DNA of 42,975 bases from Mycobacteriales bacterium. GTDB taxonomy: Bacteria > Actinomycetota > Actinomycetes > Mycobacteriales > QHCD01. The translations under genes were made by a program, and so were the position numbers. This document shows, one piece after another, positions 1 to 42,975 of the stretch; positions within the stretch are counted from its first letter, which is position 1, and each line of letters starts with the position of its first letter. Location: assembly GCA_036497565.1 (NCBI GenBank), contig DASXJE010000017.1, positions 1 to 42,975 of the forward strand, in the 5' to 3' direction. The notes under the pieces are model-generated. The model was not told where the DNA came from. It saw nothing but the letters and a program-made list of their open reading frames with translations, and did not search any database.

Positions 1-884
1 ATGTCGAGGTCGTCCTCGAGCCGCAGGGTGACCGACATCGGGGCGAAGGCCTGCTCCACCGGACCGTCGGCGGTGTCGATGGCGGCGATCCGCGTCCGTA
101 GGCCGGAGGGCAGCACCATCACCTCGTCACCGGGCTTCAGGACGCCTCCGGCGACCTGCCCGGCGTAACCGCGGTAGTCGTGGAACTCGGCGGACTTGGG
201 CCGGATGACGTACTGGACGGGGAAGCGGACGTCGACGAGGTTGCGGTCGGAGGCGACGTGCACGTTCTCCAGGTGGTGCAGCAGGGACGGGCCGTCGTAC
301 CACGGCATGTTCTCCGACCGGCTGACGATGTTGTCGCCCTCGAGTGCGCAGATCGGGATCACCGTGAGGTCGCCGACGTCGAGCTTGGCGGCGAAGGCCG
401 TGAACTCCTGGCGGACCTTCTCGAAGACGTTCATGTCGTAGTCGACGAGGTCCATCTTGTTGACGCACAGCACGAGGTGCGGCACGCGCAAAAGCGTGGT
501 GAGGAATGCGTGCCGCCGGCTCTGCTCGAGCAGGCCCTTGCGTGCATCCACCAGGATGATCGCGAGGTCGGCCGTCGACGCACCGGTGACCATGTTGCGG
601 GTGTACTGGATGTGGCCAGGGGTGTCGGCGATGATGAACTTGCGTCGTGGGGTGGCGAAGTATCGGTAGGCGACGTCGATCGTGATGCCCTGCTCACGTT
701 CGGCCCGCAGGCCGTCGGTGAGCAGCGCGAGGTCGGTGTATTCGTCGCCGCGGTCGCGACTGGTGCGTTCCACCGAGACCAGTTGATCCTCGAAGATCGC
801 CTTCGAGTCGTAGAGGAGCCGCCCAATGAGCGTGCTCTTGCCGTCGTCGACGGATCCCGCCGTGGCGAACCGGAGCATGTCCAT
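1..884 (-). CDS. cysN: Sulfate adenylyltransferase subunit 1 (CysN), 3'-truncated by window edge
   Basis: GTPase subunit of ATP sulfurylase. It couples GTP hydrolysis to formation of adenosine 5'-phosphosulfate from ATP and sulfate, with CysD as catalytic partner, in cytoplasmic sulfate assimilation. About 294 N-terminal residues are present. The G domain is intact: P-loop GSVDDGKS at residues 10-17, DTPGH at 87-91 and NKMD at 142-145, followed by the start of the elongation-factor-like domain 2. The ATG start lies 2 bases after the cysD stop, so translation is probably coupled. The C-terminus lies outside the window, so it cannot be told whether this is a plain CysN or a CysN-CysC (APS kinase) fusion as in mycobacteria. 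Confidence 0.95.
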
Positions 885-886
885 GG

Positions 887-1807
887 TCAGAAGTATCCTT
901 CTTTCTTACGGTCTTCCATCGCGGCTTCGCTCGTGCGGTCGTCGGCGCGGGTCGCGCCTCGTTCGGTGATCCGGGTGGCGGCAATCTCCGCGATGATCGC
1001 ATCGACCGTGCCGGCGTCGGACTCGACGGCGCCCGTACAGGTCATGTCCCCCACTGTTCGGTAGCGGACGGTCGTTTCGTAGCGGACCTCGTCGTCCTCC
1101 GCCGGGAGGTACGGGTTGTCGGAGAGCAGCATGCCGTCGCGCTCGAAGACGGTGCGCTTGTGGGCGAAGTAGATGGAGGGGATGTCGAGGCCCTCCTTGG
1201 CGATGTAGTCCCAGACGTCGAGCTCGGTCCAGTTGGAGAGCGGGAAGACCCGGATGCTCTCCCCTGCATGGACCCGGGTGTTGTAGAGGTTCCACAGCTC
1301 CGGCCGCTGGTTCTTCGGATCCCACTGACCGAACTCGTCGCGGAAGGAGAACATCCGCTCCTTGGCCCGGGCCTTCTCCTCGTCGCGTCGGGCCCCGCCG
1401 AAGAGCGCGTCGAAGCGGTGCTTTTCCGCCGCGTCGAGCAGCGCCGTCGTCTGGAGCCGGTTGCGGCTGGCCCGCCGGCCGGTTCCTTCGACGACCCGTC
1501 CCGAGTCGATCGCCTCCTGCACCGACGCCACCACGAGCCGTACGCCGAGCTGCGCGACCCGCCGGTCCCGGAACTCGATGGTCTCGGGGAAGTTGTGGCC
1601 GGTGTCGACGTGCATCACCGGGAACGGGATGGGCGCCGGCGCGAACGCCTTCTCCGCCAGGCGCAGCATCACGATCGAGTCCTTGCCGCCCGAGAAGAGC
1701 AGCACAGGCCGCTCGAATTCGGCTGCGACCTCGCGGAACACGTGGATCGACTCGGATTCGAGGGTGTCGACCTGGGAGAGGCGGTAGTCGGTCGCGGTCT
1801 CCGTCAT
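887..1807 (-). CDS. cysD: Sulfate adenylyltransferase subunit 2 (CysD)
   Basis: Catalytic subunit of ATP sulfurylase, 306 residues, the usual CysD length. The PP-loop SGGKDS lies near residue 40 and is followed by [10 protein letters not shown], the ATP-pyrophosphatase fold of the PAPS reductase superfamily. The C-terminus ends in the typical KKEGYF. It forms APS with CysN, whose gene follows after 2 bases. cysQ ends 15 bases upstream, so cysQ-cysD-cysN reads as one transcription unit. Confidence 0.97.
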
Positions 1808-1822
1808 ACGGTCATTCTCTCC

Positions 1823-2572
1823 TCATCGGGCGGCCAGCGCGGCCGCTATGGCATCTAGCAGCTCCGAGGCCAACTCGGCTCGGCAGACCACGAGGTCGGG
1901 AAGAAGCGGATCGGGAAGATTGTAGGCGAGCGCGGTGCCGTCGATTCGCGAGGCATACAGCCCCGCGGCATGAGCCACGGCGACCGGTGCGGCCGAGTCC
2001 CATTCGTACTGTCCGCCGGCGTGCAGATAGGCGTCGACCTCGCCGGATACCACGGCGGCGACCTTGGCGCCGGCCGATCCCATCGGCACCAGTTCGGCTC
2101 CACGCGCCGCCGCCACGGACTCGGCGACGGCCGGGGCGCGGGTGCGGCTCACCGCTATCCGCATCGGTCGATCGGGGCGCGGGGGCACCACCGGCGGCGT
2201 ATCGGTGGCGAACGTCACTCCCTGCGCGGGCAGGGCCACGGCCCCGGCCGCGAGATCGCCGCCGGCCCATAGCGCGACGTGCACCGCCCAGTCGACCCGC
2301 CCGGCCTCACCGAACTCGCGGGTCCCGTCCAGCGGGTCGATGATCCACACCCGCGACGCGGACAGCCGGCGGGCGTCGTCCGCGGCCTCCTCGGACAGGA
2401 CGGCGTCATCAGGACGGGCGTCGCCCAGTTGCCGGGCCAGGAGCTCGTGCGACTGCCTGTCACCCGCCGAGCCGAGGGCCCGGCCGTCCCCGAACCCGAT
2501 CCGGTCCCGTACGGAGAGCAGGAGGTTCCCGGCCTCGTCGGCAAGCCGACGGGCCAGGAGGGAGTCGCTCAT
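1823..2572 (-). CDS. cysQ: 3'(2'),5'-bisphosphate nucleotidase (CysQ), inositol monophosphatase family
   Basis: Predicted Mg-dependent phosphatase that converts 3'-phosphoadenosine 5'-phosphate (PAP, the by-product of PAPS use) to AMP. It is 249 residues. Metal-site motifs are visible: the EE pair at residues 61-62, DPLDGT at 79-84 and the late WDSAAP motif near residue 195, all diagnostic of the IMPase/FBPase fold. Position directly before cysD-cysN supports CysQ over a generic inositol phosphatase. Its ATG follows the stop of the sugar transferase with no spacer, so the two are likely co-translated. Confidence 0.9.
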
Positions 2573-4060
2573 TCAGTAGGCTCCAGAAGATTTGACGACG
2601 GCGAAAGCGGTCCGCCACAGGATCAGCAGATCCATGGCCAATGACCAGTTCTCGACGTAACGCAGGTCGAGCCGTACCGACTCGTCCCACGACAGATCTG
2701 ACCGGCCGCTGACCTGCCACAGCCCGGTGAGCCCGGGCTTGACGACGAGCCTGCGATGGACGTCATCAGCGTACTGGTCGACCTCGGAACGCAGCGGCGG
2801 TCGGGGACCGACGAGCGACATCTGGCCGCGCACGATGTTCAACAGCTGGGGCAGCTCGTCCAGTGAGTAGCGCCGCAGATGCTTGCCCAGCCGGGTGACG
2901 CGGGGGTCGTCGCGGATCTTGAACAGGACGCCGTCGTGCTCGTTGAGTCGACGCAGCTCGGCCAGCCGCGCCTCGGCGTCGGCGTACATCGACCGGAACT
3001 TGTAGACCCCGAACGTCGTGCCGTCCTTACCCACCCGCGCCTGCCGGAACAGGGCCGGGCCGGGGCTGGTGAAGCGGATGGCGAGTCCGATCGCGAGCAG
3101 CAGCGGGGAGAGCAGGATCAGCGCGGTGCCGGCGACCAGGCGGTCGAAGAGCTCCTTGACCAACCGGCGTCCACCGGAGAGCTTCGGGTGTTCGACGTGC
3201 AGTAGCGGGAGGCCGTCGACCGGCCGGATCGTCGTCCGCGGGCCGGCCACGTCCATCAGGGCGGGGGCCACGAGCAGGTCGACCTGGGTCTTCTCCAGCT
3301 GCCAGGCGAGCCGGCGCAGCGCCTCGGCGTCGAACTCGGGACAGGCGAGCACCGCCACCATGTCCGCGCCGGCCCGATCGACCGCATCGGCCACGTCGAG
3401 GAAGGTGCCATAGACGTCGATACCGACGTCGTCGATCCGGTCGTGGTAGGGACGGTGCGGCGGCAGGCACGCCCCGACGACCTGCATGCCGTGGTAGTGC
3501 TGGCGATTGAGCTGCCGGGTCATTCCGGCGATCGCGCGCTCGTACCCCACCAGCATCACCTTGCTCATGAACCGCTGCTGGGTGTGGCGGTTGTGGTGCA
3601 CCCATTTGCGGGCGGCGTAACGGACAGCGAGATCGGCGACCGTCGCCGCGGGCAGGGCGACGAGGACGTAGCCGCGGGCGAGGTCGATGTGGAAGGCGTA
3701 GGAGACGACGGCCACCAACGAGGTCAACGCAAGTCCCGCGAGCAGAACCCGGTGGTATTCGTCGGATCCGACGAAGAGGAATCTGGCTTCGTACGCCCGC
3801 GCCAGACCGACGGCGGCAACCCACGCGATCGGAAGAAGCACGCTCATCAGCAGGTAGGACTGCGTCGAGTCGTCGACCGTCCCGAAACGCACGGCGAACG
3901 CGACTCCGCCGGCGACCAGCGCGACGACGGCGTCCAGCGCGACGAGCATCTGACGGTAACGCCGCTGCCATCGGCGCTCGGTGCCACGTTGCTGCGATTG
4001 TCGCCCCGACGGCGCCTCGAGCTCGAGCTCCTGTACACCATCGACGTCTAGCGCAGTCAC
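2573..4060 (-). CDS. Polyprenyl-phosphate sugar-1-phosphate transferase (WcaJ/WbaP-type)
   Basis: Integral membrane enzyme predicted to start an exo- or surface polysaccharide by moving a sugar-1-phosphate from a nucleotide sugar to undecaprenyl phosphate. It has about four N-terminal membrane segments, a central Rossmann-like domain, another hydrophobic segment near residue 305, then the catalytic bacterial sugar transferase domain with FRQARVG, YKFRSM, DELPQLLN, SLVGPRP and KPGLTGLWQVSGR. The chosen GTG at 4060 has a GGGGGGA ribosome site 6 bases upstream; a GTG at 4075 would add five residues but has a poorer site. The stop touches the cysQ start. The sugar is unknown. An operon with sulfate-activation genes may link it to a sulfated glycan, which is inference. 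Confidence 0.88.
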   Translation of the reverse strand: MTALDVDGVQELELEAPSGRQSQQRGTERRWQRRYRQMLVALDAVVALVAGGVAFAVRFGTVDDSTQSYLLMSVLLPIAWVAAVGLARAYEARFLFVGSDEYHRVLLAGLALTSLVAVVSYAFHIDLARGYVLVALPAATVADLAVRYAARKWVHHNRHTQQRFMSKVMLVGYERAIAGMTRQLNRQHYHGMQVVGACLPPHRPYHDRIDDVGIDVYGTFLDVADAVDRAGADMVAVLACPEFDAEALRRLAWQLEKTQVDLLVAPALMDVAGPRTTIRPVDGLPLLHVEHPKLSGGRRLVKELFDRLVAGTALILLSPLLLAIGLAIRFTSPGPALFRQARVGKDGTTFGVYKFRSMYADAEARLAELRRLNEHDGVLFKIRDDPRVTRLGKHLRRYSLDELPQLLNIVRGQMSLVGPRPPLRSEVDQYADDVHRRLVVKPGLTGLWQVSGRSDLSWDESVRLDLRYVENWSLAMDLLILWRTAFAVVKSSGAY

Positions 4061-4576
4061 GCGAAGTCCCCCCACCTCACCAGCAAGACCTGTGTGCCCT
4101 CTGTGTGGCTACCCGATCAGGTCCGCGGAAACATCGGCCAAACTCTATGGCTTCCCGCAGATCGGCTGCGGCCGTTTCCGGAATTGCCGGTCGATTCTCA
4201 AGTTTCACAGCCCATCGACGACGAACCGCAGTCATACCACTACTGTGTGTTTTTTACTACGCGAAGGACTACGTTACGCCGCGATTCACTCGCGAGGTAC
4301 GGGTCGCGCCCGGATGGGGAGGAATAACGCTATACGCGTTATGAGCCCAATTCGAAGCGGGCTTTCGCTCTCCCTGTCACCGCGCCCCCCGCGGATCCCC
4401 CATCGACCAGGTGCGAACCGAAAGCCCCGCCCCGAATGGTGGCAACGGTGCTGTCACGCTCATTCCGTCACGCTCTGTGCACCAAGGAATCTACGGACGT
4501 CACTCGTCTGGCGCAACAACCTCGGGAGAAGTTCACCCAGTGTGGTGACGGCGGGGCCACCTCGGTGGCGGTCCGA
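4061..4576. other. Intergenic region between pth and the sugar transferase
   Basis: About 500 bases without a credible gene. Both neighbours read leftward, so it should hold the 3' end of the pth unit and the promoter of the sugar transferase-cys unit. Part of it (about 4200-4350) is clearly less GC-rich than the surroundings and includes a run of T at about 4250. There is a perfect 7-bp inverted repeat at 4324-4342 and a small GC hairpin at 4380-4394 (CCGCG, five C, CGCGG). I could not place a convincing -35/-10 pair. Confidence 0.5.
4324..4342. promoter_or_regulatory. Perfect 7-bp inverted repeat, possible operator
   Basis: ATAACGC and GCGTTAT flank TATAC, giving a 19-base dyad in the AT-richer part of the gap upstream of the sugar transferase-cysQDN unit. 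The spacing would suit a dimeric regulator, and the centre resembles a -10 element on the minus strand (TATAGC). Nothing ties it to a particular regulator. Confidence 0.3.
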
Positions 4577-5161
4577 CTAGGGGTTGATCCTCTCCTGGGC
4601 GATATCGGTGCCATGGAGCAGCACCGCTTCCACCGCGTCGGCGGCCTGTTCCACATGCAGGTCGAGGTCGCGGCGCTCGGCGACCGAGAAGTCCCGCAGC
4701 ACATAGTCGGCCGGGTCCTGTCTCCCGGGCGGCCGCCCGATCCCGAACCGGACCCTGGTGTAGTCCGGGCCCCCGAGCGAACGGGTGAGCGACCGGAGTC
4801 CGTTGTGTCCGTTGCTGCCGCCGCCCTGCTTGACCCGGATCGCGCCGTAGGGCAGGTCGAGCTCGTCATGGACCACCACGACCTGCTCGAGCGGAACCGA
4901 GAAGAACGTCCGGACACCGGCCACCGGGCCACCGGACTCGTTCATCGCGGCCTGCGGCTTGATCAAGACCGCCCGGACCCCGCCCAGGCGGCCGTCGAGC
5001 ACCTCGGCCCGGCCGGGCGAACGATGCGCCTTCTGGGTGCGGAACCGGCCACCGATCCGCTCGGCCAGCCGGTCGGCGACCAGGTAGCCGGCGTTGTGCC
5101 GGTTACCGGCGTAGGGCCGACCCGGATTGCCGAGGCCGACGACGAGGAAGACCTCGGACAT
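4577..5161 (-). CDS. pth: Peptidyl-tRNA hydrolase (Pth)
   Basis: Cytoplasmic esterase that releases peptides from prematurely dissociated peptidyl-tRNA. It is 194 residues, the usual size. Family signatures are VGLGNPG at residues 8-14, RHNAGY with catalytic His22, the Asn-containing KPQAAMNESG, HDELDLPYG with the conserved Asp, and GGGSNGHNGLRS. It lies 21 bases after rplY in the same direction, the classical rplY-pth pair. Confidence 0.97.
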   Translation of the reverse strand: MSEVFLVVGLGNPGRPYAGNRHNAGYLVADRLAERIGGRFRTQKAHRSPGRAEVLDGRLGGVRAVLIKPQAAMNESGGPVAGVRTFFSVPLEQVVVVHDELDLPYGAIRVKQGGGSNGHNGLRSLTRSLGGPDYTRVRFGIGRPPGRQDPADYVLRDFSVAERRDLDLHVEQAADAVEAVLLHGTDIAQERINP

Positions 5162-5182
5162 CGGGTGCGGTGGCGAAGGGAC

Positions 5183-5866
5183 TCAGGACTCGTCCGACGC
5201 GGCGTCGCCGCCCGCGGCCTCGTCGGCCCCCGCCTCGGCAGCCTCGGCGGGCTCCTCCTCGGTCGCCTGCTCGCGCTCGACACCGGCCTCGGCCTCGGCC
5301 TCGGTGAGCTCGGCCTCCAGCGCCTCGGCGGTCGGCTGGGCGAGGATCGAAACGACGACGTGCTCGGCGTCGGTGACCAGGGTCGACCCGCTCGGGAGCG
5401 GGACGTCGCCGGCCGAGATGTGGTCGCCGACGTCGAGACCATCGATGTTGATCTCGAGGCCGGTGGGGATGTGGGTCGCCTCGGCCTCGACGGTCAGCGT
5501 GGTCAACTCGTGGTTGACCATGGTGTCCGGGGCCGCCTCTCCGTGGACGGCGACGCCGATCTCGACGGTGACCTTCTCGCCGCGACGGACGGTCAGCAGG
5601 TCGATGTGCTCGAGGAAGCCCTTGATCGGGTCGCGCTGCACGGCCTTCGGGATGGCGAGGTGGTCGCCGTCGTCGGTCACGATCGTCAGCAGGGCGTTGG
5701 GGTTCTTCAGCGCGAGCATCAGGTCGTGCCCGGGCATCGACAGATGCACCGGCGGCTCGCCGTGACCGTAGAGCACGGCCGGCACCAGGTTGGCGCGGCG
5801 GATCCGGCGCGCGGCACCCTTACCGAACTCGGAACGCTTTTCGGCGGGAATGCGAAGCTCAGGCAC
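5183..5866 (-). CDS. rplY: 50S ribosomal protein L25/general stress protein Ctc
   Basis: 5S rRNA-binding protein of the large subunit, in the long two-domain Ctc form of 227 residues. The start VPELRIPAEKR leads into the L25 beta-barrel (KGAARRIRRANLVPAVLYG), followed by the TL5/Ctc C-terminal domain and an Ala/Glu-rich acidic tail. The GTG at 5866 was chosen because GAGGAG lies about 8 bases upstream and the protein begins with the family's conserved N-terminus. A longer reading frame to 5974 adds unrelated sequence. pth follows 21 bases downstream. Confidence 0.94.
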   Translation of the reverse strand: MPELRIPAEKRSEFGKGAARRIRRANLVPAVLYGHGEPPVHLSMPGHDLMLALKNPNALLTIVTDDGDHLAIPKAVQRDPIKGFLEHIDLLTVRRGEKVTVEIGVAVHGEAAPDTMVNHELTTLTVEAEATHIPTGLEINIDGLDVGDHISAGDVPLPSGSTLVTDAEHVVVSILAQPTAEALEAELTEAEAEAGVEREQATEEEPAEAAEAGADEAAGGDAASDES

Positions 5867-6034
5867 GGCGGGCTCTCCTCGTACGGCGGTGGGCGGTCTT
5901 GTCGGCGCGCCCGCGAAGAATTCCGCACTACCGCCGTCGATCACGGAGCCGTCGTGGACTCCCTCGCCGGGCAACCGATCAAGAGTACCCGGCGCCGCTC
6001 TTGGACGGGGCGCGGGTGCAGGGCAGGACGACCG

Positions 6035-7018
6035 TCAGCCGGCGGCGCCGTCGAACAGGCTGGTGACCGAGCCGTCCTCGAAGACCTCACGGATCGCGCG
6101 GGCGATCATCGGGGCGATCGACAGCACCGTCAGCTTGTCGATGCAGCGCTCCGGTGGGATCGGCAGGGTGTTGGTGATCACCACTTCGCTGATCCGGCTG
6201 TTCTTGAGGCGGTCGACCGCCGGCCCGGAGAGCACCCCGTGCGTGGATGCGGCGATCACGTCGGCGGCACCGGCGTCGAGCAGGGCGTCGGCCGCGGCGG
6301 TCGTGGTGCCGCCGGTGTCGATCATGTCGTCGACGATGATGCAGGTGCGGCCGGCGACTTCGCCGACCACCCGGTTGGCCTTCACCTCGTTGGGCACCAG
6401 CGGGTTGCGCGTCTTGTGGATGAAGGCCAGCGGGCAGCCGCCGAGCCGGTCGGTCCACCGCTCGGCGACCCGCACCCGTCCGGAGTCCGGAGCGACCACG
6501 GACAGGTCGACGCCGGCGTAGCGCCGCTGGATGTGGTCGGCGAGCAGCGGCAGCGCGAACAGGTGATCGACCGGGCCGTCGAAGAAGCCCTGGATCTGCG
6601 AGGTGTGCAGGTCGACGGTGAGGATCCGGTCGGCTCCGGCCGTCTTGTAGAGATCGGCGACCATCCGCGCGGAGATCGGCTCACGCCCGCGGTGCTTCTT
6701 GTCCTGTCGCGAGTAGGGGTAGAAGGGGACCACCACCGTGATCCGCTTGGCCGACCCGCGTTTGAGCGCGTCCACCATCACCAGCGACTCGACCAGCCAC
6801 TGGTTGATCGGCGTCGTCATGCTCTGGACCACGAAGGCGTCGCAGCCGCGGACCGACTCCTCGAAGCGGACGTAGATCTCGCCGTTGGCGAAGTCGTACG
6901 CCGACGCCGGCGTGCAGGTGATACCGAGCTCACTGCCGATCTCGTCCGCCAGCTCGGGGAAGGCGCGACCGGAGAAGAGCATGAGGCTCTTGCGGCTCTG
7001 GCTCTGGATGCTGCTCAT
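6035..7018 (-). CDS. prs: Ribose-phosphate pyrophosphokinase (PRPP synthetase)
   Basis: Makes 5-phosphoribosyl 1-diphosphate from ribose 5-phosphate and ATP for nucleotide, His and Trp synthesis and, in actinomycetes, cell-wall arabinose precursors. It is 327 residues. Visible motifs are the catalytic flexible-loop region FYPYSRQDKKHRGREPIS, the metal-binding VDLHTSQIQGFF and the PRPP-binding loop VDDMIDTGGTT. The ATG overlaps the glmU stop (ATGA), so translation is coupled to glmU, a conserved actinobacterial arrangement. Confidence 0.97.
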   Translation of the reverse strand: MSSIQSQSRKSLMLFSGRAFPELADEIGSELGITCTPASAYDFANGEIYVRFEESVRGCDAFVVQSMTTPINQWLVESLVMVDALKRGSAKRITVVVPFYPYSRQDKKHRGREPISARMVADLYKTAGADRILTVDLHTSQIQGFFDGPVDHLFALPLLADHIQRRYAGVDLSVVAPDSGRVRVAERWTDRLGGCPLAFIHKTRNPLVPNEVKANRVVGEVAGRTCIIVDDMIDTGGTTTAAADALLDAGAADVIAASTHGVLSGPAVDRLKNSRISEVVITNTLPIPPERCIDKLTVLSIAPMIARAIREVFEDGSVTSLFDGAAG

Positions 7019-8499
7019 CGATCCGCCCCATCATCGGTGGAACTGCCGTCGGTGTCCGGCCGCTCCTGCTCATTGTCCCCCGTTTCGGCCCCGGCCTGGC
7101 GCGCCGCCTCGGCCGGTGGGGTGTCCGGGCGTTTGCGCTCGGTCCACCCGCTGATCGTGCGTTGCGGGCCGGCGGAAACCGCGAGCGCGCCCGGCGGGAC
7201 GTCCTCGCGGATCACGGCGCCGGCCCCGGTGTAGGCGCCCGCGCCGATCCGGACCGGCGCGACGAACGTGTTGTCCGCCCCGGTCCGGGCCTGGTCGCCG
7301 ACCTCCGAGCGCCGCTTGGTGACGCCGTCGTAGTTGACGAAGACCGATGAGGCGCCGATGTTGACGCCGCGGCCGATGGTGGCGTCGCCGACGTAGGTCA
7401 GGTGGGGCACCTTGCTGCCCTCGCCGACGTCGGCGTTCTTGATCTCGACGTAGGTGCCCACGTGGACGCCGCCGGCCAGTCGCGCTCCGGGGCGGAGGTA
7501 GGCGAACGGGCCGACCGTGGCGAGCTCCCCGATCTCCGCCCGGTCGCTGTGGGTGCGCACGACCGACGCGCCGGCCCCGACGATGGTGTCGCGCAGGGTG
7601 CAGTCGGGGCCGATCTCGGCGCCCTCCGCCACCTGGGTGGCACCGTGCAGCTGGACACCCGGGTGCAGCACCACGTCGCGGCTCAGCACGACGTCCACGT
7701 CGACCCAGGTGCTCGCCGGGTCGATCACGGTGACCCCGGCGCGCATCCAGGCCACGAGGGTCCGGTCGCGCAGTTCCCGTCCCGCGTCCGCGAGCTGGAC
7801 CCGGTCGTTCACGCCGGCTGTCTCCGCCGCGTCGGCGAGCACCCCGGCGACACGGCGACCCTCGGCCAGCAGCGCGGGGATCACGTCCGGGAGGTACTCC
7901 TCACCCTGGGCGTTGTCGCTCGACAGCCCTGCCAGTGCGGCGCGCAGCGGCGCGGCCTCGAACGCCCAGACGCTGGTGTTGATCTCGTCGACGGCGAGCT
8001 CGGCCTCGGTCGCGTCGCGGTGCTCGACCACGCGTCGTACGGCGCCGGTGTCGTCGCGCAGCACCCGGCCGTAGCCGGTCGGGTCGGGCACCCGCGCGGT
8101 CAGCATCGTCGCGGCGGCGCCGGCCTGCTGGTGACCTTCGACCAGGCGGCGCAGCGTGTCGGTCGTGAGCAGGGGGGTGTCACCCGGCAGCACCACCACG
8201 GTGCCGTCGATGTCGCCCAGCTCCTCGAGGGCGAGCCGCACCGCGTGCCCCGTACCCCGTTGTTCGTCCTGGACGACCGGCACGGCACCCGAACCGGTCA
8301 ATGCTTCGGTGACGTCGTCGCGTCGGTGACCGACCACGACCGCGAGGTGCTCGGCGGACAGCGGCGCGGCGGCGGCCAGCAGGTGGGCCAGCAGACTGCG
8401 GCCCCCGACGGTGTGCAGCACCTTGGGGACCGACGATTTCATCCGGGTCCCCTCGCCTGCCGCGAGGACGACGACCGCGGCAACGCGGGCGTCGGACAC
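7015..8499 (-). CDS. glmU: Bifunctional N-acetylglucosamine-1-phosphate uridyltransferase/glucosamine-1-phosphate acetyltransferase (GlmU)
   Basis: Makes UDP-GlcNAc in two steps for peptidoglycan and other wall polymers. The N-terminal nucleotidyltransferase has LAAGEGTRMKS near residue 12, and the C-terminal left-handed beta-helix acetyltransferase has RPGARL, EIKNADVGEGSK and NYDGVTK. It is 494 residues with an acidic, low-complexity tail of about 40 residues as in mycobacterial GlmU. The GTG at 8499 has GAGGGGGA 6 bases upstream and gives the conserved start VSDARVAAVVVLAAG. The frame stays open to 8664, but the extra sequence is non-conserved. prs overlaps its stop by 4 bases. Confidence 0.96.
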   Translation of the reverse strand: MSDARVAAVVVLAAGEGTRMKSSVPKVLHTVGGRSLLAHLLAAAAPLSAEHLAVVVGHRRDDVTEALTGSGAVPVVQDEQRGTGHAVRLALEELGDIDGTVVVLPGDTPLLTTDTLRRLVEGHQQAGAAATMLTARVPDPTGYGRVLRDDTGAVRRVVEHRDATEAELAVDEINTSVWAFEAAPLRAALAGLSSDNAQGEEYLPDVIPALLAEGRRVAGVLADAAETAGVNDRVQLADAGRELRDRTLVAWMRAGVTVIDPASTWVDVDVVLSRDVVLHPGVQLHGATQVAEGAEIGPDCTLRDTIVGAGASVVRTHSDRAEIGELATVGPFAYLRPGARLAGGVHVGTYVEIKNADVGEGSKVPHLTYVGDATIGRGVNIGASSVFVNYDGVTKRRSEVGDQARTGADNTFVAPVRIGAGAYTGAGAVIREDVPPGALAVSAGPQRTISGWTERKRPDTPPAEAARQAGAETGDNEQERPDTDGSSTDDGADR

Positions 8500-8582
8500 C
8501 AGCACTCCCCCTCGTCGACGGTCGGGACGTCTCATGTTACCGACAGACCAATACCAGGTGACGACGGTTGCGCCGAGTCCTC

Positions 8583-8605
8583 CGACGGGTGTGGCGCACC
8601 CGTCG
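8583..8605 (-). terminator. Perfect 9-bp hairpin between tRNA-Gln and glmU
   Basis: On the minus strand CGACGGGTG, a 5-base loop and CACCCGTCG form a 9-bp GC-rich stem starting about 20 bases after the tRNA 3' end. There is no U tract, as is common for actinobacterial terminators. It probably ends the tRNA transcript or partly insulates glmU, whose start is about 84 bases further on. Confidence 0.55.
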
Positions 8606-8624
8606 TACCGGTGCCTGGATGTCG

Positions 8625-8697
8625 CTGGGGGACTCGGACTCGAACCGAGATTGCACGGCTCCAAAGGCCGGCGGGCTGCCGATTACCCCACCCCCCA
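8625..8697 (-). tRNA. trnQ: tRNA-Gln (UUG)
   Basis: A 73-nt cloverleaf can be folded by eye. The acceptor is TGGGGGG with TCCCCCA (last pair G-U) and discriminator G; the D stem is GGG/CCC; the anticodon loop is CTTTGGA with anticodon TTG; the T arm is CTCGG-TTCGAGT-CCGAG. The outermost anticodon-stem pair (27-43) would be a C-U mismatch. CCA is not encoded. It reads in the same direction as glmU, 126 bases upstream of its start. Confidence 0.93.
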
Positions 8698-8720
8698 TCG
8701 GGGCGTGCTGCTCAGCGCTC

Positions 8721-8726
8721 AGCCTA
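8721..8726 (-). promoter_or_regulatory. Possible -10 element for tRNA-Gln
   Basis: TAGGCT on the minus strand lies about 24 bases before the mature tRNA 5' end, matching the actinobacterial TANNNT -10 pattern and leaving room for a short leader. No good -35 hexamer was seen at the expected distance. Confidence 0.3.
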
Positions 8727-8792
8727 AGCGACCGAAACGGCGCGTTCCCACGCGCACTCGCCGCTCCGCTCGCCGCTCCCCCGACCCGCTGA

Positions 8793-8998
8793 CCAAAACG
8801 CACTCCGAGTGCGTTTTGGGGGCGCCGTACGGCGTGTCGCGGACCACAACGCACTCCGAGTGCGTTTTGGTCATGCAGCCGCGTCGGGGTTCACGCCGCC
8901 CGCCCTCGCGCCCCGCGTGGACAAAACCCACTACTAGTGGGTTGTGGTCCACGACACGCCGCTGGCGCCGTACAAAACCCACTAGTAGTGGGTTTTGT
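8793..8998. repeat. Symmetric cluster of four related palindromes (REP/BIME- or MITE-like)
   Basis: Four 25-31 base palindromes are centred at 8806, 8857, 8934 and 8985. Outer pairs are each 51 bases apart, and the whole block is symmetric about 8895.5. P1 (8793-8819, CCAAAACGCACTC arm) and P2 (8842-8872) share one core. P3 (about 8922-8946) and P4 (8972-8998, ACAAAACCCACTA arm) share another. All fit CAAAAC-N-CACT-N...N-AGTG-N-GTTTTG, with the variable bases changed in pairs so that self-complementarity is kept. The spacers (8831-8850 and 8941-8960) are also inverted copies, 19 of 20 bases matching. It lies between divergently read units, so it is not a simple terminator. Confidence 0.85.
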
Positions 8999-9137
8999 CC
9001 AGCAGGGGGTCCGGTCCGCGGCGCGCGTTGTTTGTCGGGTGGCGCGGTCGGGTAGCGATTACCGGGACGGGTGGAACGGGCAACGCACTTCAGGGCCCGT
9101 CCGATCTGCGGAAGAAACCGACCGTGGCGACTTGCCA

Positions 9138-9157
9138 AACCTACGCTTCCGTAGGTT
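9138..9157. promoter_or_regulatory. Operator-like palindrome upstream of the acyl-CoA desaturase
   Basis: AACCTACG and CGTAGGTT flank CTTC, a perfect 8-bp inverted repeat 42 bases before the desaturase start. TTGCCA at 9132-9137 and TACGGT at 9157-9162 could be weak -35/-10 elements around it, so a bound repressor would block the promoter. The TetR gene downstream of the desaturase is the obvious candidate regulator, by inference. Confidence 0.55.
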
Positions 9158-9199
9158 ACGGTGGCGTAGCGTCGTGACCTCAAGGCTAGGGAGATGCCG

Positions 9200-10282
9200 A
9201 TGACCCGAGCGCAGCCCTCTGCTTTGGACTCTGCGGCCGACGTCCTCGTCACCACCCCGAAGGCAGCACAGTTCGACGGTATGGATGAGGGCTCGTCGCC
9301 GGGCACCCTTCGCACCCGGGCGAAGCAGCGATCGGGACCCAAGCCGGTCGTCACCGGTCGCCGTGGCTCGGCCGAGCAAGCGGCGCTGTACTTCTTCGTC
9401 GGTGCGCCGTTCGTGGCCCTCGTCGCCGCCATCCCCGTGCTCTGGGGCTGGGGGCTGACCTGGCCGGACCTGGTGATCTTCCTGGCGTTCTACGTCGTGT
9501 CCGGGTTCGGCATCACGATGGGCTACCACCGGCTGTTCACCCACACCTCCTTCAAGGCGAACCGGGGCCTGACGATCGCGCTCGCCGCCGGCGGCAGCCT
9601 CGCGGTCCAGGGTGAGTTGATCCGCTGGGTCGCCGACCACCGCCGCCATCACGCCTACTCCGACAAAGAGGGCGACCCGCACTCGCCGTGGCGCTACGGG
9701 CCCACCACCGGCGCGCTGCTCAAGGGCCTCTACCACGCGCACACCGGATGGCTGTTCGACCGCGAGCGCACCAACAAGGAGCGCTTCGTTCCGGACCTGA
9801 TGCGCAACCGGGATCTGGCCCGCATCAACAAGCTCTTCCCGCTCTTCCTCGTATTCAGCCTGTTCGGGCCGGCGCTCATCGGCGGGCTCTGGACGATGTC
9901 GTGGGCCGGCGCGCTGACGGCATTCTTCTGGGCGGGACTGGTCCGGATCAGCGTGCTGCACCACGTCACGTGGTCGATCAACTCGATCTGCCACACGATC
10001 GGCGAACGGCCGTTCGCCTCGCGCGACAAGTCGTCGAACTTCTGGCCGCTGGCGATCCTGTCCCTGGGCGAGTCGTGGCACAACTCCCACCACGCCGACC
10101 CGACGGCGGCCCGCCACGGACTGCTCCGCGGCCAGCTCGACGCCACCGCCCGGGTGATCTGGTTCACCGAGAAGCTCGGCTGGGCGACCGACGTCCGCTG
10201 GCCGTCGAAGGAACGGATCGCCGGCAAGCTCGCCAAGCCGCCCGCACCCGCGACGGAGACGGAAACGGAGCTCGCGGCCTGA
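9200..10282 (+). CDS. Membrane acyl-CoA (delta-9) fatty acid desaturase
   Basis: Predicted non-haem di-iron desaturase that places a cis double bond in acyl chains, adjusting membrane lipid fluidity. About 360 residues. The three histidine boxes are HRLFTH (residues 110-115), HRRHH and HNSHH, in an integral membrane protein with hydrophobic segments between them. The ATG at 9200 was preferred because AGGGAG at 9188-9193 is 6 bases upstream; it touches the alternative ATG at 9194, leaving no spacing. About 60 N-terminal residues before the first membrane segment look disordered. A TetR regulator follows 52 bases downstream. Confidence 0.92.
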   Translation: MTRAQPSALDSAADVLVTTPKAAQFDGMDEGSSPGTLRTRAKQRSGPKPVVTGRRGSAEQAALYFFVGAPFVALVAAIPVLWGWGLTWPDLVIFLAFYVVSGFGITMGYHRLFTHTSFKANRGLTIALAAGGSLAVQGELIRWVADHRRHHAYSDKEGDPHSPWRYGPTTGALLKGLYHAHTGWLFDRERTNKERFVPDLMRNRDLARINKLFPLFLVFSLFGPALIGGLWTMSWAGALTAFFWAGLVRISVLHHVTWSINSICHTIGERPFASRDKSSNFWPLAILSLGESWHNSHHADPTAARHGLLRGQLDATARVIWFTEKLGWATDVRWPSKERIAGKLAKPPAPATETETELAA

Positions 10283-10334
10283 TCCCGCAACCCCGTCGTA
10301 CGCCGGACGGACCGGGCGGGAGGACGGGAGAACG

Positions 10335-10967
10335 ATGAGCGAACCCAGGCGGGTCCGGGTCCGGATGACCGGCAAGGAACGCCGCCAGCAGCTCCTCGAC
10401 GTCGGCCGTACCCTCTTCGCCGAACGCGGTTTCGAAGCCACCTCCATCGAGGAGGTCGCCGCCCGCGCGGGCGTGAGCAAGCCCGTGGTCTACGAACACT
10501 TCGGCGGCAAGGAAGGGCTCTACGCGGTCGTCGTGGACCGCGAGATGGGCCGGCTGCTCGACCGGTTCACCGAGTCGCTGTCCGCCGGTCCGCCGCGGGA
10601 GCTGCTGGAACAGGCGGCCCTGACCCTGCTCGGCTACATCGAGGAGGAGACCGACGGTTTCCGGATCCTCGTCCGCGATTCACCGGTCGCCAGCAGCACC
10701 GGGACCTTCTCCAGCCTGATCAGCGACATCGCGAGCCAGGTGGAATACATTCTCGCCCGCGAGTTCAAGTCACGCGGTTTCGACCCGAAGCTCGCCGGTC
10801 TCTACTCGCAGGCGCTCGTCGGCAGCGTCGCGTTGACCGGCCAGTGGTGGCTCGAAGCGCGCTCACCGAAGAAGGACCAGGTGGCGGCCCACCTGGTCAA
10901 CCTGGCCTGGAACGGGCTGTCCCACCTGGAGCAGAAGCCACGCCTGCGGGTCCGAACGGGTCGCTGA
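10335..10967 (+). CDS. TetR/AcrR-family transcriptional regulator
   Basis: Dimeric DNA-binding regulator of 210 residues. The N-terminal helix-turn-helix spans roughly residues 15-60 (TSIEEVAARAGVSKPVVYEHFGGK). The C-terminal ligand/dimer domain ends in QWWLEARSPKK...LVNLAWNGLSHLE, which by memory resembles the mycobacterial regulator encoded near glmU (Rv1019-like). A GGGAG ribosome site precedes the ATG. Placement after the desaturase and the palindrome at 9138-9157 suggest local control of lipid desaturation, which is inference. It ends 6 bases from the convergent ABC-F gene. Confidence 0.92.
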   Translation: MSEPRRVRVRMTGKERRQQLLDVGRTLFAERGFEATSIEEVAARAGVSKPVVYEHFGGKEGLYAVVVDREMGRLLDRFTESLSAGPPRELLEQAALTLLGYIEEETDGFRILVRDSPVASSTGTFSSLISDIASQVEYILAREFKSRGFDPKLAGLYSQALVGSVALTGQWWLEARSPKKDQVAAHLVNLAWNGLSHLEQKPRLRVRTGR

Positions 10968-10973
10968 GCCCGG

Positions 10974-12728
10974 CTAGCCGGCCGAGTCGTCGGAGAGCTC
11001 GAGCCACTCCGTCTCGGTCGTGTCGCGTTCGGTGTGGATCTCGCGCAGCTCGGCGTCGAGTTCGGCGACCCGGTCGTAGTCGGTCGCGTGCGCGGCCAGT
11101 TCCCGATGTAGCCGGGCCTCCGACCGTTCGAGGGTGGCGAGCCGGCGCTCGAGCCGGGCCAGCTCCTTGCGGGTCCCGCGTGAGTCACCGCGCCGGGTCC
11201 GGGTCCCGCCGACGGTGGCCTTCGCGACGGTACGGCGCCGGGCCAGGTAGTCCTCGACGCCGCCGGGCAGGGCCGCCAGCGATCCGTCGCCGAGCAGAGC
11301 GACCACGGTGTCGCAGACCCGCTCGACCAGATATCTGTCGTGACTCACGACGACGACCGAGCCGGGCCACGAGTCGAGCAGGTCCTCGAGCGCGGTCAGC
11401 GTGTCGATGTCGAGATCGTTGGTGGGCTCGTCGAGAAGCAGCACGTTGGGTCCGGCCATCAGCAGCCGGAGCAGCTGCAGCCGCCGCCGTTCACCGCCCG
11501 AGAGGTCGGCGACCGGGGTCCACTGCCGGTCCGCACCGAAGCCGAACCGCTCGGCCAGCTGCGAGGCGGACAGCTCGACCCCGGCCACCGTCACCGAGCG
11601 GGCCACCTCCTCCACCGCTTCCAGCAGGCGCAGCCTGGCGGGCAGCTCGGCGACCTCCTGGGAGAGGTACGCCGGATGCACCGTCTTGCCGACCACGACC
11701 CGGCCGGACTGCGGCGCGAGGTCTCCGGTGAGCAACCGCAGGAGTGTCGTCTTGCCGGACCCGTTGACCCCGACCACGCCGATCCGGTCACCGGGTCCGA
11801 CCTGCCATGACACGTCGTCGAGCAGCACCCGGTCGCCGAGCCGGACCGTCACGTCCTCGAGGTCGTAGACCGTGCGGCCGAGCCGCCGCGTCGCGAAGGT
11901 CTGCAGCGCCACGGCGTCGCGGGCCGGCGGCTCGTCGGCGATCAGTTCCTGCGCGGCGGCGATCCGGAACCGCGGCTTGCTGGTCCGCGCCGGCGGCCCG
12001 CGACGCAGCCAGGCCAGTTCCTTGCGCAGCAGATTGGATCGCCGGGCCTCCGACGCCGCCTCCTGCCGGTCCCGCTCGGCGCGGGCGAGCACGTATGCCG
12101 CGTAGCCGCCGTCGTACGGGTGGACGGCGCCATCGGCGACCTCCCACGTGGCGGTGCACACCTCGTCCAGGAACCAGCGGTCGTGCGTGACGACGAGCAG
12201 CGCGCCGGGCCGGGACTTCAGGTGCCCGGCGAGCCACGACACGCCTTCCACGTCGAGGTGGTTGGTCGGCTCATCGAGCACGAGCAGGTCGCTGTCGTGC
12301 ACCAGCCGGGCGGCCAGGGCGACCCGGCGCCGCTCACCACCCGACATCGCCGATACGTCCGAGTCGAGGCCCAGGCCGGGCAGCCCCAGCCCGTCGAGCA
12401 CCGCACGGACGCCCGCGTCGCCGGCCCACTCGTGCTCGGCGGCGAACGCGTCGGCGTGCAGCACGACCTCGCGCACCGTGCCGCTCTCCGGCAGGGCCGG
12501 GCCCTGCGGCAGTACGCCGAGCCGCAGGCCACGGGCGTGGGTCACCCGGCCGCGGTCCGGCGACTCGCGTCGGGTGATCACCTCGAGCAGGGTGGTCTTG
12601 CCGCCACCGTTGCGGCCGACGACTCCGATCCGCTCGCCCGTCGCGACGCCGAGGGAGACGTCGGTGAGCACCGGCGCTGCACCGAACGCCTTGCCGACCG
12701 ATTCGAGATTGACCAGGTTGGCCGGCAC
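10974..12728 (-). CDS. ABC-F family ATPase (Uup-like)
   Basis: Soluble tandem ABC ATPase without membrane domains; ABC-F proteins act on ribosomes. It is 584 residues. Domain 1 has Walker A GRNGGGKTT (residues about 39-47), signature SGGERRR and Walker B LLVLDEPTNHLD. Domain 2 has GVNGSGKTT, SGGERRRLQLL and VLLLDEPTNDLD. A charged linker separates them, and a C-terminal coiled coil (last 70 residues, KELARLERRLATLERSEARL) is typical of Uup. It starts 3 bases after ispE and is the last gene of the rsmA-ispE-ABC-F unit. Whether it is a translation factor or an antibiotic-protection protein cannot be judged. Confidence 0.93.
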   Translation of the reverse strand: MPANLVNLESVGKAFGAAPVLTDVSLGVATGERIGVVGRNGGGKTTLLEVITRRESPDRGRVTHARGLRLGVLPQGPALPESGTVREVVLHADAFAAEHEWAGDAGVRAVLDGLGLPGLGLDSDVSAMSGGERRRVALAARLVHDSDLLVLDEPTNHLDVEGVSWLAGHLKSRPGALLVVTHDRWFLDEVCTATWEVADGAVHPYDGGYAAYVLARAERDRQEAASEARRSNLLRKELAWLRRGPPARTSKPRFRIAAAQELIADEPPARDAVALQTFATRRLGRTVYDLEDVTVRLGDRVLLDDVSWQVGPGDRIGVVGVNGSGKTTLLRLLTGDLAPQSGRVVVGKTVHPAYLSQEVAELPARLRLLEAVEEVARSVTVAGVELSASQLAERFGFGADRQWTPVADLSGGERRRLQLLRLLMAGPNVLLLDEPTNDLDIDTLTALEDLLDSWPGSVVVVSHDRYLVERVCDTVVALLGDGSLAALPGGVEDYLARRRTVAKATVGGTRTRRGDSRGTRKELARLERRLATLERSEARLHRELAAHATDYDRVAELDAELREIHTERDTTETEWLELSDDSAG

Positions 12729-12731
12729 CGG

Positions 12732-13661
12732 CTAGCCGCCCTCGCCGACCAGCCGGGCACCGGAGACCGGGCCGTGCGCGGTCCGCACGGTGCGGCACAC
12801 CCCGGTCCCGGACAGGGCCGCGGCCAGCCGGATCGCCGCATCCGCCGACCGCACCAGGAAGGCGCAGGTCGGCCCGGACCCACAGACGACCCCGCCGAGC
12901 GCGCCGAGCTCATCGCCGGCCCGCAGCGTACGAGCCAGCGAAGGCCGCAGCGAGCGGGCCGCGGCCGCCATGTCGTTGGCCAGCAGCTGCCCGAGGCGGG
13001 CCGGGTCGCGGGTGCGCAGCGCGTTGATGAGTCCGTCCGGTGCGCCGATCCGTTCGGCGTTCCGCTTCTCGCGGAGCCGATCGAGCTCGGCGTAGACCGC
13101 GGGGGTGGACAGGCCGCCGTCGGCGATCCCGAGCACCCAGTGCCAGCGACCGGCGGCCAATACCGGGGTCAGCTGGTCACCCCGGCCGGTGCCCAGGGCG
13201 GTCCCGCCGGTCAGGGCGAACGCGACATCGCTGCCCAGCTCCGCGGCGAGCTCGAGCAGCTCCGCGCGGGCCAGCCCGGTCCCCCAGAGCGCGTCGCAGG
13301 CGACGAGGGTCGCCGCCGCGTCGGCGCTCCCCCCGGCCAGCCCGCCGGCGACCGGGATCCCCTTCGACAGCTCGAGACGCACGGCCGGATCGACGCCGGT
13401 ACGCCGGGCCAGCAGCGCGGCCGCCCTCCACGCGAGGTTGTCCGCGTCGTCGGGCAGCTCGGCGGCGCCCTCGCCGTGCACGGTCAGGGTGAGGTCGTGG
13501 GCCGGGGTCGCGGTCACCTCGTCGTAGAGCGAGATGGCGTGGAAGACGGTGACCAGGTCGTGGTAGCCGTCGGGCCGCGGCTCGCCCACGGCGAGGTGGA
13601 GATTGACCTTGGCGGGGACCCGGACGGTGACCGGCTCGGGCACACCGACCAGACGCGTCAC
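12732..13661 (-). CDS. ispE: 4-diphosphocytidyl-2-C-methyl-D-erythritol kinase (IspE)
   Basis: GHMP kinase of the non-mevalonate isoprenoid pathway; phosphorylates CDP-methylerythritol at the 2-hydroxyl. It is 309 residues. Motif 1 is [12 protein letters not shown] near the N-terminus, the ATP-binding glycine loop is [14 protein letters not shown] near residue 105, and motif 3 [14 protein letters not shown] lies near the C-terminus. The GTG start has AAGGAGGA about 10 bases upstream. It follows rsmA by 55 bases, a pairing conserved across actinomycetes. Confidence 0.96.
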
Positions 13662-13716
13662 GATCTGCGAGTCCTCCTTGCACGGATACCGGTCGGCTGA
13701 GCGCCTGCGCCCGATG

Positions 13717-14571
13717 CTAGCTCCCGGACGGGGGCGGCCCTACGGCGGCAATGCGGGCGAAGGCCGCGATGTCGAGCGCTTCGCCGCGCAGACCCGGATC
13801 GATCCCGGCGCTGTGTAGCGCCGCCTCGGCGCGGGCGGGCGACCCGGCCCAACCGGCCAGGGCCGAGCGAAGGGTCTTGCGCCGCTGGGCGAACGCCGCG
13901 TCGATCACCGCGAACGTCGCCACCCGGTCCGCATCGGCGGGCGGATCACGGCGGAGGAAGGACACCAGGCCGGAGTCGACGTTGGGGGCGGGCCAGAAGA
14001 CGGTGCGCGGCACCGCTCCGGCGCGGGCGACCTCGGCGTACCAAGCCGTCTTTGCCGACGGCACGCCGTAGGTGCGCGATCCCGGCGACGCTGCGAGCCG
14101 TGCGGCGACCTCGGCCTGCACCATCACCAGGCCCCGGCGCAGTGACGGCATCAGTTCCAGCAGATGCAGCAGCACCGGTACGGCGACGTTGTAGGGCAGG
14201 TTGGCGACCAGCGCCGTCGGCTCGTCCGGCACGGACTGCAGCGTCAACGCATCGGCGGTGATCACGGTGAGCCGGTCGCCGTACGCCGGAAGCCGTTCGT
14301 CCACAGTGGACTGCAGCGCGCCGGCGAGGACCGGGTCGATCTCCACACCGATCACCGCTGCGGCGGCGGGCAGCAGCCCCAGCGTGAGCGATCCGAGACC
14401 CGGACCGATCTCGAGGACGACGTCGTCGGGGCGCAGTGCGGCGGTGCGCACGATCCGGCGCACGGTGTTGGCGTCGTGCACGAAGTTCTGGCCCAGCACC
14501 TTGGTCGGCGAGCGGCCGAGGCCCGCGGCCAGGCGCCGGACGTCCGTCGGCCCCAGCAACCCGTCATCCAC
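13717..14571 (-). CDS. rsmA: 16S rRNA (adenine1518-N6/adenine1519-N6)-dimethyltransferase (RsmA/KsgA)
   Basis: SAM-dependent methyltransferase that dimethylates two adjacent adenines in the 3' hairpin of 16S rRNA during 30S assembly. It is 284 residues. Motifs are LGQNFVHD near the N-terminus, the SAM loop [10 protein letters not shown], the catalytic NLPYN and [12 protein letters not shown] near the C-terminus. The GTG at 14571 ([19 protein letters not shown]) gives the normal length; the frame is open far upstream, but that part overlaps the divergent kinase gene and is not conserved. The ribosome site is weak. Confidence 0.94.
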
Positions 14572-14628
14572 CCGTCTAGGTCTACAGGTCGGCCGCGCCC
14601 CGACGTCAGGTCGGTACGCTGCCGCCAC

Positions 14629-16164
14629 ATGAATGCCGCGAGTTCGCCGCTGGTCGTCGGGATCGATGCCTCGACGACCGCGGTCAAGGCGGTGGTCTAC
14701 ACCGCCACCGGTCGGTCCGTCGCGGTCGGCCGGCGCAGCCTGCCGATGGCGATGCCCCACCCCGGCTGGCACGAGCAGGATCCGCGGGACTGGTGGAGCG
14801 CCACCCTGGCCGCACTCGGCGACGCCGTCGAGCAGGTCGACCGCACCCGGATCGGGGCGATCGGCGTCACCCACCAGCGGGAATCCTTCGCCTGCCTCGA
14901 CGACGCCGGCGACCCGATCAGGCCCGCCCTGTTGTGGGTCGACGGCCGGGCGGGTGCGGAGATCGCCGACTACGGCACGGAGGCGGTGCACGCCCTGTCC
15001 GGGAAGCCGCCGGACGTGACGCCCGCCCTCTACAAGCTCGCCTGGCTGCGCCGGCACGAACCCGAGACGCTGCCCCGCAGCCACCGCGTCGTCGACACCG
15101 GTGGTTATCTGCTGTGGCGATTCACCGACCGCTACGCGACCAGCGTCGCGTCCGCCGACCCGCTGGGGCTGCTCGACATGCGCACCCGCCGGTGGGCACC
15201 CGAACTGCTGGAGATCGCCGGTGTCGACGCCGGCCAGCTCCCCGCGCTGGTGGCTCCCGGCGACATCGTCGGGACACTGCACCCACGGCTCGCCGACGAG
15301 CTCTCCCTGCCGGCGAGGATCCCCGTCGTCGCCGGTGCCGGGGACGGGCAGTGCGCCGGGCTCGGTGCCGCCGTCACCGGACCCGGGCCGGCATACCTCA
15401 ACCTCGGTACGGCGATGGCCACCGGAATCCACCTGGCCGACTACGGGTGGGGCCGCCAGTTCCGCACCCTGATCAACCCGCTCCCGACGGCGTACACCGG
15501 CGAGATGCTGCTGTCGTCGTGCACCTATCTCGTGCGGTGGCTCGAGGAGAAGTTCGGCGGCGGCTCCGACGACGGGGTCCCGGACGCCGAAACGGCGCGG
15601 GCCGCGGCCGACGTACCGCCCGGGTCGGACGGTCTGCTGACCCTGCCCTACTGGAACAGCGCCCAGACGCCGTACTGGGATCCGCTGGCGCGCGGGGCGG
15701 TGGTGGGATGGCGCGGCAGTCACGGCCGCCCGCATCTCTACCGGTCGATCCTCGAGTCGACAGCGCTCGAGCTGCGGCTGCAGATCGACGGTCTCGAGTC
15801 GTGGCACGACGGCGAGGCAGGACCGATCACCGAGTTCCGCGCAATGGGCGGGGGGAGCCGGAGCGACCTGTGGCTGCAGATCGTCGCCGACGTCACACGG
15901 CGACCCGTGCAGGTCTGCGCGGAGGAGGAGGTGAGCGCGTTGGGCGCCGCGATGCTCGCCGCCGCCGCGATCGGGCTGCACGGGGAGGCGGACATCGGCG
16001 CCGCGGCTGCGGCCATGGCGTCGTTCACCGGAGTCGTCGAACCGGCCGACGCCGAGGAAGCCTACGAGCCGCTGTATGCGGCCTACCGCCGCCTGTATCC
16101 GCAACTCGCGGAGATCTTCCCGCTGCTGGAGAAGGCGACGTCGACCGCGAAGGGAACCGCATGA
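14629..16164 (+). CDS. FGGY-family carbohydrate kinase
   Basis: Cytoplasmic ATP-dependent sugar or polyol kinase, 511 residues. The N-terminal ASKHA phosphate-1 region is [14 protein letters not shown] (residues 9-22), then EQDPRDWW and [14 protein letters not shown]...LLWVDGR, which mixes xylulokinase- and glycerol-kinase-like features. The second domain has [24 protein letters not shown] and [23 protein letters not shown]. The substrate cannot be named. The start is the ATG 57 bases from the divergent rsmA start. Its stop overlaps the next ATG (ATGA), so the kinase and the dehydrogenase are translationally coupled. Confidence 0.9.
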
Positions 16165-17222
16165 GTCACACCGTCACGATCCTCGGGGCCGGGGCCATGG
16201 GCACCGCTCTCACCACCCCCGCCCTCGCGGGTGGCCACCGGGTCCGGCTCTGGGGGACCTCGCTGGACACCGACATCCTGGCCGTCATCAGGCGGGATGA
16301 GCAGCATCCGCGGCTCGGCCTGCGGGTGGATCGCGCGGTCGCCACCTACTCCGCCGAGGACCTGCCGGACGCGCTCGAGGGCGCCGACCTCGTCGTACTG
16401 GCGATCTCCTCCGACGGTGCGTTGGACATCGCCGGGCAGGCCGCCGACCACCTGCGCGCCGGCACGCCCGTGCTCGTGACGACGAAGGGCTTCGGCCGTG
16501 ACGGCGACGGCGCCGTGGCGCTCTTCCCCCCGCTGCTGCGGGAGGTCATCGGAGCCGACATCCCGTTGATCGTCGCCGGCGGACCCTGCAAGGCCAACGA
16601 GGTCGCGGCCGGTGACCCGACCGCGACCACCTATGCGAGCGACGAATCCGCCGCGCTACGGCGGGTCGCCTCGATGCTGGCCACCGACAGCTATCGCATC
16701 GAACCCTCCTCCGACGTCGTCGGTGTCGAGATCACCGCGGCGATGAAGAACGTCTACGCGATCGCCCTCGGCATCTGCGACGGGCTCGGCGACGCGGCCG
16801 GATCGCCGCGGCACAACCTCAAGTCCGCCGTGTTCGCCCGGGCACTCCGCGAGATGCGGTCCTTGAGCGACGCGCTCGGCGGCGACCCGGCGACCGTCTA
16901 CGGCCTGCCCGGCGCGGGAGACCTCGAGGTGACCGGGCTGTCCGGCCGCAACAAGGTGTACGGCGCCCGCATCGGCGCCGGAGAACGGCCGCGCGCCGCG
17001 CTCACCGTCATGCACCGCGCGGGCCAGACCGTCGAGGGAGCGGCGGCCCTCCCCCTCGCCGCCGAACTGGGCACCGCACTGCAGGCCACGGACCGGCTTG
17101 CCCCCGACGCGCTGCCGCTGCTGGCGGCGCTGGGCCGGATCCTCGACGACGGAGTGGATCCGCAGCACACACTCGCCGAGGCGAGCCTGCCCGGCCGGTC
17201 ACAGGTGTCCGCGCCGGCGTAG
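16161..17222 (+). CDS. GpsA-like NAD(P)-dependent glycerol-3-phosphate dehydrogenase family protein
   Basis: Predicted cytoplasmic oxidoreductase of 353 residues. The N-terminal Rossmann loop is [11 protein letters not shown], followed by TTKGF and the catalytic-lysine motif [17 protein letters not shown]. Motifs that are near-invariant in true GpsA are altered: GPxFAxE reads GGPCKANEV, and the GLxGxGDLxxTC region reads [21 protein letters not shown]. With a sugar kinase directly upstream and overlapping, it may act on the phosphorylated product of that kinase rather than on glycerol 3-phosphate, which is inference. Its last 24 bases overlap the convergent UPF0104 gene. Confidence 0.85.
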
Positions 17223-18191
17223 CGAACGCAGCGACGCCCAGCCGATCGGCAGCGGCAGCCACACCGTCACCAGCCGGAACAGCAGGACCGCCGGTACGGC
17301 GATCGCCGAGGCCAGCCCGGCCGCGGTGAGCCCGGCGATCAGCGACGATTCGACGGCGCCGATCCCGCCGGGGGTCGGGACGATCGAGCCGACCGCGGAC
17401 CCGGTCAGGAACACCACGGCGACCGTGAGCAGGCTGACGTTCCCGCCGAACGAGTGGACGCTCGCCTCCAGCGCGCCGACGAGAGCGACCGTGAGCAGGA
17501 GCGAGCCGCCCAGCCCGATCGCGACCATCAGCGGCCGCCGCCGGGCGTGCTCGACCAGCATCGCTAGGCTGGCCCGAGGTCCGTCGAGCAGCGCGCCGAC
17601 CCGCGGCACCCGCCGGCCCACCACGACGAGCGCGCCGGCGAGCAGCACGAGCCCGCCGAGGACCGCGGCCACGACCGGAACATGGCTGCCGAGGCCGGTG
17701 CCCGAGCCGGTGGCCAGCCCGATCAGCGCGACCAGCACGATCGTCATCGCGAACTGGCCCAGCTGCGCGATCGCCACGCACGCCACGGCCAGCGGGGTCG
17801 GGGTGCCGTGGCGCCGCAGGTACTGCGCATTGACCACGTTGCCGCCCATGCCCGACGGGGTGAGCACCCGGGTGAACGACGCCGCCGTCTGGACCGCCAC
17901 GGTCCGGCGGACCGGGAGTCTGGTCGGGGTGAAGCCGATGAGGTTGTACGCGGCGCCCAGCAGGGACAGCACCATCGCGGCCACCACGAGCGCGACCCAC
18001 CCGGCACGCATCGACCCGAGCGTCGAGAGGTCGACGGTGTGCAACTGCCAGCCGAGGAGCCCGCAGGTCGCGGCGCCGCCGACCCACAGGAGCGCCGTAC
18101 GGATCTGCTTGCCACCCGATCGCGATGGTGGTGCAGAGACGGCGTCCCGGACCGGGTCCGGGACGCCGCCCCGCTCGCAGGTGATGGTCAT
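17199..18191 (-). CDS. UPF0104/lysylphosphatidylglycerol synthase-type integral membrane protein
   Basis: Polytopic membrane protein of 330 residues with roughly seven to eight hydrophobic segments. It fits the transmembrane (flippase-like) domain of the MprF/YbhN family by length and by motifs such as SGMGGNVVNAQYLRR and GSIVPTPGGIGAVESSL. There is no cytosolic aminoacyl-transferase domain, so lysyl-PG synthesis is not implied; a lipid-translocation role is a family-based guess. The ATG overlaps the stop of the DMT transporter gene (ATGA). The 3' end overlaps the convergent dehydrogenase gene by 24 bases. Confidence 0.85.
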   Translation of the reverse strand: MTITCERGGVPDPVRDAVSAPPSRSGGKQIRTALLWVGGAATCGLLGWQLHTVDLSTLGSMRAGWVALVVAAMVLSLLGAAYNLIGFTPTRLPVRRTVAVQTAASFTRVLTPSGMGGNVVNAQYLRRHGTPTPLAVACVAIAQLGQFAMTIVLVALIGLATGSGTGLGSHVPVVAAVLGGLVLLAGALVVVGRRVPRVGALLDGPRASLAMLVEHARRRPLMVAIGLGGSLLLTVALVGALEASVHSFGGNVSLLTVAVVFLTGSAVGSIVPTPGGIGAVESSLIAGLTAAGLASAIAVPAVLLFRLVTVWLPLPIGWASLRSLRRRGHL

Positions 18192-19081
18192 CGTGTTGCC
18201 CCCACCGGAACGACGGCGCGCCGCGCCGGCTCGGGCTGGGCTGCGGGCACCGCCGGGAAGGTGTGCCGCGCGAGGGTGATCACGCCGGTCACCACCATTG
18301 CGGCGGCCAGCGCGGTGATCGCGGGCATCGTGAACCGGACGGGCTGGCCGAGCGCGCCGGCGCCGATCCCGATCGCCACCAGGGGGTCGATCACCGTCAT
18401 CACCGCGACGGTGACCGCGAGTCGCCCGGACTTGTACGCCGTCTGCTCCAGCGAGGTTCCGGCGATCGCGCAGCCGGCGAGCAGCGGCGTACCCCACGCG
18501 ACGATCGTCGCCCACGACAGGTCGGAGGCCAGCAGCGTGCGGGCCAGCGCCGAGCCGAGACCCAACAGCGCCGCGGCCGCACCGGCGAGGAGAACGGTGC
18601 GCGCAGAGCCGGAGACCCGTGCGGCCACCAGCAGGATCAAGGTGACGCAGGTGGCGACGACGACGGCGGCAAGTGCGACCGAACCCCCCGCCGGCCGGGG
18701 AACCTCCGCAGTCGTCCGTACCGTCGTCACGACGATCGCAAGCCCCGCCGCCACGGCGATCGCGGCGACCATCTCGGTCTTGGTCGGTCGGCGGCGGCGC
18801 AGGGCCGCACCCAGCGGTACGGCGAACACCACCGTCAGGACGACGATCGGCTGGACGAGTGCGAGCGGCGCGAGGGCGACGGCCAGCAGGTGCAGCCCGG
18901 CGCCGAGACCGCCGATGCCGAATCCGAGCAGCCAGCGGCGCTGGTGCATCAGTCGCCAGAGCAGGAATGAGCGGACGACGTCGCGGCCCCGGTCGGCCTC
19001 GGCCTGGATCTGCTCGAGAGCCGCAGCGACCGCGTAACAGAGCGCCGCCGCGACCGCCGCGACGAGAGCAAGTGCGGTCAT
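18188..19081 (-). CDS. DMT-superfamily transporter (EamA/NIPA-like)
   Basis: Inner-membrane protein of 297 residues with about nine to ten hydrophobic helices and two weakly similar halves, as in drug/metabolite transporters. The ATG at 19081 begins the first membrane segment (MTALALVAAVAAALCYAVAAALEQ when read through). The frame stays open upstream to 19531 without conserved sequence, so longer starts were rejected. The substrate is unknown. It is translationally coupled to the downstream UPF0104 gene and preceded by three successive hairpins (19141-19283). Confidence 0.82.
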   Translation of the reverse strand: MTALALVAAVAAALCYAVAAALEQIQAEADRGRDVVRSFLLWRLMHQRRWLLGFGIGGLGAGLHLLAVALAPLALVQPIVVLTVVFAVPLGAALRRRRPTKTEMVAAIAVAAGLAIVVTTVRTTAEVPRPAGGSVALAAVVVATCVTLILLVAARVSGSARTVLLAGAAAALLGLGSALARTLLASDLSWATIVAWGTPLLAGCAIAGTSLEQTAYKSGRLAVTVAVMTVIDPLVAIGIGAGALGQPVRFTMPAITALAAAMVVTGVITLARHTFPAVPAAQPEPARRAVVPVGATR

Positions 19082-19140
19082 CGCGCACCCGCCCGTCCTG
19101 CGCCGTACTCCGCCATCGCCGCCGCCCTCTCTCGATCGCC

Positions 19141-19283
19141 TGACCACTTCAGGCTTCCGGTCAAGGCGGCCGATGACGATGGGGCTGATATCCGGAACCG
19201 GGGTGGGGAAAACCCCACCTCCTGCGCTACATGCATGGCCGCCTCCCTTCCTCGTTGATGCTCTCGACGAGGAAGGGGGCGGC
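19141..19283 (-). ncRNA. Three tandem hairpins, possible structured 5' leader of the DMT transporter
   Basis: In minus-strand order: a 17-bp stem with one bulged base and an 11-base loop (19238-19283, right arm 19267-19283); a perfect 7-bp stem GGTGGGG-TTTT-CCCCACC (19202-19219); and a small TGACC/GGTCA stem (19141-19163). They end about 60 bases before the ATG at 19081. I compared the leader with the M-box pattern and found no match. A terminator role for the upstream VOC gene is possible for the first stem. Confidence 0.4.
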
Positions 19284-19342
19284 ACATCGGGGATCGCCCC
19301 GAACGCAACCCTGAGATCCGGCCGGAGTCCGCCTAGGCCCTT

Positions 19343-19406
19343 CCATTCGGCTTGAACGTCACGTTCAAGCGCTCTAGCCGCATCAACGTCACGTTCACGC
19401 GGAATG
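19343..19406. repeat. 64-bp palindromic repeat unit, copy 1
   Basis: The unit runs from CCATTCGG to GCGGAATG and matches the copy at 19591-19654 at 61 of 64 positions. It contains the perfect palindrome CTTGAACGTCACGTTCAAG (19351-19369) and a second AACGTCACGTT core at 19385-19395. In this copy the terminal inverted repeat CATTCCGC/GCGGAATG has one mismatch. The flanking GGTGCGGAC-G/C-CAAC is also shared by the two copies. Confidence 0.85.
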
Positions 19407-19459
19407 AGATTGGTGCGGACGCAACTACGCCGTACGCCGCGTACGTCGCAGGTGCCGGT

Positions 19460-19520
19460 CGACATCGTGCGTCCTACTCGCCGATCTGCCCCGTGGATGC
19501 GAGTACGGCGCACGATGTCG
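19460..19520. repeat. Long imperfect inverted repeat between the two 64-bp units
   Basis: Arms 19460-19480 and 19500-19520 are complementary at 19 of 21 positions around a 19-base loop. The arms read CGACATCGTGCG then TACTCG on the left. It lies midway between the two direct repeats and may be part of the same composite element. Confidence 0.75.
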
Positions 19521-19590
19521 CCGCTCACCAACCGGCGGCCGCCTCAGCTCCGGCTGACGCCGGCCCCCATTCGGAGAGCCGCCCCGGCGC

Positions 19591-19654
19591 CCATTCCGCT
19601 TGAACGTCACGTTCAAGCGCTCTAGCCGCATCAACGTCACGTCGACGCGGAATG
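19591..19654. repeat. 64-bp palindromic repeat unit, copy 2
   Basis: Same unit as 19343-19406. Here the terminal inverted repeats CATTCCGC and GCGGAATG are perfect, and the CTTGAACGTCACGTTCAAG palindrome is unchanged (19599-19617). An extra GGACGC/GGGAATG stretch (19655-19667) precedes the shared 3' flank, as if the end of the unit had been partly re-duplicated. Confidence 0.85.
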
Positions 19655-19701
19655 GGACGCGGGAATGAGTTCGGTGCGGACCCAACGACGAGTGCGGGGC
19701 G

Positions 19702-20115
19702 TCAGGACGAGGACTGCGCCGCCTCGGGCAACGTCGGTTCGAACAGCTCGACGGGGTTGCCGGACGGGTCGTCGAGCAGGATCTGGTTACCGCCGACGCC
19801 GGTCACGATGTCGTTGCGGAAGTGCACCCCGGCCCGGCGCAGTGCGTCGACCTGCGCCGCGAGGTCGGACACCTCGAGCGAGATCCGGTTCCACCCACCC
19901 GGCTCCGGACGCGTCCCGTCGGGCATCGCCTGGGACCCACCGCCGGGCCCACCCGGAACACCCGGCGAACTGAGCAGGAGACGCAGGTCACCCCGCACGA
20001 GCATGGCGAAGGCCGGAGCTGGGTGCATCACCTCGCGGAAACCGAGCCGCTCGCAGTAGAACGCGATCGCGGCATCGATGTCGTGAACGATGTAGCGGAC
20101 GCTGACGGCGGCCAC
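19702..20115 (-). CDS. VOC (glyoxalase/bleomycin-resistance-like) family protein
   Basis: Single vicinal-oxygen-chelate domain, 137 residues, with the two beta-alpha-beta-beta-beta halves visible: RYIVHDIDAAIAFYCERLGF at the start and NRISLEVSDLAAQVDALRRAGV in the middle, ending NPVELFEP with the usual Glu. The usual metal His in the second half is not obvious. It may be a dioxygenase, lyase or binding protein; substrate unknown. GTG start with AGGAGGA upstream. The next gene upstream (tatD) ends 34 bases away in the same direction. Confidence 0.85.
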   Translation of the reverse strand: MAAVSVRYIVHDIDAAIAFYCERLGFREVMHPAPAFAMLVRGDLRLLLSSPGVPGGPGGGSQAMPDGTRPEPGGWNRISLEVSDLAAQVDALRRAGVHFRNDIVTGVGGNQILLDDPSGNPVELFEPTLPEAAQSSS

Positions 20116-20149
20116 GAGATTCCTCCTCGTCCTGCGCTCCCAAGCTACC

Positions 20150-20977
20150 TCAGAAGGGGCCGAAAAGAGCCTCGGCCGTACGGATCATCGTCGCGCAGAG
20201 CTCGGCCAGCGGCCTGCCTGTCACTTCGGCGAGCACGCCGATCGTGAGCGGCAGAAGATACGGAGCATTGGGCCGTCCGCGGTAGGGCATCGGGGTGAGA
20301 AACGGTGCGTCGGTCTCCGCGAGCAGCTGCCCCGGCGGGACCACCGCCGCCGCCTCCCGCAGCGCGGGTGCGTTCTTGAACGTCACCGTGCCGGCGAAGC
20401 TGAGCACGTAACCGGCGTCGACACAACGTTGCGCCAGCGCGCGGTCCCCGGAGAAACAGTGCATGACCGTCGCGCGCGGTGCGCCCTCTTCGTCGAGGAT
20501 CGCCAGTACGTCGTCGTGCGCGTCGCGGTCGTGGATCACCAGCGGCTTGCCGACGTCCTTCGCCAGCGCGATGTGCCGCCGGAAGGCCGCCTTCTGCTCC
20601 GCGGGGTCGACTCGTCCCCAGTAGTAGTCGAGCCCGGTTTCCCCCACGGCGCGAACCTGCGGAAGCGCTGCCAGCCGGGCCAACTCGGCGTAGCCGTCCT
20701 CGGTCAGCTCCCCGACCTCATTGGGGTGCACGGCGACCGCGGCGTGGACGTCGGGATGACCGGCCGCCGTTTCCGCGCACCAGCGTGAGCTGGCTATGGT
20801 GTCGCCGACGGTCACCACCCGTCGAATCCCCACCGCCTGCGCCGCCGCGACCACGCGGGCCACGTCGGCGTCGTCCCGGCAGCCCATCGCGTCGAGGTGG
20901 CAGTGCGAGTCGACCGCGTCGGCGGGCAACGGCTGCGGCGCCGGCGGCGGCACCCCCCGCTCCCGCGAACCACTCAC
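20150..20977 (-). CDS. tatD: TatD-family metal-dependent deoxyribonuclease
   Basis: Predicted 3'-5' exonuclease or phosphoesterase of the amidohydrolase superfamily, 275 residues. Metal ligands are visible in DSHCHLD (HxH near residue 25), GETGLDYYW, VIHDRDAHDD, MHCFSGD and ETDAPFL. It lies 6 bases after metG, the conserved metG-tatD pair. In mycobacteria rpfB and rsmA follow directly; here the next gene is a VOC protein and rsmA is about 5.6 kb away. Confidence 0.94.
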   Translation of the reverse strand: MSGSRERGVPPPAPQPLPADAVDSHCHLDAMGCRDDADVARVVAAAQAVGIRRVVTVGDTIASSRWCAETAAGHPDVHAAVAVHPNEVGELTEDGYAELARLAALPQVRAVGETGLDYYWGRVDPAEQKAAFRRHIALAKDVGKPLVIHDRDAHDDVLAILDEEGAPRATVMHCFSGDRALAQRCVDAGYVLSFAGTVTFKNAPALREAAAVVPPGQLLAETDAPFLTPMPYRGRPNAPYLLPLTIGVLAEVTGRPLAELCATMIRTAEALFGPF

Positions 20978-20983
20978 CGGTGA

Positions 20984-22777
20984 TCAGGCACGGTCGGTGA
21001 GCCGGGCGAGCTCCTCGTCGACGATCGACGGATCGAGCTTGGTGAAGACAGGTGTCGGCGGCCGCAACGGCGTTCCCGGACGGATCGGTGTCGACTCCCA
21101 TCGCGCCTCGGTGTCGTAGTCACCGGTGAGGATGCTGTAACGCCGGCCGCCCTCCTCGTCGACCTCACGCAGCTCCGGACTGCTCGTCCACCGGCCGGTG
21201 TTGCCGAGCAGCTCGTGCACCCGCTGCGCCGAGTGTGGGAGAAACGGCGTGAGCATCACCTTGCAGTCGTCGACGAGTTGCAGCGCGACGTGCAGCACCG
21301 ACTCCATCCGGGCCGGGTCGGACGTGCGCAGCTTCCAGGGCGCCTGGTCCGAGAGGTACTTGTTGGCGTCGCCGACCACCCGCATCACCTCGGTGATGGC
21401 CGCCTTCTGCCGCGACTTCGCGAGCAGACCACCGACGGTGTCGAAGGAGTGCCGCGACGCAGCGAGGATTTCTCTGTCCACATCGGACAGTTCGCCGGGC
21501 TCCGGCACACTGCCGATGTTCTTGGCCGCCATCGACACCGAGCGGTTGACGAGGTTGCCCCACCCGGCGACGAGTTCGTCGTTGTTGCGACGCAGGAATT
21601 CCGACCAGGTGAAGTCCGTGTCATGCGTCTCGGGTCCCGCGACCGCGAGGTAATAGCGCAACGCGTCGGGGTCGTAGCGGGAGAGGAAGTCGCGCACCAG
21701 GATGCCCACGCCGCGCGACGACGAGAACTTCCTGGCCTCCATGGTGAGGAACTCGCTCGAGATGATTTCGTCGGGCAGGCTGAGGCGGCCGAGGGATCCC
21801 GGCGTACCGCCCCGGGCGCCTTCACCGTCGTAGCCGAGCAGCTGCGCCGGCCAGATCTCGGCGTGGAAGACGATGTTGTCCTTGCCCATGAAGTAGTAGG
21901 ACCGCGCGTCGGGGTTTTGCCACCAGGCCCGCCAGGCATCGGGATCGCCGCTGCGCCGGGCCCATTCGATCGACGCCGACAGGTAGCCGACCACGGCGTC
22001 GAACCAGACGTAGATGCGCTTGTCCGGGCGGTCCCGCCAGCCGTCCAGCGGCACCCGCACGCCCCAGTCCAGGTCGCGGGTGTAGGCGCGGGGCTTGAGG
22101 TCGGCGAGCAGATTGAGCGAGAACTTCAGCACGTTGGGCCGCCAGCCCTGCCGCGACCGCAGCCACTCCTCGAGAGCGTCGGCGAACGCCGGCAGATCGA
22201 GGAAGAAATGCTCGGTCTCGACGAAAGTCGGCTCCTCGCCGTTGATCCGCGATCTCGGGTTGATGAGGTCGATCGGATCGAGCTGGTTGCCGCAGTTGTC
22301 GCACTGGTCGCCGCGGGCGTCGGGGTAGCCGCAGATCGGGCAGGTCCCCTCGATGTAACGGTCCGGCAGGGTGCGCCCCGTCGACGGGGAGATCGCGCCC
22401 ATCGTGGTCTTCGGGAAGACGTAGCCGTTCTTGTAGAGGCCGAGGAAGATCTCCTGCGCCACCGCCTCGTGATTACGAGTCGTCGTGCGGGTGAACAGGT
22501 CGTAGGACAGCCCGAGCGACTGCAGATCTTCGGCGATGAGCCGGTTGTAGCGGTCGGCGAGCTCCTGCGGCGGCACGCCCTCCTTGTCGGCGGCGACGAG
22601 GATCGGCGTTCCGTGCTCATCGGTCCCGCTGACCATGAGGACGCGGTTGCCGGCCATCCGCTGGTAGCGGCTGAAGACGTCGGACGGGACCCCGAAGCCC
22701 GCGACGTGCCCGATGTGGCGCGGTCCGCTGGCGTAGGGCCAGGCGACGGCCGTGAGAATGTGCCTCCCGCTGGTCAT
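20984..22777 (-). CDS. metG: Methionyl-tRNA synthetase (MetG)
   Basis: Class I aminoacyl-tRNA synthetase charging initiator and elongator tRNA-Met, 597 residues. The HIGH motif is in RHIGHVAGF near residue 20. A four-cysteine zinc knuckle lies in the connecting domain (CPICG...[10 protein letters not shown]). The KMSKS loop is the KFSSSRG form, and the anticodon-binding domain follows ([13 protein letters not shown]). No C-terminal EMAP/Trbp-like domain is present. The ATG at 22777 gives the conserved start; upstream in-frame sequence to 22876 is not conserved. Confidence 0.97.
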
Positions 22778-22906
22778 GCGACCCAGCGTAGTGATCGGCC
22801 GCGTACGCTCTCCGCTCGCCGTACGCCGCCGGACGCAAACACCCGACAAAGGGTGCTTTGGCCCGATCAAGATCACCGGCCGCCAATGCCCGCGACGTCA
22901 TCACGT

Positions 22907-22912
22907 GTAGGA
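22907..22912 (+). promoter_or_regulatory. Possible -10 element for corA
   Basis: TAGGAT fits the actinobacterial TANNNT -10 pattern and would start transcription about 40 bases before the leader ORF. No clear -35 was seen. Confidence 0.3.
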
Positions 22913-22957
22913 TTCGGAAGGTTCACGGGCGGAACGAGCGCGAGGAGGTGGTGGCAC

Positions 22958-23017
22958 GTGAGTACCGGTGACCATCCGAGTCCCGTGCGCACCCCGTCCC
23001 CTCGCCGCACCGTCTGA
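22958..23017 (+). CDS. Putative 19-residue leader peptide upstream of corA
   Basis: A short frame with GTG start and stop TGA encodes MSTGDHPSPVRTPSPRRTV. GAGGAGG at 22942-22948 lies 9 bases upstream, a better ribosome site than that of most long genes here. Four of 19 codons are proline. It ends 92 bases before the corA ATG. Enterobacterial magnesium transporter genes (mgtA, mgtC, corA) have short leader peptides, some proline-sensing, so an attenuation role is conceivable, but homology is not claimed. It could be a chance ORF. Confidence 0.4.
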   Translation: MSTGDHPSPVRTPSPRRTV

Positions 23018-23109
23018 GAGCCCCGCTCCCAGAGCAGTCCGTCGGCGTAGCTTCGCAAATTTGCCGGGAACGGCGTGCGCGTTCGCCCTTTGTCGAGCGG
23101 AGGCGTCCC

Positions 23110-24192
23110 ATGAGCAGCCCCCTGAAGATCACCCGGCGGCCGATCGGCCGTCGGCATCCCACCTCGCGCGGCACCGTGGTCGCGGCCGCCGACGTCCGTG
23201 AGTGCGTCGTCGACTGCGGCCTCTACGTCGACGGGCAGCGGGCGCCGCTCACCGGCGGCTACGCCGAAGCCGCCCGGACCGCGCGGGAGAAGGACGGTTT
23301 CGTCTGGCTCGGCCTGCACGAGCCGACCGCGGAGCAGTTCGCCGGCATCGCCGCCGAGTTCGACCTGCACCCGCTCGCCGTCGAGGACGCCGTCAACGCC
23401 CATCAGCGGCCGAAGCTCGAGCGCTACGACGACACGTTGTTCGTCGTCTTCGTCACGGTCGAGTACGTCGAGCACGAGGCCCTGACCGCCACCAGCGAGA
23501 TCGTCAACACCGGCCAGGTCATGGTCTTCACCGGACCGAACTTCGCGATCACCGTGCGGCACGGGCAGCACAGCGCCCTCGGCGCGGTCCGGCACCGCCT
23601 CGACACCGATCCGGGTCTGCTCGAGCACGGTCCGACGGCCGTGCTCTACGCCGTCGCCGACCACGTCGTGGACGACTACCTCGCGGTCGCCGCCGACGTC
23701 GAGGTCGACGTGGACGAGATCGAGACGTCGGTCTTCTCACCGCAGCGGTCGCAGGACGTCGAGCGGATCTACCAGCTCAAGCGCGAGGTGCTCGAACTCC
23801 GGCGCGCCGTGCTTCCGCTGACCGGGCCGCTGCGGATGCTCGCCGAGCGCCACCTGTCCGGCGTACCGGACGACATCCGTGAGTACTTCCGGGACGTCGA
23901 GGACCACCTCACCCGGGTGCGCGACCAGATCAGCGGTTTCGACGAGCTGCTTTCCTCGATTCTGCAGGCCTGCCTCGCCCGGGTCACGATGGCCGAGAAC
24001 GAGGACATGCGGCGGATCTCGGCGTGGGTGGCGATTGCCGCCGTCCCGACCGCGATCTGCGCCATCTACGGGATGAACTTCCGGTACATGCCGGAGTTGC
24101 ACTGGAGATTCGGCTATCCGATGGTTCTCGTCCTGATCGCGGCGATCTGCCTGCTGCTCTACCGCGGCTTCCGCCGCAACGGCTGGCTGTAA
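23110..24192 (+). CDS. corA: CorA-family magnesium/divalent cation transporter
   Basis: Pentameric membrane channel for Mg2+ or related cations, 360 residues. It has a large cytoplasmic N-terminal domain with the long stalk helix (FDELLSSILQACLARVTMAENEDMRRISAW), then two C-terminal membrane helices. The signature is YGMNF at the end of TM1, and the loop is MPELHW in place of the usual MPEL...W. GGAGG at 23099-23103 precedes the ATG. It ends 7 bases from the convergent rsmI. Confidence 0.94.
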   Translation: MSSPLKITRRPIGRRHPTSRGTVVAAADVRECVVDCGLYVDGQRAPLTGGYAEAARTAREKDGFVWLGLHEPTAEQFAGIAAEFDLHPLAVEDAVNAHQRPKLERYDDTLFVVFVTVEYVEHEALTATSEIVNTGQVMVFTGPNFAITVRHGQHSALGAVRHRLDTDPGLLEHGPTAVLYAVADHVVDDYLAVAADVEVDVDEIETSVFSPQRSQDVERIYQLKREVLELRRAVLPLTGPLRMLAERHLSGVPDDIREYFRDVEDHLTRVRDQISGFDELLSSILQACLARVTMAENEDMRRISAWVAIAAVPTAICAIYGMNFRYMPELHWRFGYPMVLVLIAAICLLLYRGFRRNGWL

Positions 24193-24199
24193 CCGGCCG

Positions 24200-25051
24200 T
24201 CAGTCCGGCGCCGGCCCGCGATCCTCGGTGAGCAGGGCGTCGTAGACGACCCGGCGGGGTACGCCGGCCGAGCGGGCGACCGCTGACATCGCGTCGCGGC
24301 GGGGTACGCCGTCGGCGATCTGGTCGCGCACCAGTGCGGCGAGCACCGCCGGGTCGTCCTGCGGCGGCGGAGCCGGCGCCCCGCCGATCACGACGGTGAC
24401 TTCGCCGCGGACCCCTGCCTGTGCCCACCCGGCGAGTTCGACGAGTCCGCCGCGGCGCACCTCCTCGTGAGTCTTGGTGAGCTCCCGGCACACCGCGGCG
24501 GGACGGTCGCCGAACGCCTCGGCCGCGTCCGCCAGCATCGCCGCCAGGCGGTGCGGCGCCTCGAAGACGACCAACGTCCGCCGCTCGGCGCTTAGCCCCT
24601 GCAGGGCCTGCCGCCGCCGACCGGGGCGGCGGGGCAGGAAGCCCTCGAAGCAGAACCGGTCGCTCGGCAGCCCGGACACCGCCAGCGCCGTCGTCACCGC
24701 CGACGGGCCGGGCAGGCAGGTCACCCGCGCGCCGGCGTCGGTCGCGGCGCTCACCAACCGGTATCCCGGGTCGGAGACCGAGGGCATTCCCGCATCGGTG
24801 ATCAGCAGCACGTCCCGGCCGGCGCGCAGTTGATCGACGAGCTCCGGGGTACGGGACTCTTCGTTCCCGTCGAAGTAGGAGACGACCCGGGCGGGCCGCG
24901 CGATGCCGAGGTCGGCGACCAGCCGCATCAACCGGCGGGTGTCCTCGGCCGCGACCAGATCGGCCCCGTCCAGTGCGTCCCGCAGCCGTGGGCTGACGTC
25001 GCGGACGTCCCCGAGCGGTGCGCCGGCCAGTATCAACGTGCCCGGGTCCAC
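24200..25051 (-). CDS. rsmI: 16S rRNA (cytidine1402-2'-O)-methyltransferase (RsmI)
   Basis: SAM-dependent tetrapyrrole-methylase-fold enzyme that 2'-O-methylates C1402 in the 16S decoding centre. It is 283 residues. Family motifs are GTLILAGAPLGDVRDVSPR at the N-terminus, AAEDTRR, SYFDGNEESR, ITDAGMPSVSDPGYRLV and CLPGPSAVTTALAVSGLPSDRF. The GTG at 25051 begins the conserved domain directly; an in-frame ATG at 25114 would add 21 unrelated residues. It is divergent from pmt, which starts 76 bases away, as in mycobacteria. Confidence 0.94.
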   Translation of the reverse strand: MDPGTLILAGAPLGDVRDVSPRLRDALDGADLVAAEDTRRLMRLVADLGIARPARVVSYFDGNEESRTPELVDQLRAGRDVLLITDAGMPSVSDPGYRLVSAATDAGARVTCLPGPSAVTTALAVSGLPSDRFCFEGFLPRRPGRRRQALQGLSAERRTLVVFEAPHRLAAMLADAAEAFGDRPAAVCRELTKTHEEVRRGGLVELAGWAQAGVRGEVTVVIGGAPAPPPQDDPAVLAALVRDQIADGVPRRDAMSAVARSAGVPRRVVYDALLTEDRGPAPD

Positions 25052-25127
25052 GCGGTCAGAGTACGGGTGCCGGCTGCCGGCCGCGCCGGGCGAGGATTGC
25101 ACCGGGCCTGGCACCTACCATCTCCCC

Positions 25128-26651
25128 ATGGCGGTCACGGCATCCGACGCGGAGATCGACTCCGCCGCAGATCCCGGTGCCCCGCCGGTCGCGCCGTTGT
25201 CCGCGCCCGACCGCCTGCGCCCGCCGCCGCTCCCCCGGTCCGGCCTCGGCTGGGCCGTGACGCTGGCGGTGGGGGCCGTCGCGGCCGTTCTGCGGCTGTG
25301 GTCGGTCGGCTTCCCCGGCATGAAGGTCTTCGACGAGATCTACTACACGACCAACGCCGTCGAACTGCTGCGGCAAGGCTATGAGAACAATCCGGCGCGG
25401 CTCTTCGTCGTCCATCCGCCGCTGGGGAAGTGGTGCATCGCGGTCGGTGTCGCGATCTTCGGCAACAATGCCTACGGCTGGCGTATCCCGTCCGCGGTCG
25501 CCGGAACCGTCGCCGTCGTGATCCTGATCCGGGTCGTCCGTCGGATGACCCGGTCGACCCTGCTCGCCGGCGCCGCCGGGCTGCTCCTCACGCTCGACGG
25601 CTTGTCGCTCGTCCAGAGCCGTACCGCGCTGCTCGACATCTACCTGCAGGTCTTCATCCTCGCCGGGTTCGCCTGCCTGGTCATCGACCGGGACCAGGTG
25701 CGCGAACGACTCGCCGCGGCCGTGCCCGCCGGCGGCGTCGCCGGATTCGGGCCGTGGCTCGGCCCGCGGCCGTGGCGGCTGGCCGGCGGGGTGCTCCTCG
25801 GCGCGTCGTGCGGCGTGAAGTGGAGCGGGGTCTGGTTCCTCGCCGGTTTCGCGGTGCTCTCGGTGTTCTGGGATCGCGGCGCGCGTAAGTCGGCGGGGGC
25901 GCGTCACCCGAACGCGGCGACGGCGATGCGCGACCTGCCCGGCGCGGTCCTCTCCCTCGTTGTGGCCCCGGTGGTCACCTACCTGCTGACCTGGACCGGC
26001 TGGTTCCTGGGCGAGAACGGCTACGACCGGCACTGGGCGGACGGGCGGGCGACGCATTGGGGCTTCGTGCCCGGCGTAGTGCGGTCGTTGTGGCACTACC
26101 ACTCCGAGATGCTCAACTTCCACGAAGGGCTCTCGAGCTTCCACCCGTACCGCTCGCTGCCCTACAGCTGGCTCGTCGACGGCCGGCCGGTCGACTACTA
26201 CTACCCGCAGCACGTCACCGGGTGCGGGTCGAAGAGTTGCGTCCGCGAGGTCCTGTCGATCGGTACGCCGGCCCTGTGGTGGGCTTTTCTGCCCGCGCTG
26301 GTGTGGATGGTGTGGCTGCTGGTCGCCCGTCGCGACTGGCGGGCGGGCGCCGTACTGATGGCGTTCGCCGCGGGCTGGGGTTCGTGGCTGGAGAACACCG
26401 AGCGCACGATGTTCCTGTTCTACATGACGCCGCTCGTGCCGTTCCTGATCATCGGGATCACCTTGATGCTCGGCGCGGCACTCGGCCCGCCCGACGCCGG
26501 TCCGACGCGGCGCAAGGTGGGGCTGCTCGTGCTGTGCGCCTATCTCGCGGTGGTGGTGGTCAACTTCGCCTGGCTCTGGCCGATCCTCACCGGCCAGAAG
26601 ATCACCTACGCCGACTGGCAGGCCAGGATGTGGTTCTCCTCCTGGATCTGA
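25128..26651 (+). CDS. pmt: Protein O-mannosyltransferase (GT39, Pmt)
   Basis: Polytopic membrane enzyme that transfers mannose from polyprenyl-phosphate mannose to Ser/Thr of secreted proteins during export. It is 507 residues with about ten hydrophobic segments. The first outer loop carries the Asp-Glu motif essential in this family (FDEIYY near residue 70) and HPPLGKW. A WHYHSEMLNFHEGL...PYRSLPYSW loop and the C-terminal WENTERTMFLFYMTPLVPF-like segment match actinobacterial Pmt. The ATG at 25128 follows a weak ribosome site. Confidence 0.93.
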   Translation: MAVTASDAEIDSAADPGAPPVAPLSAPDRLRPPPLPRSGLGWAVTLAVGAVAAVLRLWSVGFPGMKVFDEIYYTTNAVELLRQGYENNPARLFVVHPPLGKWCIAVGVAIFGNNAYGWRIPSAVAGTVAVVILIRVVRRMTRSTLLAGAAGLLLTLDGLSLVQSRTALLDIYLQVFILAGFACLVIDRDQVRERLAAAVPAGGVAGFGPWLGPRPWRLAGGVLLGASCGVKWSGVWFLAGFAVLSVFWDRGARKSAGARHPNAATAMRDLPGAVLSLVVAPVVTYLLTWTGWFLGENGYDRHWADGRATHWGFVPGVVRSLWHYHSEMLNFHEGLSSFHPYRSLPYSWLVDGRPVDYYYPQHVTGCGSKSCVREVLSIGTPALWWAFLPALVWMVWLLVARRDWRAGAVLMAFAAGWGSWLENTERTMFLFYMTPLVPFLIIGITLMLGAALGPPDAGPTRRKVGLLVLCAYLAVVVVNFAWLWPILTGQKITYADWQARMWFSSWI

Positions 26652-26659
26652 CCGGCGGC

Positions 26660-27043
26660 TCACTCAGGTGTGGGGCGGTCGCCTTCTGCGAGTGAGGCGA
26701 GGTAGCGGTTGTAGGCGTCGAGTTCCTCGTCCGGCTCCTCGTCGGCCGACGGGGGCGGCGCCGGCGGAGCGGGCGGGCGGCGGGCCTTCTTCGGTGCCGG
26801 CTCGCGGCGCCGCCGAGCCTCCTCCGGCATCGGCGGGCGCCGCTCGAAGTGCAGCATCTTCCACCACATGAACATGACGAACAGCGCGAAGAGCGGCCAC
26901 TCGAAGGTATAGCCGTAGCTGAGCACATTGCCCGATTCAGCGCGGGTCCACTGCCACCAACCGAGCCGCAGGAAGGTGATGACCAACGCCACGGCGATGA
27001 CGTGGCGCACCAACCAGCGAGGAGTCAGCAACAGGCGCCGCAC
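26660..27043 (-). CDS. Small two-helix membrane protein with Pro/Glu-rich tail
   Basis: 127 residues, GTG start. Two hydrophobic segments (about residues 13-32 and 48-63) flank WWQWTRAESGNVLSYGYTFEWP, followed by a charged stretch and a proline-rich, acidic, probably disordered cytoplasmic tail ending DAYNRYLASLAEGD. Proteins of this layout are common and unnamed in actinomycetes; the GWWQW stretch recalls the start of SURF1-like proteins, but the rest does not fit. No function assigned. It ends 8 bases from the convergent pmt. Confidence 0.75.
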   Translation of the reverse strand: MRRLLLTPRWLVRHVIAVALVITFLRLGWWQWTRAESGNVLSYGYTFEWPLFALFVMFMWWKMLHFERRPPMPEEARRRREPAPKKARRPPAPPAPPPSADEEPDEELDAYNRYLASLAEGDRPTPE

Positions 27044-27183
27044 CCGGTCAGGCTACCTCCGGCCCACGGCCCGGCCCGCGTCCGGCGCCGGGAACGCCCC
27101 GTCGGAACGCCATAGCGCGGGTAGGGTCGCCAACGTGGCCAGTCTGACGGTCCGCCGAGCGAGGCAGCCCCGGGGACCCCATC

Positions 27184-28314
27184 GTGCGTGAGGTCCTGGC
27201 CGACGTACTCAACTGGTGCCGCAGCGGTCGCGGCTGTGCGACCGCGACCGTCGTCGCCACGTTCCGCAGCGCGCCGCGGCTGCCCGGCGCCGCGATGGCC
27301 GTGTCGGCAGACGGTGTGGCGGTCGGCAGCGTGTCCGGCGGCTGCGTCGAGGGTGCGGTCTACGAACTTGCCCAGGAGGTCATCGGCAGCGGCGTTCCGG
27401 TGCTCGAGCGCTACGGCGTGAGTGACGATGACGCCTTCGCAGTGGGGCTGACCTGCGGCGGGATCATCGACGTCCTCGTCGAACCGGTCCCCGCCGGCCG
27501 GCTCGCCGAACTCGAGGCGATCAACGAGGCGGTCGCCGGCCAGCGGCCGGTCGCCAGCGCCACGATCATCTCCGGGCCGCGGCCGATCGGCACGCGGATC
27601 CTGATCGGACCGGACACGGTCACCGGATCGCTGGGCTCGATCGGTCTCGACGTGGCCGTCATCGATGACGCGCGGGGCATGCTCGAGCAAGGCATGACCG
27701 ACGTACGACGATACGGGGCCGACGGCGAGCGTCGCCGCGACGACCTGGCCGTCTTCGTACAGTCCTTCGCGCCCCCGCCCAGGCTGCTCGTCTTCGGCGC
27801 CATCGACTTCGCCGCCGCCGTCGCCTCGATCGGAACCTTTCTCGGCTACCAGGTCACCGTCTGCGACGCGCGTCCCGTATTCGCCACCAGCAAACGCCTT
27901 CCGCACGCGGCCGAGGTGGTCGTGGCCTGGCCGCACACCTACCTCGCCGCCGAGGTCTCGGCCGGGCGGATCGACGACCGGACGGTCGTCTGCGTCCTCA
28001 CCCACGACCCGAAATTCGACGTACCGCTGCTGGAGGTGGCGTTGCGTACACCGGCCGCCTACATCGGTGCAATGGGCAGCCGGCGGACCCATGACGACCG
28101 GCTCGCGAAGCTGCGCGAACTCGGCCTGGCCGAGGCCGAACTCGACCGCCTCGCGTCACCGATCGGCCTCGACCTCGGGGCCCGGACCCCCGCGGAAACG
28201 GCCGTGTCGGTCGCGGCGGAGATCATCGCGCTGCGTCGGGGCGGCTCGGGACGGCGACTGGCCGACGCGCAAGGGCGGATCCATGGCGCGCCGGCCCGTG
28301 AGAGCGTCGGTTGA
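27184..28314 (+). CDS. xdhC: XdhC/CoxI-family molybdenum-hydroxylase maturation factor
   Basis: Predicted cofactor chaperone that binds and delivers the mature Mo cofactor to a molybdenum hydroxylase. It is 376 residues. The N-terminal XdhC/CoxI domain has AVSADGVAVGSVSGGCVEGAV and LTCGGIIDVLVEP. The C-terminal Rossmann domain has LLVFGAIDFAAAVASIGTFLGY, VCVLTHDPKFD, YIGAMGSRRTHDDR and GARTPAETAVSVAAEI. GTG start with GGGGA about 7 bases upstream. Its stop overlaps the TTG start of the MocA-like gene. It opens the CO dehydrogenase locus. Confidence 0.9.
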   Translation: MREVLADVLNWCRSGRGCATATVVATFRSAPRLPGAAMAVSADGVAVGSVSGGCVEGAVYELAQEVIGSGVPVLERYGVSDDDAFAVGLTCGGIIDVLVEPVPAGRLAELEAINEAVAGQRPVASATIISGPRPIGTRILIGPDTVTGSLGSIGLDVAVIDDARGMLEQGMTDVRRYGADGERRRDDLAVFVQSFAPPPRLLVFGAIDFAAAVASIGTFLGYQVTVCDARPVFATSKRLPHAAEVVVAWPHTYLAAEVSAGRIDDRTVVCVLTHDPKFDVPLLEVALRTPAAYIGAMGSRRTHDDRLAKLRELGLAEAELDRLASPIGLDLGARTPAETAVSVAAEIIALRRGGSGRRLADAQGRIHGAPARESVG

Positions 28315-28865
28315 GCGGGCCGGCCGGTCTGGTTCTCGCGGCCGGCGCCGGCCGCCGGTTCGGTTCGGCCAAGGCGCTGGCGACGTATCAGGGCGAGCGG
28401 CTCGTCGATCGCGCCATCCGGCTGCTCCGCGACGGCGGCTGCCGGCCGGTCATCGTCGTCGCGGGCGCCGCAGCACTCGACGTCGACGGCGCCGATGTCG
28501 TCGACAATCCGGATTGGTCCACCGGAATGGGCTCCTCGTTGCGGTGCGGACTCGCCGCGGTCACGGCGGATGCCGTGGTGGTGGTCCCGGTCGACACGCC
28601 CTGGCTCGGCGCGGAGTCGGTGCGGCGGGTGATCGGCGCCTACGACGCCGGCGCCGCTCTCGTCACCGCGACCTACGACGGCGCACAACGGCACCCCGTG
28701 CTGCTCACCCAAAAGCACTTTGCCGACATCACCCGGCTGGCGGTAGGCGACCGTGGCGCCCGGCCGTATCTGCGCGCCCATTCCGACGAGGTGGTCGAGG
28801 TGCGCTGTGACGACACCGGGTCACCGGACGACGTGGACACCCCGGCGGATCTCCGCCCGTGTTAG
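28311..28865 (+). CDS. mocA: MobA/MocA-like molybdenum cofactor cytidylyltransferase
   Basis: Small nucleotidyltransferase of 184 residues, predicted to join CMP to Mo-molybdopterin to give the cytosine dinucleotide form used by CO dehydrogenases. The signature LAAGAGRRFGSAKAL lies at residues 8-22, followed by DNPDWSTGMGSSLRCGLAAV and VVVPVDTPWLG. The start is a TTG whose last two bases begin the TGA stop of xdhC, a four-base overlap (TTGA). CTP over GTP preference is inferred from the cox neighbourhood. Confidence 0.82.
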   Translation: MSGPAGLVLAAGAGRRFGSAKALATYQGERLVDRAIRLLRDGGCRPVIVVAGAAALDVDGADVVDNPDWSTGMGSSLRCGLAAVTADAVVVVPVDTPWLGAESVRRVIGAYDAGAALVTATYDGAQRHPVLLTQKHFADITRLAVGDRGARPYLRAHSDEVVEVRCDDTGSPDDVDTPADLRPC

Positions 28866-28917
28866 GGCGCATCATTGCCAGCCCTCAGCAACGCGGTCAT
28901 GATTGGTGCATCATCCC

Positions 28918-28935
28918 GGACGCGTAGTTGCGTCC
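28918..28935. promoter_or_regulatory. Short hairpin upstream of coxM
   Basis: GGACGC and GCGTCC flank a 6-base loop just before the coxM ribosome site, in a 91-base gap after mocA that also has GCATCAT twice (28869 and 28908). This is the largest gap in the cox locus and the likeliest place for an internal promoter or attenuator. No sure -35/-10 pair was found. Confidence 0.3.
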
Positions 28936-28956
28936 TGCCTGGATGGAGGGGGCCCC

Positions 28957-29832
28957 ATGCAGGTGCCCGCACGGTTCGAGTACGAACGCGCCACCAGCGT
29001 CGATCATGCGCTGTCACTGCTCGAGCGGGCCGGACCTGACTCGTTCCTGATCGCCGGCGGGCACAGTTTGATCCCGATGATGCGGCTCCGGCTGGCCCAG
29101 CCCGAGTCGGTGATCGACATCAACGACCTCACCGAGCTGTCCTACATCAGGGTCGACGACGGCCACCTGTGCATCGGCGCGCTGACCAGACATGCCGAAT
29201 TGCTCGCGTCACCGCTGGCTCATGAGCACTTCCCCATCTTCACCGACGCCGAGCGGGTGATCGCCGACCCGATTGTGCGCAACCGCGGCACGATCGGCGG
29301 CTCGCTGTGCCAAGCCGACCCGGCGGAGGATCTATCCGCGGCGTTCGCGGCCGTGCACGCGACCGCGGTGATCCGCGGATCGTCGCAGCAGCGGGAGGTG
29401 CCGGTGCGCGAGCTGCACACCGGACCCTACGAGACCGTCGTCGGCGACGCGGAGATGCTGACCGAGCTGCGCGTGCTGATCCGCCCGGGCGGCGGCAGTG
29501 CCTACGAGAAGGTCGAGCGTCGGGTCGGCGACTGGCCGGTCGCAGCGGCCGGAGCCGCGGTGTGGCTGGACGGCGACGTGGTCGCCGATGTCGGCATCGG
29601 ACTCACCGCCGTCGGTGCCGCACACTACTTCGCCCCCGAGGCGGAGGAATTCCTGCGCGGGCAACCGGCCACCGACGACAGCTTCGTCGAGGCTGGCCGT
29701 ATCGCGGGGGAACACTCCAATCCGACGGCCGACCAACGCGGTCCGGTCGACTACAAGCGGCACCTTGCCGACGAGCTCACCACCCGCGCGCTGCGCCGCG
29801 CGACGGCCCGCGCACTGGGGCAGGAGGCCTGA
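28957..29832 (+). CDS. coxM: CO dehydrogenase medium subunit, FAD-binding (CoxM)
   Basis: Flavoprotein subunit passing electrons from the CoxS iron-sulfur clusters to the quinone pool. It is 291 residues. FAD-binding motifs are IAGGHSLIPMMRLRL (about residues 32-46) and TIGGSLCQADPAEDLSAA (about residues 110-127), followed by the CO-dehydrogenase flavoprotein C-terminal domain. The ATG at 28957 has GGAGGGGG upstream. coxS starts one base after its stop. Confidence 0.95.
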   Translation: MQVPARFEYERATSVDHALSLLERAGPDSFLIAGGHSLIPMMRLRLAQPESVIDINDLTELSYIRVDDGHLCIGALTRHAELLASPLAHEHFPIFTDAERVIADPIVRNRGTIGGSLCQADPAEDLSAAFAAVHATAVIRGSSQQREVPVRELHTGPYETVVGDAEMLTELRVLIRPGGGSAYEKVERRVGDWPVAAAGAAVWLDGDVVADVGIGLTAVGAAHYFAPEAEEFLRGQPATDDSFVEAGRIAGEHSNPTADQRGPVDYKRHLADELTTRALRRATARALGQEA

Positions 29833-29833
29833 C

Positions 29834-30313
29834 ATGCAGATCACCGTGACGGTCAATGGCGAGGAGCACACCGACGAGGTCGAGCCGCGCCTGCTGCTGG
29901 TGCACTACCTGCGCGACCACCTGCGACTGACCGGCACCCACTGGGGCTGCGACACGTCCAACTGCGGAACCTGCGTGGTGTGGCTGGACGGAACGCCGGC
30001 GAAGTCCTGCACCGTCCTTGCGGCGATGGCCGACGGGCGCGCGGTGCGGACGGTAGAAGGCCTCGCCGACGGAGCAACGCTCGATCCCGTGCAGCAGGGC
30101 TTCGTCGAGTGTCACGGTCTGCAGTGCGGCTTCTGTACGCCGGGGATGTTGCTCACCGCACGCTGGCTGCTCGACCACAACCCCGACCCGTCCGAAGGTG
30201 AGATCCGGGAGGCGATCTCGGGCCAGTCGTGTCGCTGCACCGGATACGAGAACATCGTCCGGTCCGTCCGGTGGGCCGCCGAGCACGAGCGCACCACGGA
30301 GGTATCGGCATGA
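29834..30313 (+). CDS. coxS: CO dehydrogenase small subunit, 2x[2Fe-2S] (CoxS)
   Basis: Iron-sulfur subunit of 159 residues. The N-terminal plant-type ferredoxin domain has the cysteines of [16 protein letters not shown] and a later Cys in KSCTVL. The C-terminal [2Fe-2S] domain has the cysteines of CGFCTPGM and [10 protein letters not shown]. Both clusters are complete. Its stop overlaps the coxL ATG (ATGA). Confidence 0.97.
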
Positions 30314-32682
30314 CCGACGTCGCGGAACGGCCGATCGGTTACGGCCGGATGACCCGGAAGGAAGACCCCCGGTTCATCCGCGGCCACGGCAACTACATCG
30401 ACGACATCACCCTGCCGGGCATGCTGCACGCAGCGATCCTGCGCAGCCCCTACGCGCACGCGCGCATCGTGTCGATCGACACCAGCGCCGCCGAGGCCGA
30501 CCCGCACGTCAAGGCGGTCATCACCGGCGAGACGCTCGCCGGTCTCAACCTCGCGTGGATGCCCACACTGTCCAACGACGTGCAAGCCGTGCTGGCCACC
30601 GACAAAGTGCGCTTCCAGGGTCAGGAAGTGGCGTTCGTGGTCGCCGACGATCGCTACGCCGCCCGCGACGCCGTGGAATTGATCGACGTCGATTACGAGC
30701 CCCTGCCACCGGTCGTCGACGCCCGGCACGCGCTCGACGCGGACGCCCCGGTGATCCGCGACGACGTGGAGGGCAGGTCGGACAACCACATCTTCGACTG
30801 GGACGCCGGTGACAAGGTCCGCACCGACGCGGTCTTCGCCGACGCCGAGGTGGTCGTCTCGCAGGACATCCTCTATCCACGGGTGCACCCCGCGCCGCTG
30901 GAGACCTGCGGGTCGATCGCCGACCTGGACCCCATCACCGGGAAGCTCACCGTCTGGACGACGACGCAGGCGCCGCATGCGCACCGCACGATCTACGCAC
31001 TCGTCGCCGGACTGCCGGAGCAGAAGATCCGCATCATCTCCCCCGACATCGGTGGCGGCTTCGGCAACAAGGTCGGCATTTATCCCGGATACGTATGCGC
31101 GGTGGTCGGTTCGATCGTCACCGGCAAGCCGGTGAAGTGGGTGGAGGACCGGTCGGAAAACCTGGTCAGTACGTCGTTCGCCCGCGACTACCACATGCGC
31201 GGCGAGATCGCGGCGACCAAGGACGGCACGATCCGCGCGCTACGGGTCAACGTGCTCGCCGACCACGGGGCGTTCAACGGCACCGCGCAGCCGACCAAGT
31301 TCCCGGCCGGCTTCTTCCACATATTCACCGGCTCCTACGACCTCGAGACGGCGTACTGCGCCGTCACCGGCGTCTACACCAATAAAGCGCCCGGCGGCGT
31401 CGCCTACGCGTGTTCGTTCCGGATCACCGAGGCGGCCTACCTCGTCGAGCGGATGGTCGACGTACTCGCGCAGGAGCTGAAGATGGATCCCGCCGAGCTC
31501 CGGCTGAAAAACCTGCTCCGGCCCGAGCAGTTCCCCTATACGTGCGCGACCGGCTGGGTCTACGACTCGGGCGACTACGCGCACACGCTGAGGGAGGCGA
31601 TGCGGATCGCCGGGTACGACGACCTGCGCCGTGAACAGGCGGAGAAGCGCGAGCGGGGCGAGCTGATGGGAATCGGGATCAGCTTCTTCACCGAGGCGGT
31701 CGGCGCCGGCCCGCGCAAGGACATGGACATCCTGGGCCTCGGCATGGCCGACGGCGCGGAGCTCCGGGTACACCCGACCGGCAAGGCGGTGCTGCGGCTC
31801 TCGGTGCAGACACAGGGACAGGGCCACGAGACGACGTTCGCGCAGATCGTCGCCGAGGAGATCGGCATTCCGCCGGACGACATCGAGGTCGTCCACGGCG
31901 ACACCGACCAGACGCCCTTCGGCCTGGGCACCTACGGCTCCAGGTCGACGCCGGTCTCTGGTGCGGCGACGGCCGTGGTGGCACGCAAAGTCCGGGACCG
32001 GGCCCGCATCGTCGCCTCCGCCATGCTCGAGGTGGCGCCCGACGATCTGGAGTGGGAGAAGGGCCGATTCTTCGTCCACGGCGACCCGGACCAGGGCAAG
32101 ACGATCCAGGAGATCGCGCTCGCGGCGCATTCCAGCCTCGAGCTGCCCGAGGGCGTCGAGGGGCAACTCGACGCCACCTGCGTCTACAACCCCCCCAACC
32201 TGACCTATCCCTTCGGTGCCTACATCTGTGTCGTGGACGTCGATCGCGGCACGGGTGCGGTGAAGGTCCGGCGGTTCATCGCCGTCGACGACTGCGGAGT
32301 GCGGATCAACCCGATGATCGTCGAGGGCCAGGTGCACGGCGGGCTCGCCGACGGGGTGGGCATGGCGCTGATGCAGGTGATCGCCTTCGACGCCGACGGC
32401 AACTGTCTCGGCGGGTCGTTCATGGACTACCTGCTACCAACCTCGATGGAATGCCCGTCGTGGGAGCTCGGTGAAACAGTGACACCGTCGCCGCACCATC
32501 CGATCGGCGCCAAGGGCGTCGGGGAGTCGGCCACGGTCGGCTCCCCCGCCGCCGTGGTCAATGCGGTGGTGGACGCGATCTCGCCGCTCGGCGTACGGCA
32601 TGCGGACATGCCGCTCACCCCCGCCAACGTCTGGGCGGCTATGCAGGGCCGGCCGGTGCGCACCGACCTGGCCATCACCTAG
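30310..32682 (+). CDS. coxL: Form I aerobic CO dehydrogenase large subunit (CoxL)
   Basis: Catalytic Mo/Cu subunit that oxidises CO to CO2, 790 residues. The active-site loop is AYACSFR (residues 365-371, bases 31402-31422), with Cys368 as the expected copper ligand. AYxCSFR separates true form I CO dehydrogenases from form II (AYRGAGR) proteins. Cofactor motifs include GGGFGNK near residue 240, QGQGHETT and GAKGVGESA with Glu739 as the expected base near molybdenum. The gene order coxM-S-L matches known actinobacterial loci. It is followed after 4 bases by the XdhC-YHS fusion gene. Confidence 0.97.
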
Positions 32683-32686
32683 ATCG

Positions 32687-33598
32687 GTGAACCCGGTGGC
32701 CCGAACCGACCCGGACGCCCGCGCGGAGGAGTTGCACGCGGCCCGTCGGCCGTTCGTCCGGGCCGTGGTCGTGCGGGTCGAGCGGCCGACGAGCGCCAAG
32801 CCGGGCGACCGCGCCCTCATCCTCCCCGACGGCACCATCGAGGGGTTCGTCGGCGGCGTCTGCGCTGAGTCCACCGTGCGGCTGCAGGCACTCGACCTCC
32901 TGGAGTCCGGGGAGTCGACGCTGTTGCGCATCACGCCCGCCGCCGCTGAGACCGTGAAATCCCACGAGGGGCTGACCGAGGTGGCCAACCCGTGCCTGTC
33001 CGGCGGCACGGTCGAGATCTTCCTGGAGGCCGTCATCCCGGCACCGCTGCTGCACGTCCTCGGTGACACCCCCGTGGCTCGTGCGCTGGCCCGGATCGGG
33101 GCCGCGCTCGACTACGACGTAAGGCCGACCACCGAACCCGACGCACCGATCGCGCCGGACGCCGCGGCGGTGGTGGCCGCCTCACACGGGCGGGCCGAGG
33201 AGGCGGTGCTGGCGGCGGCGTTGCGGGCCGGCGTGCCCTACGTCGGGCTGGTCGCCAGCCGCCGCCGCGGCCCGGCCGTGGTCGCCGCACTCGACGCGTC
33301 CGAGAGCGACAAGGCACGCTTGCACACGCCGGCGGGGCTCGACATCGGCGCCGCAGGACCGGCGGAGATCGCGTTGTCGATCCTCGCCGAGATCATCGAA
33401 TCGCGGCCGCGCCATCGGGCGGCGAAGGACACGCCTCGCAAGGACACGCCTCGCGCGGCCACCGACCCGGTCTGCGGGATGTCGGTCGCCGTCTCGGCGG
33501 CCAGCCTGCACCTCGAGCACGCGGGTACGACCTGGTATTTCTGCAACCCGACCTGCCGGCAGAGCTTCGCCGAGGAACCCGGACGCTTCCTCGCATGA
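32687..33598 (+). CDS. XdhC/CoxI-family protein fused to a C-terminal YHS domain
   Basis: 303 residues. Residues about 10-115 are an XdhC/CoxI N-terminal domain (GFVGGVCAESTVRLQAL, ANPCLSGGTVEIFLE) and about 120-245 the XdhC Rossmann domain (LLHVLGDTPVARALARIG, YVGLVASRRRG, GAAGPAEIALSILAEI). A short linker with a duplicated KDTPR leads to a YHS domain (TDPVCGM at 259-265, WYFCNPTC at 283-290, end EPGRFLA). YHS domains are metal-associated and occur in Cu-ATPases. Inside a cox operon the protein is a candidate CoxF-like factor for the Cu-S-Mo centre, which is inference. Start GTG 32687 is likely; GTG 32696 is possible. Its stop overlaps coxD (ATGA). Confidence 0.87.
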   Translation: MNPVARTDPDARAEELHAARRPFVRAVVVRVERPTSAKPGDRALILPDGTIEGFVGGVCAESTVRLQALDLLESGESTLLRITPAAAETVKSHEGLTEVANPCLSGGTVEIFLEAVIPAPLLHVLGDTPVARALARIGAALDYDVRPTTEPDAPIAPDAAAVVAASHGRAEEAVLAAALRAGVPYVGLVASRRRGPAVVAALDASESDKARLHTPAGLDIGAAGPAEIALSILAEIIESRPRHRAAKDTPRKDTPRAATDPVCGMSVAVSAASLHLEHAGTTWYFCNPTCRQSFAEEPGRFLA

Positions 33599-34503
33599 GC
33601 GGTACGGGGAGCGACGAGCTCAGCGGGCGGCTGCCGGACGTCGCCGCGGTGGTCGCCGGGCTGGACCGCACCGACTACCTCGCCGAGGTCGGGCTCGCGA
33701 CCGCGCTCTTCCTCGCCGTACGGATGGGCCAGCCGATCCTGCTCGAAGGCGAACCCGGAGTGGGGAAGACCGAGGCTGCCAAGGCGCTGGCCACCGTCCT
33801 GGACACACCGCTGATCCGCCTGCAGTGCTACGAGGGCCTCACGGCCGCGGAGGCGCTGTACGAGTGGAACTATCCGCGGCAGCTGCTCGGCATCCGGTTG
33901 GCCGAGGCGCGCGGCGACGTGCCCCGCGAGGTCGACCTGTTCAGCGCCGAATACCTGTTGGCCAGGCCACTGCTCGCCGCGCTCGACCATCCCGGCCCGC
34001 GGCCGGCGGTGTTGCTGATCGACGAGGTCGACCGGGCCGACGACGAGTTCGAGGCGTTTCTGTTCGAACTGTTGGCCGAGTCGGCCGTGACGATCCCGGA
34101 GCTCGGTACGCGGCGCGCGGCGGTTCCGCCGGTGGCGGTGCTCACTTCCAATCGCACCCGCGACCTACACGATGCGCTGAAGCGGCGCTGTCTCTACCAC
34201 TGGATCGGCTACCCGGACGTCGAGCGGATCGCGGCGATCGTCCGGCGCCGGGTGCCCGGCGCCGCCGAACCTATCGCCGGTCAAGTGGCCGGGTCGGTCG
34301 CGCGGCTGCGGGGACTGGGACTCACCAAGCCGCCCGGTGTCGCGGAAGCGATCGACTGGGCGGACGCGCTGCGGGTGCTCGGTGTCGGGGAGCTCGACGT
34401 CGACTCGGCCGGCCGGACCATGAGCGCCGTACTGAAGTACCCCGAGGACGAGGAGACGACCCGCCGGGCCGGATTCGCCGAGGTGGTCGTCGGTCATGGG
34501 TGA
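33595..34503 (+). CDS. coxD: MoxR-type AAA+ ATPase (CoxD)
   Basis: Maturation ATPase, 302 residues. Walker A is GEPGVGKTE (about residues 53-61), Walker B is LLIDEVDRADD, and sensor 1 is VAVLTSNRTRDL. In Oligotropha the CoxD protein is implicated in building the Cu-S-Mo cluster of CO dehydrogenase. It overlaps the fusion gene upstream by 4 bases and coxE downstream by 8 bases. MoxR ATPases usually work with a VWA protein, here CoxE. Confidence 0.93.
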   Translation: MSGTGSDELSGRLPDVAAVVAGLDRTDYLAEVGLATALFLAVRMGQPILLEGEPGVGKTEAAKALATVLDTPLIRLQCYEGLTAAEALYEWNYPRQLLGIRLAEARGDVPREVDLFSAEYLLARPLLAALDHPGPRPAVLLIDEVDRADDEFEAFLFELLAESAVTIPELGTRRAAVPPVAVLTSNRTRDLHDALKRRCLYHWIGYPDVERIAAIVRRRVPGAAEPIAGQVAGSVARLRGLGLTKPPGVAEAIDWADALRVLGVGELDVDSAGRTMSAVLKYPEDEETTRRAGFAEVVVGHG

Positions 34504-35677
34504 CATCGACCTCGCCACCGGCGTCGCCCGGTTCGGCGCCGCGCTGCGGGCCGCCGGCCTCCCGGTCGGCCCGGACCGCTCGGCGCGCTTCGCCCGGGCC
34601 ATCGCCGTCGCCCGGCCCCGCACCACCACCGCACTGCACCAATGCGGGCTGGCCACGCTGGTCTCTGACCCCGACCACATCGCGACCTTCGACGCCGTGT
34701 TCGCCGCGGTATTCGGTGGCGCCACCGATCCAGCCGAGCACCGCGGCGACCCGACCGCGCCGCGCCCGACCTCGGCGCCATCCGCCGCGACCCAGCCGGC
34801 GCCGGCACCGGGCGGTTCGGCGGAGATCAGGTCCGCTTCGACCGGCGACGACGGCACCACCCGGCCGGTACCGCTGCGGGCATACGCGAGCGGCGACGAG
34901 CGCCTCTCCGGGCGCGACTTCGCTGACCTGTCCCCCGACGAGCTCGCTGTGCTGGCCCGACTCATGCGCGATCTGAAGCTGGCCACCCCGCCACGCCAAT
35001 CTGCCCGGTACCGGCGTACCGCCCGGGGCCACCGCATCGACCTGCGGACCACCCTGCGACAGGCTCGTCGTACCGGTGGCGACCCCCTGCGCATCTCCCG
35101 GCGGACGCATCGGCAGCGGCCGCGCCGGATGGTGGTGCTGTGCGACATCTCGGCGTCGATGGAGGCCTACTCCCGCGCGATGCTGCAGCTGCTCTACTGC
35201 GCCGCCGGCGGCGCACACGCTGAGGTGTTCACGTTTGCGACGAGGTTGACCCGGCTGACCCGGGAGCTCCACTCAGGGCGTCCGGGCACGGCCTTGGAAC
35301 GGGCTGGGCGGGCCGCGCCGGATTGGTCCGGAGGTACCCGCATCGGGGCGGCACTGGCGGACTTCAACGACCGTTACGGCTGCCGCGGCATGGCCCGCGG
35401 TGCCGTCGTCCTGATCGTCTCCGACGGGTGGGAGACCGGCGACCCGGCCCAACTCGGCCGCGAGATGGCGCGGTTGTCCCGGGTCGCCTACCGGATCGTC
35501 TGGGCCAACCCGCGCACGCAGAGCCCGCGCTACCGGCCATTGGTCGGAGGCATGGCGGCGGCCTGGCCATACTGTGATGCCGTAGTCAGCGCGCACAGCC
35601 TCTCCGCACTGACCGACCTCATCGAGGCGCTCGCCGACCCTGTCCACTCCCGGAGAGGAACGCCGCCATGCAGCTAG
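34496..35677 (+). CDS. coxE: VWA-domain CO dehydrogenase maturation protein (CoxE)
   Basis: 393 residues. The N-terminal half has a Pro/Ala-rich variable linker. The C-terminal half is a von Willebrand A-like domain with the metal-ion-dependent adhesion site CDISASM (DxSxS) near residue 220, FTFATRLTRLTREL and IVSDGWETGD. It is the expected partner of the CoxD ATPase in metal-centre assembly. ATG start overlaps the coxD end by 8 bases; coxG begins inside its last 10 bases. Confidence 0.92.
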   Translation: MGDIDLATGVARFGAALRAAGLPVGPDRSARFARAIAVARPRTTTALHQCGLATLVSDPDHIATFDAVFAAVFGGATDPAEHRGDPTAPRPTSAPSAATQPAPAPGGSAEIRSASTGDDGTTRPVPLRAYASGDERLSGRDFADLSPDELAVLARLMRDLKLATPPRQSARYRRTARGHRIDLRTTLRQARRTGGDPLRISRRTHRQRPRRMVVLCDISASMEAYSRAMLQLLYCAAGGAHAEVFTFATRLTRLTRELHSGRPGTALERAGRAAPDWSGGTRIGAALADFNDRYGCRGMARGAVVLIVSDGWETGDPAQLGREMARLSRVAYRIVWANPRTQSPRYRPLVGGMAAAWPYCDAVVSAHSLSALTDLIEALADPVHSRRGTPPCS

Positions 35678-36366
35678 TCAACGAGTTCACGGTCTCCCAG
35701 CCGATCGACGACTCCTGGGCGCTGCTGACCGACGTCGAACGTATCGCCCCCTGCATGCCGGGCGCGCAACTGACCGAGGTCGAGGGCGACGTCTACCGCG
35801 GAAAGGTCACCGTGAAGGTCGGCCCGATGCTCGCCCGGTTCGCCGGGCAGGCCGAGTTCCGTGAGCTCGACCGCGACGCACAACGGGTCGTGCTCGAGGC
35901 GCGCGGAAAGGAATCCGGGGGCAAGGGGATGGCCAATGCGGTCATCACCGCCCAGCTCACCGAGCAGGGAACGTCGACGCTGGTGCAGGTCACCACCGAC
36001 CTGACGATCTCCGGCCGGCTCGCGCAGTTCGGGCAGGGCGCGCTGGGCGACATCAGCAACAAGCTGCTCGGCCAGTTCGTCGACTGCCTCGAGCATCGCC
36101 TCGCCGGTGACGAGCCGGCCGAGCCGCAGCGGCCCGCCCCGCGCGCGCCGGACGCCGCCGCGACCTCCGACACGGGTGGAGCCGCCGCCGAATCCGAACG
36201 GCCGGGACCGCCCGAGGAGAAGCGTCTCATCCAGAGCCCGGATGCGTTGCCGGTCAACCTGCTGCAGACCGCCGGCGTACCGATCGTCAAGCGGCTCGCT
36301 CCCCCGCTCGCACTGGTCGCCGTCCTCGTCGGCCTGGTCATGCTGGCACGGCGCCGGCGACGGTGA
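35668..36366 (+). CDS. coxG: SRPBCC-domain CoxG, membrane anchor of CO dehydrogenase
   Basis: 232 residues. Residues about 1-148 are a START/SRPBCC lipid-binding fold (ISQP-like start FTVSQPIDDSWALLTDVERIAPCMPGA, GDISNKLLGQFVDCLEHRL). A Pro/Ala-rich linker follows, then one C-terminal membrane helix (about 208-227) with a short Arg tail. CoxG homologues recruit CO dehydrogenase to the membrane and can carry quinone. GGAGAGG precedes the ATG, which lies within coxE. Confidence 0.92.
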   Translation: MQLVNEFTVSQPIDDSWALLTDVERIAPCMPGAQLTEVEGDVYRGKVTVKVGPMLARFAGQAEFRELDRDAQRVVLEARGKESGGKGMANAVITAQLTEQGTSTLVQVTTDLTISGRLAQFGQGALGDISNKLLGQFVDCLEHRLAGDEPAEPQRPAPRAPDAAATSDTGGAAAESERPGPPEEKRLIQSPDALPVNLLQTAGVPIVKRLAPPLALVAVLVGLVMLARRRRR

Positions 36367-36372
36367 CCGACG

Positions 36373-37149
36373 ATGACGCCGGCCCGGGCGGACGAGAGCT
36401 ACCTGCTGAGCGACGACATCACCGCGATGATCTTCGGTGTCGACGGCGTCGTACTCGACACGCTGCGCGTCTCGGCCGAGACCTGGCGGTCGGTACTCGA
36501 CCCGTTCCTGCGCTCGTACGTCGAACTTCATGACACGGTGCTCCGGCCGTTCAGGGTGCCGGCCGATTACCTGCGTTATTTCTACGGCCGGCCCCGCACG
36601 GACGGCCTCGCGGACTTTCTCGCCTCCCGCCTGATCACGCTGCCCTTCGACGACCTGCGCGGCTTGGCGGTGCGCCAGGAGGAGCTGTTCCTCTCCGAGG
36701 CCCGCCGCCTTGGCACCCCGCCGTACCAGTCGACGGTTGGGTTGGTCCGGACCGCCCGGCAGCGGAAGCTGGCCACCGCCGCGGTCTCGGCGGAGAGCTA
36801 CGCCGCCGAGCTGTTGGAACTGGCGGGCGCCGCGGCCCTGTTCGACGTCCGGCTCGACGCCACCGATGCGACGGGCGTGTGGCGTCCCGGCGATCCCGAA
36901 CAGATCCTCTTCCTCGAGGTGGCCAGGCGTACGACCACACCGCCGGAGCGCACTGCGGTCGTCGAGAGCCGCATGGACGGGGTGGCCGCGGCGAAGGGCG
37001 GCGGTTTCGGGGTGGTGATCGGCGTCGACCGGGCCGGGCGGCCGGATGCGCTCCGCGAACGGGGCGCGAACGCCGTACTCAGCGACCTGTCCGGACTCCG
37101 GTTCGCAGGGCCCCCGCCGAGCGATGATCGCCCCTCGCCTTCTGCATGA
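36373..37149 (+). CDS. HAD-fold protein lacking the catalytic aspartate
   Basis: 258 residues, resembling beta-phosphoglucomutase-like HAD phosphatases. Motif I reads MIFGVDGVVLDT, so the nucleophile Asp of FDxDG is Gly22; the general-acid Asp24 is kept. Motif II is present (AAVSAES). Motif III reads VWRPGDPEQILFLEVA with Arg for the usual Lys, and the late acidic motif ED reads ES (VVESRMDGVAAAKGGGF). These changes argue against normal phosphatase or mutase activity. It starts 6 bases after coxG, so it belongs to the cox transcript. Its TGA stop lies in the left arm of a palindrome. Confidence 0.82.
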   Translation: MTPARADESYLLSDDITAMIFGVDGVVLDTLRVSAETWRSVLDPFLRSYVELHDTVLRPFRVPADYLRYFYGRPRTDGLADFLASRLITLPFDDLRGLAVRQEELFLSEARRLGTPPYQSTVGLVRTARQRKLATAAVSAESYAAELLELAGAAALFDVRLDATDATGVWRPGDPEQILFLEVARRTTTPPERTAVVESRMDGVAAAKGGGFGVVIGVDRAGRPDALRERGANAVLSDLSGLRFAGPPPSDDRPSPSA

Positions 37150-37200
37150 TCGTGATCGGAAATAGCCGCGAAACGCCGTATTGATCCGATCACGATCATG
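37145..37200. terminator. 16-bp-arm palindrome at the end of the cox locus
   Basis: CATGATCGTGATCGGA (37145-37160) and its exact complement (37185-37200) flank a 24-base spacer that has a smaller AATA/TATT stem. The stop codon of the HAD gene lies inside the left arm. Without a U tract this may be an actinobacterial terminator or a dispersed REP-type repeat; location favours at least a termination role. Confidence 0.6.
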
Positions 37201-37326
37201 GATCGGAGCGGCTGATGGTGCGTTCACCCCGACCGGATGATGCCGCGGTACGGCGGGAGGGGCTCCAGTGAGGACGACGGCCACGAGCCTTCGAGGTCGC
37301 AGAAGCGCTGGTGGACGGGGAGTCCG

Positions 37327-37509
37327 ATGTCCTTCATATGGTGGGTAATCTGCGCGATCGTGTGGGTGGCGATAGCGTTCTGGCCGGCCCGCGTCGCAGG
37401 TCGTAAGGGGCACAGCTTCATCGGGTTCTTCATCTTCAGCCTGATCTTCTTTCCGCTCGCGCTCATCGTCGCCTATCTCTCGGGCGATCGGCGGGTCGCG
37501 GTCGGCTGA
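37327..37509 (+). CDS. 60-residue two-helix membrane protein
   Basis: Two hydrophobic helices (about residues 3-20 and 31-51) separated by WPARVAGRKGHS, ending in the charged GDRRVAVG. The ATG at 37327 has GGGGAG 5 bases upstream; an upstream in-frame ATG at 37237 would add a hydrophilic stretch. Small proteins with this R/K-G-S-F loop between two helices are frequent in actinomycetes and have no settled function. It converges on the MDR gene with 10 bases between stops. Confidence 0.7.
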   Translation: MSFIWWVICAIVWVAIAFWPARVAGRKGHSFIGFFIFSLIFFPLALIVAYLSGDRRVAVG

Positions 37510-37519
37510 CGCCCGTTGC

Positions 37520-38428
37520 CTAGTCGATGAGTAGGGCGATCTTGCCTCTGACGTGCCCGGTCTCCAGGTGTTCGTGCGAGCGGGCTGCGTCGGCGAGCGG
37601 GTAGGTGGCCTCGATCGGCAGGGTGAGCCCGCCGTCGGCGTAGAGGGTGGCCAGTTCGCGCAGCGCGGCTGTGGATCGCATACCCACACGTTGGATGCCG
37701 TATGTGCGCGCGGCCTGGGCGTCGACGGTGGTGGCGATTCGGTGTGGGTCGGCAACCAGGCGGAGCGAGACGGTGATGGCGTCACCGCCGACAAGGTCCA
37801 GCGCCGCGTCGACGCCGTGCGGAGCGAGCCCGGCGACGCGTTCGGAAAGCCCGGCGCCGTAGGTGACCGGAGTCACGCCCAGCCCGCGCAGGTAGTCGTG
37901 ATTTGCCTGACTGGCCGTACCTATGACGGTTGCGCCGCGGTGCCGCGCGAGTTGTACGGCGACGGTGCCCACCCCGCCGGCGGCGGCGTGGACCAGCAGC
38001 GTGTCGCCGCGCCGTACGTCGAGCGCGTCCAGCGCGGTGTAGGCGGTCTGGCCGACGGCGGGAAGGGTTCCCGCAACCTCCCAGGGAATCTCGGGTGGTT
38101 TGCCGACCACCTCTGCGGCGTCGACCACGACACTCTCGGCGTAGCACTGCGCGGTCGCGGAGCCGAACACTTCATCACCGACCGCGAGCCCGGTGACGCC
38201 AATCCCGAGCGCCGTGACGACGCCGGCGTATTCGTTGCCGAGCCGCTGCGGAAAATGCGCCGGTACGACGGCGGCGAAGTCGCCGCGACGTTGCTTGGCG
38301 TCGACCGGGTTCACGCCGGCGGTCCGGACCCGGATCTGCACCTCGCTTGCGTCGGGGATCGGGTCCTCGACCTCGACGAGATGCAGTACCTCGGGACCGC
38401 CGTAACGGTCATACACGATCGCGCGCAT
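37520..38428 (-). CDS. NAD(P)-dependent quinone oxidoreductase-like MDR protein
   Basis: 302 residues, medium-chain dehydrogenase/reductase. The N-terminal GroES-like domain (MRAIVYDRYGGPEVLHL, GVNPVDAKQRRGDF, GNEYAGVVTALG) is followed by a Rossmann domain with HAAAGGVGTVAVQLARHRGATVIGTAS. The cysteine ligands of zinc-containing family members are missing, so it fits the quinone oxidoreductase/zeta-crystallin group. Substrate unknown. ATG start. Confidence 0.9.
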   Translation of the reverse strand: MRAIVYDRYGGPEVLHLVEVEDPIPDASEVQIRVRTAGVNPVDAKQRRGDFAAVVPAHFPQRLGNEYAGVVTALGIGVTGLAVGDEVFGSATAQCYAESVVVDAAEVVGKPPEIPWEVAGTLPAVGQTAYTALDALDVRRGDTLLVHAAAGGVGTVAVQLARHRGATVIGTASQANHDYLRGLGVTPVTYGAGLSERVAGLAPHGVDAALDLVGGDAITVSLRLVADPHRIATTVDAQAARTYGIQRVGMRSTAALRELATLYADGGLTLPIEATYPLADAARSHEHLETGHVRGKIALLID

Positions 38429-38625
38429 GCAAGCCCTACCGATCGAACCCGGTCAAACCTGGCTGGACATGGTCAGCTGCCGTGTGCCTCACTTGATCAG
38501 CCGGAGACGGTTGTTTTCCCCGACGAGGAGGCGCCCGAGAGCAGAATCACCAAGGGTTGCAGTGTTCGCGCATTCGTTGACACGCCGACACGGTAGTCCC
38601 GTCGGACTCCGTGTTCGGCCTCTCG

Positions 38626-39537
38626 CTATGCGGGGACGCGTTCTGCAGCGGCGAGATGCGCCGTGAGGAGCTGTCCGGCTCTGTCCAGCGCCGCGGTCGC
38701 TTCGTCGAGCATCGGGTAATAGGCCTGGAAGACGTGCGGCACCCCGGGGGTGATGTCGAGTGTTACCTCGACGTCGGCGTTGGCGGCTTGTTGCGCGAGG
38801 CGGACGGCGTCGTCAAGGAGGACCTCGTGGCTTCCGGCCTGGATGACCAGGGGCGGCAGGCCGGACAGGTCGGCGAATATCGGGCTGATGAGGCCAAGAG
38901 CGGCGTCCTGTCCCGACGTGTAGTCGGTGACGCGGGGTTGGAGGCCTGCTCGGCTCATCAGCGGGTCGACCTCGCTCTTGGTGTCCATGCTCGTCCCGGC
39001 CAGGGTGAGGTCGGCGTACGGCGACATCGCCAAGGCCGCGGCCGGCAAGGGCAGTCCGTGGTCTCTGGCATTGACCATGGTGATCACGGCGAGGCCGCCG
39101 CCGGCGGACTCTCCCGCGAGGACGATGTCCGAAGGAGCGGTGCCGTTCTGCAGGAGAGCTTCGTAGGCGGCAAGAGCGTCGTCGACGGCCGCCGGATACG
39201 GATGCTCGGGCGCGAGCCGGTAGTCGACGGAGATGACCTTGGCGCGCGTCCGCCGGCCGACCTGAGAGGCCAGGTCGGCGGCGAGGAAGGCGTCCCCCAT
39301 GGCGTACACGCCGGCGTGGAAGTAGAGAACAACGTGGCGAGGTTCGACTCCCTCGACGGTGATCTCGGCGGTGGGCACGCCGCCCAGTTCGGCTGCGGTC
39401 ACGGTGATCTCGGCGGGCAGGGGCTGTGCCGACAGCAGGTCTCGGAGCAGTCGCCGTTGCTCGGTGACATCGATGTCCGCGGGGAAGGCTGACTGTCGCA
39501 GGATTGCGTCGAGGTTCGCTCGCTGCTCGGTGCTCAC
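38626..39537 (-). CDS. Alpha/beta hydrolase (HSL/GDXG-like esterase family)
   Basis: 303 residues. The lipase nucleophile elbow is GESAGG near residue 150, the catalytic His is in GVPHVFQ, and VDYRLAPEHPYPAAVDDA is the hallmark of hormone-sensitive-lipase-like esterases. Two departures: the oxyanion-hole motif HGGG reads HAGV (YFHAGVYAMGD), and the acid position has Glu (AGSHEVLLDDA) rather than Asp. The GTG at 39537 has GAGGGAG 8 bases upstream; a start at 39615 would add 26 hydrophilic residues. Divergent from the DeoR gene. Confidence 0.87.
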   Translation of the reverse strand: MSTEQRANLDAILRQSAFPADIDVTEQRRLLRDLLSAQPLPAEITVTAAELGGVPTAEITVEGVEPRHVVLYFHAGVYAMGDAFLAADLASQVGRRTRAKVISVDYRLAPEHPYPAAVDDALAAYEALLQNGTAPSDIVLAGESAGGGLAVITMVNARDHGLPLPAAALAMSPYADLTLAGTSMDTKSEVDPLMSRAGLQPRVTDYTSGQDAALGLISPIFADLSGLPPLVIQAGSHEVLLDDAVRLAQQAANADVEVTLDITPGVPHVFQAYYPMLDEATAALDRAGQLLTAHLAAAERVPA

Positions 39538-39698
39538 GGAGGATCTCCCTCGGTCGGGGGTCGTATGGCCGCGCTCGTTACGAGGCTCGCCGCCGGGCAG
39601 GTGAGGACGCGTCACCCGATCACGGTGATTCGCGGAACGGTCCGGCTCTGCCGACCCGAGTTAGTCAGCCCTAGCCCCGGGCAAGTTCACATTGCCGA

Positions 39699-39712
39699 TG
39701 TTCGTACGGACA
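39699..39712. promoter_or_regulatory. Imperfect palindrome upstream of the DeoR gene
   Basis: TGTTCGTACGGACA is a 14-base dyad with one mismatched pair, 22 bases before the deoR-type gene. TACGTT at 39722-39727 may be a -10 placing the transcript start at or near the ATG (a leaderless mRNA). Autoregulation by the DeoR protein is inferred from position only. Confidence 0.3.
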
Positions 39713-39734
39713 CAATTGATGTACGTTAGGCGCT

Positions 39735-40493
39735 ATGGAAGCGGCGGAGCGGGTTAGCCGGCTGGTTGAGACATTGCGGCGGGAGGGTCGCGTCGAGGTC
39801 GCCGGCGCAGCGGCTGAATTCGGCACCGCGGAGATGACGATTCGACGGGACCTCGACCAGCTGGTTGAGCGTGGGGTGGCCCGCCGAGTGCGTGGTGGCG
39901 CGGTGAACCTGTTGATGCGCGGGGAAGAACTGCCGTTCGCGATGCGGGAGATCGAGGCCGTGGACGCCAAGCGACGAATCGCGGCGGTCGTCGCCGATCT
40001 GCTCGGCGACGGCGAGGCGGTCGGTTTGGACAGCGGCACCACCGTCGTCGAGACGGCGCGGGCCCTGATCGGGCGACGAATGACGGTGCTGCCGCTGTCA
40101 CTACATGCCGCGATGGCGCTGGCGGCGTCGCCCTCGGTGCGGTTGATGATGCCCGGCGGTGCAATCCGACCCGGGGAGCTGGCGATGGTCGGGCCGTTGG
40201 CGCTGGCGAGCATCACCGCGCTGCGGTTCGACACGGTGGTATTGGGCTGCTGCGGCGTATCCCCGGAAGGTCACGTGATGGCCCATGACGTCGACGAGGC
40301 CGCGGTGAAGCAGGCCCTGATCGCTTCAGGGGGTCGCAGTGTGCTCGCCATCGACGGGGCGAAGTTCGGGCGGGCCGCTTTGGCCGTGGTGTGTGAGCTG
40401 TCCGCGTTCGACGTGGTCGTCACGGACGTCACCGCACCCGATGCCGCCGTCGCAGCGCTGCAAGCGAGTGGCGTGGAGGTGCACCGTGCCTGA
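39735..40493 (+). CDS. DeoR-family transcriptional regulator
   Basis: 252 residues. The N-terminal winged helix has VEVAGAAAEFGTAEMTIRRDLDQLVERGVARRVRGGA in sections typical of DeoR. The C-terminal sugar-phosphate sensor (DeoRC) domain has GLDSGTTVVETA and VLAIDGAKFGRAALAVV. The ATG is only 7 bases from a candidate -10, so no ribosome site is present. The MFS gene starts inside its last 8 bases, so the two form an operon and the regulator probably controls the transporter. Confidence 0.91.
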   Translation: MEAAERVSRLVETLRREGRVEVAGAAAEFGTAEMTIRRDLDQLVERGVARRVRGGAVNLLMRGEELPFAMREIEAVDAKRRIAAVVADLLGDGEAVGLDSGTTVVETARALIGRRMTVLPLSLHAAMALAASPSVRLMMPGGAIRPGELAMVGPLALASITALRFDTVVLGCCGVSPEGHVMAHDVDEAAVKQALIASGGRSVLAIDGAKFGRAALAVVCELSAFDVVVTDVTAPDAAVAALQASGVEVHRA

Positions 40494-41745
40494 CATCGCC
40501 CTACCGGACGCGCTGCTGGCATCGACGCGCCCGGCGGAGAGTCGCTGGCCGCGGATCGCGGTAACCGTCGTGTTTGTTGTGCACGGTCTGCTTTTCGCGT
40601 CGTGGACTGCGCACATCCCGGACGTGGAGGCCCATCTTGGGCTCACCTACGGGACGCTGGGGTTCGCGCTGCTGGGGGCGCCGGTCGGATCGGTGACCGC
40701 AATGGCCGGCTCGGCCTACTTGCTCCCGCGGCTCGGTAGTCGCCGCATCGTGCAACTCGCGCTGGTCGGCTACTGCGCCGCCGGTCCGCTCGTCGGGCTC
40801 ACCGGCACCGTGCCGGCACTGTTCGGTGCGCTGTTCGTGTGGGGCGCGTTCCAGGGCACCCTCGACGTGGCCATGAACACGCAGGCCATCGCCGTCGAAC
40901 GTGGCAGGCAGCAGGTTCTCATGTCCGGGCTCCACGGCAGCTGGAGCATCGGCTCCTTCGCCGGAGCCGGCATCGGCGCGCTCGCCGTGGGCGCCGGGGT
41001 CACTCTCACCACCCAGCTTCTCGTCCTCGGCACGCTCGCGTTGCTGACTGCTGGGCTGCTCACCACCCGGATGCTGCCCGACGCCAGAGACCCGCACGGC
41101 TCGGCCGCCGACTCCCGCGCTGCGGATCAATCGTCGACGACGGCATCTCGGTGGTCGGGTGGGATGGTGTTGCTCGGCACGATCGCGTTCGCGAGCATGC
41201 TGTGCGAGGGCGCCACCGCCAACTGGGCCTCGGCGTATCTGGCCGGCCCTCTACACACCACCGGTATCGTTCCCGGCCTCGGCTACGCCGCATTCGCCCT
41301 GGCCATGGTGACCGTCCGGCTTGCAGGCAACCGGCTGCGGACCCGCTACCGGATCGACCGGCTCCTCCCTGCACTCGCCGTCGTGGCCACGATCGGATTC
41401 ACCGCGGGGTTGTTGGTCGGCCGGCCCGGCGCTGCGCTGGGCGGGTTCGTGTGCTTGGGGATCGGGCTGGCGTCGGTCGTGCCGGCCGTGTTCAGCGCAG
41501 CCGGACGCATCCCCGGTCTGCACCCGGGTACCGCCCTCGCCACCGCCGCGGCCTGCGGCTGGGCCGGCTTCGTCTGCGGGCCACCACTGATCGGCCGACT
41601 CGCTTCTCTGACCTCCCTGCCCGCCGCCCTGGGACTGCTACCGGTGCTCACCGCGTTCATCGTCGCCGGCACGGCGCTGGCCCCCGCTCTCAAGGCCCAG
41701 CCGCGACACAACACGCGACCCGCCCTCGCAAATGCGGCTCGTTGA
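40486..41745 (+). CDS. Major facilitator superfamily transporter (YbjJ/fucose-permease-like)
   Basis: 419 residues with about twelve hydrophobic helices. The start of TM1 (FVVHGLLFASWTAHIPDVEAHLGL) and GTLDVAMNTQAIAVE resemble the YbjJ-like branch of the MFS. The GTG at 40486 has GGAGGT 5 bases upstream and lies inside the end of the DeoR gene. The substrate is unknown; the DeoR partner suggests a sugar or sugar-like compound, which is inference. Confidence 0.9.
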   Translation: MPDIALPDALLASTRPAESRWPRIAVTVVFVVHGLLFASWTAHIPDVEAHLGLTYGTLGFALLGAPVGSVTAMAGSAYLLPRLGSRRIVQLALVGYCAAGPLVGLTGTVPALFGALFVWGAFQGTLDVAMNTQAIAVERGRQQVLMSGLHGSWSIGSFAGAGIGALAVGAGVTLTTQLLVLGTLALLTAGLLTTRMLPDARDPHGSAADSRAADQSSTTASRWSGGMVLLGTIAFASMLCEGATANWASAYLAGPLHTTGIVPGLGYAAFALAMVTVRLAGNRLRTRYRIDRLLPALAVVATIGFTAGLLVGRPGAALGGFVCLGIGLASVVPAVFSAAGRIPGLHPGTALATAAACGWAGFVCGPPLIGRLASLTSLPAALGLLPVLTAFIVAGTALAPALKAQPRHNTRPALANAAR

Positions 41746-41865
41746 CGGCGTAGCGCAAGTCGTCGAAGGAATTCCGGGTCGCGGTGTCGGATCCCGGTGC
41801 TGGTGTTCGTAGCAGGGGTGAGGCAGCCCACCAGGGGCGACGCCACTGCCAAAGGAACCGCAACA

Positions 41866-42471
41866 ATGAAGCTGACAACCCTGACCAAGGTCACCATCGA
41901 TGGCGTGATGCAGGGCGACGGCCACGCGTCGGAGGAGGACCGCAGGAACGGATTCGACCGTGGCGGGTGGGCCCGGGGCAAGGGCGACCACGACACCCAC
42001 GCATTCATCAACCAGACCTACCAGCGCGCCGACGCGTTCCTGTTCGGCCGACGCACCTACGACCTGTTCGCCGGCTCGTGGGGGTCCTGGACGGAACAGG
42101 ATGTCCCCGGCTGGGAGCCCGTCCTGCGCGCGTTGAACACCCAACCCAAGTACGTCGCGTCGACCACGCTCACCGATCCGGCGTGGTCGGGCACCACCGT
42201 CCCGACCGCAGACGTCGCGGCCGCAGTCGGAGAGCTGAAGGCCAAATCGGGCGGCGAACTGCAGGTGCACGGCAGCGGCGCCCTGACCCGGTGGCTGCTG
42301 GCGAACGATCTGGTCGATGAGATGACGCTGATCGTGGTCCCGGTGATTCTCGGCCAGGGCGAGCGACTGCTCCCGGCGACCGGCCCGGACCTTGCCCTCG
42401 ACCTGATCGAGTCCCGAGTCGACTCCAAGGGCGTCACGATCCAGATCTACCGGCCGGCCGGGCGCCCGTGA
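41866..42471 (+). CDS. Dihydrofolate reductase-fold (RibD C-terminal-like) family protein
   Basis: 201 residues: MKLTTLTKVTIDGVMQ at the start, FGRRTYDLFAGSW, a central STTLTDPAW strand, HGSGALTRWLLANDLVDEMTLIVVPVILGQGERLL, ending SKGVTIQIYRPAG. This is the widespread actinobacterial YwjB/YyaP-like DHFR-fold family; true folate or riboflavin reductase activity is not implied. The ATG at 41866 has AAAGGA upstream. Confidence 0.9.
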   Translation: MKLTTLTKVTIDGVMQGDGHASEEDRRNGFDRGGWARGKGDHDTHAFINQTYQRADAFLFGRRTYDLFAGSWGSWTEQDVPGWEPVLRALNTQPKYVASTTLTDPAWSGTTVPTADVAAAVGELKAKSGGELQVHGSGALTRWLLANDLVDEMTLIVVPVILGQGERLLPATGPDLALDLIESRVDSKGVTIQIYRPAGRP

Positions 42472-42482
42472 AGATTTTTGCG

Positions 42483-42535
42483 GGCAGCCTGTCGGATCTG
42501 GAGCACGGCGTTCGTAGAACAGGTGAGAGGCTGCC
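42483..42535. promoter_or_regulatory. Stem-loop between the DHFR-fold and YCII genes
   Basis: GGCAGCCT (42483-42490) pairs with AGGCTGCC (42528-42535), with an inner CCTGT/ACAGG option. It lies just upstream of the YCII gene's ribosome site, so it could act as an intergenic terminator or modulate translation. Confidence 0.3.
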
Positions 42536-42563
42536 GAGGAGGCCGCCGGGACAAGGAGGAAAC

Positions 42564-42917
42564 ATGACCGAGTACCTCATCTACTTCAACCAGCAGTGGG
42601 TGGGCGACCACACCGAGGACTGGTTCCGCGGGCGCGGACCGCTCGCCATGGCGGTCGTGAACGAGATGAAGGCTGCGGGCGTCTACGTGTTCGCCGGAGG
42701 GTTGGAGGAAGAAGACGGCCCGGTCTACAGCGCCGACCCCAGCAGTAGCACCGTGCTGATCACCGACGGACCATACGTCGAGACCAAGGAGTTCCTGGGC
42801 GGCTTCGCCGTGGTGGACGTGGCCGATGACGAGGCCGCCAAGACGTGGGCCGGCAAGATGGCGGAAGCCTGCGGCTGGCCTCAAGAGGTTCGACGATTCA
42901 AGCCGCAACCCAGCTGA
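42564..42917 (+). CDS. YCII-related (DGPF-domain) protein
   Basis: 117 residues, one ferredoxin-like alpha/beta domain. MTEYLIYFNQQW begins the domain and the family motif reads TDGPYVETKEFLGGFAVVDV, ending AGKMAEACGWPQEVRRFKP. Members are often encoded near ECF sigma factors, but none is in view. AAGGAGGAA precedes the ATG at 42564. Function unknown. Confidence 0.88.
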   Translation: MTEYLIYFNQQWVGDHTEDWFRGRGPLAMAVVNEMKAAGVYVFAGGLEEEDGPVYSADPSSSTVLITDGPYVETKEFLGGFAVVDVADDEAAKTWAGKMAEACGWPQEVRRFKPQPS

Positions 42918-42975
42918 CCCAGGCGGTGCCGAGGTATGGGCCAGCTGCCGGGTTGTAGGGGCGGGAGGTCGTGGT

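Follow-up and report, generated by a model that had tools for sequence, protein, structure and literature searches.

Soil and sea harbour abundant aerobic CO oxidisers (PMC6794299). How copper is delivered to CO dehydrogenase (CODH), whose Cu-S-Mo site is buried, is an unsolved question. The closest described system is that of Oligotropha (Afipia) carboxidovorans. There, sulfuration of the Mo centre involves CoxD and takes place in apoenzyme that has folded, and CoxF works on folded apo-CODH in which the Mo cofactor is in place (PMC4240915). Mutants in coxE and coxF produce Cu-free CODH, and it is in this organism only that the need of CoxF for active-site copper is known (PMC4240915). Since CoxE and CoxF are each missing in the other's mutant, these phenotypes do not cleanly distinguish what CoxF does from what CoxE does (PMC4240915). 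CoxF was proposed to act as a copper escort through a weak motif, M107-CPSHGTM (PMC4240915). The published copper model draws on one alphaproteobacterium, a weak candidate copper motif, and a suspected phytase activity.

YHS domains have been linked to copper in another setting. Cu2+ is the only activator of an adenylyl cyclase of Mycobacterium phlei that carries a YHS domain, which shows indirectly that the YHS of this one protein binds a transition metal (copper); toluene and phenol hydroxylases carry YHS domains without known copper (PMC4626032). Here, we describe a protein in which an XdhC-type sequence and a YHS domain are fused, encoded in a 42,975-nucleotide stretch of Mycobacteriales DNA (the window). 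A search of open-licence papers found none in which XdhC is mentioned together with a YHS domain, or YHS together with CODH. CoxF and YHS are each known, and their conserved fusion and its distribution appear to be undescribed in that literature. In public annotation, the YHS-bearing CoxF genes are called "XdhC family protein."

A CoxF-type protein with a YHS domain in a cox operon

The fusion gene (positions 32687 to 33598) lies, like all features given here for the window, on the forward strand, starts with GTG, and encodes 303 amino acids. Pfam profiles identified an XdhC_CoxI domain at residues 17 to 82 (32735 to 32932; 66.9 bits against a cut-off of 24.3) and an XdhC_C Rossmann domain at residues 122 to 236 (33050 to 33394; 80.7 bits against 29.7). 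These are followed by an interdomain linker at about residues 241 to 256 (33407 to 33454), where pLDDT falls to 56 to 80, and by a YHS domain at residues 259 to 302 (33461 to 33592; PF04945, 34.6 bits, above the gathering cut-off of 30.3). The YHS domain reads D260-P-V-C263-G-M265 and then F285-C286-N-P-T-C290, with the D/C + C + C-x3-C ligand set of PF04945 present as the predicted ligands D260, C263, C286, and C290. The fusion between coxL and coxD that had been called from the letters alone is thus real and its residue numbers stand; the motif given then as CxGM reads C-G-M. A chance or mis-called YHS domain is ruled out by the same domain in the same place in 155 deduplicated CoxF-type relatives, and an artefact of frame or assembly in a single metagenome-assembled genome by the fusions in one- or few-contig genomes (e.g., G008, G012, and G048).

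The gene sits within an operon in the order coxM, coxS, coxL, fusion gene, coxD, coxE, and coxG. Pfam matches support coxM (FAD subunit, 28903 to 29832), coxS (2Fe-2S subunit, 29810 to 30313), and coxD (MoxR-like AAA+ ATPase, 33595 to 34503), as well as coxE (VWA_CoxE, 34496 to 35677; PF05762, 196.7 bits) and coxG (35668 to 36366; PF06240, 79.7 bits). The coxL gene (30310 to 32682) encodes a form I CODH large subunit (TIGR02416, 1379.7 bits against a cut-off of 991.15) in which the AY-x-CSFR active-site loop is present as AYACSFR; the loop cysteine is residue 368 counted from the ATG at 30310 (codon 31411 to 31413). The fusion gene begins 4 bases past the coxL stop, and its own stop is overlapped by 4 bases by the coxD ATG at 33595. 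Directly after coxG, the window encodes a HAD-superfamily (beta-phosphoglucomutase-like) hydrolase (36373 to 37149), and a HAD hydrolase gene is also close to a Paraburkholderia cox cluster (L347).

Upstream of coxM, the window holds a second, ordinary XdhC with two XdhC_CoxI repeats and no YHS match in Pfam (27184 to 28314), and a MocA/MobA-like nucleotidyltransferase, a candidate Mo-cofactor cytidylyltransferase by Pfam and a further profile search (28311 to 28865). For Mo-cofactor handling, this XdhC and MocA-like pair (27184 to 28865) is a better candidate than the fusion protein.

To place the fusion protein within the XdhC family, we compared it with O. carboxidovorans CoxF (WP_013913733.1, translated from pHCG3). 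The two align and have the motifs GGxCA and C-x-S-x-G-T in common; the fusion protein is 36% identical to this CoxF, compared with 29% for the second XdhC of the window and 26% for CoxI. In a tree of 105 XdhC sequences, built by a quick method with the YHS columns left out and 14 other XdhC sequences as the outgroup, all CoxF-type proteins fall on one side of a branch with 99% SH-aLRT support. The fusion protein shares with O. carboxidovorans CoxF the XdhC_CoxI and Rossmann (XdhC_C) build, the XdhC clade, and a form I CODH cluster, here with coxL, coxD, coxE, and coxG. It differs in length (303 versus 280 amino acids), in its YHS domain, which O. carboxidovorans CoxF lacks, and in gene position, since O. 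carboxidovorans coxF sits after coxE and the fusion gene between coxL and coxD. The proposed copper motif M107-CPSHGTM falls at C103 of the fusion protein. The XdhC fold itself is shared more widely, with XdhC of Rhodobacter capsulatus, CoxI, and the mycobacterial Rv0376c-type XdhC (2we7 and 2we8).

Taken together, these sequence relationships show the fusion protein to be CoxF-type, and hence a putative maturation factor of form I (Mo-Cu) CODH. The original prediction had one polypeptide couple Mo-cofactor handling with copper (or sulfur) delivery to the site around CoxL Cys368. Being CoxF-type, the protein is not a generic deliverer of Mo cofactor; O. carboxidovorans CoxF acts on apo-CODH in which that cofactor is already in place (PMC4240915).

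Distribution of the YHS domain among XdhC proteins

We surveyed 80 named genome contigs together with samples of the window's phylum, of Thermogemmatispora's phylum, and of plasmids. CoxF-type proteins were recognised with a profile from which the YHS columns had been taken out, and duplicates were removed by sequence; this also covers a sample drawn as the "phylum of G352," which is the window's phylum again and not an independent replicate. Of the 171 complete CoxF-type proteins, 155 have a YHS domain and 16 do not; 3 more proteins are cut by contig ends. One of the two seeds of the named-contig search was a pattern inside YHS, which inflates the YHS frequency in that set; the window-phylum sample is less affected. 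Among other XdhC proteins, which in the ordinary form have two XdhC_CoxI repeats, none of the 125 sampled has a YHS domain. This excludes YHS as a general XdhC add-on.

Large subunits were typed within 6 kb of the XdhC genes. Wherever one could be typed beside a CoxF-type gene it was form I (149/149, or 152/152 with the three cut proteins), and no association of CoxF-type proteins with non-copper Mo hydroxylases was found. The YHS domain is carried by 135 of these 149 CoxF-type proteins. Among the 125 other XdhC proteins, 44 are near form I enzymes (the second XdhC of the same clusters), 32 have a non-form-I enzyme nearby, and 49 have neither; YHS is found in 0/44 and 0/32 of the first two sets. 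The proposed tie between the fusion and form I (Cu-S-Mo) CODH is therefore upheld, and an equal frequency of YHS-XdhC fusions beside non-copper hydroxylases, the pattern that would have contradicted it, was not seen (0/32 versus 135/149). Fisher values range from 1e-25 to 1e-66 and are overstated, the sequences being related. A single ancient fusion retained with CoxF may account for the tight linkage, and the counts would then not be independent of one another.

In the window's phylum, all 49 of the 296 genomes that have a form I coxL also hold a CoxF-type gene, and in the only two other genomes with a CoxF-type gene (G156 and G176), coxL is present as fragments where the contig or the fetched DNA ends. 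Within these 51 genomes, YHS is present in 47 and absent in 2, with truncated sequences in the other 2. Across the survey, 20 YHS proteins are without a typed neighbour, all explained by short flanks or contig ends except those of G350 and G028. The orphan fusion in G350 was dropped as a counterexample, as that genome has a form I coxL on another contig. G028 is a true exception, with a fusion kept and no form I coxL over the cut-off. Its orphan CoxF-YHS (L204 / L016) has lost both conserved XdhC cysteines while its YHS domain is intact, which suggests either a relic or a repurposed protein.

A candidate copper site and alternative roles

To examine which residues are retained, we aligned 45 diverse members. 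D260, P261, C263, M265, V267, C286, and C290 of the YHS domain are invariant, and so are two cysteines outside it, C59 in the XdhC_CoxI domain and C103, also in the XdhC part. All but one of the 154 fusions (153) retain the three YHS cysteines, and conservation of the ligand cysteines far exceeds that of the remainder of the domain. AlphaFold2 gave confident models of the full fusion protein (pLDDT 92, pTM 0.85) and of the YHS domain alone (pLDDT 96). The XdhC part matches 2we7, 2we8, and 3on5, with a best PDB match of Z 16.5 (2we7/2we8-type); in Foldseek searches with the whole model, the Rossmann part outweighed the rest. With YHS modelled alone, the Foldseek matches to toluene/phenol hydroxylase YHS and L24e were weak (E 0.13 and worse), and a profile search gave weak zf-FCS/TRASH similarity. 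TRASH domains, which are related to YHS, bind zinc or cadmium.

In the plasmid collection, the closest YHS domains outside XdhC proteins include those of P-type ATPases. One of these, from Pararoseomonas (WP_075822070.1), passes the Cu-ATPase model TIGR01511, adjoins cueR, and is near a copper oxidase gene; its YHS domain is 54.5% identical over 44 amino acids to that of the fusion protein. This ATPase is a membrane exporter with an N-terminal YHS domain, whereas that of the fusion protein is C-terminal. The M. phlei cyclase has a C-terminal YHS domain with the same ligand set of one Asp and three Cys, but there it is joined to a cyclase and serves as a sensor rather than a maturation factor (PMC4626032).

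The best overall explanation, which we regard as probable, is that the fusion protein is a CoxF whose YHS domain holds copper and donates it to CODH. The XdhC part would dock on folded apo-CODH having a sulfurated Mo centre. The C-terminal YHS domain would bind copper through D260, C263, C286, and C290, with M265 nearby, and would pass it, perhaps via the conserved C59 and C103, to the Mo-S group and CoxL Cys368. YHS is favoured as the copper-holding module because Cu2+ is the specific switch of the YHS-bearing cyclase (PMC4626032). In lineages that have it, YHS is a better candidate copper site than M107-CPSHGTM. By eye, that motif can be matched to the C-G-G of ordinary non-copper XdhC (LTCGG in the protein of 27184 to 28314), a match in which MAFFT did not align the columns; it would weaken M107-CPSHGTM as a copper-specific site.

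The linkage and conservation data also bear on other roles. YHS could act as a copper sensor or gate: bound copper would be the signal that permits CoxF to act or to dock on CoxD/CoxE, and the copper inserted would have another source. The sole biochemically studied YHS protein is indeed a Cu2+-switched enzyme and not a donor (PMC4626032), and a YHS-less CoxF works in O. carboxidovorans, so that donation by YHS is not obligatory (PMC4240915). The exclusive, tight linkage of YHS to a copper-inserting factor is nevertheless explained at least equally well by donation, and we consider a sensor unlikely. Quite unlikely, too, is a zinc-bound or metal-free module that serves in structure or docking, holding CoxF on CODH or CoxD/CoxE. 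Such a role would suit the nearest folds and solved sequences (L24e and toluene/phenol hydroxylase YHS), the zf-FCS/TRASH similarity, and Deinococcus, which retains a fold-like tail with the ligands lost; it fits poorly with ligand cysteines conserved far above their surroundings and with the occurrence of the nearest non-XdhC YHS domains in P-type ATPases, including a Cu-ATPase.

It is also conceivable that what the YHS cysteines carry is not copper but persulfide sulfur destined for the Mo-S-Cu bridge, as the site needs a sulfido ligand too and XdhC proteins have been linked to sulfuration (PMC2997495). We judge this very improbable. In O. carboxidovorans, sulfuration needs CoxD and partly persists in coxE and coxF mutants, in which it is copper that is missing (PMC4240915), and ordinary XdhC proteins beside other Mo hydroxylases that need sulfuration never have YHS (0/125).

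For the favoured role as copper donor, a YHS domain with three cysteines that is absent from other XdhC proteins offers a concrete, removable candidate copper site. Most sampled CoxF lineages carry YHS while the best-studied model is without it, which opens a direct test of copper delivery, with the natural YHS-less mycobacterial CoxF proteins as matched controls.

Lineages with and without the YHS domain

YHS-bearing CoxF spans actinobacteria, Chloroflexota, betaproteobacteria, and one haloarchaeon. Examples include Thermomicrobium roseum, a known CO oxidiser (PMC6794299), as well as Paraburkholderia aromaticivorans, Caballeronia, and the haloarchaeon Natronorubrum bangense; the Pseudomonadota sample was small and consisted of plasmid records only. 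The YHS-less CoxF proteins in form I clusters are 7 alphaproteobacterial sequences, 7 mycobacterial sequences, and 2 others. The domain is not universally required, since the model organism and the other alphaproteobacteria do without it, as do some mycobacteria. No standalone YHS ORF was found within the fetched flanks of YHS-less CoxF loci, and a move of YHS to a separate gene at these loci was rejected on this basis.

On the CoxF tree, the YHS label changes five times. The alphaproteobacterial CoxF proteins, all without YHS, form one group, and the other branch holds all YHS-bearing proteins together with nine YHS-less ones. Because the mycobacterial, Phytohabitans, and Actinomycetospora CoxF proteins that are without YHS lie deep inside YHS-bearing groups, they are best read as losses, judging from the tree. 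With the rooting of the CoxF clade uncertain, the alphaproteobacteria may either have lost YHS or never have had it. We tentatively suggest, at somewhat less than an even chance, that YHS is a dedicated donor module on CoxF and the ancestral copper route to CODH in bacteria and archaea, and that the alphaproteobacterial model lost YHS and uses a derived route.

Several loci depart from the common arrangement. Three carry a CoxF-type protein with two tandem YHS domains (L099:7959-9152, the same gene as that of L326; L126; and L282), and the L326 gene is away from coxL, which is on another contig of that genome. The CoxF of Deinococcus AJ005 (L294:5914-6975) has a degenerate YHS-like tail in which the first Cys is lost, and a gene for a TIGR02466 protein lies between coxG and coxF. 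The Phytohabitans CoxF (L054:7980-8744), which is without YHS, is directly followed by a coxG-like frame and not by coxD. One contig (L043) is titled Acidobacteriota while the phylum sample of its genome is the window's phylum; the title is probably wrong. In Caballeronia SBC1, the CoxL loop (L293:698-3142) reads AYRCSFM, not AYRCSFR.
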